Source: Paraburkholderia sp.
GTDB taxonomy: Bacteria > Pseudomonadota > Gammaproteobacteria > Burkholderiales > Burkholderiaceae
DNA: 64,000 nt
Direction of reading: 5' to 3'
NCBI GenBank assembly: GCA_004322045.1
Contig: SCRN01000043.1
Location: 1-64,000, forward strand
Shown: one piece after another, positions 1 through 64,000 of the stretch
How positions within the stretch are numbered: position 1 is the stretch's first letter
Layout of the letters: every line of letters begins with the position of its first letter
The notes under the pieces: generated by a model
What the model was told of the DNA's origin: nothing
Database searches by the model: none
Seen by the model: the letters and a program-made list of their open reading frames with translations, nothing else
Position numbers and translations under genes: made by a program

Positions 1-1
1 C

Positions 2-136
2 GTGGCGTTGACGCTGCAAAAGCCGATCGTTTGCGATGCCTACGAGGTGCATCCGGGCACGGGCGCCTTCGTGTTGATCGACGAAGCGACGCATCACACC
101 GTGGCCGCCGGCATGATTCGCACATCGAGTGCATGA
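2..136 (+). CDS. cysN: sulfate adenylyltransferase subunit 1, C-terminal end (partial)
   Basis: Only the last 44 codons and the TGA lie in the window; the start is off the left edge. The tail reads as the end of the GTPase subunit of ATP sulfurylase: a beta strand with KPIVCDAY, then GTGAFVLID and the near-terminal TVAAGMI, which match the C-terminal barrel of CysN. The family activates sulfate to APS for cysteine synthesis, with CysD as partner. The call rests on this short tail; a NodQ-type CysNC protein would continue into an APS kinase domain, and this one stops. Confidence 0.75.
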   Translation: MALTLQKPIVCDAYEVHPGTGAFVLIDEATHHTVAAGMIRTSSA

Positions 137-281
137 GTGTATTGTGCCGATTGAAATAATCGGTGTAGACAAAATGCCACGTTAAACAAAAAGTTCATAA
201 AACCCTAATGGAAATCGGCAATAATTCGCCCCGGCGCTAATGGGGCCGCTTTCCACTCAACAAACGGACCAATCAATACAA

Positions 282-1421
282 ATGATGAACAAACGTATTC
301 TTGTCGCCGCCGTGCTCAGCAGCATCGGCGTTGCAGCGCATGCGCAAAGCAGCGTGACGCTTTACGGTGTGATCGACGCTGGGGTGAGCTACGTCAACAA
401 CAGCCGCGACGCGACTGGGCATTCGAGCAGCCTGGCGAAGTTCGACGACGGTGTTGCACAAGGCACGCGCTGGGGCCTGAAGGGCAGCGAAGACCTGGGC
501 GGCGGCCTGAAGGCGATCTTCACCCTCGAAAACGGCTTCAGCATTGCGAATGGCACGCTGGGGCAAGGCAACCGCGAATTCGGCCGCCAAGCCTACGTTG
601 GTCTCGCGAAGGACGGCGTCGGCGCGCTGACGTTCGGCCGTCAATACTCGCTGTCGACGGACGTGTTAGCCGCTTACTCCACCGGCGGCAACACGGTGGC
701 AGGCAACTATGCCTTCCACATCAACGACGTCGACCAACTCACATCGAGCCGCATCGACAATTCCGTCAAGTTCGCCAGCGCGAACTTCTCGGGCCTCACG
801 TTCGGCGCGTTGTACGGCTTCTCGAACCAAGCCGGTGCGTTTGCTGGTTCGCTCGCGAACGGCACCACGAACCCAGGTTCGTCGCGCACCTACAGTTTTG
901 GATTGAACTACGCGACTGGCCCCATCGGCGTGGGTGCGGCCTACACGGATATTCGCTATCCGGGTAACGCGGCGATCTCGAACACGGCACTGAGCAACGT
1001 GCAGGAACTACGCACGTTCGGCTTGGGCGCGCGATATTTGCTCGGCCCGGCGACGTTCTGGGCGCTGTGGACGAATACGCGCTTCGTGCCGGTCGCCGGC
1101 ACGGCGCTGCTGTTCGACGCATATGACGTGGGCGCGAAATATGCGTTCACCCCGGCGCTGTCGGTCGGCCTCGGCTACACGTACATGCACTTGAACGATG
1201 CCGCCAAGGGCCACTTCAATCAGGCCGACCTGAGCTTGGACTACGCGCTGAGCAAGCGCACCGACGTCTACCTGCTCGGTATCTACCAGATCGCATCGGG
1301 CAACAACGGCGCGACGCGCGTGCAAGCCCAGATCGGTGATTCGTCGAGCTTCTTCAGCACGTCGGGTTCGGATTCGCACTCGCAACTGGCCGCACGCGTG
1401 GGTATTCGTCACAAGTTCTAA
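282..1421 (+). CDS. general porin, OmpC-type outer-membrane beta-barrel
   Basis: About 380 residues, the usual size of a Burkholderia trimeric 16-strand porin. A signal peptide ending AHA is followed by the family start QSSVTLYGVIDAG, and the chain ends in the typical terminal strand RVGIRHKF with C-terminal Phe, the BAM recognition residue. A constriction-loop-like segment occurs about a third of the way in. The frame stays open up to 240, but the signal peptide begins at the two ATGs at 282/285, so the upstream 14 codons are probably untranslated. It should form a passive channel for small hydrophilic solutes. It stands alone between cysN and a bidirectional terminator. The substrate cannot be told. 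Confidence 0.93.
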   Translation: MMNKRILVAAVLSSIGVAAHAQSSVTLYGVIDAGVSYVNNSRDATGHSSSLAKFDDGVAQGTRWGLKGSEDLGGGLKAIFTLENGFSIANGTLGQGNREFGRQAYVGLAKDGVGALTFGRQYSLSTDVLAAYSTGGNTVAGNYAFHINDVDQLTSSRIDNSVKFASANFSGLTFGALYGFSNQAGAFAGSLANGTTNPGSSRTYSFGLNYATGPIGVGAAYTDIRYPGNAAISNTALSNVQELRTFGLGARYLLGPATFWALWTNTRFVPVAGTALLFDAYDVGAKYAFTPALSVGLGYTYMHLNDAAKGHFNQADLSLDYALSKRTDVYLLGIYQIASGNNGATRVQAQIGDSSSFFSTSGSDSHSQLAARVGIRHKF

Positions 1422-1463
1422 TCCAGCGGTTGGGGCAGCCTAGCGGCTGCCTCAGGATTCGAA

Positions 1464-1505
1464 CAAAAAAAGGGGCGCTCGATGGTGATCGAGCGCCCCT
1501 TTTTT
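1464..1505. terminator. bidirectional Rho-independent terminator
   Basis: A 13-bp perfect stem (AGGGGCGCTCGAT at 1471-1483 and its complement at 1488-1500) closes a GGTG loop. It has an A-tract on the left and a T-tract on the right, so it can stop transcription from the porin and from the lipoprotein gene on the other strand. Confidence 0.92.
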
Positions 1506-1520
1506 GCAAGCGTTGCGCCG

Positions 1521-1712
1521 TTATTTGCTGAGTTCGTAGCCGACCACGCCGCCCGCCACCGCACCGCCAACGGTACCGACCGTGCTGCCGTGCGTCAGCT
1601 TGTTGCCCGCGTACCCGCCTACGGCTGCGCCGCCCAGGGTGCAGCCTGCCAGAAGCGCGACCACGACGGTGCCGGCCGCGCCGGCCAACTTGAATCGTCC
1701 GAATCGTTTCAC
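1521..1712 (-). CDS. small glycine-zipper lipoprotein
   Basis: A 63-residue protein starting at a GTG with GGGAG six bases upstream; a longer frame to 1757 lacks a ribosome site. A short basic N-terminus and hydrophobic stretch end in the lipobox LLAGC (Cys at about 24), so it should be lipid-anchored. The remainder is a Gly/Ala-rich glycine-zipper pattern (GGAAVGGYAGNKL, GTVGGAVAGGVVGY), as in the 2TM osmotic-stress lipoproteins of the OsmB/SlyB kind. It shares the terminator with the porin. The exact role in the envelope is not known. Confidence 0.8.
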   Translation of the reverse strand: MKRFGRFKLAGAAGTVVVALLAGCTLGGAAVGGYAGNKLTHGSTVGTVGGAVAGGVVGYELSK

Positions 1713-1778
1713 GATCGTCTCCCTGTTTATGAAGACAGCATGACAACGATCACGCAAACTTCGTGCCGATCGGCTTCT

Positions 1779-2585
1779 TTATGACGACCGTCGCGCGACT
1801 TCGGCGAGCCCATCGAGATCCAAAATCTCGACCTCTTTGCCGTGCACCTTGATCAGGCCTTGCTTTTGAAAGCGTGACAACGTTCGACTGACCGTTTCGG
1901 GCTTGAGGCCAAGAAAACTCCCGGTCTCCTCCCGCGTCATGCGCAAGACGAACGCATTGGGCGAGTACGAGCGCGCCTGCCAGCGCCGCGACAAATCGAG
2001 CAGAAACGCCGCGACCCGTTCGTCGGCCGTCATCGTGCCGAGCAGCATCAGTGAGTTGCTTTCGCGAACGAGGTCGGCGCTGAGCATGCGAAACACGTTG
2101 TGTTGCACGGCCTTGACTTCGCGGCTGAGCAATTCGAGCAGATCGAACGGCATCACGCACACGCTGCTGTCTTCGAGCGCGATGACATCGCTTGCGTAGT
2201 GGTCCGTCGAGATGCCGTCGGCGCCGAGCAATTCTCCCGAGACGTAAAAGCCCGTGACTTGTTCGCGGCCGTCGGCCAGCAAGGTGACTTTCTTGTACGA
2301 GCCCGTACGTACGGCGTACAGATTGCCGAAAACATCGCCGACCCGATAGAGCGCTTCGCCCTTCTTCACGTGCCGATACCCGAGGATCAGGTCGTCCATT
2401 TGCCGCGAGCACGCGAGCTCATCGGGGTTGACCGAGCACACGGAGCGCAGCGTGCAATTCTTGCAGGAAGACGAAGTGCCACGTACGGCGGGCGAACGCT
2501 TCATCGTCTCGGCGCGCATGGAAATGGGCATTGGGGTATTGCTCATCGCGTCGCGCGCGCTGGCTCGTTCGCTGGCACCGAACAT
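1779..2585 (-). CDS. fnr: FNR-type oxygen-sensing transcription regulator
   Basis: 268 residues. The start at 2585 has AAGGAGAG upstream. The N-terminal cysteines form C-X2-C-X5-C (CKNCTLRSVC) and a fourth cysteine sits in SVCVMPF, the same arrangement as the [4Fe-4S] ligands of E. coli FNR, so this is an O2 sensor rather than a plain CRP homologue. A cyclic-nucleotide-like beta barrel and dimer helix follow. The recognition helix region GLKPETVSRTLSRF keeps the E, S and R that read TTGAT half-sites. It lies next to a B-family oxidase operon and two FNR boxes, and further boxes occur across the first 30 kb, so it probably controls much of this region. Confidence 0.93.
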   Translation of the reverse strand: MFGASERASARDAMSNTPMPISMRAETMKRSPAVRGTSSSCKNCTLRSVCSVNPDELACSRQMDDLILGYRHVKKGEALYRVGDVFGNLYAVRTGSYKKVTLLADGREQVTGFYVSGELLGADGISTDHYASDVIALEDSSVCVMPFDLLELLSREVKAVQHNVFRMLSADLVRESNSLMLLGTMTADERVAAFLLDLSRRWQARSYSPNAFVLRMTREETGSFLGLKPETVSRTLSRFQKQGLIKVHGKEVEILDLDGLAEVARRSS

Positions 2586-2894
2586 GTCATGCTCTCCTTG
2601 GTTTGATCGATAAACGCGGGACGGCCTACGTCCCGCACCCGCATCGCAGGCGGCATGCAACTTCTGTCGACACAAAGTGTCCGCTCGCGGCCCACCCGAG
2701 CCTATCGGGTTGCGCCGAGAGTCTTGTCGGCGCCCGCTCACTCGGTGTCAGCCGATTCCTACAGCGGGGCGCCGCCACCCTGCGACAAGGGCCGTCCTGG
2801 CTAGCTTCTTGCGTTGCGCGATATTTGTCACGCATAACCCGCGCGACCAAGCGTCGCAAGGCCTGCGCACAGGGTGCGTCCGACTGGCGCACGT

Positions 2895-2908
2895 CTGATT
2901 TAAATCAA
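2895..2908. promoter_or_regulatory. FNR box, distal (CTGAT-N4-ATCAA)
   Basis: CTGATTTAAATCAA matches the FNR/Anr consensus TTGAT-N4-ATCAA at nine of ten defined positions. It lies about 255 bp before the first cytochrome gene and 310 bp before fnr, so it could serve either one. Confidence 0.65.
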
Positions 2909-3028
2909 CCTGTGAGGTATCGATCCATGGTCTAATCGTCGGGTTTTGGCGATCGAATCGAGACTCGATGTCGCACCGGGTTTCGAGTGTGTGTTCTCTT
3001 GCAGACCGTGCTGTCGGATTCGTCTGTT

Positions 3029-3042
3029 TTGATTAGAATCGA
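3029..3042. promoter_or_regulatory. FNR box, proximal (TTGAT-N4-ATCGA)
   Basis: TTGATTAGAATCGA has nine of ten consensus bases. Centred at about 3035.5, it would put a class II start site near 3077, some 80 bp before the cytochrome start codon. That is a suitable arrangement for anaerobic activation of the oxidase operon. Confidence 0.65.
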
Positions 3043-3155
3043 CGGCTCAGTAGAGAAGACGCATTGCCGTTTCGGTCCGCACCGCTGCGAGGCTTAAGCC
3101 GTGAAAGCCGTGGGCGCGCCGCATATCGTTGGGTGTCCCCGGAGACGATGAAGTG

Positions 3156-3869
3156 ATGCTGAGAAGAAGAACTGCTGCTGTGGTGGCTGTCTTTGCAAGC
3201 CTGGTGGGGGGTGCCGCTCATGCGCAAGATGCGCAAACGGAGCGGGCGCCCGATACGATGCAGGCGCGCGTGCTGGCCTGCGCGGCCTGCCACGGCGCGA
3301 AAGGCGAAGGCACCGATAACGACTACTTTCCGCGCCTGGCGGGCAAACCCGCGGGCTATCTATACAACCAGTTGATCGCCTTTCGCGACGGTCATCGGCA
3401 GTACCCGCCGATGAACTACTTGCTCGCGTATTTGCCCGATGCCTATCTGCATCGGATCGCCGAGTACTTCGCGAGCCAGCGCCCGCCCTATCCGCCCGCA
3501 TCGACGCCTGCCATCCCTGCTTCCCTGCTCTCGCGCGGGCAGCAACTCGCGAAGCGGGGCGATCCGTCCAAGGACATCCCCGCCTGCGCTTCGTGCCACG
3601 GCGCGGCATTGACCGGCATGGAGCCGGCGATCCCGGGCCTACTCGGTTTGCACGCCGACTACATCAGCGCGCAACTGGGCGCATGGCGTTACGGCACGCG
3701 CAAGTCGTATGCACCCGATTGCATGCATGAGGTCGCTTCACGTTTGACGAACGATGACATCACGGCCGTCGCAGCGTGGCTTGCGGCGTCGCCGGGTCCG
3801 GCCAATCCCGCTTTCGCTCCCGCGGGAAGCTTGAAGATGCCGCTGCGTTGCGGCAGCGAACCGCAATGA
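3156..3869 (+). CDS. periplasmic di-haem cytochrome c
   Basis: 237 residues from the ATG at 3156 (GGAGA upstream), with a Sec signal peptide ending AHAQ. Two CXXCH haem sites, CAACH near residue 38 and CASCH near 145, place two class I cytochrome c domains in tandem, as in the c4-like cytochromes. It is the first gene of a six-gene oxidase operon and its stop overlaps the next start by four bases (ATGA). In this setting it most likely carries electrons to the CuA subunit encoded downstream. The donor is not evident from the sequence. Confidence 0.88.
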   Translation: MLRRRTAAVVAVFASLVGGAAHAQDAQTERAPDTMQARVLACAACHGAKGEGTDNDYFPRLAGKPAGYLYNQLIAFRDGHRQYPPMNYLLAYLPDAYLHRIAEYFASQRPPYPPASTPAIPASLLSRGQQLAKRGDPSKDIPACASCHGAALTGMEPAIPGLLGLHADYISAQLGAWRYGTRKSYAPDCMHEVASRLTNDDITAVAAWLAASPGPANPAFAPAGSLKMPLRCGSEPQ

Positions 3870-5158
3870 TGGAGTCTTTCGTGCCAGCCATTCTTTCTCT
3901 TACACGCACGCTCGCTCGCGTGGGCGCGGGCCTCGCACTTGCCGCATCGAGCGCGCTCGCTTTCGCACAGGGTCCGAGCGGCGCGTCGGCCGACATCGTC
4001 AAGCGCGGCGAGTACCTCGCGCACGCCGGCGATTGCGTGGCCTGTCATACGCAGCCCGGCGACAAACTGTTCGCGGGCGGACGCGCCATGCCGACGCCGT
4101 TCGGCACGCTCTACTCTCCGAACATCACCGCCGATGACCAAACGGGCATCGGCAAATGGACCGCCGACGAGTTCTATCAAATGATGCACACGGGCCGCTC
4201 GCGCGACGGTTCGCTGCTTTATCCCGCGATGCCCTATGGCGCTTATACGAAGGTCACGCGCGCGGATTCGGATGCGATCTTCGCGTACCTGCGCTCGGTG
4301 CCGCCCGTGAATCAGCCGAACCGGCCGCACGAGATGCGCTTCCCGTACAACAACCGCGAGCTGCTGCTCGGTTGGCGCACGCTGTATTTCCGTGAAGGCG
4401 AATACCAAGCCGATCCGACGCGTTCGGTCGAATGGAACCGGGGCGCTTATCTCGTGCAGGGGCTCGGCCACTGCTCGATGTGCCATACGGCGATCAATGC
4501 GCTCGGCGGGAGTTCGGAGTCCAAGGCATTCGAAGGCGGGTTGATTCCGATGCAGGACTGGTACGCACCCTCGCTCACGTCCAACAAGGAAGCCGGCCTC
4601 GGCGATTGGAGCATCGAAGACATCTCCAATCTGCTGCAAAAAGGCGTAGCCAAACGCGGCGCGGTGTACGGCCCGATGGCCGAAGTGGTCTACGACAGCT
4701 TGCAGTACCTGTCCGACGACGACGTGCGCGCGATGGCCGTCTATCTGAAGTCGTTGCCGCAACACGGCGGCGATAACGGCGCGAACGGCAAGAGCGCGAT
4801 GGTGGGCGAAGAGCGCGAGTTGCTCGTGCGGCTCGGCTCGAAGATCTACGACGCACAGTGCGCGACCTGCCACGGCAAGCACGGCGAAGGCAAGCTGCCC
4901 GATTTCCCGCCGCTCGCGAACAATCAGTCGATCCAAATGACTTCTGCGGTCAATCCGATTCGCATGGTGCTCAACGGCGGCTATGCGCCCGGCACGATGA
5001 AAAACCCCGCGCCTTACGGCATGCCGCCGTTCGCCCAGTCGCTGTCGGACGAGGAAGTCGCGGCGGTGGTCACCTTCATTCGCACGGCTTGGGGCAACCG
5101 CGGCACGCCGGTCACGGCCAAGGAAGCCAATGCTTTGCGCTCCGCGACGCTCAATTGA
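3866..5158 (+). CDS. tri-haem cytochrome c, alcohol/gluconate-dehydrogenase subunit type
   Basis: About 430 residues with a signal peptide ending AFAQ and three haem sites in order: CVACH, CSMCH and CATCH. Three haems with this spacing are the pattern of the membrane cytochrome subunit of quinoprotein or flavoprotein alcohol, aldehyde and gluconate dehydrogenases, which normally pass electrons to quinone. No dehydrogenase is encoded here; the gene sits between a di-haem cytochrome and oxidase subunits, so it is probably used as an electron relay to the oxidase. Start: the ATG overlapping the previous stop is used; the GTG at 3881 has a better GGAG and is a real alternative. Confidence 0.87.
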   Translation: MMESFVPAILSLTRTLARVGAGLALAASSALAFAQGPSGASADIVKRGEYLAHAGDCVACHTQPGDKLFAGGRAMPTPFGTLYSPNITADDQTGIGKWTADEFYQMMHTGRSRDGSLLYPAMPYGAYTKVTRADSDAIFAYLRSVPPVNQPNRPHEMRFPYNNRELLLGWRTLYFREGEYQADPTRSVEWNRGAYLVQGLGHCSMCHTAINALGGSSESKAFEGGLIPMQDWYAPSLTSNKEAGLGDWSIEDISNLLQKGVAKRGAVYGPMAEVVYDSLQYLSDDDVRAMAVYLKSLPQHGGDNGANGKSAMVGEERELLVRLGSKIYDAQCATCHGKHGEGKLPDFPPLANNQSIQMTSAVNPIRMVLNGGYAPGTMKNPAPYGMPPFAQSLSDEEVAAVVTFIRTAWGNRGTPVTAKEANALRSATLN

Positions 5159-5171
5159 ATCGAGGCACGCC

Positions 5172-5354
5172 ATGAATCCGAACAACGAGGCGCGAGCGGG
5201 CGCCAGTGACCAAGAAGAGCAGCGTGTGGACGAGATCGTTCGCTCAGGGCCGGCGGGGGCCATCGCGGTGGCCGGCATCGCCACCGCCATCGTCGTGGCG
5301 CTCTGGTTCGCGTTCTACTTCCTAGTCTTTTTGCCGCGCGGCGTCATCCACTGA
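5172..5354 (+). CDS. B-family cytochrome oxidase small subunit IIa
   Basis: 60 residues with one membrane helix near the C-terminus and GAGGC upstream of the ATG. The segment GAIAVAGIATAIVVALWFAF followed by FLPRG resembles the 34-residue subunit IIa of Thermus ba3 oxidase, which packs beside subunits I and II. Here it carries an extra acidic N-terminal 25 residues. Its place directly before subunit II supports the call. It would be a structural subunit with no redox centre. Confidence 0.7.
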   Translation: MNPNNEARAGASDQEEQRVDEIVRSGPAGAIAVAGIATAIVVALWFAFYFLVFLPRGVIH

Positions 5355-5363
5355 GCGAGCGAC

Positions 5364-5933
5364 ATGTCGAATATTCCATCTTCCAACCACGCCGAAGGCG
5401 CTGAGGTTGCTGCGCGCGTGGAGCGCAAATGGGCGGCCGTCTCGGTCGCGATCATCCTGCTCCTCATTGCGATGGTCGTCTACACCGGTTTGCATTGGGC
5501 CGCGATGCCGCCCTCGCGCGTCGAAACGATCGATCCGACGACGCTTCACGTATCGGGTGAATTCATCGAAAGCAACCTGGGCAGCGCCGTCGAAACCGAC
5601 GGCTCGGTCACGGTGCGCATCGTCGCGCAGCAGTACTCGTTCACGCCGCAGTGCATCGTCGTGCCGGCGGACACACCCATCACGTTTCGCGCGACGAGCG
5701 CCGACGTCGTGCATGGCTTTCTCATCGCCAATACGAATATCAATTCCATGGTCGAGCCGGGGTATGTCTCGACCTTCAAGACGAGCTTTCCCGAAAGCGG
5801 CGATCACTTGATGCCCTGCCACGAATACTGCGGCACGGGTCACGAGGGCATGTGGGCGCACGTGAAAGTGCTCGATCGCGCCGCATTCGACAAGCTCGCG
5901 GCCAACGCTCGGAGGCTTAGCTGTGCTCAATAA
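5364..5933 (+). CDS. cytochrome c oxidase subunit II, ba3-like, CuA-binding
   Basis: 189 residues: one N-terminal membrane helix (about 25-45) and a periplasmic cupredoxin domain. All CuA ligands are visible: His in VVHGF and then the cluster CHEYCGTGHEGM giving two Cys, Glu carbonyl, His and Met. The single anchor helix and short length are typical of B-family oxidases rather than of the two-helix A-family subunit II. It takes electrons from cytochrome c and passes them to subunit I. The last 11 bases overlap the start of the subunit I gene. Confidence 0.93.
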   Translation: MSNIPSSNHAEGAEVAARVERKWAAVSVAIILLLIAMVVYTGLHWAAMPPSRVETIDPTTLHVSGEFIESNLGSAVETDGSVTVRIVAQQYSFTPQCIVVPADTPITFRATSADVVHGFLIANTNINSMVEPGYVSTFKTSFPESGDHLMPCHEYCGTGHEGMWAHVKVLDRAAFDKLAANARRLSCAQ

Positions 5934-7548
5934 CAGACGACTCGTACTCGCACACTTCTGGTTCGCCTTCGCCACCTTCGGCGTCGCGCTGTTGCTCGGC
6001 GCCTGGCAGATGTACGTGCGCAGCCCCCTGCATATATGGCTCCGGCAGCCCGAGCTCTACTACCGCTCCGTGACGGCGCACGGCTCCGTCATGGGGTACG
6101 TGTTTCCGACGTTGATCGCGATGGGCTTCGGCTACGCGATCAGCGAGCTGTCGCTCGAGCAACCGCTCGTGGGCAAGCGTTGGGCTTGGATCGGCTGGTG
6201 GCTCGTCGCGATCGGTTCGATCACGGCGATGATCCCCGTCTCGCTTGGCCGCGCGTCGGTGCTCTATACGTTCTATCCGCCGATGGTCGGCAATCCCTTT
6301 TATTACATCGGTGTGGTGCTCGTCGTCGTGGGATCGTGGATCTGGGTCGCACTGATGTCGATCAACCTGCGCACGTGGAAGCGCGCGAACCCCGGAAAGC
6401 CCGTGCCGTTGCCGATGTTCGCCAACGTGGCCGGATCGTACTTGTGGGCCTGGACCGCAGTGGGCGCCGCGATCGAAATCTTGTTCCAGATTTTGCCTGT
6501 CGCCCTTGGCCTTAAGACGACCATCGATTCGGGCCTCGCTCGCGTGTTCTTCTCTTGGACGCTGCATGCGATCGTCTATTTCTGGCTGATGCCGGCCTAC
6601 ATCGCGTACTACACGCTCGTGCCGCGCGCAGTCGGCGGCCGGCTCTACAGCGATGCGATGGCGCGCATCTCGTTCATCCTGTTCCTCGTGGTCGCGATGC
6701 CGATCGGCATCCATCACTTGTTCGCCGATCCGCAAGTGGGCTCAGGCTTCAAGTTCCTGCAATCGGTGTTCACGGCGTTCGTGTCGGTGCCGACGCTGCT
6801 GACGGTTTTCACGATCTGCGCCTCGGTCGAAATCGCGGGACGGCTGCGCGGTGGTCGCGGGCCGTTCGGTTGGCTGCGCGCCCTGCCCTGGCACGAGCCG
6901 ATGATGCTGGCCGTCGCCTTCTCGTTCGTCATGCTCGGCTTCGGCGGCGCGGGCGGGCTCATCAACATGAGCTATCAGCTCGATTCGACGATCCACAATA
7001 CGCAGTGGATCACGGGCCACTTCCATCTGATCTTCGGCGGCGCGATCGTCATCATGTACTTCGCGATCGCTTACGACCTCTGGCCGCAGCTCACGGGCCG
7101 CGTGCTGACGAGCGTGAAGCTCATGCGCTGGCAGCTATGGCTCTGGTTCATCGGCATGATCGTGACGACGTTCCCCTGGCACTATGCCGGGATTCTCGGC
7201 ATGCCGCGGCGCATGGCGTACTTCGATTACAGCAATCCGGCGCTCGCCCCCGAGGCCATCACCGTCGATATGTCGTTCGTCGGTGCGCTGATTCTCGTCG
7301 CTTCCGCCGTGCTGTTCTTCATCGTGCTCGCGCGCGGCCATCGCGGACCGGCCGCGGCGCCGCAGAAATTCACATTCAGCACCGCCGTGCATCCGCCCAA
7401 GACATTGCCGATCGCGCTCAATAGCTTCGGCTTGTGGGTCGCGCTGATGATCGCGCTGACCGTCGTCAACTACGGCTATCCGATTGCGCAGTTGCTCGTG
7501 CTCAAGCAAACCTCGGTGCCGGCTATCTACATGGGGGGCGCACGATGA
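5923..7548 (+). CDS. B-family (ba3-like) haem-copper oxidase subunit I
   Basis: 541 residues, about 13 membrane helices, starting at a GTG with GGAGG seven bases upstream. The metal ligands are in place: His in TAHGSVMGY for the low-spin haem, HAIVY with the CuB histidine and the cross-linked tyrosine, the HH pair in GIHHLFADP for CuB, and GHFHLIFGG for the two haem axial histidines. There is no D-channel motif, so protons must enter by the K-channel as in other B-family enzymes. It reduces O2 to water with high affinity and lower pumping, in keeping with FNR-linked expression. Confidence 0.94.
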   Translation: MLNNRRLVLAHFWFAFATFGVALLLGAWQMYVRSPLHIWLRQPELYYRSVTAHGSVMGYVFPTLIAMGFGYAISELSLEQPLVGKRWAWIGWWLVAIGSITAMIPVSLGRASVLYTFYPPMVGNPFYYIGVVLVVVGSWIWVALMSINLRTWKRANPGKPVPLPMFANVAGSYLWAWTAVGAAIEILFQILPVALGLKTTIDSGLARVFFSWTLHAIVYFWLMPAYIAYYTLVPRAVGGRLYSDAMARISFILFLVVAMPIGIHHLFADPQVGSGFKFLQSVFTAFVSVPTLLTVFTICASVEIAGRLRGGRGPFGWLRALPWHEPMMLAVAFSFVMLGFGGAGGLINMSYQLDSTIHNTQWITGHFHLIFGGAIVIMYFAIAYDLWPQLTGRVLTSVKLMRWQLWLWFIGMIVTTFPWHYAGILGMPRRMAYFDYSNPALAPEAITVDMSFVGALILVASAVLFFIVLARGHRGPAAAPQKFTFSTAVHPPKTLPIALNSFGLWVALMIALTVVNYGYPIAQLLVLKQTSVPAIYMGGAR

Positions 7549-8333
7549 GCACCGAACGCTTGTTCTCGCTGCGCAACCGGTGGTTTACGGTCAGCGTCGG
7601 ACTGACCGCGGGCGTGGCCGTGGTCGCGATTTTGATCGGCTTCATCTGGTTGCCGTCCGTCCAAACCGGTTCGCAATTCGCGGGCGTCTGGAACGCGATC
7701 TGCAGCGCGGCCGGGGTTCCGCAACAATGGTTCGTTTCGACGCCGGTGACTTCGAGCGTGAAGACGAGCCAAGTCGTCGTGACGCCGACGATGTTCGCCA
7801 ACGCCGATGCGCTGTCGATCGGCCGCGGCGCGACGCTTGCGTTGCGCTGTTCGATGTGCCACGGGCCGCAAGGTGTCAGCCAAGCGAATTCGCCGAACCT
7901 CGCCGGCCAGTACGAAACGGTCATCTACAAGCAGTTGAAGGACTTCCAGACCGGTGCGCGCACGAATGCGGTGATGAGCCCGATGGTGCAGACGTTGTCC
8001 GATCAGGATATGCGCGACCTCGCCGCGTATTACGCGTTTCTACCGAAGCTGCCCGGCTATCATCCGGCCAACCAGGTCGTGCCGCCGATCGTTGCGACGG
8101 GCGCGCCCATGCGCAACATCGCCCCATGCGCATCGTGTCACGGCGCGGCCGATCACAAGACCGGCACGCCGTGGCTCGAAGGCGAGCCGGTGGTTTATAT
8201 CCGTGCGCAATTGCAGGCGTTCGCCGCGGGCGATCGTCACAACGACATCAGCGAGCAAATGCGCAATGTCGCGCGGCAGATGACGCCCGCGGAAATCGAA
8301 GCGGCAGCGCGCTACTACGCGGGCCAGCCGTAA
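7545..8333 (+). CDS. membrane-anchored di-haem cytochrome c
   Basis: 262 residues; the start overlaps the subunit I stop (ATGA). One N-terminal membrane helix (about 20-42) anchors a periplasmic region with two haem sites, CSMCH and CASCH, each in a class I fold, close in design to cytochrome c4 or the FixP/CcoP tail. As the last gene of the operon it probably delivers electrons directly to the CuA subunit. It differs from the first gene of the operon in being tethered. Confidence 0.88.
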   Translation: MSTERLFSLRNRWFTVSVGLTAGVAVVAILIGFIWLPSVQTGSQFAGVWNAICSAAGVPQQWFVSTPVTSSVKTSQVVVTPTMFANADALSIGRGATLALRCSMCHGPQGVSQANSPNLAGQYETVIYKQLKDFQTGARTNAVMSPMVQTLSDQDMRDLAAYYAFLPKLPGYHPANQVVPPIVATGAPMRNIAPCASCHGAADHKTGTPWLEGEPVVYIRAQLQAFAAGDRHNDISEQMRNVARQMTPAEIEAAARYYAGQP

Positions 8334-8345
8334 CCGGCGTTGCCG

Positions 8346-9164
8346 TCAAAGCTGCGTGACGGCTTTGACGGCCATCGCCACGGCGATGGCGCCCGCGAAG
8401 ACGGCGAACGCCTGCTGCAAGCGTGCGCCGCTCAGCCGGCGGGCTAGGAGCCGCCCGCCGAGCATGCCGGCGATCGCGCCTGCGGTGAACGGCAACGCCG
8501 CCGACCACGCCATCTGCCCGGCTAGCCCGGACGCGACGACGCCCGAAACCGATACGAGCGCAATGACCGCGAGCGAGGTGGCCATGACGTTCTCGATCGC
8601 GATGTCCGAGACGCGCCGCAACGCCGGCACGATGACGAAGCCGCCGCCGACGCCCAGCAACCCCGAGAGCAGGCCCGCGATCGCGCCCGATAGCGTCAAC
8701 GCGCGTGCGCAAGGCGCGGTCCAGACGAGTTTGCCACGCACGTGATCGATGCGGCAGGCGGCGTCGCTCGGCGCCTGCGTGCGCTTGTGCGACGCACGCC
8801 CGAAATGCTGCAGCAACATGCGCGCGGCAACGTAAAACAGCACGCACGCAAACAGCAGCATGAGCGGTGCATTCGGAACACGCCGCGCGAGCCATAGGCC
8901 GAGGGGCGAAACGAGCGCGCCCGCGCCTGCCATCAGCGTCGCCGCCTTGTACCGCACCCGCCCCTCGCGCAGGGCGAGCAATGCGCCGAGCGCCGCGGCG
9001 AGCCCCACTGCGGCTAGCCCGATGGGCCCGGCGGTCGCGACGTCGAGCCCCAAACCGAAGACGAGCAGCGGCACCGCGACGATGCCGCCCCCGGCTCCCG
9101 TCAAAGCGAGAATGACGCCGACGAGCGAGCCGAGCGCAGCGCTAACGATGAACGGATCGAACAT
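8346..9164 (-). CDS. TauE/SafE-family membrane transporter (sulfite/thiol export type)
   Basis: 272 residues with seven or eight hydrophobic helices and the family glycine patterns GSLVGVILALTGAGGGIVAVPLL and GLLGVGGGFVIVPAL in the two halves. The family exports small sulfur anions such as sulfite or sulfoacetate. It is the last gene of the sulfide operon 8.3-12 kb, where sulfite is the expected product of persulfide dioxygenase, so sulfite export is a fair inference. It converges on the oxidase operon with only 12 bp between stops. Confidence 0.85.
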   Translation of the reverse strand: MFDPFIVSAALGSLVGVILALTGAGGGIVAVPLLVFGLGLDVATAGPIGLAAVGLAAALGALLALREGRVRYKAATLMAGAGALVSPLGLWLARRVPNAPLMLLFACVLFYVAARMLLQHFGRASHKRTQAPSDAACRIDHVRGKLVWTAPCARALTLSGAIAGLLSGLLGVGGGFVIVPALRRVSDIAIENVMATSLAVIALVSVSGVVASGLAGQMAWSAALPFTAGAIAGMLGGRLLARRLSGARLQQAFAVFAGAIAVAMAVKAVTQL

Positions 9165-9179
9165 GGCAGGCTAGGTCCA

Positions 9180-10778
9180 TTAACCGTTCGTGCCCGTGAA
9201 CCATTCGCGCGCTTTGAGCATGCCGTTCCAATAGAACCAGGGCAGCAGCTTGGCTTTGAGCAGCCAAGCAAAGGCGCTCGGGCGGCGCGGATCGAACGGA
9301 AAGGTGGGCAACAGCTTGCCGCCGTAGCCGAATTCCGCGAGCACGACCTTGCCCCGCTCGACCGTCAGCGGGCACGCGCCGTACCCATCGTAGCGGCGCG
9401 GCAGAGGCCGCCCGGCCCGCATCGCAAGCAAGTTCGATGCGACGATGATGGCTTGCTTGCGCGCGGCGGCGGCCGTCTTGGCGTTGGGTGCGGAGCAGAC
9501 GTCGCCGAGCGCGAACACGTTCGGATAGCGCGGATGCTGCAGCGTTGCCGGATCGACTTCGCACCACCCGGCTGCATCGGCCAACTGGCTGTCGCGAACA
9601 AAATCGGGGGCGACTTGCGGCGGCACGACGTGCAGCATGTCGAAGGGCTTTGCCACGCGCTCGGTGCGGCCGTCCGCATCCTTGACGTCGAAATAGGCGA
9701 GCTTGTTCGGCCCGTCGACGGCAACGAGATTGGAGCCGAATGCGAGCTTGGCGCGGTAGCGCGACACGTATTGCATCAGTGCCGGCACGAACGCCGCGAC
9801 GCCGAACAGCACGGCGCCATCGGCATTGAATTCGACTTTGATTTTGTCGAGCGCACCGACGCGCCGCCAGTGATCGCAGGAAAGGTACATCGCTTTTTGC
9901 GGGGCGCCCGCGCATTTGATCGGCATGGCCGGCTGCGTGAAGAGCGCCGTGCCGCTGCCCATCGCGCGGACGAGTTCCCAGGTGTAAGGCGCCAAATCGT
10001 AGCGGTAGTTTGACGTCACGCCGTGCTTGCCGAGCACCGGCTCCAACCCCTCGATGCGCTCCCATGCGAGGCGCAGCCCCGCTGCAACGATGAGATCCCG
10101 GTATGGCACGGTTTCACCGGTGTCGAGCCGCACGCGGTTGTCATCGGGCTCGAATCTCGCGACGGCGGCGCGAATCCAAGTGACGCCCTTGGGCATGACT
10201 TCGCTCATCGGCCGGCGCGTCTTGCCCGCATCGAACAGCCCTGCGCCGACGAGGGTCCACGCGGGCTGATAGTCGTGCGTGTCGCGCGGCTCGATGACCG
10301 CGATATTCAGGCCCGGTTGACGGCGAAGCAGGCTGGCCGTCACGGTGATCCCCGCGCTGCCCCCGCCCACGACAACGACATCGAACGTTTTCTCCCAGGT
10401 GCAAGCCGGTGCGATGGTCGATGCTTTGGATGTTTGCGGCGGTGTCGTCGCGGCTCGGTACAGCCCTGCGGACCGATTGCCCGTGCGGCAATAAGCGAGC
10501 ACGGGCTTGGGCATCGTTTGCAGCAAGTCTGCGAAGGCTCTAGCATGCTCGGGCGTGATCTTGGCAGGCTCGACAGGCAGATAGGCGAAGGCGAGCCCGG
10601 CGCGCTCGGCTGCTTCCTGCATGGCCTGCGAGCTGGGCTGCGAAGGGCCGCCTTCGCCGTCGGGACGATTGCAGATGAGCGAGCGGAAGCCCGCGGCGGC
10701 GATGCCGGGCAGGTCGTCCGGCAGCACCTGCGCCGTGGTGGAAAAATTCGGATCGTGCTGCACGAATGGCGTGGACAT
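9180..10778 (-). CDS. DUF442 (rhodanese/phosphatase-like) - sulfide:quinone oxidoreductase fusion
   Basis: 532 residues in two parts. Residues 1 to about 112 are a DUF442/TIGR01244 domain with NRPDGE and the catalytic loop CRTGNRS. After a short linker comes a flavoprotein with the FAD motif VVVGGGSAGITV. KCAGAPQK and DVCSAPNAKT hold the two redox cysteines equivalent to those of the mitochondrial-type (type II) sulfide:quinone oxidoreductase. The protein should oxidise sulfide, reduce quinone and hand the sulfane sulfur on, perhaps to the DUF442 cysteine in cis. It follows two YeeE transporter genes. In the known Blh proteins DUF442 is fused to the dioxygenase instead. Confidence 0.9.
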   Translation of the reverse strand: MSTPFVQHDPNFSTTAQVLPDDLPGIAAAGFRSLICNRPDGEGGPSQPSSQAMQEAAERAGLAFAYLPVEPAKITPEHARAFADLLQTMPKPVLAYCRTGNRSAGLYRAATTPPQTSKASTIAPACTWEKTFDVVVVGGGSAGITVTASLLRRQPGLNIAVIEPRDTHDYQPAWTLVGAGLFDAGKTRRPMSEVMPKGVTWIRAAVARFEPDDNRVRLDTGETVPYRDLIVAAGLRLAWERIEGLEPVLGKHGVTSNYRYDLAPYTWELVRAMGSGTALFTQPAMPIKCAGAPQKAMYLSCDHWRRVGALDKIKVEFNADGAVLFGVAAFVPALMQYVSRYRAKLAFGSNLVAVDGPNKLAYFDVKDADGRTERVAKPFDMLHVVPPQVAPDFVRDSQLADAAGWCEVDPATLQHPRYPNVFALGDVCSAPNAKTAAAARKQAIIVASNLLAMRAGRPLPRRYDGYGACPLTVERGKVVLAEFGYGGKLLPTFPFDPRRPSAFAWLLKAKLLPWFYWNGMLKAREWFTGTNG

Positions 10779-10794
10779 TGGCGCGAACTCCGTT

Positions 10795-11220
10795 TCAGGC
10801 GTGGGCGGCGCGCAGCCGCGTGGTGAGCGAATGAAGGCTCATGCCCGCCAACATCGCGAGCACGAAGAGCCATGCTTTGGGTTGGCCGCTCGAGGCAGCC
10901 ACGACCGCCGGGCCGGGGCAGAAGCCGGCAAGCCCCCAACCGACGCCGAATAGCCCGCTGCCGAAGATGAGGGCGCGATCGATGCGGGTGGACGCGGGCC
11001 ACGAGATCGGTGCGCCGAGCAGGCTGCGGCTCGCCCGGCGCGTGAGCGCGAAGGCGATGGCGCCAATCGCGACGGCGCCGCCCATGACGAAGGCGAGCGA
11101 CGGGTCCCAGCGGCCGGCCAGATCGAGAAAGCCGAGCACCTTCTCGGGATTGGCCATATTGGAGACGATGAGGCCCAAGCCGAACAGGACACCTGCGGCG
11201 AAACCGGACAGAGCGAGCAT
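10795..11220 (-). CDS. YeeE/YedE-family permease, second half (DUF6691/PmpB-like)
   Basis: 141 residues with four membrane helices. GLIVSNMANPEKVLGFLDL is the signature segment of the smaller YeeE/DUF6691 proteins, followed by GLFGVGWGLAGFCPGPAV with the conserved cysteine that takes part in thiosulfate or persulfide passage in this family. The gene starts one base after the first YeeE gene, so the two half-size proteins are expected to act together. Its company (SQR, dioxygenase, TauE, thiol-sensing regulator) points to uptake of a reduced sulfur compound. Confidence 0.85.
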   Translation of the reverse strand: MLALSGFAAGVLFGLGLIVSNMANPEKVLGFLDLAGRWDPSLAFVMGGAVAIGAIAFALTRRASRSLLGAPISWPASTRIDRALIFGSGLFGVGWGLAGFCPGPAVVAASSGQPKAWLFVLAMLAGMSLHSLTTRLRAAHA

Positions 11221-11221
11221 A

Positions 11222-11647
11222 TTAAAAGTGACGAAGCAGAAAGACGGTTAGGAATCCTAACGACATGAACGTGAGCGTGGCGGCGATCGAACGAGCCGAG
11301 CCACGCGAGATGCCGCATACGCCGTGGCCGCTCGTGCAACCGGAACCGTAGCGCGTACCGAAGCCGACGAGCAAACCGGCGGCCACCAGCATAGGCGGCG
11401 AGGCGTCGATGGTAGCTGCGGGTAGCGGCGCAGCCAACCGCCACAGCCACGGAGCCGCGACGAGCCCGAGTAGAAAGGCGAGCGCCGAAGCGCGCTCGAG
11501 CGTTTGCCGCTCCAGTACGCGGCCGATCATGCCGCTGATGCCGGCGATGCGGCCGTTGAGCAGCATGTACAACCCCGACGCGGCGCCGATGAGCAGGCCC
11601 CCTGCGACGGCCGTGGCAGGGGCGAAATGCAACATATCGACGCTCAT
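11222..11647 (-). CDS. YeeE/YedE-family permease, first half (PmpA-like)
   Basis: 141 residues, four helices. It carries LNGRIAGISGMIG near the N-terminus and GFGTRYGSGCTSGHGVCGISR, the hallmark YeeE loop with conserved cysteines. The frame is open to 11923, but the start at 11647 overlaps the regulator stop (ATGA), so translation is coupled. It forms the partner of the next gene; together they make one full-length YeeE unit. Likely substrate: thiosulfate, sulfide or persulfide, by context only. Confidence 0.86.
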   Translation of the reverse strand: MSVDMLHFAPATAVAGGLLIGAASGLYMLLNGRIAGISGMIGRVLERQTLERASALAFLLGLVAAPWLWRLAAPLPAATIDASPPMLVAAGLLVGFGTRYGSGCTSGHGVCGISRGSARSIAATLTFMSLGFLTVFLLRHF

Positions 11648-11979
11648 GCGCTGACCTCCTTGGTCTTGGCGCAAAAGAGCTCCGACAAAGTTTGCATGAT
11701 AGCGATGACTTCCTCGCTGGCCAGGTTGTAATACATGTACTTGCCCTCTCTTCTTGTGGCGACGAGTCCTTCTTCGCGCAACACCCCCAAGTGTTGCGAC
11801 AGGCTGGGCTGATGCAGGCCGACGCGCGCTTCGAGCTCGCCAACGTTTTGCTCGCCCTCGGTGAGCTGGCATAGCAATAGGAGCCGATCCTCGTGCGCCA
11901 TGGCTTTGAGGAGCGCGCAGCACTGCGTGGCCGAGTGGCGCAGGTGGTCCAACGTTTGCGGCGTAAGCTGGCTTTCCAT
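11644..11979 (-). CDS. ArsR-family thiol/persulfide-sensing repressor (SqrR/BigR type)
   Basis: 111 residues, winged helix with recognition segment HQPSLSQHLGVLREEGLV. Metal-site residues of classic ArsR proteins are absent. Two cysteines, in LLLLCQL (Cys37) and LFCAKT (Cys103), are 66 residues apart, the same spacing as the Cys41/Cys107 pair of SqrR that forms a tetrasulfide link with persulfides. An extra CysCys pair is at 20-21. It heads the sulfide operon and is divergent from the persulfide dioxygenase, as in known bigR loci. It should release DNA when cell persulfide rises. Confidence 0.87.
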   Translation of the reverse strand: MESQLTPQTLDHLRHSATQCCALLKAMAHEDRLLLLCQLTEGEQNVGELEARVGLHQPSLSQHLGVLREEGLVATRREGKYMYYNLASEEVIAIMQTLSELFCAKTKEVSA

Positions 11980-11998
11980 GTGACGCGTTCTAGGTAAG

Positions 11999-12041
11999 TT
12001 CAACAATATGTTGAACAACATTATATGAATTGATATATTGT
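11999..12041. promoter_or_regulatory. candidate SqrR/BigR operator region between divergent sulfide genes
   Basis: An AT-rich island in GC-rich DNA. TTCAACA-N3-TGTTGAA (11999-12015) is an inverted repeat, and AACAATAT near 12002 recurs inverted as ATATTGTT near 12034-12041. It lies between the regulator start (11979) and the dioxygenase start (12074), where a shared operator is expected. Confidence 0.6.
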
Positions 12042-12073
12042 TTGGCAACTCCACTTCTTGGAAGGGATTGACG

Positions 12074-12934
12074 ATGCGTCCCCATGTAGCGCCGTTTTTC
12101 GATTGTGTGACCTCCACGTTCACGTACGTCGTTCATGCCGGCGACGGCACGCCGGCGGCCATCATCGATTCGGTCCTCGACTACGACCCGAAGTCGGGCC
12201 GCACGAGCACCGCGTCGGCCGACCGAGTCATTGCGTTCGTGCGCGAGCATCGCCTACAGGTGCTCTGGCTGCTCGAGACGCATGCGCATGCCGACCATCT
12301 TTCGGCGGCCCAATACCTGAAAAGCGCGCTCGGCGGCAAGACGGCGATCGGCGAGCAGATCCGTACGGTTCAGGGCGCGTTCAAGCGTGTGTTCAACCTT
12401 GGGGGCGCCGTGCCCGCGGATGGGACGCAATTCGACCACCTGTTTGCCGCCGACGAGACTTTCACCTTCGGCGAATTGACTGGGCGCGCGCTGCACGTGC
12501 CGGGCCACACGCCCGCCGACATGGCGTACCAGATCGGCGATGCCGTGTTCGTGGGCGACACGCTGTTCATGCCCGACGTCGGTTCGGCGCGCTGCGATTT
12601 TCCCGGCGGCGACGCACATGCGCTTTACCGCTCGGTGCAAAAGCTACTCTCGCTGTCGCCGCAAACGCGTCTGTTCATGTGCCACGATTATCCCCCGCTT
12701 TCTCGCGAGGCCCGCTGCGAGACGAGCGTCGAGCAAGAGCGCCGTGCGAACGTGCATTTGCACGACGGCATCTCGGAGGATGCATTCGTCCAAATGCGGA
12801 CGGAGCGAGACCTCACGCTCTCGATGCCGGTGCTGATCCTGCCGGCGGTACAAGTCAACATCCGAGCCGGCGAGATGCCCCCGCCCGAATCGAACGGCGT
12901 GCGCTATCTGAAGATTCCGCTCAACGCGTTCTGA
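12074..12934 (+). CDS. persulfide dioxygenase (ETHE1/Blh-type MBL-fold enzyme)
   Basis: 286 residues, start at 12074 with GAAGGG upstream; the frame opens earlier at a TTG without a ribosome site. The metallo-beta-lactamase motif is THAHADHL; further ligands are HVPGHTPADM and the Asp of VFVGDTLFM, and a late His lies in MCHDYPP. The single-iron ETHE1 group uses this set to oxidise glutathione persulfide to sulfite. No rhodanese or DUF442 domain is attached; that domain is on the SQR gene across the operator. The family assignment is firm, the exact substrate inferred. Confidence 0.88.
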   Translation: MRPHVAPFFDCVTSTFTYVVHAGDGTPAAIIDSVLDYDPKSGRTSTASADRVIAFVREHRLQVLWLLETHAHADHLSAAQYLKSALGGKTAIGEQIRTVQGAFKRVFNLGGAVPADGTQFDHLFAADETFTFGELTGRALHVPGHTPADMAYQIGDAVFVGDTLFMPDVGSARCDFPGGDAHALYRSVQKLLSLSPQTRLFMCHDYPPLSREARCETSVEQERRANVHLHDGISEDAFVQMRTERDLTLSMPVLILPAVQVNIRAGEMPPPESNGVRYLKIPLNAF

Positions 12935-12989
12935 CCGAAAGCGGCGCGCAACGGCATGAGCTCGCGCGATTCGTTTGCTACTTTGCTTG

Positions 12990-13460
12990 CTACTTGCGTG
13001 CCATGCGCACGAGCGGCTGCTCGGTGGAGCTCAACCCCAGCAGCCGCGATAGCTTGCCCTGCTCCGCTGCGATATCGGCCAGCGTGAACCTGTCCAGCAC
13101 CTCGAAGTACGCGCGCAGCGCAGTGCCGAGCACGCCGCGCAGGCCGCAAGCCGCCGTGATCACGCAGGCGTTGCCCTCCGTATCGAAGCACTCCACCATA
13201 CGAAAGTCGGCCTCCATCGTTCGCACTACATCGCCGACTGTGATGCGCGAGGCCGGCCGTCCCAACTTCAAGCCGCCCGTGCGGCCGCGCGTCGTGCTCA
13301 GATAACCGGCGCGCCCGAGCGCGTGCACGATCTTGACGAGATGCCCGCGCGCGATACCCAGCGCCTCGGAAATTTCGGCAATCGTGACGAGTTCGTCCGA
13401 GCGCACGGCTGCATACATGAGCACGCGCAAACTGTAATCGGTGAAATCCGTGAGTCGCAT
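12990..13460 (-). CDS. nsrR: Rrf2-family nitric-oxide-sensing repressor NsrR
   Basis: 156 residues beginning MRLTDFTDYSLRVLMY, the classic Rrf2 opening, with a winged helix at 25-55. The [Fe-S] ligands are C-X7-C-X5-C (Cys in VECFDTEGNAC and then ITAAC), the NsrR rather than IscR pattern. NsrR loses its cluster with NO and then de-represses NO detoxification genes. The gene is divergent from hemN and dnr; norZ, the hemerythrin and NnrS-like genes in the same 16 kb are likely targets. A long open frame upstream to 14963 is antisense to hemN and not coding. Confidence 0.88.
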   Translation of the reverse strand: MRLTDFTDYSLRVLMYAAVRSDELVTIAEISEALGIARGHLVKIVHALGRAGYLSTTRGRTGGLKLGRPASRITVGDVVRTMEADFRMVECFDTEGNACVITAACGLRGVLGTALRAYFEVLDRFTLADIAAEQGKLSRLLGLSSTEQPLVRMARK

Positions 13461-13476
13461 ACGCCACCTATAAAGT

Positions 13477-13493
13477 AGATGCATTGTATATCT
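13477..13493. promoter_or_regulatory. candidate NsrR half-palindrome
   Basis: AGATGCATTGTATATCT sits 17 bp before the nsrR start codon. The left half agrees with the NsrR half-site AAGATGCATTT; the right half agrees poorly. It would allow autoregulation. Confidence 0.4.
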
Positions 13494-13560
13494 TTTATGC
13501 GCATTGCGGACCTTGCGGCTAGGCAAGACAGCCGCCGGAAGCGGGCCGCCGAACGAAACA

Positions 13561-13577
13561 TTGATGACATACATCAA
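13561..13577. promoter_or_regulatory. inverted repeat upstream of hemN
   Basis: TTGATG-N5-CATCAA, a perfect 6-bp-arm palindrome 76 bp before the hemN start. The half-sites look like FNR half-sites but the spacing is three bases too wide, so the binding protein is uncertain. Confidence 0.35.
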
Positions 13578-13652
13578 GTTTCTATGGACCGCGGGTTCGA
13601 TAATGATCGCAGCCGGAATCGCTGCCGGCCATGCACGTCCATGGGAAGGAAT

Positions 13653-15098
13653 ATGTCTGCAGATACGGCGCCAAGCCGCGAAACCTCGTCCGCTACACCG
13701 GGATCGGATCTCGATCGCTTCGCCGACATCGAGATATCGGAGGCGTTGATCCGCCGCTTCGACAATGCGGGGCCGCGCTACACGTCTTACCCGACCGCCG
13801 ATCGCTTCGTGCCCGGCTTCGACGAGGCGGCCTATCGCGCTCATCTGGCCGAGCGCGCCGCCGCGGCGGTCAAGCCCCGGCTCTCGGTATATGCGCATTT
13901 GCCGTTTTGCGAATCGCTCTGCTATTTCTGCGCCTGCAACAAAGTCATTACGCGCGAGCACGGGCGCGCCACCGAGTACCTCGACTACCTGTTGCGCGAA
14001 ATCGAGATGGTCGCGCCCGAACTCGGCGACGATCGGCGCACCTCGCAATTGCATCTGGGCGGTGGCACGCCGACCTTTTTCAGCATGGCCGAGCTCGGCA
14101 CGTTGCTCGATGGACTGCGCAAACATTTCGACTTCGTGCCGGATGCCGAGTTGGGCGTCGAAATCGACCCCCGAACCGTGAAGCCGACGACACTGGCCGA
14201 GCTCGCCTCGCTCGGCTTTAACCGCACGAGCTTCGGCGTGCAGGATTTCGATCCGGCTGTGCAGCAGGCCGTGAACCGCATTCAGCCGCTCGACATGGTC
14301 GAGCGTGCATTGGGCGCGAGCCGCGATGCCGGCTTTCAGTCGATCAACATGGATTTGATCTACGGCTTGCCGCGACAATCGGTCGCCAGCTTCGAGCGCA
14401 CGCTGGACGAAGTGGTGCGCCTCGCTCCCGATCGCATCGCGCTCTACAACTACGCTCACTTGCCTTCGCGCTTCAAGGCGCAGCGCCTCATCGACGCGCG
14501 CGAACTGCCGCTCGCCGAGGACCGGCTGCGCATCTTCATGCGGGCGACGCGCAGGCTGCTCGATGCAGGCTACGTCTACATCGGTCTCGATCATTTCGCC
14601 AAGCCCGACGACGAGTTGAGTCGTGCGCTGCGCGAGAACAGCCTGCATCGCAACTTCCAGGGCTACACGACGCAAGCCGAATGCGATCTGGTCGGTTTCG
14701 GCGTGTCGGCTATCGGTAAGATCGGACGGTCCTACTGCCAATCGACGCGGTCGGTGAAGACGTATTACGAGCGGTTGAACGAAGGACGCCTGCCGGTCGA
14801 GCGCGGCATGACGCTGAGCGCCGACGACCTGTTGCGGCGCGACGTCGTGATGACGCTGATGTGCAGCGTGCCGCTCACGTTCGATGCCATCGAGGCCAGG
14901 CACGGCATCGAATTCCCACGCTATTTCGAGGCGGAGCTGGCCGCGTTGGCGCCATTCGAGCAAGCACAGCTCGTCGCAGTCGACGAGAATTCGATTCGGA
15001 TTTTGCCGAAAGGCCGACTGTTCGTGCGAGCCGTGGCGATGACCTTCGACAAGTATCTGGGGCGACCCAGCGCCGCGTCGTATTCGAAGCTGATATGA
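13653..15098 (+). CDS. hemN: oxygen-independent coproporphyrinogen III oxidase
   Basis: 481 residues from the ATG at 13653 (GGAAGGA upstream; the open frame before it has no homology). The radical-SAM motif is C-X3-C-X2-C-X-C in CESLCYFCAC, exactly as in HemN, and LGGGTPTF and the conserved NRTSFGVQDF follow. It converts coproporphyrinogen III to protoporphyrinogen IX without O2, supplying haem for the oxidase, NO reductase and cytochromes under low oxygen. It overlaps or abuts the Dnr-like regulator gene, forming an operon. Confidence 0.95.
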   Translation: MSADTAPSRETSSATPGSDLDRFADIEISEALIRRFDNAGPRYTSYPTADRFVPGFDEAAYRAHLAERAAAAVKPRLSVYAHLPFCESLCYFCACNKVITREHGRATEYLDYLLREIEMVAPELGDDRRTSQLHLGGGTPTFFSMAELGTLLDGLRKHFDFVPDAELGVEIDPRTVKPTTLAELASLGFNRTSFGVQDFDPAVQQAVNRIQPLDMVERALGASRDAGFQSINMDLIYGLPRQSVASFERTLDEVVRLAPDRIALYNYAHLPSRFKAQRLIDARELPLAEDRLRIFMRATRRLLDAGYVYIGLDHFAKPDDELSRALRENSLHRNFQGYTTQAECDLVGFGVSAIGKIGRSYCQSTRSVKTYYERLNEGRLPVERGMTLSADDLLRRDVVMTLMCSVPLTFDAIEARHGIEFPRYFEAELAALAPFEQAQLVAVDENSIRILPKGRLFVRAVAMTFDKYLGRPSAASYSKLI

Positions 15099-15121
15099 CT
15101 CTCGGCGAGGGGGGGCGATCG

Positions 15122-15823
15122 ATGCAAAAAGGGAAGATTCGGGTTCAGGACTTTCTCGCCCGAATGCCGCTATTTAACGAGCTGTCGGAAGAAGAGCTCG
15201 ATCGTGTCGCGCTCGGCACGACGCAGCAACAGGTCGCGCGAAAAGAGATGGTGTTTCACTGCGGCGACCCGTGCACGGGCCTGCACGCGGTCGTCTACGG
15301 TCAGATCAAGCTCAGCGTGACCTCGCCCCTCGGCGAAGAAAAAGTGGTGCGACTCGTCAGCCCCGGCGACAGTTTCGGCGAAGCGTTGATGTTTCTCGGC
15401 AAGCCGTACTTCGTATCGGCGCAAGCGCTCAGCGATTCCCTGCTGCTGCACGTGACCAAGGCGGCGATCGTCGACGGCTTGCGCACCGATCCCGACTTCG
15501 CCTGCAAGATGCTCGCCGGCATGAGCGCGCGCCTGCATGCGCTGATGCGCGACGTCGAGGCCTATTCGCTGCGCACCGGCACGCATCGCGTGATCAGTTA
15601 TCTGCTCGCGCAAAAGGGCGAGCCGGAACCGGGGTGCGAGGAGCCTGGGCGGCGCGTGCTGCTCGAGGCGGGCAAGAAGATGGTGGCTTCGCGCTTGAAT
15701 CTCACGCCCGAGCATTTCTCGCGAATCTTGCATGAGTTGGGCACACGCGGCCTCGTCACCATTCGCGGCCGTGAGATCTTGATCCCGGACCCTTCAAAGC
15801 TCGAGGCTGCTTGCGCGTATTGA
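15122..15823 (+). CDS. CRP/FNR-superfamily regulator, Dnr-like
   Basis: 233 residues. A beta-barrel effector domain is followed by the helix-turn-helix MVASRLNLTPEHFSRILHEL, where E-S/F-S-R matches the FNR-type half-site readers. The N-terminal Fe-S cysteine cluster is missing, so unlike the FNR at 1.8 kb it cannot hold a [4Fe-4S] centre in the usual way. Dnr/NnrR relatives of this build sense NO through haem. The start at 15122 has a strong G-rich ribosome site; the ATG at 15095 overlaps the hemN stop and is also possible. Coupling to hemN supports a role in NO or anaerobic control. Confidence 0.82.
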   Translation: MQKGKIRVQDFLARMPLFNELSEEELDRVALGTTQQQVARKEMVFHCGDPCTGLHAVVYGQIKLSVTSPLGEEKVVRLVSPGDSFGEALMFLGKPYFVSAQALSDSLLLHVTKAAIVDGLRTDPDFACKMLAGMSARLHALMRDVEAYSLRTGTHRVISYLLAQKGEPEPGCEEPGRRVLLEAGKKMVASRLNLTPEHFSRILHELGTRGLVTIRGREILIPDPSKLEAACAY

Positions 15824-17116
15824 CGCGAGCTTGCGCACGACCCGCACATAAACTCGCACCGCGCTCGCGATATTGACGCCGAGCCACACGTTCGACGCGA
15901 CGAACGCCAACGCGGCTGGGCGCGATAGCCACACGGGTGACGCGGCGGCAGCGAGCAACAGCAGGAGCGCGATCAGATGCGCCCAATACTGCGCCCGGGC
16001 GGAGGTATCGGGCAGCACCGCTTTGACCTTCGGCACGATCGACGAGCGCACGTCGATCGACGCTTGCATGTGATACCAAAGCAAGAAGGGAATGATTTTG
16101 TAGAGCATGCCGCTGATTGCCGACCAGACGCCTCCCGCAAGCAACAGAACGCCGACAATGACCCCGCTCGAGGGTCTAGCCGCCACCGCGCCGACGGCCC
16201 ATACGGGCACTGCACAGATGAGGCTCGTCATCGACGTGCGCCAAAAGAGCGTCGTCGCATCGGGCGAAGGGCGCTTGCGCCGATGGAGCAGGGCGAGCGT
16301 CACCACGGCGAAGCCGCAGTAGAGCACAAGCAATGCGCCGTGCAACGCGACGGCAGCGATCGGCCCATGCGCCGGCAATCCGAGACTGCCCAGCGTGGCA
16401 AGCACGAGCGTGCAGAACGAGAGCGGCGCAAACGCACGCATGAGCATGCGCGGGTAAGGCTCCGTGACCTGAAACATCGGGATGACCTGATAGGCCACGC
16501 CCGCGGTGAGCAGTCCGATCCATCCGGCCAGCCCCCAAGCGAGATGGAGATTCGTCAGTGCAACGACCGGCAGTGACAGGGGGCGCGACAATGACAGCGC
16601 GAGCATCGCACCCAGCCCGACGGTGACTAGTAGCGCAGTCAACGCGAGGCGCACCGCTCGCACGATATCGGTCGTGCCGCGGGTTCTAGCGGAGGACCGT
16701 CGCGCGAGGCCGATGGTGCAAGCGAGTGCGAACCAAGCGGCTGCGGCAGCGCAGAGCGAACCGGCGAAGGGAAAGAGTGCGCTATTGCCGCCAACGAACG
16801 CCGCGATCAGCAAGAGCGTGCCGAGCGTGAGCAGTGCGTGAACGCCGACGGCGCTCGTACGAACCCACGCGATTTGCGCCCCTGCCACGACAGGCAAAAT
16901 CTGAATCAGCGCGCCCATCATGACGCTTGCGAAGGCGCCCAGCGTGAGCGCGTGCGTGGCGGCGAGCGCGAACGGCGACCAGCGCGACGCGAACCCGGCA
17001 GGCCCGGCATAGAGCAGCAGCGCCGCGGCGATCGACGCGAACACGGGCGCGTTCAAGAAAAAGCGTAACGGCGCGCCAAGCGGCGGCGATGCATCGAGTT
17101 CCAGATCGCGCCGCAT
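15794..17116 (-). CDS. polytopic membrane protein, NnrS/haem-copper-subunit-I-like
   Basis: 440 residues, about 12 membrane helices. It shows the repeated pattern H-x-LTLGA..G..IQ..PV and NLHLAWGLAGWIGLL..Q.IPMF, which is seen in NnrS-type and other proteins distantly like haem-copper oxidase subunit I; HALTLGAF and MLYKIIPFLLWYH carry possible haem histidines. The start at 17116 shares one base with the stop of the DUF2249 gene. Its 3' end overlaps dnr by 30 bp tail to tail. Such proteins accompany NO-response genes in many betaproteobacteria, but their reaction is unknown. Confidence 0.65.
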   Translation of the reverse strand: MRRDLELDASPPLGAPLRFFLNAPVFASIAAALLLYAGPAGFASRWSPFALAATHALTLGAFASVMMGALIQILPVVAGAQIAWVRTSAVGVHALLTLGTLLLIAAFVGGNSALFPFAGSLCAAAAAWFALACTIGLARRSSARTRGTTDIVRAVRLALTALLVTVGLGAMLALSLSRPLSLPVVALTNLHLAWGLAGWIGLLTAGVAYQVIPMFQVTEPYPRMLMRAFAPLSFCTLVLATLGSLGLPAHGPIAAVALHGALLVLYCGFAVVTLALLHRRKRPSPDATTLFWRTSMTSLICAVPVWAVGAVAARPSSGVIVGVLLLAGGVWSAISGMLYKIIPFLLWYHMQASIDVRSSIVPKVKAVLPDTSARAQYWAHLIALLLLLAAAASPVWLSRPAALAFVASNVWLGVNIASAVRVYVRVVRKLASIRASSLEL

Positions 17117-17349
17117 CACGCCCTGCGCCAAATATCGATCTCGTAGCGCCCGCCAAGCGGCTCGCGTATCTCGTAGTCGTAGCCGCCGCGCGCGAGCAGC
17201 GCAAACAGCGGCAACGGCTCGCGATCGATTTCCATGGTCAGGAAGTGGTCGTCGGCGAGCGTGCGCAGCGCGGCGAGCACGCGCTCCATCGGTTCGGGAG
17301 GTTCGAGCCCGCATAGCGCGAGCGTCGTTTCACAGGCAAGCGGTTTCAT
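17116..17349 (-). CDS. DUF2249 protein
   Basis: 77 residues. EPPEPMERVLAALRTL, then FLTMEIDREPLPLFALLARGGYDYE fits the DUF2249 pattern, a small TusA/SirA-like alpha-beta fold without the catalytic TusA cysteine; a Cys is present at 13 in TTLALCGLEPP. It is translationally coupled to the membrane protein downstream. A second, longer DUF2249 protein lies at 24.7 kb next to another NnrS-like gene, so pairing of the two families occurs twice in this window. Function unknown. Confidence 0.72.
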   Translation of the reverse strand: MKPLACETTLALCGLEPPEPMERVLAALRTLADDHFLTMEIDREPLPLFALLARGGYDYEIREPLGGRYEIDIWRRA

Positions 17350-17386
17350 CAGCGATCGATTGTCGCGCCAAAGTCGCGACCGGTTC

Positions 17387-17400
17387 TTGATCCAGATTAA
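17387..17400. promoter_or_regulatory. FNR/Dnr box between divergent genes
   Basis: TTGATCCAGATTAA has nine of ten consensus positions of TTGAT-N4-ATCAA. It is centred 44 bp from the DUF2249 start and 67 bp from the flavoprotein start, so both units may respond to FNR or the Dnr-like protein. Confidence 0.65.
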
Positions 17401-17460
17401 GGTCTGCAGTCCTTCGCCCCCTCACACTACCGGTTACTGCGATTGTCGTGAGGTTGTCCC

Positions 17461-18693
17461 GTGTCTGTGCCGAAGGCTGTATTCGAACCCCTGCGCATCA
17501 AGGGCAAAGCGTTGCTGCCCATCGTGCAAGGCGGAATGGGGGTGGGCGTATCCGCGCATCGCCTGGCTGGAACCGTCGCTTCGCTCGGTGCGCTCGGAAC
17601 GATTTCGAGCGTCGATCTGCGCCGCCATCATCCCGATCTCATGGTCAAGACGGCCCGCTCGCGCGACCGCGCGCTGATCGACGCCGTCAATTTGGAAGCG
17701 CTCGATCGCGAGATTCGCTCTGCCCTTGCGTTGTCGGGCGGCCGCGGCGCCGTGGCCGTCAACGTGATGCGTGCGGTTTCGGCCTATGCCGATTACGTGC
17801 GCCGCGCGTGCGAAAGCGGCGCGCATGCCGTCGTGGTCGGCGCGGGCTTGCCGCTCGATCTGCCGGAACTCACGGCCGATCATCCCGAGGTGGCGCTGAT
17901 CCCCATTCTTTCGGATGCGCGCGGCATCGGCCTCGTGCTGAAGAAGTGGATGCGCAAGCAACGTTTGCCCGATGCGATCGTCATCGAAAACCCGCGCTAT
18001 GCGGCGGGGCATCTTGGCGCACCCACGCTCGAGAGCGTGGCCAATCCGCAGTTTGCGTTCGCCGAAGTCATCGAAAGCACGCTCGCGTTGTTCAAGGACC
18101 TCGGCCTCGAACGCGAACGCATCCCGCTCATCGCCGCCGGCGGCATTCACTCGCCGGAGCAAGTGCGCGAGTTGATGTCGCTCGGCGCGAGCGCGGTGCA
18201 ATTGGGCACGCCGTTCGCGGTGAGCGAGGAGGGCGATGCCCACCCGAACTTCAAACGCGTGCTCGTCGAGGCAACGCCCGATGACATCGTCACTTTCATG
18301 AGCGTGGCGGGGCTTCCCGCGCGCGCAGTGCGCACGCCTTGGCTGGCCGAATACCTCGAGAAGGAAGCCAAGCTGCAACGTGTGGCTAAAGCGCGCAAAT
18401 GCACGGTCGGTTTCGATTGCCTGGCCCAATGCGGCTTGCGCGACGGCATCGCCAAGCACGGTCAATTTTGCATCGACACGCGACTCGCGTATGCGCTGGC
18501 CGGCGATGTCAAGCGGGGGCTCTTCTTCCGCGGCTCGGAGACGCTGCCGTTCGGCAAGCAGATTCGCCCCGTTCGCGATCTCATCACCTACCTGCTGACC
18601 GGCGTCAAGCCCGCGGAGAACGAAGCGAGCGCCGGCGTGCCCGTCGCGGCCGGCGAGTCGCACGCGCGCGTGCCCGTCGACGCAGCGGCATAA
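17461..18693 (+). CDS. nitronate monooxygenase-like FMN oxidoreductase
   Basis: 410 residues, GTG start. PIVQGGMGVGVS near the N-terminus and AAGGIHSPEQVRELMSLGASAVQLGT are the FMN phosphate-binding motifs of the 2-nitropropane dioxygenase/nitronate monooxygenase and FabK-like TIM-barrel group. A late cysteine-rich segment (CTVGFDCLAQCGLRDG) is unusual for short members of the family. It is longer than typical nitronate monooxygenases (about 350). Placement amid NO and anaerobic genes, and an FNR box upstream, suggest induction under low oxygen. The substrate is not known. Confidence 0.82.
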   Translation: MSVPKAVFEPLRIKGKALLPIVQGGMGVGVSAHRLAGTVASLGALGTISSVDLRRHHPDLMVKTARSRDRALIDAVNLEALDREIRSALALSGGRGAVAVNVMRAVSAYADYVRRACESGAHAVVVGAGLPLDLPELTADHPEVALIPILSDARGIGLVLKKWMRKQRLPDAIVIENPRYAAGHLGAPTLESVANPQFAFAEVIESTLALFKDLGLERERIPLIAAGGIHSPEQVRELMSLGASAVQLGTPFAVSEEGDAHPNFKRVLVEATPDDIVTFMSVAGLPARAVRTPWLAEYLEKEAKLQRVAKARKCTVGFDCLAQCGLRDGIAKHGQFCIDTRLAYALAGDVKRGLFFRGSETLPFGKQIRPVRDLITYLLTGVKPAENEASAGVPVAAGESHARVPVDAAA

Positions 18694-18701
18694 CAACGTA
18701 G

Positions 18702-18742
18702 CCGTCTCGCGGTGGTGCAACGACCGCGAGACAGCGCATTTT
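18702..18742 (+). terminator. Rho-independent terminator
   Basis: A 10-bp perfect stem (GTCTCGCGGT, loop of 9, ACCGCGAGAC) is followed by ATTTTTC. It separates the flavoprotein gene from ubiU. Confidence 0.82.
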
Positions 18743-18765
18743 TCATGAAGAGGCATTCCCAATAG

Positions 18766-19761
18766 ATGGAGCTCGTCTGTCCGGCCGGCAGCCTGCCGGC
18801 ATTGAAGACCGCCGTCGATAACGGCGCCGATTGCGTCTACCTCGGCTTTCGCGACGCGACCAACGCGAGAAACTTCGCGGGCCTGAATTTCGACGAAGCG
18901 TCGATCCGCACCGGCATCGACTATGCGCACGAACGTGGGCGCAAGGTGCTGGTCGCCCTCAATACCTACCCGCAGCCGACGGCGTGGCCCGTCTGGCGCA
19001 CCGCGGTCGATCGCGCGGCGCAGGCCGGCATCGATGCCGTTATCGTGGCCGATCCGGGGCTCATGCGCTATGCGCGCGATCGCTATCCGGATTTGCGCTT
19101 GCATCTGTCGGTGCAAGGCTCGGCGACGAACTACGAAGCGATCAACTTCTATCAGCAGCATTTCGGCGTCTCGCGCGCCGTGCTGCCGCGCGTGCTATCG
19201 CTCACGCAAGTCGAGCACGTGACGGAAAACACCACGGTCGAACTCGAAGTATTCGGCTTCGGCAGCCTGTGCGTGATGGTGGAAGGGCGCTGCGCGTTGT
19301 CCTCGTATGCGACGGGCGAGTCGCCCAATACTCACGGCGTCTGTTCACCCGCGAAGCACGTGCGCTGGCAAAAAACCTCGCAGGGGCTCGAGTCGCGCTT
19401 GAACGGCGTGCTGATCGACCGTTACGCAGACGACGAGAACGCGGGCTACCCGACGCTGTGCAAAGGCCGCTTCGACGTGGCCGGCGAAAGCTATTACGCA
19501 ATCGAAGAGCCGACGAGCTTGAACACGCTCGAACTGTTGCCGCGTCTCATGCAAATGGGCGTGAAGGCCATCAAGATCGAAGGCCGGCAACGCAGCCCCG
19601 CCTACGTGGCGCAAGTCACGCGCGTATGGCGCGACGCGATCGATCAGTGCCAGGCCAACCCGCAGCGCTACAGCGTCAAGCCGGCTTGGATGGGCGAGCT
19701 CGACAAAGTGGCGGAAGGTCAGCAACACACGCTGGGCGCCTACCATCGTCCTTGGAAATGA
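18766..19761 (+). CDS. ubiU: O2-independent ubiquinone biosynthesis protein UbiU (U32 family)
   Basis: 331 residues opening MELVCPAGSLPALKTAVDNG, the U32 peptidase-like start. Four cysteines have spacing C-X6-C-X16-C-X38-C (SLC, GRC, GVC, TLC), identical to the [4Fe-4S] ligands of E. coli UbiU. With UbiV it hydroxylates the ubiquinone ring without O2, using prephenate as oxygen donor. Followed directly by ubiV and ubiT, the same trio as in E. coli. Expected in the cytosol as a UbiUV heterodimer. Confidence 0.93.
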   Translation: MELVCPAGSLPALKTAVDNGADCVYLGFRDATNARNFAGLNFDEASIRTGIDYAHERGRKVLVALNTYPQPTAWPVWRTAVDRAAQAGIDAVIVADPGLMRYARDRYPDLRLHLSVQGSATNYEAINFYQQHFGVSRAVLPRVLSLTQVEHVTENTTVELEVFGFGSLCVMVEGRCALSSYATGESPNTHGVCSPAKHVRWQKTSQGLESRLNGVLIDRYADDENAGYPTLCKGRFDVAGESYYAIEEPTSLNTLELLPRLMQMGVKAIKIEGRQRSPAYVAQVTRVWRDAIDQCQANPQRYSVKPAWMGELDKVAEGQQHTLGAYHRPWK

Positions 19762-19781
19762 GGCGCAGTGCAGGAGAGCAA

Positions 19782-20702
19782 GTGAAGATCGCAATCGGTC
19801 CGATTCATTACTATTGGTCGCGCGTCAAGACGCTGCAATTTTACGAAGAAATGAGCACGGCGCCCGTCGACATCGTGTATCTGGGCGAGACGGTGTGCTC
19901 GCGGCGTCACGAGTTGCGCCTGCCCGATTGGCTCGAAATCGCGCAGATGCTTTCGCAGGCAGGCAAGGAAGTCGTGCTGTCGACGCAGATTCTGCTCGAA
20001 TCGGGCAAGGACGTCGCGACGATGAAAGCCGTGACCGGCAACGGAAGCTACCTCGTCGAAGCGAACGACATGGGCGCGGTTCGCAACCTGCAAGGCAATG
20101 CGTTCGTTGCGGGTCCCTGGCTCAACGTCTACAACGAACCGACGCTGGACGTGCTGGCCGGCGTGGGCGCCAAGCGCTGGGTCATGCCGCTGGAAATGAG
20201 CGCGGATGCGCTCGCACAGATGCAGCGCGCGCGGCCCGACGGCGTGCAGACCGAAGTCTTTGCCTACGGGCGTTTGCCGCTCGCGTTTTCCGCCCGGTGC
20301 TTCACTGCGCGACAACGAAATCTGCCGCGCGAAAACTGCCAATACGTCTGCATCGAACACCCAGATGGTCTCATGCTGCGCACGCGAGAAGGGCAGCCCT
20401 TCCTCGTCTTGAACGGCGTCTCGATTCAATCGGCGCGAGTCTACAACCTCGTCGATTCGATCGATACGTTGAAAACGCTCGGCGTCGATGTGCTCCGCTT
20501 GAGCCCGCAGTCACAAGGGATGAGCGAAATCGTCGCCATCTTTCGAGATGCGGCCGATGGCAGGCTGAGCGGCGCGCGGGCCTTGGAGCGCATGGCGCTG
20601 CTCATGCCCGAATCGCGCTGCGACGGATATTGGCACGGCATGCCGGGGCTGGCTCAGAAACAGGAATCGACGCAGGTGGAATCCATTAGGAGTGCTCAAT
20701 GA
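19782..20702 (+). CDS. ubiV: O2-independent ubiquinone biosynthesis protein UbiV (U32 family)
   Basis: 306 residues from the GTG at 19782 preceded by AGGAG; the frame is open upstream inside ubiU but shows no homology there. KIAIGPIHYYWSRVKTLQFY is the family start. Cluster cysteines: GETVCSRR, then C-X12-C-X3-C (RCFTARQ...ENCQYVC), the spacing of Cys180/193/197 in E. coli UbiV. Forms a heterodimer with UbiU. The stop overlaps the ubiT start (ATGA). Confidence 0.93.
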   Translation: MKIAIGPIHYYWSRVKTLQFYEEMSTAPVDIVYLGETVCSRRHELRLPDWLEIAQMLSQAGKEVVLSTQILLESGKDVATMKAVTGNGSYLVEANDMGAVRNLQGNAFVAGPWLNVYNEPTLDVLAGVGAKRWVMPLEMSADALAQMQRARPDGVQTEVFAYGRLPLAFSARCFTARQRNLPRENCQYVCIEHPDGLMLRTREGQPFLVLNGVSIQSARVYNLVDSIDTLKTLGVDVLRLSPQSQGMSEIVAIFRDAADGRLSGARALERMALLMPESRCDGYWHGMPGLAQKQESTQVESIRSAQ

Positions 20703-21166
20703 GTCAGGGCGGCTACGAGATGCCTTCGCTGATACGCGGCGTGTTGTCCAAGCTACCCGCATATCCGGGATCGCTGTTGTTCGTCGGGGGGCTCAATTTG
20801 ACGGTGAAGCCCCATCTTCCCGACGATACGCTCGCGCAACTGCAAGATCGCGCGTTGCGAATCGAAGTGCGCGACGCGGGGGTGGCGTTCGACTTCGTCT
20901 ACCGCGGCGGCGCGTTTCGCGCGGCACGACACGTCGGAGAGATCGCACTGACGATCAGCGCGAGCGCTTACGACTTCTTTCAGTTGGCGCGGCGCACGCA
21001 AGACCCCGACACGCTGTTTTTCAGCCGCCGCTTGACGATGGAAGGCGACACGGAACTCGGGCTGCTCGTCAAGAATTCGCTCGACGCGATCGACTTGTCG
21101 AACTTTTCGCTCGAGCGGTTCGCGCCCGCGTTTGCAGTTCGCGGCAGGCGCAGCCCGCCGCGATAG
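20699..21166 (+). CDS. ubiT: SCP2-domain lipid carrier UbiT
   Basis: 155 residues with an SCP2 sterol-carrier domain: hydrophobic N-terminal helix, then a beta sheet with LRIEVRDAGVAFDFVY and the end segment MEGDTELGLLVKNSLDAID, which matches the UbiT/YhbT pattern. It binds polyprenyl quinone precursors and is needed for the anaerobic route in place of UbiJ. Four-base overlap with ubiV. Confidence 0.88.
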   Translation: MSQGGYEMPSLIRGVLSKLPAYPGSLLFVGGLNLTVKPHLPDDTLAQLQDRALRIEVRDAGVAFDFVYRGGAFRAARHVGEIALTISASAYDFFQLARRTQDPDTLFFSRRLTMEGDTELGLLVKNSLDAIDLSNFSLERFAPAFAVRGRRSPPR

Positions 21167-21236
21167 CGGTGCGCCTCCCGCGGGGGGGCGGCTCCAACGC
21201 TCGTCGGCGTGGAGCAAAGTCACGGAGGTTTCGAAG

Positions 21237-21653
21237 ATGAACAATGAACGTCGCGCGTTACCGCTCGTCTACTCGTGCTCGGGGTGCTCGAGCGCGGCGC
21301 AGATGGCCAATTACGTCGCCTTGCAGCTCGACCGGCGCGGCATGGCTGAAATGTCGTGCATCGCCGGCGTGGGCGGGGATGTCCCCGCACTGGTCAAGAT
21401 CGCCCTCTCCGGGCGGCCGATCATTGCGATCGACGGGTGCCCGCTCGCATGCGTGAAGAGCTCGCTCGCGCGGCACGACATCGCCGCGGACGAATACGTG
21501 CAGTTGGCCGAGCATGGGGTGAAGAAGCGATTTCATGCCGATTTCGACGTGGAGCAGGCGGAGCAAGTCATCGAGGAAGTGTCGCGCGCGGCCAGTTCGC
21601 TCCTCGAGGGCGAAGCGCAGGCCTGCGACGCCGCCTCCGCCGAGCCTCGCTGA
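21237..21653 (+). CDS. DGC-domain putative zinc-binding protein
   Basis: 138 residues starting at the ATG at 21237 with GGAGG. CSGCSSAAQ near the N-terminus and IDGCPLACVK at about 67-76 are the four cysteines of the DGC domain (PF08859), thought to bind zinc. The domain occurs in anaerobic and respiratory gene clusters but has no known reaction. Here it follows ubiT and precedes, convergently, the class III reductase genes. A role in sulfur or metal handling is possible but unproved. Confidence 0.83.
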   Translation: MNNERRALPLVYSCSGCSSAAQMANYVALQLDRRGMAEMSCIAGVGGDVPALVKIALSGRPIIAIDGCPLACVKSSLARHDIAADEYVQLAEHGVKKRFHADFDVEQAEQVIEEVSRAASSLLEGEAQACDAASAEPR

Positions 21654-21741
21654 ACCTAGCCGACGATTGGCGAAACCCGGCGAGCGCCTCGCACATTGCG
21701 TATTGCGTATCCCGGCGTATCCCGCGCCGCGTCCCCAACGC

Positions 21742-22488
21742 TTAGCCGCGCCTGACATCGAACGTAGGAAAGAGCTTGCGCATTTCATCGAGCGTCGGCC
21801 CGCTCGGGTACCCTGCCGTGCCTACCGCATTCAACGCGGCATCGGCCGATCCTTGCTTGCGGAAGATCTGCAGGTAGTGCGTTTTCACGCCCATGTCCGA
21901 GAGTGAGTGCGCGAGCTTGAGCAGCGCCGCATCGGTTAGCAAGCTCGGGTGCGCAGTCGTTCTGCACTCATAATCGACCCCGCTCGAGAGCAGCGCTTCG
22001 AGGCTGCGCTGCGCGAACGTTCCGCTGTCGCGCATGCGCGTCACTTGCTCGTAATCCTCGAACGGCGCTTTCACGTCGAAGCCGACCCAATCGACGAGCG
22101 GCAGCACGCGTTCGAACCGCCGCGGATGCGTTCCTGCGCTGTGCATCCCGATCTTGAAACCGAGTGCGCGGACATCGCCGATGGCGGAGGCCAGCGCCGG
22201 ATCGGACGTCGGCTCGCCGCCGCTGAACACCACCGCATCGATCAACCCGACGCGGCGCGTTAGAAAACTCATCACGTTGGCCCAAGAGACGGCGCCCTCG
22301 CGCGTGCGCGGCTGCAAATGCGTGTTATGGCAGTAGCCGCAGCGCCACGGGCACCCTTGCACGAACACGACTGCGGCCAACTGGCCCGGATAATCGGTGG
22401 CCGTGAAAGGCGCGACGCCGCCGACCTTGAGCAGTCGCAGCGGCGTCGCACGCTTGGCAGCGGGCGCGGATTCGGCCTCAGGCAGCAA
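21742..22488 (-). CDS. nrdG: anaerobic ribonucleotide reductase activating enzyme
   Basis: 248 residues with the radical-SAM motif C-X3-C-X2-C in CPWRCGYCHNTH, FSGGEPTSDP and a GMHSAGTHP strand. It makes the glycyl radical on NrdD with SAM and reduced flavodoxin. The start is a TTG at 22488 (GAAGAGG upstream), inside the end of the 58-codon glycyl-radical gene, so the two are translationally coupled. At 248 residues it is longer than E. coli NrdG (154) and closer to the pflA-like TIGR02495 group. Confidence 0.9.
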   Translation of the reverse strand: MLPEAESAPAAKRATPLRLLKVGGVAPFTATDYPGQLAAVVFVQGCPWRCGYCHNTHLQPRTREGAVSWANVMSFLTRRVGLIDAVVFSGGEPTSDPALASAIGDVRALGFKIGMHSAGTHPRRFERVLPLVDWVGFDVKAPFEDYEQVTRMRDSGTFAQRSLEALLSSGVDYECRTTAHPSLLTDAALLKLAHSLSDMGVKTHYLQIFRKQGSADAALNAVGTAGYPSGPTLDEMRKLFPTFDVRRG

Positions 22489-22654
22489 GCGAAGCCTCTT
22501 CCGTGAAGTAGGTGCGCTCGTAGAATTCGCCCTTCTTGCCCGTGTTGAACGAGGAGACCGGCCGGTGGTACCCCATCACGCGCGTCCAGATCTCGCAGGG
22601 CTGACGCTCTTCATCGAGCAGCACGGGGGTGGCGTTTTGAGTGGTCGCGTTCAT
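22478..22654 (-). CDS. stand-alone glycyl-radical C-terminal piece of class III ribonucleotide reductase
   Basis: A 58-residue gene with its own GGAG ribosome site, which lies in the last codons of nrdD, and its ATG two bases after the nrdD stop. CEIWTRVMGYHRP followed by FNTGKKGEF is the part normally fused to the C-terminus of NrdD; the glycine of RVMGY is the radical site. The large NrdD next to it ends after its zinc cysteines and lacks this segment, so the radical must be made on the small protein. No simple frameshift joins them: stop, Shine-Dalgarno and start are all separate. The gene overlaps nrdG by 11 bases. Confidence 0.85.
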   Translation of the reverse strand: MNATTQNATPVLLDEERQPCEIWTRVMGYHRPVSSFNTGKKGEFYERTYFTEEASLAA

Positions 22655-22656
22655 GG

Positions 22657-24447
22657 TTAGGACTCCGTAGTTTCAGTCATTGCGGGTTGATTGCATTTGC
22701 GTTGAAGCAGCGCTTCGTCGCATTTGGGACAAAACTCATGCTTGCCGGGCAGATACCCGTGCTTGGGGCAAATCGAGAACGTCGGCGTGACGGTGATGTA
22801 CGGCAGCGAGAAGCGGCTCAGCGTGCGCTTGACGAGTTCGCGGCAAGCGTCGGCCGACGATAGCGGCTCGGTCATGTAAAGATGCAGCACGGTGCCGCCC
22901 GTGTACTTGCGCTGCAGATCGTCTTGGTGCTCGAGCGCTTCGAACGGATCTTCGGTGAAGCCGACCGGCAACTGCGACGAGTTCGTGTAGTACGGCATCT
23001 CGGACGTGCCGGCTTGCAAAATGTCGGGGTAGCGCTTGCGGTCTTCCTTGGCGAAGCGATAGGTCGTGCCTTCTGCCGGCGTGGCCTCGAGGTTGTACAT
23101 ATGCCCCGTTTCCTCTTGGAACGCGAGCATCTTGGCGCGAATGTGGTCGAGCAGACGCACGGCGAACGCATGGCCCCATTCGGTCGTGAGGTCGTGCTCG
23201 TCGCCCGTGAAGTTGCGGATCATCTCGTTCACGCCATTCACGCCGAGCGTGGAGAAGTGATTGCGCAGCGTGCCGAGGTAGCGCTTCGTATAGGGGAAAA
23301 GCCCGTTGTCGATGTGCTTCTGAATGACGAGCCGCTTGATCTCCAAGCTCTGCTTGCCCAACTCCAAAAGGGTGTCGATGCGCGTCATGAGCGCCGCTTC
23401 GTCGCCCGCATACAAATAGCCGAGCCGCGCGCAATTGATCGTGACGACGCCGATCGAACCGGTTTGCTCGGCGGAGCCGAACAAGCCGTTGCCGCGCTTG
23501 AGCAGCTCGCGCAGATCGAGCTGAAGGCGGCAGCACATCGACCGAATCATGTTCGGCTTCAGTTCCGAATTAATGAAGTTTTGAAAGTACGGCAGGCCGT
23601 AACGCGCCGTCATCTCGAACAGACGGTTCGCATTGGGACTCGTCCAGTCGAAGTCTTCCGTGATGTTGTAGGTCGGAATCGGGAACGTGAAGACGCGGCC
23701 CTTGGCGTCGCCGGCCTGCATGACTTCGATGTAGGCCTGGTTGATCATGTCCATCTCGGCTTGCAGCTCGCCGTAGGTGAAGTCCATCTCCTTGCCGCCG
23801 ATGATGGGCACTTGCTCGCGCAGATCCTCCGGGCAGACCCAATCGAACGTGAGATTCGTGAACGGCGTTTGCGTGCCCCAGCGCGAAGGCACGTTCAGGT
23901 TGTAGATCAGTTCCTGAATGTATTGGCGCACCTCGTCGTAGCGCAGGCCATCCTTGCGCACGAACGGCGCCATGTACGTGTCGAACGAGCTGAACGCTTG
24001 CGCGCCGGCCCATTCGTTCTGCAGCGTGCCGAGGAAATTGACGATTTGCCCGACGGCGCTCGACATATGCTTGGGCGGGCCTGCTTCGACCTTGCCCGGC
24101 ACGCCGTTGAGCCCTTCGGTCAGCAACATGCGCAGCGACCAGCCGGCGCAGTATCCCGAGAGCATGTCGAGATCGTGGATATGCAGATCGGCGTCGCGAT
24201 GCGCTTCGCCGACGGCGGGCGGATAGATATGGCTCAGCCAATAGTTGGCGACGAGCTTGCCCGAGATGTTGAGGATCAACCCGCCCAGCGAGTAGCCCTG
24301 ATTGGCGTTCGCATTGACGCGCCAGTCCAGCCGGTCGAGATATTCGTCGATGGCGGAACCGACTTCGACGAAAGGCTTGGACCGATCGGCTGCTGGCGCG
24401 AGACGAATGGCTTGGGGGAGACGGTCAAGCGTTGGCTGGCGTTCCAT
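22657..24447 (-). CDS. nrdD: anaerobic (class III) ribonucleoside-triphosphate reductase, catalytic chain without glycyl-radical tail
   Basis: 596 residues. NANANQGYSLGGL, DLHIHDLDMLSGYCAGWSL and GNGLFGSAEQTGSIGVVTIN are NrdD core motifs; the end CPKHGYLPGKHEFCPKC is the zinc site. The usual RVxGYxxP glycyl-radical segment is missing and is encoded by the next gene, so the two chains must assemble. No N-terminal ATP-cone is evident. Start at 24447 (GAGG upstream); the ATG/TTG at 24465 is inside an NrdR box. Makes dNTPs from NTPs without oxygen. Confidence 0.92.
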   Translation of the reverse strand: MERQPTLDRLPQAIRLAPAADRSKPFVEVGSAIDEYLDRLDWRVNANANQGYSLGGLILNISGKLVANYWLSHIYPPAVGEAHRDADLHIHDLDMLSGYCAGWSLRMLLTEGLNGVPGKVEAGPPKHMSSAVGQIVNFLGTLQNEWAGAQAFSSFDTYMAPFVRKDGLRYDEVRQYIQELIYNLNVPSRWGTQTPFTNLTFDWVCPEDLREQVPIIGGKEMDFTYGELQAEMDMINQAYIEVMQAGDAKGRVFTFPIPTYNITEDFDWTSPNANRLFEMTARYGLPYFQNFINSELKPNMIRSMCCRLQLDLRELLKRGNGLFGSAEQTGSIGVVTINCARLGYLYAGDEAALMTRIDTLLELGKQSLEIKRLVIQKHIDNGLFPYTKRYLGTLRNHFSTLGVNGVNEMIRNFTGDEHDLTTEWGHAFAVRLLDHIRAKMLAFQEETGHMYNLEATPAEGTTYRFAKEDRKRYPDILQAGTSEMPYYTNSSQLPVGFTEDPFEALEHQDDLQRKYTGGTVLHLYMTEPLSSADACRELVKRTLSRFSLPYITVTPTFSICPKHGYLPGKHEFCPKCDEALLQRKCNQPAMTETTES

Positions 24448-24462
24448 GCGGTCCTCGATGAG

Positions 24463-24507
24463 CACAATATGTTGTGATGTTGCTCATCGTATGCACCATA
24501 TATGGTG
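24463..24507. promoter_or_regulatory. tandem NrdR boxes upstream of nrdD
   Basis: CACAATATGTTGTG (24463-24476) and CACCATATATGGTG (24494-24507) both fit the NrdR core CAC-W-ATATAT-W-GTG, the second as a perfect palindrome apart from the W position. Their centres are 31 bp apart, three DNA turns, the spacing normal for NrdR pairs. They point to repression by NrdR when dATP/ATP is high. Confidence 0.82.
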
Positions 24508-24564
24508 GGGTCAATGCCGAAGATCGGCATTATCGCTTCTTCTTGACCTGAGTTAAGTTTCGAG

Positions 24565-24593
24565 CGGTCGCGCCCCCACGCAGTGCGCGACCG
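24565..24593. other. stem-loop in the gap between the DUF2249 gene and nrdD
   Basis: CGGTCGCGC pairs with GCGCGACCG around an 11-base loop. No T-tract follows on either strand, so it may be a weak terminator for the DUF2249 transcript or a processing site. Confidence 0.4.
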
Positions 24594-24652
24594 ATTGCCG
24601 TGGCGACGGCCGCTCAATCGCTGAGCTGCCGGCTTGCCGGTTGGCGAGTCGC

Positions 24653-24985
24653 TTAGCCGCCGCTGCAGCCGCAGCTGCCGCCGCCGCCGGCGCAGCCGCC
24701 TGCCGATGATTGCTCGGCGGGAGCGCCGGCGTTTGCCGTGAGCCAAATGCCGAAGTCGATCGCGATCCGCTCAGGGGAGCGCTCGACATACTGAATGCGG
24801 ACTTGGTCGCCGTAGCGCTGCTGGATTTGATTGAGCAGAGGCAGCGGATCGTGGTCGTTGACGAAGCGCATCGTTTCGCCGTGATCGAGCGTTTCCAGCG
24901 CCGCGAAGATCGCTGCGTGACGGAAGCGCTTGGCGATGCCGCGTGCGTCGAACAGATAGGTTGCTTCGGGGGAAGGGAGGGCCAT
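24653..24985 (-). CDS. DUF2249 protein with Gly/Cys-rich tail
   Basis: 110 residues, start at 24985 with GGAG. The core, FDARGIAKRFRHAAIFAALE, ETMRFVNDHDPLPLL and QRYGDQVRIQYVE, is the DUF2249 fold. It ends in a 17-residue low-complexity tail with three cysteines (GGCAGGGGSCGCSGG), which looks able to bind a metal. It precedes nrdD on the same strand and follows an NnrS-like gene. Function unknown. Confidence 0.78.
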   Translation of the reverse strand: MALPSPEATYLFDARGIAKRFRHAAIFAALETLDHGETMRFVNDHDPLPLLNQIQQRYGDQVRIQYVERSPERIAIDFGIWLTANAGAPAEQSSAGGCAGGGGSCGCSGG

Positions 24986-25086
24986 GCTTGACTCCGATAT
25001 GCAAATCAAAGGAAAAATGCGGTCTTCACCCAAAGGCGAGCCGCCGGTAATCGATAAAGAAGCGGTTAGGGCTGCAAAATGTTGCG

Positions 25087-26229
25087 TCACCTCCTGTGCG
25101 AGACGATGCGCGACTCGGTGCGCGCGGCCCAAGCCGCCCGCGCCATGACGGCGACGAACAAAGCGAGCGCGATTGCATTGCCGATGGCGCCCGCGCGGCG
25201 CAAGGCGAACGTATCCATGAGCGCGCCGGCCACGCGCGCGCCGAGCGCGATATGGAGCACGACGAGCGGCAGGTAGAACACGGGGCGATAGCTCACACGC
25301 AAGCGTGCGACCGCGGGCAGCACGATTGGTGCGTGGCCAAGCGCCATCGAGATCACGAAACCGAGCGTGAGCGCATGCAGCGCGGCGTCGTGCCAAGGGT
25401 GATCGACGCGCCAAGCGCCGAACACGCCTAGCGCGCCGCTCAGCGCGAGCCATCCATAGCCTGACAACAAGCACACCGCGATAAAGCGCGTCAGGCCGCG
25501 TTGGCGCACCGTGACGCGCGCGATGTCGTAGCGCGTGAGCCATGCGGCTAGTGCAATGAGGCACGCGGAGAAAATACGCAGGCCCGCGTCGGGCATGCGC
25601 AATGCCCATACGACGCCGACAAGCAAGACGACGACGACTGTCACGAACCAGGCCCGTGCGCGCCGCGGCGTCGGCCGCAGGCGTGTGAGCTCGAGCCGCT
25701 CCGCGGCGATCGTCAAGACGAGAAACGCGATCCAGCTCGGCACTGCGGCAAGCGGCGTGCTTGTCATGAGCCAGAGCAGATCGCCGAACCACCAGCTCGA
25801 TACGCCGAGTGCGAGTATCGCGAGATGCAGCTCGGTATGGCGGCGCACCAATCCGAGCACGCTCGCGAGTGCGAGCGATGCGCCCACGAAAAGAAGCAGT
25901 TGCGCGAACATGGGCGGCGCGCCCGCCAATAGCAGCACGGCGGCGAGTACGACCGCCACGGGCGCGTAAAGATGACGGCCGCCGCCGAGCGCGACAGCTC
26001 GCTCCAAGCTCACCACCGCGCCGAAGAACATGGGCAGCACCAGCACGCCGTGCCACACCGCATTGGTCACCGCATGGGGCGGCAGCGCCACGCCGAAGCG
26101 CGCCAGCCCGGCGAGCACGCCGCAAGCGAACGTCAGCACGACTGCCGCGGCGAACGCGACCCGCATCACAACGCGCAAGGGCGGCGCCTTCGAAACGGCG
26201 TGCGGCGTCCGGTTCAATCGTCGCTCCAT
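25087..26229 (-). CDS. NnrS-like multi-pass membrane protein
   Basis: About 380 residues, some 12 membrane helices. HALTLGFVISMALGHAPIVLPAV near residue 300 is the most typical segment of the NnrS and related haem/copper membrane proteins tied to NO tolerance. The start chosen at 26229 overlaps the upstream DUF59 stop by 16 bases and has only a weak ribosome site; ATG at 26166 is an alternative. Between norZ/DUF59 and a DUF2249 gene. Known NnrS proteins lessen NO or iron-nitrosyl stress; the mechanism is unsettled. Confidence 0.7.
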   Translation of the reverse strand: MERRLNRTPHAVSKAPPLRVVMRVAFAAAVVLTFACGVLAGLARFGVALPPHAVTNAVWHGVLVLPMFFGAVVSLERAVALGGGRHLYAPVAVVLAAVLLLAGAPPMFAQLLLFVGASLALASVLGLVRRHTELHLAILALGVSSWWFGDLLWLMTSTPLAAVPSWIAFLVLTIAAERLELTRLRPTPRRARAWFVTVVVVLLVGVVWALRMPDAGLRIFSACLIALAAWLTRYDIARVTVRQRGLTRFIAVCLLSGYGWLALSGALGVFGAWRVDHPWHDAALHALTLGFVISMALGHAPIVLPAVARLRVSYRPVFYLPLVVLHIALGARVAGALMDTFALRRAGAIGNAIALALFVAVMARAAWAARTESRIVSHRR

Positions 26230-26552
26230 CCCAGCGTCTCGCGCGCCGCATCGCTCATCATCGACGGGTCCCAAGGCGGTTCCCAAACGAGGTCGATGTC
26301 GACGCTCGTGCCGATCGCGAGCGATGTGTCGATGACCGCGCGCACGTCGTCGAGGATCGATTGACCCATCGGACACGCGGGGGAGGTCATGGTCAAGGCG
26401 ATGCGCCAGCCTTCGTGGTTCGATTCGACATCGTAGACGAGGCCTAGATCGACGATGTTGATGCCGATCTCGGGATCGATGACTTGCGTGAGCGCAGCGT
26501 GTATCAGCTCGCGCGTCATCGGTGCGGTGGAGGCGATCGTTGAGGCGTTCAT
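26214..26552 (-). CDS. DUF59/MIP18-type metal-sulfur cluster assembly protein
   Basis: 112 residues, start 26552 with GGAG. VIDPEIGINIVDLGLVYDVE is the DUF59 signature, and MTSPACPMG carries the conserved cysteine. Relatives (SufT, PaaD-like) help mature Fe-S or other metal centres. It lies between norZ and the NnrS-like gene, so repair or loading of centres hit by NO is a likely job. A strong hairpin stands just upstream. Confidence 0.85.
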   Translation of the reverse strand: MNASTIASTAPMTRELIHAALTQVIDPEIGINIVDLGLVYDVESNHEGWRIALTMTSPACPMGQSILDDVRAVIDTSLAIGTSVDIDLVWEPPWDPSMMSDAARETLGWSDD

Positions 26553-26581
26553 AGTATTTCTCCGAACAAGTTCGATGGCCA

Positions 26582-26609
26582 GACGGCCGGACCCAAGGGT
26601 CCGGCCGTC
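26582..26609. other. perfect 13-bp stem-loop between norZ and the DUF59 gene
   Basis: GACGGCCGGACCC, two bases, and the complete complement. It lies 30 bp upstream of the DUF59 start in the transcribed spacer. With no T-run it resembles an intercistronic stabiliser or partial terminator rather than a full stop. Confidence 0.6.
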
Positions 26610-26657
26610 GCGAGGCGTCATGCGAACACGAGCCCTATCAACTGAGCATGGCGCGAC

Positions 26658-28937
26658 TTACACGCGATGCACCGCGGACTTCACGGGCGCTTCGATCGGC
26701 CGGCGGGGACGCAGCAGGCGCAGGGCGAACCACCCGAGGTAAAGCACACCGACCGCGAACAGGATGTCGCCGGGCACGCGCACCCAGACGAGCGCCTGCA
26801 TGATCGGCGAATGCACGATTTCAGGCGAGCGCGCATACCAGAGCCCCTTGCTGACGCTGGCCCATGCTTCGTAGATCCCCGACGGCAGGATCGAGAAGAA
26901 CACCATCATGAACAGACCAATGTTGAGCAGCCAGAACGCGGGCTTGAGCAGCGAGTCGTCCCAAGCTTCGCGCGCCGACAGGCCGCGCAGGCAGAACAAC
27001 ATGAGACCGATGCCAAGCATGCCGTAGACACCGAACAGCGCGGCGTGGCCGTGTGCGGGCGTGATGTTGAGCCCTTGCACGTAGTAGAGCGAGATCGGCG
27101 GATTGATCGAGAAGCCGAGCAGTCCTGCGCCGACGGTGTTCCAAATGCCCACTGCGACGAAGCAGAGAATTGCCCACTTGTACGTTTGAACCCACGGCGC
27201 CGCTTTCGTCTTGCGGTACGTTTGCCAGCCTTCGAGCCCGATGAGTGCGAGCGGGACGACTTCGAACGCGGAGAACACCGCGCCGACAGCGATCACGGCC
27301 GTCGAGGCGCCAGTGAAGTACAGGTGGTGCAGCGTGCCGAGAATGCCGCCGAAGAGGAACACGATCGTTTCGAGCACGATGGCGTTGTTGGCCGACTCGA
27401 TTCGAATGAGGCCCAGACGCGAGAAGATCAGTGCGATCACGGCCGTTGCGAACACTTCGAAGAAGCCTTCAACCCACAGATGCACGAGCCACCATCTCCA
27501 GTACTCGATCATGGAGTAGTGCGTGTGTTGGCCCCAGGCGAGCGACGTCGAGTAGAACGCGCCGATACAGGCGGCGGACAGGAACACCATGCCGATCAAA
27601 CCGCGTCCGTTCGTCTTCGGGTTCTTCAGCGCGGGCATCAATGCGCGGCCCATCAACACCAGCCAGAACAGCAGGCCGACGAACAGCAGAATTTGCCAGA
27701 CGCGACCCATGCTCGTGTAGGCGAGCCCTTGGTTGCCGATCCAGAACGCGAAATCGGTGCCGCGGTGCTGCAGCGTGCCGAGCCAGCCGAATGCCGTCGA
27801 TCCGACGACGATGAACAGCAGCGCGTAGAACAGGACATCGACGCCGAGCTTTTGGTACTTGGGCTCGTGTCCCGACAACAGCGGCGAGATATACAAGCCG
27901 GTCGCGAGCCAGGCCGTGGCAATCCACAGCACGCCGAACTGCGTATGAATCGTGCGGCTAACCACCCACGGCAGCACCTTGGCCAGCGGGAAGCCGAAGA
28001 AGCTATGACCCTCGACGGCATAGTGGGCCGTGATGGCGCCCATGCCCACTTGCACGAGCAGCAAGCCGATGACCACGTAGAAGTACTTCTTGGTCGCCTT
28101 CATCGAAGGCGTTGCCTTCACATTGAACAGCGGGTCTTGCGCGGGCGGCGCGACAGGCGCTTCGCCGGAGTCGTGCGCCGAGTGGTACCAGATCATGGCG
28201 GCGATACCGGCGAGCAACAGGATCACGCTCACGACCGACCACATGCCGTTGGCGACCGTCGGATTGTTGTCCACGAGCGGTTCGTGCGGCCAGTTGTTCG
28301 TGTACGTGATGTTCGATTGCCCGGGGCGATCGGTCGTTGCCGACCAAGCCGACCAGAAGAAGAACGCGGCGAGCGCTGTGCGATCGTCTGCGCTTTGGAC
28401 CGAACCCGCGTTCATGGCGTATTGATCACGCAATGTATCGAGCGAGTGATCGGTGCCGAACAACGCTTCGTAGTGAGCGGCGACATCGCGGGCCGCACTG
28501 GTGCGCGCATCGGACATTGTGATACGGCCCGTTGCGGCGTCGTAGCGGTTTGCGCGCATCTCGCGCTTCAGGCGCGCGTCCAGCGTGCCTTGCTCGTCCG
28601 GCGTGAGCGCCGCATACGGCTTGCCGAATTGTTGCTGGGCCCAGTTTTCGCGCAGTTGCAGCGCTTCACGGTGCAACCAATCGGCCGACCAATCGGGTGC
28701 AACGTAGCTGCCGTGACCCCAGACGGTGCCAAGCTGCTGGCCGCCGGCCGCGAGCCAGACTTGCTGGCCGCGCTTGACTTGATCGCCGGTGAACAGCACT
28801 TGACCGCTGTCGCTTACGACCGCGCTTGGAATGGGCGGGGCGGCCAAATAGATTTCCCTACCGAGCCAAAGCAAGGCGGCGAACGATAGCAGGCAGACCA
28901 GGCCCAGCCATCTCCATAAGCGTCGTGTTGAATGCAT
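26658..28937 (-). CDS. norZ: quinol-dependent nitric oxide reductase (qNOR)
   Basis: 759 residues, the length of single-chain qNOR. An N-terminal helix and a periplasmic domain (to about residue 225; GQQVWLAAGGQQLGTVWGHGSY) replace the NorC cytochrome. The NorB-like helices hold HTQFGVLWIAT for the low-spin haem, HLWVEGFFEV for FeB with its glutamate, HHLYFTG, and PAHGHAALFG for the haem ligands. It takes electrons from ubiquinol and reduces NO to N2O. No nitrite reductase is in view, so it more likely protects against NO than completes denitrification. Also called norB. Confidence 0.95.
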   Translation of the reverse strand: MHSTRRLWRWLGLVCLLSFAALLWLGREIYLAAPPIPSAVVSDSGQVLFTGDQVKRGQQVWLAAGGQQLGTVWGHGSYVAPDWSADWLHREALQLRENWAQQQFGKPYAALTPDEQGTLDARLKREMRANRYDAATGRITMSDARTSAARDVAAHYEALFGTDHSLDTLRDQYAMNAGSVQSADDRTALAAFFFWSAWSATTDRPGQSNITYTNNWPHEPLVDNNPTVANGMWSVVSVILLLAGIAAMIWYHSAHDSGEAPVAPPAQDPLFNVKATPSMKATKKYFYVVIGLLLVQVGMGAITAHYAVEGHSFFGFPLAKVLPWVVSRTIHTQFGVLWIATAWLATGLYISPLLSGHEPKYQKLGVDVLFYALLFIVVGSTAFGWLGTLQHRGTDFAFWIGNQGLAYTSMGRVWQILLFVGLLFWLVLMGRALMPALKNPKTNGRGLIGMVFLSAACIGAFYSTSLAWGQHTHYSMIEYWRWWLVHLWVEGFFEVFATAVIALIFSRLGLIRIESANNAIVLETIVFLFGGILGTLHHLYFTGASTAVIAVGAVFSAFEVVPLALIGLEGWQTYRKTKAAPWVQTYKWAILCFVAVGIWNTVGAGLLGFSINPPISLYYVQGLNITPAHGHAALFGVYGMLGIGLMLFCLRGLSAREAWDDSLLKPAFWLLNIGLFMMVFFSILPSGIYEAWASVSKGLWYARSPEIVHSPIMQALVWVRVPGDILFAVGVLYLGWFALRLLRPRRPIEAPVKSAVHRV

Positions 28938-29007
28938 ATCCTCTCTCCTAGAGGGTGAAGTGCCGGGACGGGGCGCGATTCGCGAAGCGATCCCGCTGAA
29001 GCTGCGT

Positions 29008-29034
29008 TTAACATGTATTGCGGGTACATGTTAA
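29008..29034. promoter_or_regulatory. long inverted repeat, candidate NO-responsive operator of norZ
   Basis: TTAACATGTA and TACATGTTAA, perfect 10-bp arms with a 7-bp spacer, 71 bp before the norZ start. The ATGTATT core resembles NsrR half-sites, and nsrR is encoded in the window. A weak FNR/Dnr-like site, TTGATCTATGTAAA (29056-29069), lies just beyond it. Confidence 0.6.
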
Positions 29035-29219
29035 GCCGGATCATAAGGTTGATTTTTGATCTATGTAAAGGATGAGAGCGGTTGCTGGACTGCTGTTTCG
29101 CGCGGTCTGCGCATGAAAACATCTATAAGAAATCGATGTTTATCGGCGCTTTGTGGGACATTCGCGCCATATTGACGCAGGGGGCTTGAAGGCGTTGTTG
29201 CAGCGGTACGGCGGTGCGT

Positions 29220-29744
29220 TCAGCCGCCGCCGTGCAGCGTCCTGCGTCTACGCATGCCGTCGGCGAGCGATACGATCTGATCGTGCGGCAGCCGCAGGAT
29301 TGCGCCGAAGACTTCGCGTTCTTCGCGGTCGGCATAGGCGGGGTAGCGCGCGGCGAATTTGCCGAGCAGGTCGGGGCGCTTCGATGGGCGCCGGTCCCTT
29401 ACCCCTTGCAGCCAAGCGCGCACGGCGCGCCAGGTGCGCATCAGCGATTCGTGCTCGGCGTCGAGGGCGTCGAGCGATTGCACGATGTCGGGCTCGCCTA
29501 GACGCCGCAGCGTCGGAAACAAGTCGCCGCGTTCATCGGCGTGGTGCAGGGGCACCTCCTGCTCGAAATAGGCAAGGATGTCGTGCGCCGTCGAGCGAGC
29601 CGTATCGTCCGGTCCGTAGTGGATGAGATGGATATCGAGCCGCAGCATCAGGCCCGAGAAGCGGCGAATGTCGGCGTGACAACCCAGCAAATGCTTCATG
29701 GGGTCGGAGAAGCCGATGTCTTGCGGGGCTAGGGACGGAGGCAT
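29220..29744 (-). CDS. hemerythrin-domain protein
   Basis: 174 residues. HxxxE/H patterns of the HHE four-helix bundle: CHADIRRF, YFEQEVPLHHADERGDLFP, LDAEHESLMRTW and ADREEREVFG, enough to bind a di-iron site. Bacterial proteins of this type often protect Fe-S proteins from NO or O2. It is convergent with nothing nearby and close behind norZ, with a Dnr-like box upstream, so NO response is the best guess. Confidence 0.87.
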   Translation of the reverse strand: MPPSLAPQDIGFSDPMKHLLGCHADIRRFSGLMLRLDIHLIHYGPDDTARSTAHDILAYFEQEVPLHHADERGDLFPTLRRLGEPDIVQSLDALDAEHESLMRTWRAVRAWLQGVRDRRPSKRPDLLGKFAARYPAYADREEREVFGAILRLPHDQIVSLADGMRRRRTLHGGG

Positions 29745-29802
29745 GCTCGATACGCTTGGGATCAGGATCGGCGTATTGTTGCAGCGCTCGGTCTAGGGCC
29801 GA

Positions 29803-29816
29803 GTGATATATGTCAA
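29803..29816. promoter_or_regulatory. FNR/Dnr-like box upstream of the hemerythrin gene
   Basis: On the minus strand TTGACATATATCAC, eight of ten consensus positions, centred 65 bp before the start codon. Confidence 0.45.
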
Positions 29817-29881
29817 GTGTTTGCGAAGAAGCGGCGCGCGGTTCTTGGTCGCGTCCGGGGGACGAGAGCCGATCCTGCGCT

Positions 29882-29992
29882 CAGCGCTCCTTGCCGCATT
29901 CGGGATTGAAGACCCGCTTGGTCGAGGGGGGATTGTTGGCCAACTTGTTCTCGGGGCGGCGCGGCCGAGGGACGAATTCTCCGCCGCCATCT
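29882..29992 (-). pseudogene. DUF1272 gene remnant (C-terminal 36 codons)
   Basis: Reading from 29992 gives FVPRPRRPENKLANNP, then STKRVFNPECGKER and a stop. This is the tail of a DUF1272 protein; the intact copy at 61608-61853 ends LVTRPRRPANKLANNP and STQRVFNPDCAKQH. The cysteine-rich first half is gone and an in-frame TGA stands immediately before the remnant. The loss is old enough for about a third of the residues to differ. Confidence 0.8.
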
Positions 29993-30009
29993 CATACCCT
30001 CAGCTCTGG

Positions 30010-30561
30010 CTACTCCTCCGTCGAGGCATCCGAAGCATGGTGTTGCATCATGCTGCCATCGTGCCCTGTCATTGCGTCGTGGCCGTGGTCGGATACCTGC
30101 GCATCGAACCATTCATGTATCGCTGCGACGAGGCGAGGGTCGCTGCTGCGATATGCGATTTCGCCGCCATCGGGCAGGTCCCGATAATGAATGTCGAGCT
30201 CGCCCTGCCTTGCCGCACGTAATGCCGGCAGGCCCGGCATATCTTTGCCGTGGATCTGCTCCGGCGCCTCGAAATGCCCTGCCGCAAACTCCCGGGCGAT
30301 CGCGGCAAGATGTGCCCGAATCAATGCGACTTGCCTCGGGTCGGGGTGCTTCTTCGTGAGCACCTGCTGAGTTCCGCCGTCTGCCGTCTTCGTAAAGACA
30401 TGGGTGGTCGCCGCAAGGGAGAACGGCATCACCTGTGCGCCGTGTCGTGCGACATCCTTCTGGCGTGCGCTGGTTTCGGCGATAGCGTCCGGCGCGAGCA
30501 CAGCGGCGCCGAACAAGACGGCGGCCGAGGCCGCGATAACCGCGATGGACGAGCGTTTCAT
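30010..30561 (-). CDS. secreted/periplasmic protein of unknown function beside arsenic genes
   Basis: 183 residues, start 30561 with GAGGTG; a signal peptide ends AIAE. Conserved-looking parts: QVMPFSLAATTHVFTKTADGGTQ, HLAAIAREFAAGHFEAPEQIHG and DIHYRDLPDGGEIAYRS. The tail is rich in His and Met (HGHDAMTGHDGSMMQHH), suggesting metal binding. Automatic annotation sometimes labels such proteins aspartate carbamoyltransferase, for which there is no support here. Eleven bases separate it from acr3 on the same strand, so it may be part of the arsenic operon. Confidence 0.7.
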   Translation of the reverse strand: MKRSSIAVIAASAAVLFGAAVLAPDAIAETSARQKDVARHGAQVMPFSLAATTHVFTKTADGGTQQVLTKKHPDPRQVALIRAHLAAIAREFAAGHFEAPEQIHGKDMPGLPALRAARQGELDIHYRDLPDGGEIAYRSSDPRLVAAIHEWFDAQVSDHGHDAMTGHDGSMMQHHASDASTEE

Positions 30562-30571
30562 CGAATACACC

Positions 30572-31642
30572 TCAGGCGCGTTCGTACCAGCCTTTCGATC
30601 GATTGACGACGCGCACGACGAGCAGCATGACGGGTACTTCGATCAGCACACCCACCACGGTTGCCAGCGCCGCCCCGGAATTGAAGCCGAATAGGCTGAT
30701 GGCAGCGGCGACCGCGAGCTCGAAGAAGTTGGACGCACCGATGAGAGCCGAGGGGCACGCGACGTTGTGCTTTTCGCCGATCGCACGGTTGAGCCAGTAA
30801 GCGAGCGCCGAGTTGAACAGCACCTGAATCAGAATGGGCACCGCGAGCAGGGCGATCACGAGCGGTTGCTCGAGGATCGCCTCGCCTTGAAATGCGAAGA
30901 GCAGCACGAGCGTCGCGAGCAACGCCGTGATCGACCAAGGCCCGATCTTTTCCATCGCCGCATCGAATGCGGCTTGTCCTCTGCCGAGCAGTGCCTTGCG
31001 TAGCATCTGCGCAAGGACCACCGGAATCACGATATAGAGCACGACCGAGGTGAGCAGCGTGGCCCACGGCACGGTAATGGCGGAAATGCCGAGCAGCAAC
31101 CCGACGAGCGGCGCGAAGGCGATCACCATGATGCTGTCGTTCAGCGCCACCTGCGACAGCGTGAACAACGGATCGCCGCCGGTGAGCCGGCTCCAGACGA
31201 ACACCATCGCCGTGCAGGGCGCCGCGGCGAGCAGGATGAGGCCGGCGACGTAGCTGTCCAGTTGTGCGGCAGGCAACATCGGCGCGAACAGGTGCTTGAC
31301 GAATAGCCAGCCGAGAAACGCCATCAAGAACGGTTTGACGAGCCAGTTCACGACCAACGTGACGGCGATGCCTTTGACGTGCTGACGAACCTCATGCAAG
31401 GCGCCGAAGTCGACCTTGACCAGCATCGGAATGATCATGACCCAGATCAGCAGACCGACCGGTAGATTAACGTGCGCGTATTCCATTCGACCGATCGCCT
31501 GGAACACGCCGGGGAGCAACTGGCCGAAGAAGATTCCGGCGACGATGCACAAGGCAACCCAAATAGAGAGGTATCGCTCGAAGAAGCTGATGGGCGCTTT
31601 CGCTAGGGGATGTTTCGAAGGCGTGATGTGAGTGGCGGTCAT
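30572..31642 (-). CDS. acr3: Acr3-family arsenite efflux permease
   Basis: 356 residues, ten helices. LSIWVALCIVAGIFFGQLLPG, IWVMIIPMLVKVDF and AAPCTAMVFVWSRLTGGDP (with the essential cysteine) are Acr3 hallmarks. It exports As(III) with the proton gradient. Last core gene of arsR-arsI-arsC-acr3. Confidence 0.94.
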   Translation of the reverse strand: MTATHITPSKHPLAKAPISFFERYLSIWVALCIVAGIFFGQLLPGVFQAIGRMEYAHVNLPVGLLIWVMIIPMLVKVDFGALHEVRQHVKGIAVTLVVNWLVKPFLMAFLGWLFVKHLFAPMLPAAQLDSYVAGLILLAAAPCTAMVFVWSRLTGGDPLFTLSQVALNDSIMVIAFAPLVGLLLGISAITVPWATLLTSVVLYIVIPVVLAQMLRKALLGRGQAAFDAAMEKIGPWSITALLATLVLLFAFQGEAILEQPLVIALLAVPILIQVLFNSALAYWLNRAIGEKHNVACPSALIGASNFFELAVAAAISLFGFNSGAALATVVGVLIEVPVMLLVVRVVNRSKGWYERA

Positions 31643-31675
31643 GGGATTCTTGGGCTTCTTTTAGGCAGGTCCGGT

Positions 31676-32179
31676 TCAGCTCGTCAGAATGTCGTTCAAT
31701 GCGTGTCGAAGCTCAGTGTCGCTCAAACGATCGAGTGGAAGCGCAAGCAACTGCAGCATGCGATAGCCGATCGCCTGGCGTGTGAGTTCGAACGCCTGTC
31801 GTTTGCCTTCGTCGCCGCCGGGTGCATTGGACGGATCGGCGTAGCCCCAGTGAACCTTGACGGGGCTTGCGGGCCAGAGCGGACATTGCTCCGCTGCCGC
31901 GCTGTCGCACACCGTGATGACGATGCGCATCTGCGGCGCAGTGTCGGCGACGAAGTCATCCCAGCTTTTGCTCCGGTAGCCCGCGGTATCGACACCGGCA
32001 TGGGTCAGCGCTTCGAGCGCGAACGGGTTGATGCGCCCGCTCGGGGCGCTGCCGGCGCTGTAGGCGTGTACATCCTTGCTCAGCTTGCTCGCCCAATGGT
32101 TCAACATCCCTTCGGCAAGCACGCTGCGCGCGGAATTGTGGGTGCAGAGAATGAGTACGTTCGTCGTCATTTCGGCCAT
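31676..32179 (-). CDS. arsC: arsenate reductase, low-molecular-weight phosphatase type
   Basis: 167 residues (164 if the third-residue ATG at 32170 is used; neither has a good ribosome site). VLILCTHNSARSVLAEG is the CX5R P-loop at the N-terminus, and SWDDF and the redox cysteines in VITVCDSAAAEQCPLWP follow. It reduces As(V) to As(III) for export by Acr3, with thioredoxin or glutaredoxin as donor. Confidence 0.91.
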   Translation of the reverse strand: MAEMTTNVLILCTHNSARSVLAEGMLNHWASKLSKDVHAYSAGSAPSGRINPFALEALTHAGVDTAGYRSKSWDDFVADTAPQMRIVITVCDSAAAEQCPLWPASPVKVHWGYADPSNAPGGDEGKRQAFELTRQAIGYRMLQLLALPLDRLSDTELRHALNDILTS

Positions 32180-32202
32180 CGCCTGATTGTCATGAAGTGC
32201 GC

Positions 32203-32679
32203 TCAACAACAGGCGGAACCGGCCGGTTTAGCAGGGACGTCGGCGCCTTTGCCCTGCGCGCCGCAGCAAACCGATGCGCGCGAGGACGGGGATTGTTGAC
32301 TGCCTTCGCCAAAGACCGGGGCGTTATCCAGCGTATGAAAGTGTTCCCACGCGATACCCTGCGGATCGACGATCCAGTGCTTGTCGCTGCGCGCGTAGCA
32401 ACATGTAGTTTCGCCTTGGTCCAGCAGGGCCATATCGGCAGCCTTCGCCCTCTGCGCGAGTTCGGCGAGGTCTGCGGCGTCCTCCACCTGAAAGCCCAGA
32501 TGATCTACACCGGCTTTCGTGCCGCGAGTCGAAATCGCAAAGTTGATACGAGGATCGTCCAGCATCCATTTGGCGTAGTCCGCCTCGAGCTTGGCCGGCT
32601 CGGCCGCGAACAGCTTCGTGTAAAACGCGACGCTCTTTGCAAGATCGTCGACGTGAACATGGACGTGAAATCGCTTCAT
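32203..32679 (-). CDS. arsI: ArsI/CadI-type C-As lyase (VOC family)
   Basis: 158 residues, a vicinal-oxygen-chelate fold. HVHVDDLAKSVAFYTKLF is the first beta-alpha unit with its metal His. The vicinal cysteines in TTCCYARSDKHW (93-94) are those that bind the trivalent organoarsenical in ArsI; DHLGFQVE and the Glu of GIAWEHFHT complete the Fe(II) site. It cleaves methyl- or aryl-arsenicals to As(III). The tail has four more cysteines (VCCGAQG, SACC). Confidence 0.9.
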   Translation of the reverse strand: MKRFHVHVHVDDLAKSVAFYTKLFAAEPAKLEADYAKWMLDDPRINFAISTRGTKAGVDHLGFQVEDAADLAELAQRAKAADMALLDQGETTCCYARSDKHWIVDPQGIAWEHFHTLDNAPVFGEGSQQSPSSRASVCCGAQGKGADVPAKPAGSACC

Positions 32680-32692
32680 GAAGGTGCTCCTA

Positions 32693-33016
32693 TCAGCATT
32701 TGCAGGAATCGGCGCCCGGCGCGAGGCAAGCTTCGCCCTGACAACAGTTTTCCGTGAGAAAGCCCAGCAGCGCGTTCATTTGCTCGAACGCAGTCCGATA
32801 GATCAGGCTGCGGCCGTCGCGCTGCTGAGTGACGAGGCCCGCATGCATCAACTCCTTCAGATGAAAGGAGAGGGTCGCATTGGGGATGTCGAGCGCGACC
32901 GCAATGGCTCCCGGAGTCAGGCCGCCCGGTCCCGCGACGACGAGCATCCGGAACACGCGCAAGCGCAATTCGTGAGCAAGCGCCGCAAGGGCGCGGATAG
33001 CTTCGCTTTCTTCCAT
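32693..33016 (-). CDS. arsR: ArsR-family arsenite-responsive repressor
   Basis: 107 residues, start 33016. Winged helix NATLSFHLKELMHAGLV; sensing cysteines are not in the usual ELCVCDL helix but at the C-terminus: ENCCQGEACLAPGADSCKC. This resembles the C-terminal three-Cys site of the Acidithiobacillus and Corynebacterium ArsR type (CC-X4/5-C). First gene of the ars operon. Confidence 0.9.
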   Translation of the reverse strand: MEESEAIRALAALAHELRLRVFRMLVVAGPGGLTPGAIAVALDIPNATLSFHLKELMHAGLVTQQRDGRSLIYRTAFEQMNALLGFLTENCCQGEACLAPGADSCKC

Positions 33017-33036
33017 ATTTCCAATATAGTCGAAAT
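33017..33036. promoter_or_regulatory. candidate ArsR operator at the arsR start
   Basis: ATTTC-N10-GAAAT, abutting the arsR start codon in AT-rich sequence. It would let ArsR block its own operon. The arms are short, so confidence is low. Confidence 0.35.
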
Positions 33037-33167
33037 GAACTGCCGCCGCAAGGTGCGGCAAATGCGCCGTGTGATCCGTACGCTGGCTGCAAATGATGAA
33101 CCAACTGGTATCGCCCGATTGCATCGCCGGTCAGGGAGGTGATGGGCGATGTAATCGGATGCGTGGA

Positions 33168-34676
33168 TCAGACCGTTGCTAGAACGAGCCGGCTCGGTGG
33201 CGCGCCGAGCTTCAACCCATCCGTGCGGTTCGCGAGGTAGCGCTCGTTCAACTCGCTCGGGGCCCAGCTCTTGCTGTCGCTGAAGCCGAGCTTGGTCAAC
33301 ATCTCGCTCAAAGCGGCAGGCTCGAAGAAGCTCTTCCACGGTTCGCCGCGCTCGGCGAATTGCGCGGTCATCTGCTCCATCGCGATGCGCATGATGGGGG
33401 GCAAGCTCGACAGCGGCACCGCATATTCGAATAGCACCGCGCTGCCTTTGGCGCAGCCTGCGATGAAGCGCAAGGTCTCGGTGACGGCGTCCTCGTCGAG
33501 ATACATCGTCACGCCCAGCCAACTGAAATTGGCCGGAGCGTTGGGATCGAAACCGGCGCGCGCCAGGCCTTGCGCCAGCCCGATGCGCTCGAAGTCCACC
33601 GGCACGAAACGCAGCGACTGCGGCACCGCGATGCCGGCTTCTTGCAGGCGCGCGCGTTTCCACATCTGCGTGGCCGGCAGATCGACTTCGAAGACTCGGC
33701 CCGGTGCATCGGGATGCCTGTAGGCGCTCGTGTCCAAACCCGCGCCGAGGACGACGTATTGGCGAACGCCGCGCTCGAGCGCCTCGCTCCACACGTCGTC
33801 GGCCAACCGGCTGCGTACTACCACGGAACTGCGCATCCCCAAAGACGGCGGCTCACGAAACTTCTCGAGGTTCTCGCGGAGCGCCTGCTGCTCGGCTTCG
33901 CCGAGAAACGCCAGCGCAAGCGGATCGTCGAGCACGAGCGGACGATCGAGCAACTGGTGCGCGGCTCGCTGGATGGCCACGGTCAATGCGCTTGGCTTGG
34001 GTCCCGCGGCAGCGGGCGTAAAGTCGTTGCCCACCATATGCGCCTTGTGCAGATAGGCCAGCAGTGCCTCGTCGAAACCGATGCTCAAGAACAAATCGGG
34101 CTCGCGCATCAAGGCTTCGCGAACACAAGCTTCCAACACGGCGTCGTCCCCGCAGAAGCTTTCCCGAAAAAGCGGCCGCCAGCGCTTGACGATCGCCTGC
34201 ACGGGCGCAGCGCTCACATCGGTGCCCGCTTCCATGTGCGTGCGCAGTTCAGCGATCAGCGCGGGCTTCGCTCGCCGGTTCTTGGCAACGAGTTGCCGAC
34301 GCCGCACTTCTTCGGCCTGCGCAGCGCTGAGATACTTGGCGAACACCGCGCAGCGCGCGTAGATGAATGCTTCATCGATCCATGCCAGCATCTTTGCCGT
34401 CATGCCGGCGATTTCCGGCGCGGGCTGCTCGCCAAGCTGCATCCTCAGCAACTCGAACGCTAGGGTGGAGTCGTTGCGCGTCATTCGAGTCAAGCATCGG
34501 ATCCAGCGCCACGCTAGCGCCTGTGCCGCTCCGCTTGCGGCCGGCAGCGCTTGCGCCACGACGCCGTGGATCTCCTCGACGAGGGCGGTCCACGCCGGAT
34601 CCGTTCGGGCGACGGCGTCCGTCCCTAAGGCATCCTTCGTATCGAGTTCGTCGCCGCTCACCTGTTTTGATTCCAT
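33168..34676 (-). CDS. TipAS-like domain fused to a leucine-carboxyl-methyltransferase-type SAM methyltransferase
   Basis: 502 residues, start 34676 with GGGAG; the frame upstream is not homologous. Residues about 20-215 are helical, and VQAIVKRWRPLFRESFCGDD and IGFDEALLAYLHKAH look like a TipAS drug-binding domain. From about 235 the chain is a TIGR00027/LCMT-family methyltransferase: YVVLGAGLDTSAYRHPD for SAM, FEVDLPATQMWKRARL and WLGVTMYLDEDAV. TipAS domains bind thiopeptide-like compounds in MerR regulators; here it could present a substrate. Single gene; substrate unknown. Confidence 0.72.
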   Translation of the reverse strand: MESKQVSGDELDTKDALGTDAVARTDPAWTALVEEIHGVVAQALPAASGAAQALAWRWIRCLTRMTRNDSTLAFELLRMQLGEQPAPEIAGMTAKMLAWIDEAFIYARCAVFAKYLSAAQAEEVRRRQLVAKNRRAKPALIAELRTHMEAGTDVSAAPVQAIVKRWRPLFRESFCGDDAVLEACVREALMREPDLFLSIGFDEALLAYLHKAHMVGNDFTPAAAGPKPSALTVAIQRAAHQLLDRPLVLDDPLALAFLGEAEQQALRENLEKFREPPSLGMRSSVVVRSRLADDVWSEALERGVRQYVVLGAGLDTSAYRHPDAPGRVFEVDLPATQMWKRARLQEAGIAVPQSLRFVPVDFERIGLAQGLARAGFDPNAPANFSWLGVTMYLDEDAVTETLRFIAGCAKGSAVLFEYAVPLSSLPPIMRIAMEQMTAQFAERGEPWKSFFEPAALSEMLTKLGFSDSKSWAPSELNERYLANRTDGLKLGAPPSRLVLATV

Positions 34677-34803
34677 GCGCAGTTGCTCCCACGTGTTCGG
34701 TCGGTCCGTCAAAACGCAAGGCGATGGACGGCGTCGCGACGGGCGGTGGAAACAATACCAGCTTTCGGCGTGGAGGCACGCAAAGCGATGCACAATAGCG
34801 CCC

Positions 34804-35019
34804 ATGCAAGCGCCAGATCTCGAACGCCTCGTCACCGTCACCATGCCTTTCGGCAAATACAAGGGCCGACTCATCGCCGACCTGCCCGGCCACTACCTCA
34901 ATTGGCTGGCGCGCGAAGGTTTTCCGCGAGGCGACATCGGCCGGTTGCTCGCGCTGATGCACGAGATGGACCATAACGGCTTGAGGGGCTTGCTCGAGCC
35001 GCTACGCAAACGCGAATAG
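34804..35019 (+). CDS. DUF3820 small protein
   Basis: 71 residues, start 34804. TVTMPFGKYKGRLIADLPGHYLNWLAR is the DUF3820 pattern, related to a Pseudomonas quorum-controlled virulence factor and to a piece found in exonucleases (YodC-like). LRGLLEPLRKRE ends it. Divergent from the methyltransferase gene. Cytosolic, function unsettled. Confidence 0.8.
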   Translation: MQAPDLERLVTVTMPFGKYKGRLIADLPGHYLNWLAREGFPRGDIGRLLALMHEMDHNGLRGLLEPLRKRE

Positions 35020-35065
35020 CGGCAGCTATAAATTGAATCGAGGGGGATTGGATTCCGGATTTTGA

Positions 35066-35947
35066 TCAAGCGGCCACGTAGCGCCATTCGAAGCCATTTT
35101 CGTTGCGCGTGACCGTCCCCGCCGAGGTCTGCGCGAAGTGCGCGGCAAATACCGTCGCGCCCGTCTCCGCCGCATACGCCAACAAGCGTTGACGCGATGC
35201 GCGCGCCTGCTCTTGATCGAGACAGAATATCGAATTCCATTCCGGCCGATGCACTTGGACCGCGCTGTGCATCACGTCGCCGGAGAAAATCGCCGTTTCG
35301 CCGCGCGAGCGAATCTCGATCGCCGTGTGGCCGATGCTGTGGCCGAACGTCGGCAGAAAGCAGATGCCGTCGAGAATTTCTTCACCCGTGTCCGGCACGG
35401 CACGCGCCAGCCCCGCTTCGATGACCGGAAGCACGCTATCGTCGAACACCATTCGCCGCGACGCCCCATCCGGCGTAGCGAAAAATTCCCGCTCGCGCTC
35501 GCCGAATACATAGGTCGCGTTCGGAAACACGGGAGCCCAGCGGCCATCCTGCCAATGCGTATTCCAGCCTACGTGATCGACATGCAAATGCGTAAGCAGC
35601 ACGTAATCGATCTTCTCGCGCTTGAATCCTGCCGCTTCCAGGCGTTCGAGCACGGGGTTGTTCAGCATGTCGAACAGCGCACTGAACGGCCGCACCTTGC
35701 CGTTGCCGATGCCCGTATCGACGACGATCGTCGTACCGTCGATTTCGACCACCCACAGATGCGTGTGCAAGGGCACGCGCGCATTGGTGAGATCGAGACT
35801 GTCGGTGGTGAAACGTTCTTCGAGCGCGCGACCGTCGTCGGCAGTCCACGCAGGAAACAGCCGATCGGGCGCGAGCGCAAAGCGCGTTTCATCGACGCGA
35901 GTGATAGTGGCCGCGCCGACACGATGAACTTGCGAAGCGGGTTTCAT
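35066..35947 (-). CDS. MBL-fold metallohydrolase, lactonase-like
   Basis: 293 residues. LLTHLHVDHVGWN supplies HxHxDH; HSIGHTAIEI and IFSGDVMHS provide the third His and the bridging Asp; a late His lies in FAAHFAQ. This is the di-zinc set of the AHL-lactonase and related quorum-quenching enzymes, but many other ester or lactone hydrolases share it. Last of a set of LysR-AstE-MFS-MBL genes on the same strand. Confidence 0.82.
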   Translation of the reverse strand: MKPASQVHRVGAATITRVDETRFALAPDRLFPAWTADDGRALEERFTTDSLDLTNARVPLHTHLWVVEIDGTTIVVDTGIGNGKVRPFSALFDMLNNPVLERLEAAGFKREKIDYVLLTHLHVDHVGWNTHWQDGRWAPVFPNATYVFGEREREFFATPDGASRRMVFDDSVLPVIEAGLARAVPDTGEEILDGICFLPTFGHSIGHTAIEIRSRGETAIFSGDVMHSAVQVHRPEWNSIFCLDQEQARASRQRLLAYAAETGATVFAAHFAQTSAGTVTRNENGFEWRYVAA

Positions 35948-35968
35948 GCTATCCGTGTTCCTGAACTT

Positions 35969-37330
35969 TCAGTTCGGCGTTGCGGCGCCCACGCGTCGCG
36001 CCGCCACTGCGTAGAGTATCGCGCTGACGAATGCCGAGATGCCGCCAACGAGCGCCAATGCCCATCCCAGACTCGTGCCCGTCTGGCCGAGCCGCTCGTT
36101 CAAATAGCCTACCGATAGCGGGCCAATGCCGCCGCTGATCGCATTGGTCATGAAGACGAGCAGCGCCAACGAACGGCCGCGCATGCGGTTGGGCACGGCA
36201 ATTTGCAGCGGCACGGGTGCGAGTCCCATAGCGATGCTGGCGGTGAATGCGCTGGCGCCATAGAGCACGATGGCGAGGCCGCTGCTGCCGACGAGCGGCA
36301 TAGCTATGGCGGCGGGCACAAGCAACGCCACTGCGCATGCAGAAAAGCCGAGCACTTTACGCAAGGTGGTGTCGTCGCTGACGCGACTTGCAAGCAGGCC
36401 CGCGCAGGCTACGCCCGACATGCCGCCGAGCATATACGCGGGCGCGGCCATCTGCCCGACGAGTTTCGGCGCGAGACCGAAATGGCGCATCAGCAAGGTG
36501 GGAAACCAGGCGGCGTGCGAGTAGAACAGCGTAATCAACGCGACATAGGCCGCGAAGTACGGCAGGCAGAAGCGATTGCGCACGAATAGTTCGGCAAGCA
36601 CCTCGCGCAGCGAAGGCATCTCGTCACGCGTGTGCTCACCCGATGCGTTCGCCTCCAGCCGCACCGGCTCGCGGACCGTGAACGCTACGAGCGCTGCCAG
36701 CAGCAGGCCGGGCAGACCGACCGCAACGAACACCGCTTGCCACGGCGCAAAGCCGTGTGCGCTCAGCCATGCGTTGCTTTGTCCGGCTGCGGCGGCCGTC
36801 AGCAGCATACCGCCGCCGAACAGCGCGGCGCCCCCGCCTACATACGGCCCGAGCATGAACATGCTGCTTGCGCGTGCGACGCGGCGCGGCACAAAGATGT
36901 CGCTGAAGATGGACAGTGCTGCGGGACTGAGCGCGGCCTCGGCAACGGCCGTTCCGGCGCGGGCGAGCAACAGTTCCGTGAAGTTGCTGGCGAAGCCGCA
37001 GGCCATCGTCGAAACGGCCCAGATCGCGACGCACGCGGCGATCAGTTTTACGCGATTGCCGCGATCGACGAGCCGTGCGACGAATACACCGGCCGTCGCA
37101 TAGCACATCGTGAACGAAAAGCCTTGCAGCAAGCCGATTTGTGTATCGGTGAGCGCGAGCGATTGCTTGATCGGCTGAACGAGAATGCTGACGACCTGGC
37201 GGTCCAGATACGAAAACGCAAAGCACACGAAAAAGAGCATGACGACGTACCCGGGATGGCGCACGTCGCCGTAAGGCGTGGAAGGTGCGAGGTCGCTTGC
37301 GGGCTGGGTGGATACAGGATGAGCGCTCAT
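35969..37330 (-). CDS. MFS transporter
   Basis: 453 residues, 12 helices. FAFSYLDRQVVSILVQPI in helix 1 and GLLQGFSFTMCYATAGVFVARLVDR with the loop 2-3 D-R motif are of the ACS/spinster-like MFS type that takes up organic acids. 31 bp behind the AstE-like gene and 21 bp before the lactonase-like gene, so likely to import their substrate. Confidence 0.88.
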   Translation of the reverse strand: MSAHPVSTQPASDLAPSTPYGDVRHPGYVVMLFFVCFAFSYLDRQVVSILVQPIKQSLALTDTQIGLLQGFSFTMCYATAGVFVARLVDRGNRVKLIAACVAIWAVSTMACGFASNFTELLLARAGTAVAEAALSPAALSIFSDIFVPRRVARASSMFMLGPYVGGGAALFGGGMLLTAAAAGQSNAWLSAHGFAPWQAVFVAVGLPGLLLAALVAFTVREPVRLEANASGEHTRDEMPSLREVLAELFVRNRFCLPYFAAYVALITLFYSHAAWFPTLLMRHFGLAPKLVGQMAAPAYMLGGMSGVACAGLLASRVSDDTTLRKVLGFSACAVALLVPAAIAMPLVGSSGLAIVLYGASAFTASIAMGLAPVPLQIAVPNRMRGRSLALLVFMTNAISGGIGPLSVGYLNERLGQTGTSLGWALALVGGISAFVSAILYAVAARRVGAATPN

Positions 37331-37361
37331 TTGCGGCGGACTCCGAGATGGATTGTGTGGC

Positions 37362-38378
37362 TCAGTTGGCGTTGGCTTCGGACGCTAGCAATGCGATACA
37401 GTCGCCGGACTCGACGCGCGCGAAGGTCCGCATGCACATGACCATGCCATCGCTTCGAAACGCGATATCGAGCGGTGCTTGCCACGGACGATGCGGATCG
37501 TAGAGACGTCCAGCAAGTTGGCGTTCGCGCACCTGATCGCCGAGCTTGAAGGTGGGTTCGAACACGCCGGCAAGCGGCGCGTACACATAGTGGCGCGCGC
37601 CTTCCACCCGCAGAAAGCGGGTCCTGCCGGCAGGCGCAGGATGTACTTCGGGAATCACGCCGAGCCGGTGTAACACGCGCAGCAAGCCGTTTTCGACGAG
37701 CGCTAGGTTCGCCGCATCGCAGCCCGCATGGCCACCGAACTCGCCGCAAAGGAACAGCTTGCCCTGTCGCTCGGCGGCTGCGGCGAAGGTGCGGTCCTCG
37801 CCGAGCAGATCCATGATCATCGTGTGCGGCGCACCGAACTCACGGACGAGATCCATGTACAGCGCGCGTCGTTCGCCTTCGGCCGGCGGAGAAGCGAGCA
37901 GGGTCGGCACATGCTCGAACGACGCGCCGCCCGCATGCAAATCGATGGCGACATCGGCGCGCGGGAGCAGTTCGGTTTCGACGTAGTGCGCGATCATCTC
38001 CGTGGGCTGGCCGTTGCGCGCGCCGGGGAACAGGCGGTTCAGATTGCCGTGATCGATCGGCGACGTACGCGTGCCGTTGATGAAGGCGGGGAAGTTCAGG
38101 CCCGGAATCACGATCAGGCGGCCGCGCACCGCCATCGACGGCATGCGCTGCATCAGCTTCATGAGCGCAACCGGGCCTTCGTATTCGTCTCCGTGATTGC
38201 CGCCGGTCAGCAGAACGGTTGGGCCTGTGCCTGCTCCGGCATTGAGCACGGCGAGCGGAATCGGCACATGGCCGTATGCCGAGCGGTCGTGTGAATAGGG
38301 TAGACGCAACGTGCCGGTTTGGAAGCCGGTGCGTTCGAAGTCGATATCGGTGGCGATGAGCGTAGCGGGACGGGACAT
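37362..38378 (-). CDS. succinylglutamate desuccinylase/aspartoacylase-family deacylase
   Basis: 338 residues. TGGNHGDEYEGPVALMKL holds zinc His and Glu, and VAIDLHAGG gives the second His; LNRLFPGARNGQP is the substrate-binding Asn-Arg part. Closest general type: the DoeB/N-acyl-diaminobutyrate deacetylase branch of the AstE/AspA family. It removes an acyl group from an amino compound; the exact one is not known. Followed by MFS and MBL genes. Confidence 0.85.
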   Translation of the reverse strand: MSRPATLIATDIDFERTGFQTGTLRLPYSHDRSAYGHVPIPLAVLNAGAGTGPTVLLTGGNHGDEYEGPVALMKLMQRMPSMAVRGRLIVIPGLNFPAFINGTRTSPIDHGNLNRLFPGARNGQPTEMIAHYVETELLPRADVAIDLHAGGASFEHVPTLLASPPAEGERRALYMDLVREFGAPHTMIMDLLGEDRTFAAAAERQGKLFLCGEFGGHAGCDAANLALVENGLLRVLHRLGVIPEVHPAPAGRTRFLRVEGARHYVYAPLAGVFEPTFKLGDQVRERQLAGRLYDPHRPWQAPLDIAFRSDGMVMCMRTFARVESGDCIALLASEANAN

Positions 38379-38492
38379 GGCGCGAACAGTAAAGAGTCTG
38401 GGGTGTCTTTACTATCGGTGACGAAAAAACGTCCGGCTAATGCCGTTTTCTGCGGCGGGTGATGCCTTTCAGGCATCGCGGCGCAGTCGTCG

Positions 38493-39368
38493 TTATTCAA
38501 GCAGTTGCACGAAACGCGCAAGGGCGGGATTGACCTGCTGTGTGACGAAACAGAAATCGAGCGGCAGGGGCACCGACAGATCCAGCAATTGAACGAAGCG
38601 CACGCGCGGGGGTGGCCGGTCGAGATTGGCCGCATTGACGATGGCCGCCCCCATCCCGGCCGACACCAGCGAAAGAATCGCGGTTTCCGTCGATGCCTCC
38701 TGTCGGATATCGAGCGTGAGCCCGCGTTCGGCGCAGGCGGACAGCAGACGGTCGTAATACGCAGGATAGACGCGGCGCGGGAACGCGATGAACGGCTTGC
38801 CGGCAAGTTCATGAGCGGCGACCGGCCCCGCATTGCCATGCGGCCATGCTTCGGGCACGGCCAGCACGACGTTCTGATCGAGCACATGCACGCTGCCGAT
38901 GCCTTCGGGCATGGCGCCGACGCGATAGCAGAAACCGCCGTCGAGCCGCCCCGCGGCTAGGGCGTCGAGTTGTTCGGGCGTGTTCATCGGTGTGAGTTCG
39001 AGTGCGACATTGGGCGCGGTTTGCTCGAAGGCGCTCAGCGCGTGCGATACGATGCCGCTCCACGCGGCGTTTTCGACGAAGCCGATGCGCAAATGACCTT
39101 CCACGCCCGATGCGATGCGGCGCGCTAGGCGGTTCGCGCCATCGACGCGAGCGAGGATGTCGCGTGCTTCCGACAGATACGCACGGCCTGCGGGCGTCAG
39201 CGTCAAGCCGCGCGGCGTGCGTTCGAAGAGCGCCGCGCCGACGGCTTCTTCGAGGTCCTGGATTTGGCGCGAGATGGCCGGTTGCGTCACGTGCAACTGC
39301 TCGGACGCCGCGCGCACGCTGCGCAACTCGGCGACGGCGATGAAATAGCGAAGATGCCGAAGTTCCAT
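38493..39368 (-). CDS. LysR-family transcription regulator
   Basis: 291 residues. The start, MELRHLRYFIAVAELRSVRA, and HVTQPAISRQIQDLEEAVG are a standard LTTR helix-turn-helix. The effector domain begins LRIGFVENAAWSG, close to CatR/BenM-like regulators. Directly upstream of the deacylase gene on the same strand (114 bp), so probably its regulator. Confidence 0.88.
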   Translation of the reverse strand: MELRHLRYFIAVAELRSVRAASEQLHVTQPAISRQIQDLEEAVGAALFERTPRGLTLTPAGRAYLSEARDILARVDGANRLARRIASGVEGHLRIGFVENAAWSGIVSHALSAFEQTAPNVALELTPMNTPEQLDALAAGRLDGGFCYRVGAMPEGIGSVHVLDQNVVLAVPEAWPHGNAGPVAAHELAGKPFIAFPRRVYPAYYDRLLSACAERGLTLDIRQEASTETAILSLVSAGMGAAIVNAANLDRPPPRVRFVQLLDLSVPLPLDFCFVTQQVNPALARFVQLLE

Positions 39369-39401
39369 GCTTATTCCAGGCAGGATGGGTTGTGGGCGAT
39401 C

Positions 39402-40028
39402 CTAAAGGGAGTCGGAGCCGCGCGCGTTGCGCCGGATGGCTTGTGGCGGAAGGCGAAAGTCGCGCATGAAGGCTTCGCGCATATGGCTGCGGTCGCGGAA
39501 GCCCGTTTCCTTCGCGATCACGTCGAGCGGGTGACTGCTTTGCTCGATCATCAGCCGCGCTGCCTCTATGCGCAACTTTTCGATCGCTTTTGCTGGAGAC
39601 TGGCCCGTTTCGAGTGAGAAGACACGGCTGAACTGGCGCGGACTTAGATGAACGCTCTCAGCCAACGCTTGGACCGTGAGCGGCTGCTTCAGATGGCTAC
39701 GCGCGTAGTTCAGCGCATTCTGGATGCGATCGGACTTCGGCGCGAGGTCCAACATTTCGGAATGTTGCGACTGGCCGCCCGAGCGGCGCTGTTGCATGAC
39801 CAGCTTATGTGCAACCGATCGGGCCACTTGCGCGCCGAGATCCTTTTCCACCATCGCGAGCGCCAGGTCCAGGCCCGCAGTCATGCCAGCCGACGTCCAA
39901 ATGGACCCGTCAACAAGGTAGATATGATCCTCCTCGACACGGATTTCAGGAAAACGCTTCTGCATGTCTCGCGCATACGCCCAGTGCGTGGTGGCATGCC
40001 GCTGCGTGAGCAAGCCTGCTTCCGCCTC
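39402..40028 (-). pseudogene. GlxA-type (DJ-1 + AraC) regulator, 5' end deleted
   Basis: The frame is homologous only from AEAGLLTQRHATTHWAYAR onward: the last part of the DJ-1/PfpI domain, DGSIWTSAGMTAGLDLAL, then a full AraC domain (LTVQALAESVHLSPRQFSRVF). The first third, including the DJ-1 cysteine, is missing, and no start codon with a ribosome site is available. The break at about 40021-40028 coincides with the break in the SDR gene on the other strand, so one deletion removed the two 5' ends and the shared promoter. Confidence 0.85.
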
Positions 40029-40466
40029 ACATACGCCGCGGTGCCGGGCTTTGCCGCGCGCGGCAAGGGCGCCGTCATCAATATCTCTTCGATAGTCGCG
40101 ATAGCGCCAGAAATCCTGAACGGTGTTTACGGCGGCAGTAAGGCGTTCGTGCTCGGCTTCAGTCAATCGTTGCACCACGAACTCGCCGACAAGGGCGTAC
40201 AGGTGCAGGCGGTGTTGCCGGGCGCGACGGCAACCGATTTCTGGCGAGCCGGTGGGCTGCCGCTCGAGCACTTGCCCAAGGAAATCGTCATGTCAGCCGA
40301 GGACATGGTCGACGCAGCGTTGACGGGGTTCGACCGTCGTGAACTCGTCACTATCCCCTCGCTCCATGCCGGCGAAGAATGGGCTGCCTATGAAGCTGCG
40401 CGTCAAATGATGTCCGGACATCTGTCGAGCAGCGTTCCTGCCCCGCGGTACTTGACCGCCGAATAA
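40021..40466 (+). pseudogene. SDR-family dehydrogenase, 5' end deleted
   Basis: Homology starts at LTYAAVPGFAARGKGAVINI and continues through SSIVAIAPEILNGVYGGSKAF (catalytic Ser and YxxxK) to the end. The Rossmann TGxxxGxG and NNAG parts are missing. The codons upstream to 39648 are open by chance inside the antisense glxA remnant. Fused head to head to that remnant. The lost part should be about 100-120 codons. Confidence 0.85.
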
Positions 40467-40567
40467 AGCCGAGCTGGGTACGGTGCGTCTTCGAGCACGC
40501 GTTCGATCTCAGGCGCGGCGCACTCGCGGTGACGGCATGGTTCGTGTTTTGCGGAACTGGCTTCGGT

Positions 40568-41512
40568 TCAGCTGTTTCCTTCGGCTTCCCGCAATTCCGA
40601 TGGCGTCAGATAAAAGTCCCGACTCGCGCTGATCTGCTCAACCATAAAATCCACCAGCCGCCGCACACGCAGCGGCTGGTCCGTGCGGTTGCGGTAGTAA
40701 ACGTATAGCGATTCGCGTTGTGTGACTGTTTCCGTAAAGAGCGGTACGAGCCGGCCGGCGCGGATATGCGAAGCTGCCGTGAAGCTCGCGAGCTGGCCTA
40801 TACATAAGCCAGCCAGCACGGCGTCCGTTTCGGCGTCGACGTCGTTCGTCGAAACGGACGGCTGAATTTCGCGGTATTCGATCTCTTCGCCCGACTGGAA
40901 TTCCCATGGCGCGAGGCGTCCCGTGTTCGCCCGGCGGTAGCCTGTGCAGGAGTGCGCGGCCAGGGCGTCGATCGATGCCGGCTTGCCGTGGCGCGCTAGA
41001 TAGGCGGGCGCCGCGCAGACGATCAGCTGAATCGGGCTCAGGCGTCGCGCAATGACGCCGTCGGCCGGCGGCGAGCCGCCGCGAAATCCCACGTCGACGC
41101 GCTCCGCTATCTGGTCGGTGAAGCGGTCGTCGAACTGCGCATCTACCTGCACTTCCGGATACATCCGCGTGAACTGCAGGATGTGCGGCCACAGCACCTT
41201 GACGCCGAACGCGCGTGGCGCGCTCACCCGTAGCGGACCACGCACCTCTACGCGCGAACGGCGTGCTTCGTCGATTGCGCGAGTTAGGATCACGAGCCCC
41301 GGTTCGACGGAATCGAGGAAGCGTTGGCCTTCTTCTGTCAGGCTCAGCTTGCGCGTCGAACGGTGAAAGAGCCGTACGCCCAGTTCTTTTTCCAGTTGTG
41401 CGAGCGCCTGGCTCGCGGCCTGCGGCGACACGCCGAGATCAATGGCCGCGCGGCGCAGGCTTCCGAGTGCCGCAGCACGCGTGAACACGGAAATCGCGCG
41501 GATTTCGTTCAT
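40568..41512 (-). CDS. LysR-family transcription regulator
   Basis: 314 residues, start 41512 with GGAGTG. MNEIRAISVFTRAAALGSLRRAA and GVSPQAASQALAQLEKELGVRLFHRSTRKLSL are a DsdC/PecT-like LTTR DNA-binding domain. Divergent from the intact SDR gene at 41664 with a 151-bp gap, so probably its regulator. The ligand is unknown. Confidence 0.88.
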   Translation of the reverse strand: MNEIRAISVFTRAAALGSLRRAAIDLGVSPQAASQALAQLEKELGVRLFHRSTRKLSLTEEGQRFLDSVEPGLVILTRAIDEARRSRVEVRGPLRVSAPRAFGVKVLWPHILQFTRMYPEVQVDAQFDDRFTDQIAERVDVGFRGGSPPADGVIARRLSPIQLIVCAAPAYLARHGKPASIDALAAHSCTGYRRANTGRLAPWEFQSGEEIEYREIQPSVSTNDVDAETDAVLAGLCIGQLASFTAASHIRAGRLVPLFTETVTQRESLYVYYRNRTDQPLRVRRLVDFMVEQISASRDFYLTPSELREAEGNS

Positions 41513-41663
41513 CTGCACTCCAGGTTGGCACCATATTTTTGCGAATGACCGGTCGATTAGCAAGTAGATTCGGATTATCAATCTGCATTTTGCCGCCTAG
41601 TGAGGAGCAACCTGTCTCCCTAAACTTTGCTCACCGTTCAATCATCAAGCGGAAACACACATC

Positions 41664-42518
41664 ATGAGTGAAGCGAAACAATTCAGACGGGTATGGTTGA
41701 TCACCGGCGCGGCGCGCGGTCTCGGCGCCAAGATTGCTGAAGCGGCGTTGGCTGCGGGCGATGCGGTGATCGCAACCGGCCGCGATACGAAAGCCGTGGC
41801 GGCACGGTTCGGCGATAACCCGGCAGTTCTTGCCGTCAAACTCGACGTGACTGATGAAGCACAGGCGCGCGCCGCCGTGGAAATGGGTGTCGCGCATTTC
41901 GGCCGCATCGATGTGCTGGTGAACAACGCGGGTTTCGGCCTGCTTGGCGCGATCGAAGAATCGAGCGATGCCGACGTGCGCAGAATGTACGACACCAATG
42001 TGTTCGGGCTGCTCAACGTTACCCGGGCCGTCTTGCCGACGCTGCGTGCGCAGCGCTCGGGCCACGTGATCAACGTCTCGTCGATCGGCGGGTTTCGCGC
42101 GGCGGCTGGCTTCGGTGCCTATTGCTCGACCAAGTTCGCCGTCGAAGGCCTGACCGAAGCGCTGCACGCGGAACTCGCGCCGCTCGGCATTCATGCGACC
42201 GTGATCGAGCCGGGCTACTTCCGCACGGACTTCCTCGACGCTTCGTCGCTCGCCATAGCGCCGCATGTGATCGCTGACTATGCCGCGACTTCCGGCGCGA
42301 CCCGCGCGCGCGCCGGTGGTCTGAATCGCCAGCAACCAGGCGATCCGGCGAAGCTCGCCGCAGCTGTCGTCGAACTGGTGGATAGCGGCACGCCACCCTT
42401 GCGCTTGCCGCTCGGCAACGACACGCTTGCGGCAATCGAACAGAAGAGTGCCTTCGTTGCGGCGGAAACCGAAGCGTGGCGAGCGGTGTCGTCGTCAACA
42501 GGCTTCGAGGGCGCATAG
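41664..42518 (+). CDS. SDR-family NAD(P)-dependent oxidoreductase
   Basis: 284 residues, classical SDR. ITGAARGLG (coenzyme), LVNNAGFG, NVSSIGGF with the catalytic Ser and YCSTKFAVEG with Tyr and Lys; EPGYFRTDF follows. The Arg after TGAA suggests NADP. Divergent from a LysR gene. Substrate unknown. Confidence 0.9.
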   Translation: MSEAKQFRRVWLITGAARGLGAKIAEAALAAGDAVIATGRDTKAVAARFGDNPAVLAVKLDVTDEAQARAAVEMGVAHFGRIDVLVNNAGFGLLGAIEESSDADVRRMYDTNVFGLLNVTRAVLPTLRAQRSGHVINVSSIGGFRAAAGFGAYCSTKFAVEGLTEALHAELAPLGIHATVIEPGYFRTDFLDASSLAIAPHVIADYAATSGATRARAGGLNRQQPGDPAKLAAAVVELVDSGTPPLRLPLGNDTLAAIEQKSAFVAAETEAWRAVSSSTGFEGA

Positions 42519-42597
42519 CGGACCCCATACAGAGATGAGGAGGTGCGCAACGGGACCCGACATTTTCAAGCGCGGCAAGGCGCAACGCGGGCCGCGC

Positions 42598-43467
42598 TCA
42601 AACGCTCGCCAACGCCTCGGTCGTCGCGTCCAGAAGTGCCCGTAGTCGCGCGACGCGACGCAGATCGCGGTGATAGCCGAGCCAGACATCGCGCCCGGGC
42701 GGCGCCTCGCCAAGATCGATTCGCCGAAGTTCGGGCGTCGCATCGCCAAGTGGGCAAGGCAGCACGGCAAAGCCGCCTCCTTCGACACACATGCGCGCCT
42801 GCACCCCACGATTGTTGCTGCCGAACACCATCTTCGCCTTGGGCAGCATGCGTCTGACCCACTCGACGTCGGGCAGCGAGCCGAACGCGCTGTCCATGCT
42901 GATCAGCTTATGACCGTCACCCTCCCCGCGTGAAGGCGGGACCTGATCGACATGCCCGTACAACGCATAGTCGATGTGCATGAGCTTGCGCTGGATGACG
43001 TCGGGTTCGTCAAAGGGGGTGATACGGAACACCAGATCCGCTTCGCGCCGAGCGAGGTTGTACAGGCGCGAATCCGTGATGAGTTCCAGCGAGATACCCG
43101 GGTGTTTCGCTAGAAAGCGCGCGAACACCGGCGTGAGAATGTGCATGCCGAACCAGTCGGACGACGAGACCCGCAGCAGCCCGGTTAGCTGCGTTTCCTT
43201 GCCGGTTAGTGCACGCGCGAAGCCAAGCGCTTCCTCTTCCATTCTCTCGGCATAGGACAGCACGGCCGCGCCTTCGTCTGTCAGGACGAAGCCATCGCTG
43301 GTGCGCTGAAACAGCGTGTGTCCCAGGGCTTGCTCGAGTGCGCGCAACCGGCGGCCCATGGTTGGCTGAGTCTGTCCAACGCGCTTTGCGGCCGCCGCCA
43401 GGGTGCCGCAGCGAGCAATCGCCAAAAAGATCCGGACGTCGCTCCAGTCCAAGTTCATGCCATTCAT
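42598..43467 (-). CDS. LysR-family transcription regulator
   Basis: 289 residues from the ATG at 43467 (the ATG at 43458 is equally likely). LDWSDVRIFLAIARCGTLAAA and GQTQPTMGRRLRALEQALG form the helix-turn-helix. Divergent from the quinone-reductase-like gene at 43568 with about 100 bp between, the usual LTTR layout. Confidence 0.88.
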   Translation of the reverse strand: MNGMNLDWSDVRIFLAIARCGTLAAAAKRVGQTQPTMGRRLRALEQALGHTLFQRTSDGFVLTDEGAAVLSYAERMEEEALGFARALTGKETQLTGLLRVSSSDWFGMHILTPVFARFLAKHPGISLELITDSRLYNLARREADLVFRITPFDEPDVIQRKLMHIDYALYGHVDQVPPSRGEGDGHKLISMDSAFGSLPDVEWVRRMLPKAKMVFGSNNRGVQARMCVEGGGFAVLPCPLGDATPELRRIDLGEAPPGRDVWLGYHRDLRRVARLRALLDATTEALASV

Positions 43468-43567
43468 TTTCGTTTGGAGCTTATGCGATAACGTTGATGT
43501 ACATGCATTCTCGCATGGTTCATGCTGCACGTATCCACTTGTTTGTTCCATCGAAAAGGAAATGACC

Positions 43568-44554
43568 ATGTCCATGCAGGCGCTTGTCCTCAGTCGCTAC
43601 AACGGCCCGCTCGAATTGACGGAAATCTCGATACCACAGCCCGCGCATGGTCAGGTGCGGGTGCGCATTGCCGCGAGCGGCCTCAACCCGCTCGACACCA
43701 AGATCCGCGCCGGAAGCGCAGCGCATGCGAAACATCCGCTGCCTCTGGTGCTGGGCATCGATATGGCCGGCGTAGTTGACGCCATTGGCCCCGGCGTCAC
43801 CGCTTTCAATGTCGGCGACAAGGTGTACGGGATGACGGGCGGCGTCGGCGGCATTCAGGGCTCGCTGGCCGAGTATGCGGTAGTCGATGCCGACCTGCTC
43901 GCGATCCAGCCGGCCAATCTCTCGATGCGCGAAGCCGCGGCGCTGCCCCTCGCGTTTATCACGTCGTATTCCGGCATCGTCGACCGGGCGCATTTGCAAG
44001 CGGGGCAAACCGTGCTGGTGCAGGGAGGAGCAGGCGGTGTCGGGCATATCTCGGTACAACTGGCGCGGGCACTCGGCGCACAGGTCTTCGCGACAGCGAG
44101 TTCCGAGGACCACGATCGGGTTGCGCGTCTAGGCGCTACGCCGATCGATTACCGGGCGCAGTCGGTCGAGCAATACGTCGCATCATTGACGCAGGGCGCA
44201 GGCTTCGATCTGGTGGTAGACACCGTGGGCGGCCCAACGCTCGACGCTTCGTTCGCCGCGGTCAAGCATTTTGGTCATGTGGTCAGCGCATTGGGTTGGG
44301 GTACACATTCGTTGGCTCCGCTCTCGTTTCGCGAAGCGACGTACTCCGGCGTGTTCACGCTTTATCCGCTCCTGACGGGCCTGCATCGCGCGCACCACGG
44401 AGCGATGCTGCGCGAGGCCACGCGACTGGCGCAAGCCGGCAAGCTCACGCCGAATCTCGATCCTCGCCGGTTCGACCTAGGATCCGCGGAGCTCGCCTAT
44501 GACGCCATAACGAATGGCACCGCACGGGGGAAAATCGTGGTGGACGTAGCATGA
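43568..44554 (+). CDS. zinc-independent MDR/quinone-oxidoreductase-like dehydrogenase
   Basis: 328 residues, start at 43568 (AAAGGAAATGACC places AAGGA best for this ATG; 43562 is possible). SGLNPLDTKIRAG replaces the zinc-cysteine region, VLVQGGAGGVGHISVQLA is the coenzyme site, and LGIDMAGVVDAIG and YGMTGGVGGIQGSLAEY are quinone-reductase-like. NADPH-dependent reduction of quinones or enones is likely. Confidence 0.85.
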   Translation: MSMQALVLSRYNGPLELTEISIPQPAHGQVRVRIAASGLNPLDTKIRAGSAAHAKHPLPLVLGIDMAGVVDAIGPGVTAFNVGDKVYGMTGGVGGIQGSLAEYAVVDADLLAIQPANLSMREAAALPLAFITSYSGIVDRAHLQAGQTVLVQGGAGGVGHISVQLARALGAQVFATASSEDHDRVARLGATPIDYRAQSVEQYVASLTQGAGFDLVVDTVGGPTLDASFAAVKHFGHVVSALGWGTHSLAPLSFREATYSGVFTLYPLLTGLHRAHHGAMLREATRLAQAGKLTPNLDPRRFDLGSAELAYDAITNGTARGKIVVDVA

Positions 44555-44600
44555 GGCGAGCACCCAGTGCGGCCTGCCTCCATTTGTCCTCGCCCCCGGC

Positions 44601-45215
44601 TTATTGCACGAAACGGGCGTCTAGCGCAGACAGAGTCGGTATGACCTCGAAGTACAATTCCGCCGGAGAGCGGATCAGTAACGCAAACGAATCCGCGTGA
44701 TAGTGACCAAAGGTCATGTAGACAAAACCGAAACGGTAGTCGACGACGAGTCGGCATTGCACGTGCATACCGTCTTGGCACGTGTATTCCATGAATTGCC
44801 CTTTGGTCGTCGCGCCAGCCGACGCTTGGTTATGCGGCAACGCACCGACAGTAACCGCGGCGTTCCGGATGACCGGCGCACTGACCTCGTGCCGGAGCAC
44901 CGGCCCGTCATCCTTGAACGGCAGATAGCCATGCTCGTTCTGGTGTATCGAGCGAGCATTGACTTCGAAGCTGTGAGCGAGGCTGTTCGTCCGCATCGCT
45001 TTGCGAAGCCGTTGCAAGAGTGTGTATGTCACTGGCTTCCCTTCGAGGCAGTCGTCGTGGAAGATCGGGACGACTCTCTCCCTGTGGCGGCTGTCGGAGA
45101 ATTTCAGGCATCCGTGGTAGTGCCGTGAACCGCATTGATTGAAAAAAGTCCTCAATTCAGACGGAAAATTGCCGCCGGATCCGTCATCGCTTCCAGGAAC
45201 TGCTTGAAATGGCAT
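44601..45215 (-). CDS. hypothetical protein
   Basis: 204 residues from the ATG at 45215, which has GAGGAGA five bases upstream. No family recognised. Mixed polar sequence without signal peptide or membrane helix; notable parts are LRTFFNQCGSRHYHGCLKF, CRLVVDYRFGFVYMTFGHYH and a Phe/Val-rich end. It has a clear ribosome site and biased codon use, so it is probably expressed. Single gene between the dehydrogenase (convergent, 46 bp) and a non-coding gap. Function unknown. Confidence 0.6.
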   Translation of the reverse strand: MPFQAVPGSDDGSGGNFPSELRTFFNQCGSRHYHGCLKFSDSRHRERVVPIFHDDCLEGKPVTYTLLQRLRKAMRTNSLAHSFEVNARSIHQNEHGYLPFKDDGPVLRHEVSAPVIRNAAVTVGALPHNQASAGATTKGQFMEYTCQDGMHVQCRLVVDYRFGFVYMTFGHYHADSFALLIRSPAELYFEVIPTLSALDARFVQ

Positions 45216-45681
45216 GGTCTCCTCGCATTTATAAGAATTCACGTCACAACGCCAACTGACTGAGGCGCCTCGTCACGCTGTGACGACATGGCGCCAGCCG
45301 CCGCAAGAGCGATGGGTATGTCGTCGGATCGCTCGCACGCAGTGGGTTGGGTGGGCCTTCCACAGGCCGCATCCTCGCACATGTTGCGGCCCGTGTGGCT
45401 TCACGTCGTCGCCGGAGTGTTCAAGAGAATGACGGCATCGAAGGCCCAACCTCCGTGCCAACCGCCTGGCACCAAAACGAATCGCGTCATTTGTTTTGTT
45501 CTCTCGAATCGTCGACAAATGGTCGAATCCGCCGCGGTGTTGGCCGGGTGCGCGCGCCTCGCTTTTTGCGATTACCGCATGTCGCCGTGCCTACACACGC
45601 GCCCATCTTTTTCTGCTTCCATGGAATAAGGTACGTACGCGGACCGTTTATGCCATGTCCTTGGACGCTTAGGAGACGGAG
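45216..45681. other. 466-bp stretch without a supported gene
   Basis: Short frames exist on both strands, but they have no ribosome sites, no recognisable family and arginine/cysteine-rich shadow-like composition. The right end carries the ECF-like promoter listed next. Confidence 0.55.
45623..45650 (+). promoter_or_regulatory. candidate ECF-sigma promoter
   Basis: GGAATAA, 15 bases, CGTTTA, 32 bp before the lipoprotein start. The -35 element is of the GGAA type read by ECF sigma factors, and the downstream operon encodes one, so autoregulation is plausible. Confidence 0.45.
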
Positions 45682-45843
45682 ATGAGATCGATGCGGATGC
45701 TTTTTGCCGGGTTCACCGTGCTTGCGCTCCTGTTGTCCGCGGGTTGCGGATCGATGAGCGGGATGTCGTCGTCCGGACAATCGACGAGCGGCGGCTATGG
45801 CAGTGGTGGCAGTAGTGGCGGGAGTGGCAGCGGTGGTTACTGA
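45682..45843 (+). CDS. small Gly/Ser-rich lipoprotein
   Basis: 53 residues; AGGAGACGG ribosome site before the ATG. Hydrophobic signal and lipobox LLSAGC (Cys22), then a tail made almost wholly of Gly, Ser and Tyr (QSTSGGYGSGGSSGGSGSGG). It would be a disordered lipid-anchored peptide. It is the first gene of the ECF-sigma operon, so a role in sensing envelope stress or as the main output is possible. Confidence 0.75.
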   Translation: MRSMRMLFAGFTVLALLLSAGCGSMSGMSSSGQSTSGGYGSGGSSGGSGSGGY

Positions 45844-45861
45844 CGACCGCGGTGTGCCTCG

Positions 45862-46383
45862 GTGAGCTTCGAAACTGACGTTGTCGGGTGGCTCCCGCAG
45901 TTGCGGCGGTATGCGCGAGCGTTGACGGGCGATCCGGCTTGGGCAGACGACTTGGTGCAGGACACGGCCGAGCGTGCGCTCACGCGCGTGCGCGCTTTCC
46001 GCGCGGACACCAACCTGCGCGCATGGCTGCTGACGATTCTGCGCCATCTCTACATCGATCAGCTGCGTGCGCGCCGGGAAATCGCGATCGATAGCGAACA
46101 TGCGCTGTGGCAGGGACTCGAGGCGCCGAGCGGCCAAGTCGACTCGCTGGTGCTGCGCGACGTCCAGCGCATGCTCTACCGCTTGCCGCTCGAGCACCGG
46201 GAAGTGCTTCTGCTCGTTTGCGTCGAAGAGTTGAGTTATCAGGAGGTGTCGACGGTGCTCGGCGTGCCCATCGGCACGGTGATGTCGCGGTTGGCGCGTG
46301 CCCGCGAGCATATGCGGCAGTTGCTCGCGGATGGTTCACCGCGTCAGGCGCCCTCTTTGAAAGCAGTGAGAAATACCCGATGA
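45862..46383 (+). CDS. ECF-type RNA polymerase sigma factor
   Basis: 173 residues, GTG start. Sigma2: LPQLRRYARALTGDPAWADDLVQDTAERAL and TNLRAWLLTILRHLYIDQLR; sigma4: LPLEHREVLLLVCVEELSYQEVSTVLGVPIGTVMSRLARAREHM. Only regions 2 and 4, as in ECF factors. The stop overlaps the anti-sigma start (ATGA). Controls its own operon by inference from the upstream -35 element. Confidence 0.93.
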   Translation: MSFETDVVGWLPQLRRYARALTGDPAWADDLVQDTAERALTRVRAFRADTNLRAWLLTILRHLYIDQLRARREIAIDSEHALWQGLEAPSGQVDSLVLRDVQRMLYRLPLEHREVLLLVCVEELSYQEVSTVLGVPIGTVMSRLARAREHMRQLLADGSPRQAPSLKAVRNTR

Positions 46384-47180
46384 GCGACGATTCTCACCCC
46401 ACGCCTACGGATGGCTTCAGCGAAACGGAGCTCGACGCGCTTTCGGCGTTCGTCGATGGCGAGCTGCCGGAAGCGGAACGCCGGGCGATCGCCGAGCGGC
46501 TCGCTGCGGACCCCGCTGCGGCGAGTCGCGTGACGCATTATCGCGCGCAGCGCGCCGCCTTGAGGGCGCTGTTCGCCGATCCCGCGGCGCAAACGAACGG
46601 CCCCTGCATCGTGCTGCGCACGCGCACGCCTTGGTGGCGGCAAGCCGCTTTGGCTGCGTGCTCGCTTGCAGCGGGCGTTGCGCTCGCGTGGTTTGCCGCC
46701 GGCCTTGGGGCCTATCGCGCGCCACCGCCGACGCAAATGGCATTCGCTCGGCAGGCCGACCTCGCCTATGCGGTCTACGCCCCAGAACGGCAACATGCGG
46801 TTGAAGTCGTGGCCGCGCGCGAGGGAGCGCTCGTCGGCTGGCTCTCGAAGCGCCTGAATCGCCCCCTTTCCGTGCCGTCTCTCGATGAGTACGGCTATTC
46901 GTTCCTCGGCGGGCGATTGTTGCCGGGCACAGGCGGCGGCCCAGCCGCGCAGTTCATGTATGAAAGCCGCGACGGGGAAAGACTTGCGCTTTATGTGAGC
47001 GCGGCTGCGCCTGGCGAGGCGCCGGTCCGGCTCTGGCGCCAGGGCGAGCGCCGCACGTATTACTGGGTGAGCCGCCAGACGGCTTATGCGCTCTCAGGAG
47101 AGATTGCGGAGGATCGACTGCGAGCCATCGCTGTCGATGTTTGCGGCGATCTCGGCGGCCAGCCCGAACAGTGGCGATAG
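46380..47180 (+). CDS. anti-sigma factor, membrane-anchored
   Basis: 266 residues. ALSAFVDGELPEAERRAIAERLAADP is the zinc-less anti-sigma N-terminal helix pattern; a membrane helix lies at about 95-115 (AALAACSLAAGVALAWFAAG); the periplasmic part ends with YYWVSRQTAYALSGEI, a segment common to this family (COG5662). The upstream open frame is read-through of the sigma gene. It should hold the sigma factor at the membrane until a signal arrives. Confidence 0.88.
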   Translation: MSDDSHPTPTDGFSETELDALSAFVDGELPEAERRAIAERLAADPAAASRVTHYRAQRAALRALFADPAAQTNGPCIVLRTRTPWWRQAALAACSLAAGVALAWFAAGLGAYRAPPPTQMAFARQADLAYAVYAPERQHAVEVVAAREGALVGWLSKRLNRPLSVPSLDEYGYSFLGGRLLPGTGGGPAAQFMYESRDGERLALYVSAAAPGEAPVRLWRQGERRTYYWVSRQTAYALSGEIAEDRLRAIAVDVCGDLGGQPEQWR

Positions 47181-47222
47181 ATCCACATGGCGCGGGAAGA
47201 GGTGCGCGGCCACGAGAGGACT

Positions 47223-47852
47223 ATGGGTGCTTTCGGTAAGTGGGCAAAGGCGATCGCGCGGGTGGCGTGCGTCGCTTGTGCGGCGATCGGCGTTGCCGCG
47301 GCGACGGGCAATGCAAGCGACGGCGTCGCCCGTGAGCAGTATCGGCTAGACCCCGTGCGCTCGGGCGTCGCGTTCGACGTCAAATACTTGTGGCACTCGC
47401 GGCTCGCGATGCGCTTTGGCCGGATGCGAGCCCAGCTTGCCGGGGCCGAGAACGGCCTCGCCGCCGCGCGCGTGAGCGTGACGATCGACGCAGCGAGCCT
47501 CGAAGCGAACATGCCGTTCTTGGCTGGAATCGTCGAAGGCGACGAGATGCTCGATGCGGCGCGCTACCCGTCCATTCGTTTCGTCAGTACCCGGTTCGTG
47601 CGCACGGGCGCCTCGAGCGGCCTCTTGGAGGGCCAACTGACGATTCGGACGACCACGCGCCCGGTTGCGCTCGTCGTGACGTTCGATGACACGCCGCGCG
47701 GTGCGTCCGGCGATGCCGGGTCGCTCGCTTTTTCGGCTGACGGCCATTTCAGCCGTGCGGCCTTCGGACTATCAAGGTGGCCCGTCGCCGTCGGCGACGA
47801 TGTCCACATGAGGATTTACGTCGAATTCGTCAGGGAACGGACGAATCCCTAA
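47223..47852 (+). CDS. YceI-family periplasmic lipid-binding protein
   Basis: 209 residues, start 47223 with GAGAGGAC. A signal peptide ends near NASDGVA. YRLDPVRSGVAFDVKYLWHSRLAMRFGRM and FVSTRFVRT and LTIRTTTRPVALVVTF are the YceI lipocalin-like barrel, which binds isoprenoid quinones or fatty chains. Here it lies after the anti-sigma gene, so probably part of the sigma regulon. Confidence 0.86.
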   Translation: MGAFGKWAKAIARVACVACAAIGVAAATGNASDGVAREQYRLDPVRSGVAFDVKYLWHSRLAMRFGRMRAQLAGAENGLAAARVSVTIDAASLEANMPFLAGIVEGDEMLDAARYPSIRFVSTRFVRTGASSGLLEGQLTIRTTTRPVALVVTFDDTPRGASGDAGSLAFSADGHFSRAAFGLSRWPVAVGDDVHMRIYVEFVRERTNP

Positions 47853-47887
47853 TCATTGCGTTCCCGTTTTGCTTCTGGAGACCGATC

Positions 47888-48247
47888 ATGATCAAGACCT
47901 TGCTGTGCGTCGTAGCCTGCGCTGTATCGACCGCATCGTTCGCTGAACCGCCGAAGGTTACGAATGGGATGGTGGTGGACGACGAAGGCATGACGCTCTA
48001 CACATTCGACAAAGACACGACCGCGGGCAAGAGCGCCTGCACCGGCGGCTGCGTGGCGAAATGGCCCGCCGCGCTCGCCGATGCCTACGACAAGCCGAGC
48101 GGACAGTGGGGGCTCATTGCCGCCGCCGACGGCAAACACCAATGGACTTATGAAGGGCATCCGCTTTATCGCTTCGCGGGCGACAAAATGGCGGGTGAGA
48201 AGAACGGGGATGGGTTTGCCGGGCTATGGCACGTTGCGAAGCCGTAG
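47888..48247 (+). CDS. COG4315 secreted repeat protein
   Basis: 119 residues, start 47888 with GGAG. A signal peptide ends SFAE. VDDEGMTLYTFDKD, SACTGGCVAKWPA and DGKHQWTYEGHPLYRFAGDK form the repeat of PF03640, common beside ECF sigma and YceI genes. Role unknown; a link to envelope stress or metal/disulfide chemistry through the two Cys is possible. Its last 127 bases recur 1200 bp downstream. Confidence 0.87.
   Translation: MIKTLLCVVACAVSTASFAEPPKVTNGMVVDDEGMTLYTFDKDTTAGKSACTGGCVAKWPAALADAYDKPSGQWGLIAAADGKHQWTYEGHPLYRFAGDKMAGEKNGDGFAGLWHVAKP
48121..48247 (+). repeat. direct repeat, left copy
   Basis: The 3' end of the COG4315 gene. It matches 49321-49447 at 119 of 127 bases (about 94 %), exactly 1200 bp apart. 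Confidence 0.9.
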
Positions 48248-48345
48248 CGGGGCGGTGAACCGGATGGCGCGCTCGCATGATGACGGGTGTTTTTGCCAGC
48301 TTCGCGCGCCTAGCCACGCATTCGCACCTCAGGCGTTGCCCATTT

Positions 48346-48361
48346 TGCATTTATTAATGCA
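48346..48361. promoter_or_regulatory. AT-rich palindrome upstream of the lysozyme-domain gene
   Basis: TGCATT-TATT-AATGCA in a very AT-rich patch 160 bp before the next gene. Either an operator or a remnant of the recombination that placed the gene here. Confidence 0.35.
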
Positions 48362-48519
48362 TTATGGGTTCACGTGAGGCGATCTGCTATTGGCTCGACG
48401 ATGTCGAGCCGTCGCACGGCAATACGCCTTCGAGTTGGTTTCCGGCGAGCCCGACATCATGCGAGGGCAGGCTGCGTACTCCTATCGTGCTTCGATGAGT
48501 GTAGGCGGAGAGGCGGGTC

Positions 48520-49188
48520 ATGACGATTTCCGTGCCGTTAGCTGAGAGTCAAGCGCAGGTATCCGATCTTTTCCCAACCAATGGCGGCGACCAAGGGTTC
48601 GGCCAATTAGAACTCATGCTGCTCCAGCTCATCGGGCAGCTATTGACGAAATATTTATCGTCGTATGGGGGAGGCTCGTGGAGCGGCGGTGGGACCTGGC
48701 AACCGCACCCGCAGGGATCGTCCACCGTACCCACTATTTCGTCGAACGACGCGGCCCAGGCCGTTGCATCCGATCTCGAGCAGCGCTATGGTCTGACGCC
48801 CACGCAGGCTGCGGGCGTGCTGGGCAATATGCAGCAGGAAAGTGGGATGCAATGCAACGTCAACCAAGGCGGCAGACGGGGTGCTCCGAACGGCGATTGC
48901 TCGGGCGGCGCCGCCTATGGGTTGGCGCAATGGGATGGGAGCCGCAAGGCGGACGAGATCGAATATGCAAGAAAGCACGGTCTCGACCCCGGCAGCCTTC
49001 AGGCCAACATCGGCTACATGAATCAAGAGCTGGATGGGCCGTACAGCAAGACGATTCGCGATATCAAGCAGGCGTCGACTACCGCCGAAGCGGCAAGGGT
49101 TTGGGAGAGGGACTTCGAGCAGGCGGGGACCCCCGCGATGGGAAACCGCATCGAATACGCCGATGCTTTCCTGCGCAAAGGGCTTTGA
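48520..49188 (+). CDS. phage-tail-lysozyme-domain protein
   Basis: 222 residues. Residues 1 to about 75 are a linker with FGQLELMLLQLIGQLLTKYL and a Gly/Ser stretch. From about 80: AAQAVASDLEQRYGLTPTQAAGVLGNMQQESGMQ, GGAAYGLAQWDGSRK and NQELDGPYSKTIRDIK, the phage tail lysozyme domain (PF18013) with catalytic Glu in QQESG. No signal peptide, no phage neighbours; it sits between two copies of a repeat. It probably cuts peptidoglycan after export by another system. Confidence 0.8.
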   Translation: MTISVPLAESQAQVSDLFPTNGGDQGFGQLELMLLQLIGQLLTKYLSSYGGGSWSGGGTWQPHPQGSSTVPTISSNDAAQAVASDLEQRYGLTPTQAAGVLGNMQQESGMQCNVNQGGRRGAPNGDCSGGAAYGLAQWDGSRKADEIEYARKHGLDPGSLQANIGYMNQELDGPYSKTIRDIKQASTTAEAARVWERDFEQAGTPAMGNRIEYADAFLRKGL

Positions 49189-49289
49189 TGAACGACAAGC
49201 TGTCTTCGGCGTCTGCGCCGGCACCGGCACCGGCACCGGCATTAGGCCGCGGCGCAGCCCCGTCGGAACGCCGGCTGATTCAAAAGTGA
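49188..49289 (+). CDS. possible 33-codon gene fragment overlapping the lysozyme-domain gene
   Basis: The ATG shares a base with the preceding stop (TGATG). It encodes a Pro/Ala repeat (APAPAPAPA, from repeated CCGGCA units at 49217-49241) and then stops. It may be the broken start of a partner gene cut by the recombination that made the repeat. Weakly supported. Confidence 0.3.
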   Translation: MNDKLSSASAPAPAPAPALGRGAAPSERRLIQK

Positions 49290-49314
49290 TTGACTCCGAA
49301 AATGCGCAGTGGGT

Positions 49315-49447
49315 GGGCGCCGCCGCCGATGGCAAACACCAGTGGACTCATGAAGGGCATCCGCTTTATCGCTTCGCGGGCGACAAGATGGCGGGTGAGA
49401 AGAACGGGGAGGGGTTTGCCGGGCTTTGGCATGTTGCCAAGCCGTAG
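49315..49447 (+). pseudogene. COG4315 gene fragment (3' end)
   Basis: In frame: GAAADGKHQWTHEGHPLYRF, then AGDKMAGEKNGEGFAGLWHV and the stop. Same as the end of the gene at 47888-48247. No start codon or signal peptide, so not expressed as a COG4315 protein. Confidence 0.85.
49321..49447 (+). repeat. direct repeat, right copy
   Basis: Partner of 48121-48247; eight substitutions, no gaps. Three of the changes alter the amino acid. It marks the right border of the interval with the lysozyme-domain gene. Confidence 0.9.
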
Positions 49448-49859
49448 GGGGGTGATGGCAGCATCGGTGCGATGCCCGCCCAGGCAGCCTTCTGCATGCC
49501 GCAGCGCATTCTGCAAGCCCAGTGATAACGCGCTCGAAGCGCTCACCGCCTTCGACGACATTAGCGTATTCCCATCGCGAGAAAGCCACTGCGCTTCCCG
49601 CCCCTCAGTTGCACCGGGCTGGCGAGCGGCCCGTCTCCGTACAAACCCTTGCCGCCCAAGCTCGGCGCGCCATGCCACGGCCTTTCGCGCGGGCTTGGCG
49701 CGCTGCCTATGCCGCCTGGCTATTGCCTCGATGCTCCGCACGCATTAATAATCGCGCTCGCGGCAGAGATACCCGGCGACAGACATCGGGCGCGGCGGCG
49801 GGTGCACCGTCCGCCAGACCAGCGCGCGCAAGGCGCGCTTGGCAAGAAGGAGGCGAGGG
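49448..49859. other. 412-bp stretch without a supported gene
   Basis: Frames here are short, lack ribosome sites and show no family. The last 20 bases hold the ribosome site of the response regulator. No hairpin with a T-tract was seen. Confidence 0.55.
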
Positions 49860-50585
49860 ATGACAGAGAGGCATCGAATCTTGGTATTGGACGACGATCC
49901 GCAGGTGCGCGAATGGCTGCACACAGTGCTCGAAGAAGCCGGTTTCGACGTGTCGGCGGTCGATACCGCCGCCCGCATGCGAGCGTGTCTGGCGGCGGCG
50001 CCGCACGCGCTCGTGGTGTTGGATCTGAAACTGCGCGGAGAGGACGGGCTGACTGTTGCGCGCGAATTGCGCAGTCGATCGAGCGTGCCGATCATCATGA
50101 TGAGCGGCCTCGGCGATGAAACCGATCGAGTGCTCGGCTTGGAGACGGCCGCCGATGATTTCGTCACCAAGCCATTTTCCGGCCGCGAACTGCTCGCGCG
50201 CATTCGCGCGCAATTGCGCCGGACCACTGAACTGTCGAGGCCGCGCGCAGCGAACGGCGCATCGAGCGGCCCGCGTTTCGGCTTCGACGGTTGGCTGCTC
50301 GATCTTTCCTCGCGTACGCTAACGCACCACGGCGACCCTTGCGCGCTCACGCAGGGTGAATTCGCATTGCTCTCGGCGATGGTGCAACAACCGGCGCGCG
50401 TGTGGTCGCGCGATCAATTGCTCGAACATACGCGCGGCATCGACATCGACGTTTACGATCGCACGATCGATGTGCTGATCCTGCGTCTGCGGCGCAAGAT
50501 CGAGCCGAACCCGGCGCAGCCGCAGTACATTCGCACGCAGCGCGGCGTCGGCTATAGCTTCTCCGCGCAAGTCGTGCGGCTTTGA
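49860..50585 (+). CDS. OmpR-type response regulator
   Basis: 241 residues, start 49860 with AAGGAGG. Receiver: ILVLDDDPQVREWL (acidic pair), VVLDLKLRGEDG (phosphorylated Asp at about 55), MMSGLGDETD and KPFSGREL with the conserved Lys. C-terminal winged helix ending RTQRGVGYSFSA. Four bases before the sensor kinase gene. It may regulate the sugar operon downstream. Confidence 0.93.
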   Translation: MTERHRILVLDDDPQVREWLHTVLEEAGFDVSAVDTAARMRACLAAAPHALVVLDLKLRGEDGLTVARELRSRSSVPIIMMSGLGDETDRVLGLETAADDFVTKPFSGRELLARIRAQLRRTTELSRPRAANGASSGPRFGFDGWLLDLSSRTLTHHGDPCALTQGEFALLSAMVQQPARVWSRDQLLEHTRGIDIDVYDRTIDVLILRLRRKIEPNPAQPQYIRTQRGVGYSFSAQVVRL

Positions 50586-50589
50586 TCCG

Positions 50590-53238
50590 ATGCGAACTCC
50601 GATCGCGCGGCTTGCACCGCCCAGCGTGCGCGCGAAGCTCGTCGCCACCTTCCTGCTGCTGTTCGCGATCACGCTTGCCGTGGTCGTCGTGGGCGTGCTC
50701 GGCTTGCGCGCAAATCAAAACGCGCTCGACGAATACGAGGCGAACGTCGTGCCCGAGATCGCCCGCGCGCTCGAATTGTCCGACAAGGTCGCACAACTGG
50801 CCGCGGTAGCGCCGAGCACGACGATGACGGCTTCGCCCGATCTGCTGCGCAACGACACCGACCTGCTGCGTGGGCTACTGGCCGATATTCGCCGGCTGGC
50901 ACCGGGGCAACGCGGTGGAACGAACGCAGGCCTCGAAGTGCTCGACGATCTCGATGCGATCGACGAGGATTTGCCGCGGCTGCTCGTCGTCTCCGGCCGG
51001 CAGCGTCAGTTGGCCGACGAACTCTCGAAATTGCGCAGGGAGACCGATCGCATCGGCGACAGCATCGCGCGCCGCAAGGGTATCGTCGCTCAAGGCGCGC
51101 CGACGTTGATCGAAGTGTGGGCACGCACGGCCGAAGCGCTGCAGGCGGCCGATTCCGCCGAGCTCGGCAGCGCCGAGAGCGACAACGAAGCGTTATGGCT
51201 GCAGGTGCAGGCGCGCGGCGAAGACAAGCGCGAGCCCGAAGTCGCCGCGGCGCTGCAACGGCTCGACAACGGCGAGCGCAGCGTTTTCGACGTGCGCCGT
51301 GAGTTTCTCGCGAGCGAAGCGCAAACAAGCTACCTCGTTACGTTGCTGCGCGGCCATGCGGACCATTTGAGCGGAAAATCGGCACGCTACGTCGAGCGCT
51401 TGCGCCAGATCGCACGCGAGCGCAGCGAGAAAGTGCGTCGCGTGGCGGTGTCCAGTCAATCGGGCTTGTTGCTGCTCGCCTTTGCCGGCGTGGCCGTGGC
51501 GTTGGCCGGCGTCACCTACGTCAATCGCATCCTGCGCAAGCTGCAGGCCATGACGCGTGTGATGGCTCGCTTGGCTGCCGGCGATACGTCCGGTCAGATT
51601 CCGTCGACGCATAGGCCTGATGAAATCGGCGAGCTCGCGCGTGCGTTCGAAGTATTTCGCACCAACCTGCACGAGAACGAGCGGCTCACGCAAGGCCTCG
51701 AAGCGCAGCGACGCTTGCAGGAATCGGTACTGAATTCGATGAACGACGGCGTTTCCGTTCACGATGCCCACGGCCGCCTGATCGCCTGGAACCCCACCTT
51801 CGCGACGTTGCTCGGGTTCTCGCGTGAATCGTTGTGGAAGGCAATGACGCTCACGCAGTTGCGGCACGCCGTCGCGCCGCCCACGCGGTGGCGACAAGTG
51901 TCGCGCCAAACCGCAACGTACTCGGCCGATGGCGTACGCATCGCCGCGTCGGCGGAACTGCATATCCGCGATCAGCGCATTCTCGAATTTCATTGCCAGC
52001 CGCTACCCGACGGGGGTTGGGTGGCTGTTTGCCGCGACCTGACAAGCCGCCGCGCCGTAGAAGCCGAGCTGATGCATGCGCAGAAGATGGATGTGCTTGG
52101 GCAACTGACAGGCGGCGTCGCGCACGATTTCAACAACTTCCTCGTCGCCATCCTCGGCAACCTGGAGCTGCTGCTGCCGCGCCTCGCGCAGCACGGCGAT
52201 GAACGCCCGATGGCCGAGCGCGCACGGCGGGCGGCCGAACGCGCATCGCGCCTCACGCGCCGGCTGCTCGCCTTCGCTCGCCGTCAACCGTTGCAGGCGG
52301 AGCGGATCGCCGTCGATGCGATGCTGGCTGAAATGCTCGATCTCGTCGAATATTCGGCTGGCCTGCGCACCGAGGTCGTGCTCGTGCCGTCCGACGCGCC
52401 GCGCTGGGTCGAAGTCGATCGGGGGCAACTCGAAAACGCGATCCTCAACCTGACGCTCAATAGCGTCGCGGCGATGCCCGACGGTGGCCAGTTGACGCTG
52501 TCCGTACGCCACGACGAGCCGTTGCCGGCCATGACGGCGCAACGATCAGTCGTTCTAAGCGTAGCCGACACGGGCACCGGCATCGCGCCAATGTTGCTCG
52601 ACAAGGTGATCGAGCCGTTCTTTACGACCAAGCCCGCCGGGGAAGGCAGCGGGCTCGGGCTGTCCAGCGTCTATGGCTTCGTGCGTCAGAGCGGCGGAGA
52701 CTTGCGGATGCAAAGCACGGTCGGTCGTGGCACGACGGTCGAGCTTTGGCTGCCCGCCAGCGAGCCGCCGTGCGCGAGGCTTGCCCATGTCGACGGCGCA
52801 GTCCACGGGAGCGGCCATGCGGCGGCGACGCCCGCACCGCTCTCACCGCTTATACCACCGACTCCGCATGGTGTTGTCACGTCGGGCGGCACGCGTGTGC
52901 TCATCGTCGAAGACGATCCCGAGGTGCGCGACACGACGGTCACGCAGTTCACCGAACTGGGTGTGAGCGCTCATGCGGTCACGAGCGTGAGCGAGGCATT
53001 GGCCTGGCTCGATGCGCACGGCCTCGTCACGCTCTTGCTGTCCGACATCTCGCTCGGCGCGAGCGGCAGCGGCATCGAGCTCGCGGCGGAAGTGGCCCGA
53101 CGCTGGCCCGCTCAGCGCATTGCGTTGACCTCGGGCCTGCCGCCCGAAGCTCATCAAGGCCATCCCGACTGGCGCGCCGATCTCCCGTTTCTCCCCAAGC
53201 CGTTCGACCTGGCGGCGCTCGCGGCTTTGCTGCCCTGA
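50590..53238 (+). CDS. hybrid sensor histidine kinase, TorS-like architecture
   Basis: 882 residues: membrane helix about 18-40, a large helical periplasmic domain (to about 295), second helix 297-318, HAMP (ending RPDEIGELARAFEVF), PAS (about 375-480, DGVSVHDAHGRLIAWNPTF), HisKA with the phospho-His in GGVAHDFNNFL, HATPase (NLTLNSVAAMPDG, ADTGTGIAP, GSGLGLSSV), and a C-terminal receiver (IVEDDPEVRDT, LLSDISLG). The long helical sensor resembles TorS. The ligand is unknown; the adjacent trehalose-type operon suggests a sugar or binding protein. Confidence 0.92.
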   Translation: MRTPIARLAPPSVRAKLVATFLLLFAITLAVVVVGVLGLRANQNALDEYEANVVPEIARALELSDKVAQLAAVAPSTTMTASPDLLRNDTDLLRGLLADIRRLAPGQRGGTNAGLEVLDDLDAIDEDLPRLLVVSGRQRQLADELSKLRRETDRIGDSIARRKGIVAQGAPTLIEVWARTAEALQAADSAELGSAESDNEALWLQVQARGEDKREPEVAAALQRLDNGERSVFDVRREFLASEAQTSYLVTLLRGHADHLSGKSARYVERLRQIARERSEKVRRVAVSSQSGLLLLAFAGVAVALAGVTYVNRILRKLQAMTRVMARLAAGDTSGQIPSTHRPDEIGELARAFEVFRTNLHENERLTQGLEAQRRLQESVLNSMNDGVSVHDAHGRLIAWNPTFATLLGFSRESLWKAMTLTQLRHAVAPPTRWRQVSRQTATYSADGVRIAASAELHIRDQRILEFHCQPLPDGGWVAVCRDLTSRRAVEAELMHAQKMDVLGQLTGGVAHDFNNFLVAILGNLELLLPRLAQHGDERPMAERARRAAERASRLTRRLLAFARRQPLQAERIAVDAMLAEMLDLVEYSAGLRTEVVLVPSDAPRWVEVDRGQLENAILNLTLNSVAAMPDGGQLTLSVRHDEPLPAMTAQRSVVLSVADTGTGIAPMLLDKVIEPFFTTKPAGEGSGLGLSSVYGFVRQSGGDLRMQSTVGRGTTVELWLPASEPPCARLAHVDGAVHGSGHAAATPAPLSPLIPPTPHGVVTSGGTRVLIVEDDPEVRDTTVTQFTELGVSAHAVTSVSEALAWLDAHGLVTLLLSDISLGASGSGIELAAEVARRWPAQRIALTSGLPPEAHQGHPDWRADLPFLPKPFDLAALAALLP

Positions 53239-53446
53239 GCCCGGCCGCCGGGCTTGCCTTCTGTGACGCAATTGTTTCGATTGTTAATGGCGCCCCTGCG
53301 TTTCGCAATTTTCGATTAACGCGGCTCGTGTCTCATACGCATGACGGCGAAGGGGCGATGCGGTGGTTGGGCGCCCGGCAGCCGGCGGCGCGGACCTGTC
53401 ACCGCGCCGCAGCCTACACAGACTCAAACAAATCAGGAGACACCCG

Positions 53447-54715
53447 ATGTTCAAGTTCAGGGCAGGCGTGGCGGCGATAGCTTTGGCGCTCGCGGCCGGC
53501 AGCGCCGGTGCAGCGACGTTGCGGCTTGTGTGCGGCTCGGCCGGCATCGATCAAAGCAGCTGCGAGGCGGCCGCGAAAGCATGGGCGCAAAAGACGGGCA
53601 ACCAGGTCGAATTCGTCAGCATGCCGAACAATTCGAGCGAAGCGCTCGCACTGTACGAGCAATTGCTGAGCAGCGGCTCCGACAAGCTCGACGTCATGCA
53701 GATCGATACCGTGTGGCCCGGCATCCTCGCCAATCAATTGGTCGATCTGAAGCCTTACCTCAAGGACCGCATCGCCGACTATTTCCCCAGCGCGATCGCC
53801 AACGATACGGTGGGCGGAAAACTGGTTGCGGTGCCGTGGTACATCGACACGGGCATGCTCTACTACCGCAAGGATCTGCTCGAGAAGTACCACACGAAGG
53901 TGCCCGCGACGTGGGAAGATCTCGAAACGGTTGCGCGCAAGATCCAGGACGCCGAGCGTGCGGCCGGCAACGAAAAGATGTGGGGCTATGTCTGGCAAGG
54001 CCGGGCCTATGAAGGGCTGACTTGCGATGCGGTCGAATGGGTCAGCAGCTACAACGGCGGCAGCGTCGTCGATAGCCAAGGTCGCATCACGATCGACAAC
54101 CCCGCCGCGGCAAAGGCACTCGAGACGGCGTCGAAGTGGGTCGGCACGATCACGCCGAAAGCAGTGTTGAACTACGGCGAAGAAGAAGCGCGCGGCGTGT
54201 TCCAAGCGGGCAACGCCGTGTTCATGCGCAATTGGCCTTACGTGTGGTCGATTGCGAACAAGGACGGCAGCCCCGTCAAGGGCAGGATCGGTGTCGCGCC
54301 GCTGCCCAAGGGCGGCGCCGACGGTCACCCGGCGGCCGCGCTCGGCGGCTGGCATCTCGCCGTCTCGCGCTACTCGCCCAATCCGAAGCTAGCGGCCGAT
54401 CTCGTGCTCTATCTGTCGAGCGCCGAAATCGAGAAGCAGCGCGCCGTCGAGGATTCGTTCAATCCGACCATCCCCGCGCTCTATAGCGACAAGGAGGTGC
54501 TCAAAGCCAATCCGTTCATGGCCGACATGTTGCCGACGTTCAGCAGCGCAGTCGCACGCCCCTCGACGGTCACCGGCACGAAGTACAACCAGGTCAGCAA
54601 CCAGTTCTGGAACGCCGCCCACGACGTGCTTGCCGGCACGAGCAGCGCATCGACTGCGCTCTCGCGGCTCGCCGCTTCGCTGCAACGGCTTGCGCCGAAC
54701 GGCAACTGGCATTGA
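53447..54715 (+). CDS. ABC transporter sugar-binding protein, ThuE-like
   Basis: 422 residues, start 53447 with AGGAGA. A signal peptide ends AGAA. QIDTVWPGILANQLVDLKPYL and AVPWYIDTGMLYYRKDLLEKY are typical of trehalose/maltose/sucrose-binding cluster 1 proteins; EGLTCDAVEWVSSYNGG is close to ThuE. It captures the sugar in the periplasm for the two permeases and the ATPase downstream. Confidence 0.88.
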   Translation: MFKFRAGVAAIALALAAGSAGAATLRLVCGSAGIDQSSCEAAAKAWAQKTGNQVEFVSMPNNSSEALALYEQLLSSGSDKLDVMQIDTVWPGILANQLVDLKPYLKDRIADYFPSAIANDTVGGKLVAVPWYIDTGMLYYRKDLLEKYHTKVPATWEDLETVARKIQDAERAAGNEKMWGYVWQGRAYEGLTCDAVEWVSSYNGGSVVDSQGRITIDNPAAAKALETASKWVGTITPKAVLNYGEEEARGVFQAGNAVFMRNWPYVWSIANKDGSPVKGRIGVAPLPKGGADGHPAAALGGWHLAVSRYSPNPKLAADLVLYLSSAEIEKQRAVEDSFNPTIPALYSDKEVLKANPFMADMLPTFSSAVARPSTVTGTKYNQVSNQFWNAAHDVLAGTSSASTALSRLAASLQRLAPNGNWH

Positions 54716-54785
54716 GCAAGAGCAAGCACGGAGCGGTTTTCGATAGCGGCAAGGCTCGCTGCTGAATAGAGCGGCGGCGAGCCCG

Positions 54786-55790
54786 ATGAGGGAGGCAATC
54801 GGCGTGAGAGGCGAAATCGAACGTGGGATCGGAGGCGGGACGCTGACATTTAGGAGTCCTACCTATTTGTCGGAGCAAGCAGGGAAGAGGACACGCGGCT
54901 CGGCATTGACGCGCGCGCGTCGCCGTCAGGCATGGCTCATGATGTTGCCGGCGCTAGCGGCATTGACGGCCATCGCAGGCTGGCCGCTCGTCCGTACGGC
55001 ATGGTTCAGCTTCACCGATGCACAGCTTTCCGACCTCTCGCACTGGCACTTCGTCGGGCTGGCGAACTACGTCGGGCCGGCCGGGGTGCTGCGCGACCCC
55101 GATTGGTGGCGCGCTGTGTCCAATACCGTTTGCTTCGCGCTGGTTTCGGTCGTTCTCGAAACGCTGGCCGGTCTGGCAGTCGCGCTGCTGCTCGACACAC
55201 CGTCACGCATGCGCACGGTGTTGCGGGCTGCCGTGCTCGTGCCGTGGGCGATCCCGACCGTGGTGTCGGCGAAGATCTGGAGCTGGATGCTCAACGATCA
55301 ATTCGGCGTGATCAACGCCATGCTGCAGGCGCTTGGCGTGATTCACGCGCCGCTCGCATTCACCGCCGATGCGAGGCTCGTGTTTCCGACGATCGTCCTC
55401 GTCGACGTCTGGAAAACCACGCCGTTCATGGCGCTGCTGATGCTCGCCGCGCTGCAGACCGTGCCGCGCGACTGCTACGAGGCAGCGCGGATCGACGGCG
55501 TCCCGCGGCTGCGCGTATTCGCCCGCATCACGCTGCCGCTCATCTGGCCCGGTGTGCTCGTCGCGATGATCTTCCGTTCGCTCGACGCCTTGCGCGTGTT
55601 CGATCTGATCTATGTGATGACGTCGAACAGCCGCGCCACCAAAAGCATGTCGGTCTATGTCCGCGAGCAACTGATCGATTTTCAGCAAGTGGGTTTCGGG
55701 TCTGCTGCCGCCGTGCTGCTGTTTCTGTCGATCGTCCTGTTCACGATCGGCTATATGGCCTTCAACCGCAACCGCATGCAAGGGGCGTGA
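54786..55790 (+). CDS. sugar ABC transporter permease, ThuF/MalF-like
   Basis: 334 residues, six helices. The EAA loop is EAARIDGVPRLRVFARITLPLIWPGV. The N-terminus is uncertain: ATG 54786 has no good ribosome site, while the GTG at 54804 has GGGAGG (328 residues). Partner of the next permease; 1 bp between stop and its start. Confidence 0.9.
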   Translation: MREAIGVRGEIERGIGGGTLTFRSPTYLSEQAGKRTRGSALTRARRRQAWLMMLPALAALTAIAGWPLVRTAWFSFTDAQLSDLSHWHFVGLANYVGPAGVLRDPDWWRAVSNTVCFALVSVVLETLAGLAVALLLDTPSRMRTVLRAAVLVPWAIPTVVSAKIWSWMLNDQFGVINAMLQALGVIHAPLAFTADARLVFPTIVLVDVWKTTPFMALLMLAALQTVPRDCYEAARIDGVPRLRVFARITLPLIWPGVLVAMIFRSLDALRVFDLIYVMTSNSRATKSMSVYVREQLIDFQQVGFGSAAAVLLFLSIVLFTIGYMAFNRNRMQGA

Positions 55791-55791
55791 G

Positions 55792-56622
55792 ATGCGAACC
55801 CATCCGCTCGAGCGTGCAGCCTACGCGGTGTTGTCAGCCATCGTGCTCGTCGTCGCGCTGTTTCCATTCGTCTACATGATCAGCACCTCGCTCAAGCAGG
55901 GCGATGCGCTATACGACACGTCGTTGATCGCATGGCACCCCGCGCTCGACAACTATCGGCAACTGTTTCGCGATCAGCCGTTCGGCGCTTACCTGCTGAA
56001 CTCGGCATGTGTGGCCGGCGCAACCGTGGCGTTGTCGATCGTCGTCTCGCTGCCTGCCGCCTATGCCCTCGGCCGTGTGTCGTTCAAAGGCCGCGGCGTG
56101 TTGTTGATGGCAATCCTCGGCGTATCGATGTTTCCGCAAGTGGCGATCTTGTCGGGGTTGTTCGAACTCGTGCGGGCCATGGGCCTTTACGACCACCTCG
56201 CCGCGCTTGCGCTCTCCGATCTCGTCTTCACGCTGCCGTTCACGATCTGGGTGCTCGTCACGTTCATGCGCGAGTTGCCACGCGAGCTCGAAGAGGCCGC
56301 GCTCGTCGACGGCGTCGGCGTCATGACGATGATCTTCCGCGTATTCATGCCGCTGCTGCGGCCGGCGCTTGCGGCCACATCGCTGCTCGCGTTCGTCGCC
56401 GCCTGGAACGAATTCCTGTTCGCGCTGACCTTCACGATCTCATCGAGCCAACGCACTGTGCCGGTCGCGATCACGATGGTTGGCGGTGCGAGCAGCTTCG
56501 AGTTGCCGTGGGGCGCCATCATGGCCGCCTCCGTGATCGTGACCGTGCCCCTTGTCGCACTGGTGCTCGTCTTTCAACGACACATCGTATCCGGCCTGAC
56601 GGCCGGCGCGGTCAAGGGCTGA
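55792..56622 (+). CDS. sugar ABC transporter permease, ThuG/MalG-like
   Basis: 276 residues, six helices. EAA loop: EEAALVDGVGVMTMIFRVFMPLLRPALAA. The C-terminus IVSGLTAGAVKG is the usual MalG-type end. Forms the channel with the previous permease. Confidence 0.92.
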   Translation: MRTHPLERAAYAVLSAIVLVVALFPFVYMISTSLKQGDALYDTSLIAWHPALDNYRQLFRDQPFGAYLLNSACVAGATVALSIVVSLPAAYALGRVSFKGRGVLLMAILGVSMFPQVAILSGLFELVRAMGLYDHLAALALSDLVFTLPFTIWVLVTFMRELPRELEEAALVDGVGVMTMIFRVFMPLLRPALAATSLLAFVAAWNEFLFALTFTISSSQRTVPVAITMVGGASSFELPWGAIMAASVIVTVPLVALVLVFQRHIVSGLTAGAVKG

Positions 56623-56676
56623 GAGCGCGGGTCGAAGGCATGCGTGAACGACAGAACCGATTGCTGGAGAAATGAA

Positions 56677-57813
56677 ATGAGTCGTATCGAACTGAGTGCC
56701 TTACGCAAGAACTTCGGCGTGACGCCTGTGCTGGCCGACGTCGATCTGGAAATCGCATCGGGCGAATTTTGCGTGTTCATCGGGCCGTCCGGCTGCGGCA
56801 AGTCGACGTTGCTGAGACTCGTGGCGGGGTTGGACGAGCCGAGTGCGGGCGACATCTCGATCGACGGCAGGCGCGTCAACGAGCTTGCGCCGGCGCGTCG
56901 CGATATCGCCATGGTGTTCCAGAGCTATGCGCTCTATCCGCATATGACCGTCTACGAGAACATGGCGTTCGGCCTGCGTCATCTGCGCTTGCCCAAGGGC
57001 GAAGTCGATCGGCGCGTGCAGGTTGCATCGGCGTCATTGCGGTTGACCGAGCTGCTCGAAAGAAAGCCGGCGGCGTTATCGGGCGGACAGCGCCAACGCG
57101 TCGCGATCGGCCGAGCGATTGTCCGCAAGCCGAAGGTATTCCTGTTCGACGAGCCGCTTTCGAATCTCGATGCGTCGCTACGCGTGAAGACGCGCGTCGA
57201 GATCGCGCGCCTTCATCGTGAGTTGGGCGAGGTCAGCATGATCTACGTGACGCACGACCAGGTCGAAGCGATGACGCTGGCCGACAAGATCGTGCTGCTG
57301 CGCCCGCTCGAAGGCCGCGAAGGCGTGGCGAGCATTGCGCAGGTGGGCACGCCACTCGAGCTCTATCACCGGCCCGCGAACCTGTTCGTTGCGGGCTTCA
57401 TCGGGTCGCCGTCGATGAATTTCTTCACGGCGACGGTCGCCGCTGCCGCTGCCGCAGAAGTGCGCGTCGCCGCCGGCGAGACCCCGTTGCGCGCCGCCGT
57501 TTCCGGCGAGCACCTCGGTGCCGGCGTCCCGGTGACGATCGGCATCCGCCCCGAGCACGTCTGTGTTGGCACAGGGGCGATGACTGGACTCGTCACCCAC
57601 GTCGAGCGCATGGGCGAGCACACGTACGTCTATCTCGACACACCGCTGTGCAAACAGCCCATCGTCGCGAAGACCGCACCGGCGGCGGTGGGCATCGGCG
57701 AGCGCATTCGCTTCGATTTGCCGGCCGAAGCATTGCATCTGTTTCATCCGGACGGACGCGCGGCCCAGCGTCTATTGCACGAACCCGAAGAGCGATGGCT
57801 TGCAACCGCATAG
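56677..57813 (+). CDS. sugar ABC transporter ATPase, ThuK/MalK-like
   Basis: 378 residues, start 56677 with GGAG. Walker [11 protein letters not shown]-loop [13 protein letters not shown], signature [15 protein letters not shown], Walker [14 protein letters not shown]-loop [14 protein letters not shown]. The C-terminal regulatory OB domain is present ([18 protein letters not shown]). Drives the import of the sugar. Confidence 0.94.
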
Positions 57814-57904
57814 GCCCGGCACCCGGAAACCTCTTATGAAACGCGGCCCACGGCGCAGGGCCGCAAACGAATCGAGCGCCTCTATTTCCGACAGAAGGAC
57901 AGAA

Positions 57905-58714
57905 ATGCCAGCTAAAAAATTATCGGTGATCGTCTGGAACGAGTTCGAGCACGAACGCGAGAACCCCGGCGTGAAGGCCATCTACCCGCACGGTTTGCAC
58001 GCCGTCATTGCGAGCGCGCTGGCAGAAACGCCCCCGTTGAACCCGGGCGCGCTGCCGCTCGAAATCGGCACGGCCACGCTCGATCAGCCGGAGCACGGTT
58101 TGTCGGAGGAGCGTCTGGCCGCTTGCGACGTGCTGATCTGGTGGGGGCACAAGGCCCATAAGAAAGTATCGGACGAGGTGGTCGAGCGTGTGCAACGGCG
58201 CGTGTTGGAGGGGATGGGCTTGATCGTTCTGCACTCGGGCCACTACTCGAAGATCTTCCGGCGCCTCCTCGGCACGCACTGTTCGCTGAAGTGGCGCGAG
58301 GCCGCGGAAAAAGAACGCCTGTGGGTGGTGGAGCCGTCGCACCCGATCGCGGCAGGGCTCGGCGAGTACTTCGAACTGCAGCACGAAGAGATGTACGGCG
58401 AGCGCTTCGATATTCCGCAACCGGACAGCACGGTGTTCATTTCGTGGTTCGAAGGCGGCGAGGTGTTTCGTTCGGGGTGCTGCTGGGAGCGCGGGCATGG
58501 CCGCATCTTCTACTTCCGTCCCGGGCACGAAGCGTATCCCACCTATCACGACCGCAATGTTCAGCGCGTGATTGCGAATGCGGTGCAATGGGCGGCCCCG
58601 CGCGTGAACATCGCTGACCGCTGCCCCAATTCGCCGCCGCTCGAGAAGCTCAGCGAGCACAGCACGAACTTCGCCAGCGTCGGCGTCGAGCAACGTGACG
58701 GAGACAATCTATGA
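57905..58714 (+). CDS. thuA: ThuA-like sugar catabolism protein
   Basis: 269 residues, start 57905 with [46 protein letters not shown] and [19 protein letters not shown] are ThuA (PF06283) glutamine-amidotransferase-like motifs. In Sinorhizobium ThuA and ThuB turn trehalose to 3-keto-trehalose and process it. Overlaps thuB (ATGA). Confidence 0.92.
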
Positions 58715-59847
58715 ATGACGATTACAAGGTCGAACTGCCGCAGCTCGAGGCTGTGCTGCGCGGGCGCCGCCTTCGCGTGGGCGTGATCGGGCTCGGTATT
58801 GGGCGCAAGCATATCGAAGGCTGGCGCGAGCATCCCGATGTTGATGTCGTCGCGATCGCCGATCCCGATACGACGCGCCTCGCTCAGCGCGGCGACGCGT
58901 TCGGCATCGACGTGCGCTATACGAGCGCCGAGGCGATGTTGGCGGCCGAGAAGCTCGACGTCGTCAGCGTATGCACGCCGAACAAGTTCCATCGCGATTT
59001 GACGATCGCCGCGTTCGAGGCGGGCTGCCATGTGCTCTGCGAAAAGCCGATGGCGATGAACGCCGAGGAAGCGCGCGAGATGCTGCGTGCGGCCGATCGT
59101 GCGGGCAAACGCCTGATGATCAACTTCTCGTATCGCTTCAGCGCGCAGTCGCGGGCGTTGAAAGCGCAGGTCGAGGCTGGGCTGTTCGGCGATTTTTATT
59201 TCGGCCGCACGGTTTGGCATCGCCGTCGGGGCTTGCCCGGGTTCGGTGGATGGTTCGGCACGAAGGCGCTGGCAGGGGGCGGTCCGCTGATCGATCTCGG
59301 CGTGCATCGGCTCGATCTCGCGCTTTGGCTGATGGGCTATCCCAAGCCCGTGTGGGTGCTCGGCAGCACCTATGACTCGATCGGTCGCGAGTTGGCGGCG
59401 CGCACGGGCAAGACCTTCGATGTCGAGGATCTGGCCGCTACGCTGATCCGCTTCGACAACGGCGCGACCCTCGTGCTCGAAGCCTCATGGGCGACGAATA
59501 TTCAGGAGGCCGAACTGATGGAAACGCGTCTGCTCGGCACGCGCGCCGGTCTGCTGCAAAAGAACCTGAACGAAGGTTATACGTTCGACGCACAGGTATT
59601 CATGGAGCAGAACGGTGCGCAGTTCGACATGCGCGTAAGCCCGGCCTCGACTGCGCATTCGGCGATGTACGACTACGCGGAAGCGATTCTGACCGAGCGG
59701 CCACACCCGGCGACGGGCGAAGAAGGACTCATCGTGATGGAGATTCTCGACGCGATCTATGCGAGCGCGGCAGCCGGAGAGCCGATCCGGCTCGATGGGC
59801 GGAGGAAGACGGCGGCTCCCGTGGTGGACCTCGACATGGCGAGCTGA
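58711..59847 (+). CDS. thuB: Gfo/Idh/MocA-type oxidoreductase, ThuB-like
   Basis: 378 residues. [15 protein letters not shown] binds [24 protein letters not shown] and [12 protein letters not shown] with the catalytic Lys; [21 protein letters not shown] is the substrate side. Works with ThuA on a trehalose- or maltose-type disaccharide, probably as a 3-dehydrogenase. Confidence 0.92.
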
Positions 59848-59863
59848 GCCGGACCCCGATCGG

Positions 59864-59884
59864 GCCGGCGCAGATAGCGCCGGC
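59864..59884. terminator. stem-loop between thuB and the maltoporin gene
   Basis: GCCGGCGC-AGATA-GCGCCGGC followed by only three T. Probably a partial terminator or mRNA-end stabiliser that lets the porin be made at a different level. Confidence 0.5.
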
Positions 59885-59945
59885 TTTCGATGCGGCCCTG
59901 TTGCCGCGACAGAACAACGCGCTGCGCGGGCACGCAGCGCGATAA

Positions 59946-61499
<1,554 letters not shown>

Positions 61500-61543
61500 G
61501 TGTGAACAAGCCCTGAAGAGGCGGGCGATCAGAAGAGTGCCAT

Positions 61544-61577
61544 GTGCGGCCGTTCAGTCGAGACTGAATGGCCGCAC
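61544..61577. terminator. bidirectional hairpin between converging genes
   Basis: GTGCGGCCGTTCAGT and ACTGAATGGCCGCAC, 15 pairs (one G-T), loop CGAG. It lies between the maltoporin and DUF1272 gene ends. No clear T-tract, but the stem is strong. Confidence 0.7.
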
Positions 61578-61607
61578 TGCCAATCTGAAGCGGGCGGCTG
61601 CGCGCAT

Positions 61608-61853
61608 TCAGTGCTGCTTGGCGCAGTCGGGATTGAATACGCGTTGGGTTGACGCCGGGTTGTTCGCCAGCTTGTTTGCAGGACGACGAGGCCGGGTGAC
61701 CAGTTCGCCACCGCAATTCGGGCAGGTTCCGTGCAGCACGTTGGTGGCGCAGTCTGCGCAGAACGTGCATTCAAAGGTGCAGATAAGGGCGTCTTCTGAA
61801 TCGGGCGGGAGATCTTTATCGCAGCATTCGCAGCCAGGGCGTAGGTCGAGCAT
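61608..61853 (-). CDS. DUF1272 cysteine-rich protein
   Basis: 81 residues, start 61853 with GGAG. LRPGCECCDKDLPPDSEDAL, CTFECTFCADCA and CPNCGGEL carry nine Cys-type ligands, likely two zinc sites. The tail NPASTQRVFNPDC is typical. Small cytosolic protein of unknown role. A decayed relative is at 29882-29992. Confidence 0.9.
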   Translation of the reverse strand: MLDLRPGCECCDKDLPPDSEDALICTFECTFCADCATNVLHGTCPNCGGELVTRPRRPANKLANNPASTQRVFNPDCAKQH

Positions 61854-61960
61854 GGCGTCTCCACAGAGCACGGATGCCTCGCATTGTAAGACCCGGCTTT
61901 CGAATGGCATACGGGCATAGGCTGCCATTGAGCCGTCAATTTGAGCGCCGGACGTGCCGA

Positions 61961-62920
61961 TCATGGGCTGGGTTGCTTGTCGGTGACCGCGTTGCGCATT
62001 GCGACGGTGAGCCCGAGCGTGATCATGGTTAAGGACAGCAGGAGCGGCGCGGTTGGCGCCCGTCGCAAGATGATCGATTCGATGATGGCCGCGGTAACGG
62101 GCCCTAACGCCTGGAAAGCAACGACGCGACTCGCATCCATATTGGCCAACGCCCAGAGCCAGCAGAAGTAGCCTACCCCGCTTGATAAACCTAGGAAGAG
62201 AACGTTGGACCAGGCAGGCCACGGTAAATGCGGCAGGAGTGGTTGATTTATCGCCAGGCAAGCGATGCCGAGAAAGAGCACGGCTGCGCCCATGGCGACG
62301 CCACAGGTCGGCAACGCGAGATAGCGGCGCAGATAGGGGCGATAAAGGAGGCTCGTGATTGCGCCGACAAGCGTAGCGCCTACTAGCGCGGCAAACCCGC
62401 GAACGGCTTCCGTATGCATCGCGGCGCGATTAGGGCCGGCACTGAGCAGGCATACGACGCCGGCGACCGCAAGCGCTACACCTGCCAGTTTCCGTGTGCT
62501 GTATGCCTCGCTGCCCCGCGTTACGGCGAAGCACATCGTGAACAGCGGCATGGTGGCGAAGACGAGCGCGCATGTGCTTGCCGACAGTGTGGAAAGGGCG
62601 TAGTTGAGGAGAAGAATCAGCACGGCAAACTGAAGGATGCCGAGCGCGGCGATGGCCGTCAGGTCCTTCAGTGCGAAGCGGACGCGTCCGGCAACGGCGA
62701 CAGGAACGGCGAGTATGGCGAAGCCGACGAGGTAACGAAGAAAGGCGAGCGTGGTGAGGGGGACATCGTTGGCCACTGCGCGCGTAGAGACCATTGCGGC
62801 GCCGACCAGCATACCTGTCGCCGCTGCGGCGAGCGTGGCCCCGAAGCGTCCGTTCACCGAACGGCTGCCAGCAGAGGGGCCTGCCGGCCGACGCGCGGCG
62901 GATTCAGAGGCGTTTTTCAA
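61961..62920 (-). CDS. EamA/DMT-family exporter
   Basis: 319 residues, ten helices in two EamA repeats (ATGMLVGAAMVSTRAVANDV, LTTLAFLRYLVGFAIL; then FLGLSSGVGYFCWLWALANMDASRV). TTG start at 62920, overlapping the GNAT remnant end; a GTG at 62857 is possible. Exports amino acids or other metabolites. Confidence 0.85.
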   Translation of the reverse strand: MKNASESAARRPAGPSAGSRSVNGRFGATLAAAATGMLVGAAMVSTRAVANDVPLTTLAFLRYLVGFAILAVPVAVAGRVRFALKDLTAIAALGILQFAVLILLLNYALSTLSASTCALVFATMPLFTMCFAVTRGSEAYSTRKLAGVALAVAGVVCLLSAGPNRAAMHTEAVRGFAALVGATLVGAITSLLYRPYLRRYLALPTCGVAMGAAVLFLGIACLAINQPLLPHLPWPAWSNVLFLGLSSGVGYFCWLWALANMDASRVVAFQALGPVTAAIIESIILRRAPTAPLLLSLTMITLGLTVAMRNAVTDKQPSP

Positions 62921-63144
62921 ACCAAAAGTCGGCGTAGGGATTGTCGTTGTACGCGGCGATTTCTTTGTAGCCGTTGCGCAGATAGAGCGAGCGCGCTTCA
63001 GTCAGGGTGCGGTTCGTGTCGAGTCGCAGCCGTCCGACGCCTGCTTCTTTCGCACGTGCTTCCAGCGCTTCGAGCAAGCGTTGCGCTACGCCCAGTCCGC
63101 GCGCGGACGGGGACACCCACATGCGCTTGATTTCGCCCGTCAGT
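62904..63144 (-). pseudogene. GNAT acetyltransferase, N-terminal part lost
   Basis: Homology starts at TGEIKRMWVSPSARGLG (acetyl-CoA loop) and runs to YADFWFEKRL. An in-frame TAG stands just before it, and the first half (about 70-80 codons) is gone. The break is at 63145, where an inverted-repeat segment begins. A translated start at the internal ATG (63122) would lack half the fold. Confidence 0.78.
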
Positions 63145-63215
63145 CTCTACAAATCATAGTTTGCGCAACGGGCTGGAACCCGCGCCCCGCCGAATCCTCG
63201 CTCCAAATTGTAGAG
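63145..63215. repeat. 71-bp segment with 8-bp terminal inverted repeats
   Basis: CTCTACAA at 63145-63152 and TTGTAGAG at 63208-63215 enclose 55 bp with no coding. It starts exactly where GNAT homology ends. Perhaps the scar of a small mobile element or of the insertion that brought in the toxin-antitoxin pair. Confidence 0.4.
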
Positions 63216-63221
63216 TGCGTT

Positions 63222-63802
63222 CTAAATCAGCTCGGCCGCTTCGCGAATGCGTTGAGCGGTTGCAGGTAGACCGTTACGTTCAAGTGCCTGGGCGAAATCT
63301 TCCGGAGTCGCCTTCGGATTTCTCCATCTAGCCCGCATGCCCTTGAATGCCGTCATGGTGGCGATATGGTCCAGATCCCATTGGTTGATGATGAAACGGT
63401 CGGGATGGATGACTTCGATTCCATACGGGCCGACGATCTCGGCCGGGAAATCTCGCAAATTGGCCGTCACGATACAGTCAGTGTGGCCTGCGATTGCTGC
63501 GGCCAAAACGTGCTGATCGTCAGGGTCGGGTAGTTCATATTTCCTACGAGCGGGGTCCATGCGGATTCGTTCACTTCCCAATCCGGCACCGCCTCTCGCA
63601 TGTCGTCTCGTCGGCCTTGGAGCCTACCTCTCAGCTCAGGTCGAAGTTCTTCAAGGTTGGTGATCCATTCCTGTTCGATGCGTTGAGTCCACTTCGCAGC
63701 AAAAAGCCCTGCAGTCGCCAGGCTCATAAGCGAGTCGGCGACCGCAATTGGAAACAGGACGCACGCATCTAGCAAAGCCGTATAACGTACGTGGCCGGCC
63801 AT
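63222..63802 (-). pseudogene. PIN-domain toxin gene with a single-base deletion
   Basis: The first part, from 63802, reads YTALLDACVLFPIAVADSL with the PIN Asp, EQEWITNLEELRP and MREAVPDWEVNESAWTPLVG. It then leaves frame; the second part continues ELPDPDDQHVLAAAIAGHTD and VTANLRDFP to AAELI in the frame that opens at 63581. At 63535/63536 one G restores VGNMELPDPDDQHV. The full protein would have about 193 residues. It starts one base after the antitoxin stop. As read, the toxin is inactive unless the ribosome slips. Confidence 0.82.
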
Positions 63803-63803
63803 G

Positions 63804-64000
63804 TCAGTAATCCAATCCGAGTTCCTGCGCGTTTACCGCCAATCGGTCCAGCGCAGCTACTTGCTTTTCGCGCATTTGACGAGCGTACGCGATGAGGTCC
63901 TCGAACGCGATCCGACGATGTGTTCCGACCATGCGATGTTTGAGCCTGCCGGCCTCTATTTCCTTGATGACAAATGGACGTGACACGTTAAGGAAGTGGG
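63804..64000 (-). CDS. excisionase-type helix-turn-helix antitoxin (partial)
   Basis: The frame is open to the window edge; visible: FLNVSRPFVIKEIEAGRLKH, MVGTHRRIAFEDLIAYARQM and a helical tail. This is the recognition helix and wing of a small excisionase/MerR-like antitoxin paired with PIN toxins. The start is beyond the window. The ATG at 63986 inside the motif is not the real start. It survives while its toxin is frameshifted. Confidence 0.8.
   Translation of the reverse strand, partial: HFLNVSRPFVIKEIEAGRLKHRMVGTHRRIAFEDLIAYARQMREKQVAALDRLAVNAQELGLDY

Follow-up and report, generated by a model that had tools for sequence, protein, structure and literature searches.

A class III ribonucleotide reductase of Paraburkholderia sp. 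that very probably works as two chains, with the glycyl-radical segment encoded by its own 58-codon gene

In the accessible portions of the papers cited here, the glycyl-radical segment of class III ribonucleotide reductase is treated as a built-in C-terminus. If this segment is encoded by a separate small gene, then we can ask: Is the enzyme broken, replaced by another one, or made of two chains? The question was raised by a 64,000-nucleotide stretch of Paraburkholderia sp. (contig SCRN01000043.1, positions 1 to 64,000; below, the window), where the genes on the minus strand follow the order core, tail, nrdG (Table 1).

Table 1. Features of the nrdD and nrdG region in the window
Feature	Position	Strand	Description
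NrdD core	22657..24465	-	602 aa from GTG 24465; catalytic barrel and zinc motif, without the glycyl-radical segment
NrdD core, alternative start	in-frame ATG 24447	-	596 aa; boundary used in the earlier note
Stand-alone glycyl-radical tail gene	22478..22654	-	58 codons and stop; radical Gly in RVMGY
Core/tail junction	22655..22666	-	GGAG, core TAA, two bases CC, then tail ATG 22654
NrdG activase (radical SAM)	21742..22488	-	TIGR02495 NrdG2, E 5.9e-58, 195 bits against a cut-off of 131

The core ends with ...CPKHGYLPGKHEFCPKCDEALLQRKCNQPAMTETTES and its stop codon, 20 residues after the last zinc-motif cysteine of CPKHGYLPGKHEFCPKC, and RVxGY is absent from its reading frame. The tail frame includes CEIWTRVMGYHRPVSSFNTGKKGEF; its Shine-Dalgarno sequence GGAG (22666-22663) lies within the last core codons, 8 nt 5′ of the tail ATG. 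An earlier note on this DNA, made from the sequence, had described a core that stops past its zinc cysteines and lacks RVxGY, and a separate gene two bases on with its own Shine-Dalgarno sequence; the ORFs bear out both descriptions, and Pfam coverage agrees with the first. The overlap of tail and nrdG, also described there, amounts to 11 bases with the NrdG start at TTG 22488, and this start itself is uncertain. The computed masses are 68.2 kDa for the core and 6.7 kDa for the tail, about 75 kDa in sum.

The identity of the two pieces was examined at the level of domains and residues. The core matched PF13597 (NRDD) over profile positions 2-529 (E 1.5e-172), and the tail protein matched positions 531-562 (E 1e-7; 31.5 bits against a gathering cut-off of 26.2), as expected if the 58 residues are the normal C-terminal segment of NrdD. 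Together they span almost all of the profile and have none of its positions in common. The core also aligned with positions 93-661 of the 684 in NCBIfam NF006126. Residues C106, C311, C312, C566, H569, C579 and C582 were invariant in an alignment of 27 cores; by the roles assigned in this family, the first three would be the active-site cysteines and the last four the zinc motif. The core thus has the catalytic barrel of NrdD, and the adjoining gene encodes a dedicated radical SAM activase with a TIGR02495 score above cut-off, but the C-terminal RVxGY is not on the same chain: it is found, as RVMGY, on the separate ORF two bases past the core stop. The tail does not belong to the glycyl-radical domain of the pyruvate formate-lyase (PFL) type, since at E<=1 it matched PF13597 only. 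Its profile gave a best E of 0.39 among PDB sequences, to an unrelated protein.

The AlphaFold2 model of the window core (mean pLDDT 71.6) was usable in fold comparison and shares its barrel fold with structures of fused NrdD. A fused protein, L192, was modelled with a mean pLDDT of 71.4, and its last five ten-residue blocks had values of 68, 61, 43, 42 and 36. Some alignments of this model to NrdD chains extend into the low-confidence tail; because confidence drops there, the model does not show docking. The L192 model also matches an ATP-cone structure. In the window core (22657-24465) no Pfam match besides NRDD was obtained, i.e., an ATP-cone was not detected, and overall dATP control may be absent from this enzyme.

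We consider it very probable that the core and the 58-residue peptide form a two-chain class III (anaerobic) ribonucleotide reductase with the peptide as radical carrier, docking and radical formation being predicted. The core would supply the barrel, the active-site cysteines and the zinc motif, and the peptide would supply the radical glycine. By analogy with fused enzymes, NrdG would remove hydrogen from the peptide glycine, the peptide being either alone or docked. The RVMGY loop would then enter the core barrel without a covalent link, and the peptide radical would pass to an active-site cysteine to give a thiyl radical, as the C-terminal loop of fused enzymes does. Cleavage by oxygen at the radical glycine is described for the class III enzyme (PMC3019208) and for PFL (PMC8683613) in the available portions of these sources. 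Separate translation would turn the part destroyed by oxygen into a cheap, replaceable subunit, and renewal would probably cost one small peptide instead of the whole chain. On our best reading the radical peptide would be exchangeable and would act like YfiD/GrcA, but would be obligatory here. The comparison with YfiD made in the earlier note fits as to mode of action, with one difference: there is no intact enzyme for the tail to back up, and the radical segment exists in the genome only as this small gene.

Could the split enzyme be silent in this bacterium, with other reductases supplying the DNA precursors? PF02867, the domain of the large subunit in reductases of other classes, occurs at two loci of the genome (contigs C34 and C4), and no FNR-like site with up to two mismatches was found directly upstream of nrdD. 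However, both pieces and NrdG lie in open frames, and within the genus purifying selection on the tail is strong. In six loci of the genus, compared over 38 tail codons, dN was 0-0.06 and dS was 0.6-2.3 in 14 of 15 comparisons, dS being undefined in the other. We therefore regard silence as improbable. The window contains 26 FNR-type motifs with up to two mismatches, where 12.5 would be expected, and the neighbourhood (18766-28937), judged by eye, resembles an anaerobic respiration cluster, with UbiU/V/T-like, NnrS-like and NorB-like genes.

How widespread is the two-gene arrangement? A search that begins with the core gives the less biased count; it covers 300 order-level genomes, our own included. 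NrdD was matched in 94 of them, 82 with the close type and 12 with the distant type. In 71 of the 82 the tail profile placed the tail in a frame of its own no more than 400 nt from the core, and in five the tail was farther off or on another contig (443 nt in G156, 2.4 kb in G100, about 9.5 kb in G044, other contigs in G092 and G190). The fused form occurred in five genomes, all of one genus. In the remaining genome (G227) the tail profile did not find a tail, and the core match was partial (query 29-507). The tally of split against fused forms suggested in the earlier note thus stands at 76 of 82 with the tail exclusively as a separate frame, five fused and one without a tail found. This recurrence in most sampled core-bearing genomes, together with a tail score above the Pfam gathering cut-off, makes the arrangement more than a chance one.

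Searches that start from the tail gave the following counts. Among 61 genomes (relatives and our own) 15 were matched, and for 14 of these loci a script reported a core with the zinc motif, either in a different frame or ahead of a stop; G044 had no core nearby. From named genomes we kept 80 loci of at least 509 confirmed, a set picked by the tail and so biased toward close tails; searching with the window core revealed a separate core in 78 of them and none in L022 and L082. At L082 the earlier script detects a core end before the tail, and the fetched stretch starts close by. One of the 78, Massilia sp. H-1 (L086), has a disrupted core frame with the core end in the frame of the tail, which the script called fused; either a sequencing error or a partial re-fusion could account for the disruption. 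The tail was matched in 17 of 398 genomes of a phylum sample, 13 times in frames of 275 aa or shorter and four times in frames of 612-735 aa. The former are too short to hold a core. A class sample of 321 genomes had 29 tail matches, and 25 loci from this sample (L282-L306) comprised 19 split forms, one fused form, three tails without a core in the stretch and two loci without a tail at the script threshold.

Plasmids carry both forms. In the records examined, the split form was present in C. necator, C. metallidurans, Bradyrhizobium, Sulfuricurvum and Shinella, while Actinomyces, Acidiphilium and Geoalkalibacter have the fused one. The split genes of C. necator H16 lie on pHG1, and the computed mass of the split core is 76.19 kDa. 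The abstract of Siedow et al. 1999 on Alcaligenes eutrophus nrdDG reportedly gives 76.2 kDa for NrdD.

A second alternative is that the tail serves merely as a repair part in the manner of YfiD, while an intact NrdD does the work. There is a precedent in the stand-alone glycyl-radical proteins YfiD and Y06I, which restore oxygen-cleaved PFL, according to the accessible portion of PMC8683613. In our genome, however, a search with PF13597 at E<=1 recovered the core and tail pieces only and no second or intact NrdD, which the earlier note had named as a finding that would count against its reading, and the tail is exclusively a separate frame in the 76 sampled genomes mentioned above. For the Paraburkholderia locus we hold this explanation to be very unlikely.

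Least likely of all is a single gene, either broken by a sequencing error or pseudogenization or read as one product through programmed frameshifting or stop readthrough. In its favour, the gap in the window is only two bases and fused relatives exist. Against it, the 72 core-tail pairs on one contig and strand, the non-adjacent pair of G044 among them, divide evenly over the three frames (25/24/23), where frameshifting or sequence error would favour one frame; the core-tail spacing varies widely among the sampled genomes and exceeds 400 nt or crosses contigs in five of 82; the tail codons are under purifying selection; and a Shine-Dalgarno sequence precedes the tail ATG. The even frames and a split kept across many genera exclude a frame error, and so answer the worry of the earlier note that re-sequencing might join the frames. 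Sequencing error, frameshifting, a pseudogene and a second NrdD were thus rejected on the even frames, the selection and the genome search with PF13597.

If the two-chain enzyme is the common form among these relatives, it is natural to trace how the split and fused forms evolved. A tree of 104 cores was built (quick IQ-TREE, LG+G4, SH-aLRT only). Several fused rows are basal in it, and others (genus g61; Acidiphilium) are nested in the split clade. Parsimony on this tree gives five changes between split and fused forms, of which branches with support of at least 95 force only two. The forks of the apparent re-fusions have moderate support (83-90), and some long branches of the tree meet, so single placements are unsure. 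The tail itself offers a second character, a cysteine before E(V/I)W. In the alignment no separate cell tail lacks it (154 distinct sequences); among distinct sequences of the other kinds it occurs in 59 of 63 from viral tails and in 7 of 12 from fused proteins. It is missing from the basal fused proteins L194, L196, L197, L279 and L301, in which the stretch leading to the radical motif is short where measured, e.g., CPKCGEETKVWTRVMGY. In the split rows of the tree the zinc motif of the core ends with CxxCD. The fused proteins nested in the split clade retain the tail cysteine, as in L192 (CPKCDSANLEERQPCEIWTRVMGY). Their nesting and the retained cysteine suggest, with moderate support, that some fused proteins within the split clade are re-fusions of separate genes. 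Actinomyces L129 runs counter to this tidy scheme, being fused and near the base yet having the tail cysteine. Sulfuricurvum L128 is split yet groups with a fused row, and therefore a second independent split is possible. We also looked for a core cysteine as partner of the conserved tail cysteine, and none was cleanly specific to the split form; C345 and C541 vary in basal fused proteins and are constant in nested fused ones.

Tails are also found apart from cores. In G044, G092 and G190 the tail adjoins an nrdG-like radical-SAM gene while the core lies elsewhere; at the G044 and G092 loci nrdG was found by search. One or two extra tails occur in five of the 82 close-type genomes. The extra tails of G141 and G279 (L182:3683-3838; L183:2412-2621) sit in prophage lysis cassettes, with an endolysin gene on one side and an Rz-like spanin gene on the other. 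Allochromatium vinosum pALVIN01 and A. tepidum pAt1 carry a tail (L131:2995-3204; L280:2460-2645), and neither core nor nrdG is annotated in the examined stretches.

In IMG/VR the tail is encoded in 165 viral-contig stretches, of which the best 80 loci (L198-L277), some near-identical, form our viral set. Single-sequence searches with the window proteins found no core or nrdG at E<1e-5 within up to 4 kb on each side of these 80 loci. The 50 of 80 records of at least 15 kb had one PF13597 match each, restricted to profile positions of about 530-562 and above cut-off in 49, although IMG/VR records can be fragments, a core may lie elsewhere in the virus, and the whole-record scan was one for PF13597. 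Of the 63 distinct viral tails, 62 have the radical glycine; in L260 the frame stops immediately ahead of it. PHROG 4132, a family of unknown function, was matched by the window tail and by each of the three viral tails examined. The proteins neighbouring the viral tails (70 in number) matched 139 PHROG families; among the 25 listed were terminase (three members), spanin (three), portal (two), integrase (two) and endolysin (two), and the gene contexts are mixed with none dominant. INPHARED phages gave two weak tail matches (E 2e-4 and 6e-4), so the viral claim rests on the IMG/VR contigs and the two prophage loci. Many viral DNA fragments thus seem to bear a tail with the core apparently absent. 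The chances are about even, in our view, that stand-alone NrdD tails form a mobile class of radical subunits, a phage or plasmid spare part that keeps or restarts the anaerobic reductase of the host after oxygen damage. A role of phage-borne tails as spare parts for the host reductase would fit these data, and here the repair explanation, unlike in our own genome where it is contradicted, may still hold.

Neither split NrdD nor phage-borne tails are described in the accessible portions of the open-licence papers PMC9531940, PMC9669993, PMC4493059, PMC11226230, PMC4390871, PMC2864759, PMC4009431, PMC3019208, PMC8683613 and PMC11528403. Wei et al. 2014 (Neisseria bacilliformis) and Siedow et al. 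1999 may contain an earlier mention of the split, which would lower its novelty. The available portion of PMC8683613 names only two validated spare-part proteins, both for PFL, and allows for the existence of others. Most sampled relatives with close-type NrdD have the enzyme cut at its radical segment, and in places it was seemingly re-joined. Such a natural two-chain system would make docking, activation and radical transfer separable for testing, and the tails, those of viruses in particular, offer concrete candidates for spare parts of a second glycyl-radical enzyme beyond PFL.

How does this enzyme compare with known systems? It is like the fused NrdD of Thermotoga maritima (4coi/4u3e), phage T4 (1h78) and Prevotella copri (8p23) in barrel, Pfam family, active-site cysteines, zinc motif, RVxGY and NrdG, and differs from them in that the radical glycine sits on another chain, of 58 residues, whose gene has a start codon of its own. 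With the PFL spare parts YfiD/GrcA and T4 Y06I the tail (58 aa, RVMGY) shares the nature of a small stand-alone glycyl-radical protein that needs a larger enzyme, and both systems have a phage version, Y06I in the accessible text of PMC8683613 and the viral NrdD tails here. In contrast to YfiD/GrcA, the tail belongs to another family (PF13597 only, at E<=1) and is the sole radical segment found, not the backup of an intact enzyme. The class II reductase NrdJa/NrdJb of Pseudomonas aeruginosa is likewise encoded by two adjacent genes, as the available portions of PMC4009431 and PMC4520616 describe, but class II uses B12 and no glycyl radical, whereas the split described here isolates the radical site itself. 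In public plasmid records the tail already has its own entry as a small reductase gene, for instance WP_011154154.1 of C. necator H16, and small "nrdD" records are also present in Bradyrhizobium, Sulfuricurvum, Allochromatium and Shinella. There the tail product is named as a whole reductase, and the examined tables leave the split and its meaning unmarked.
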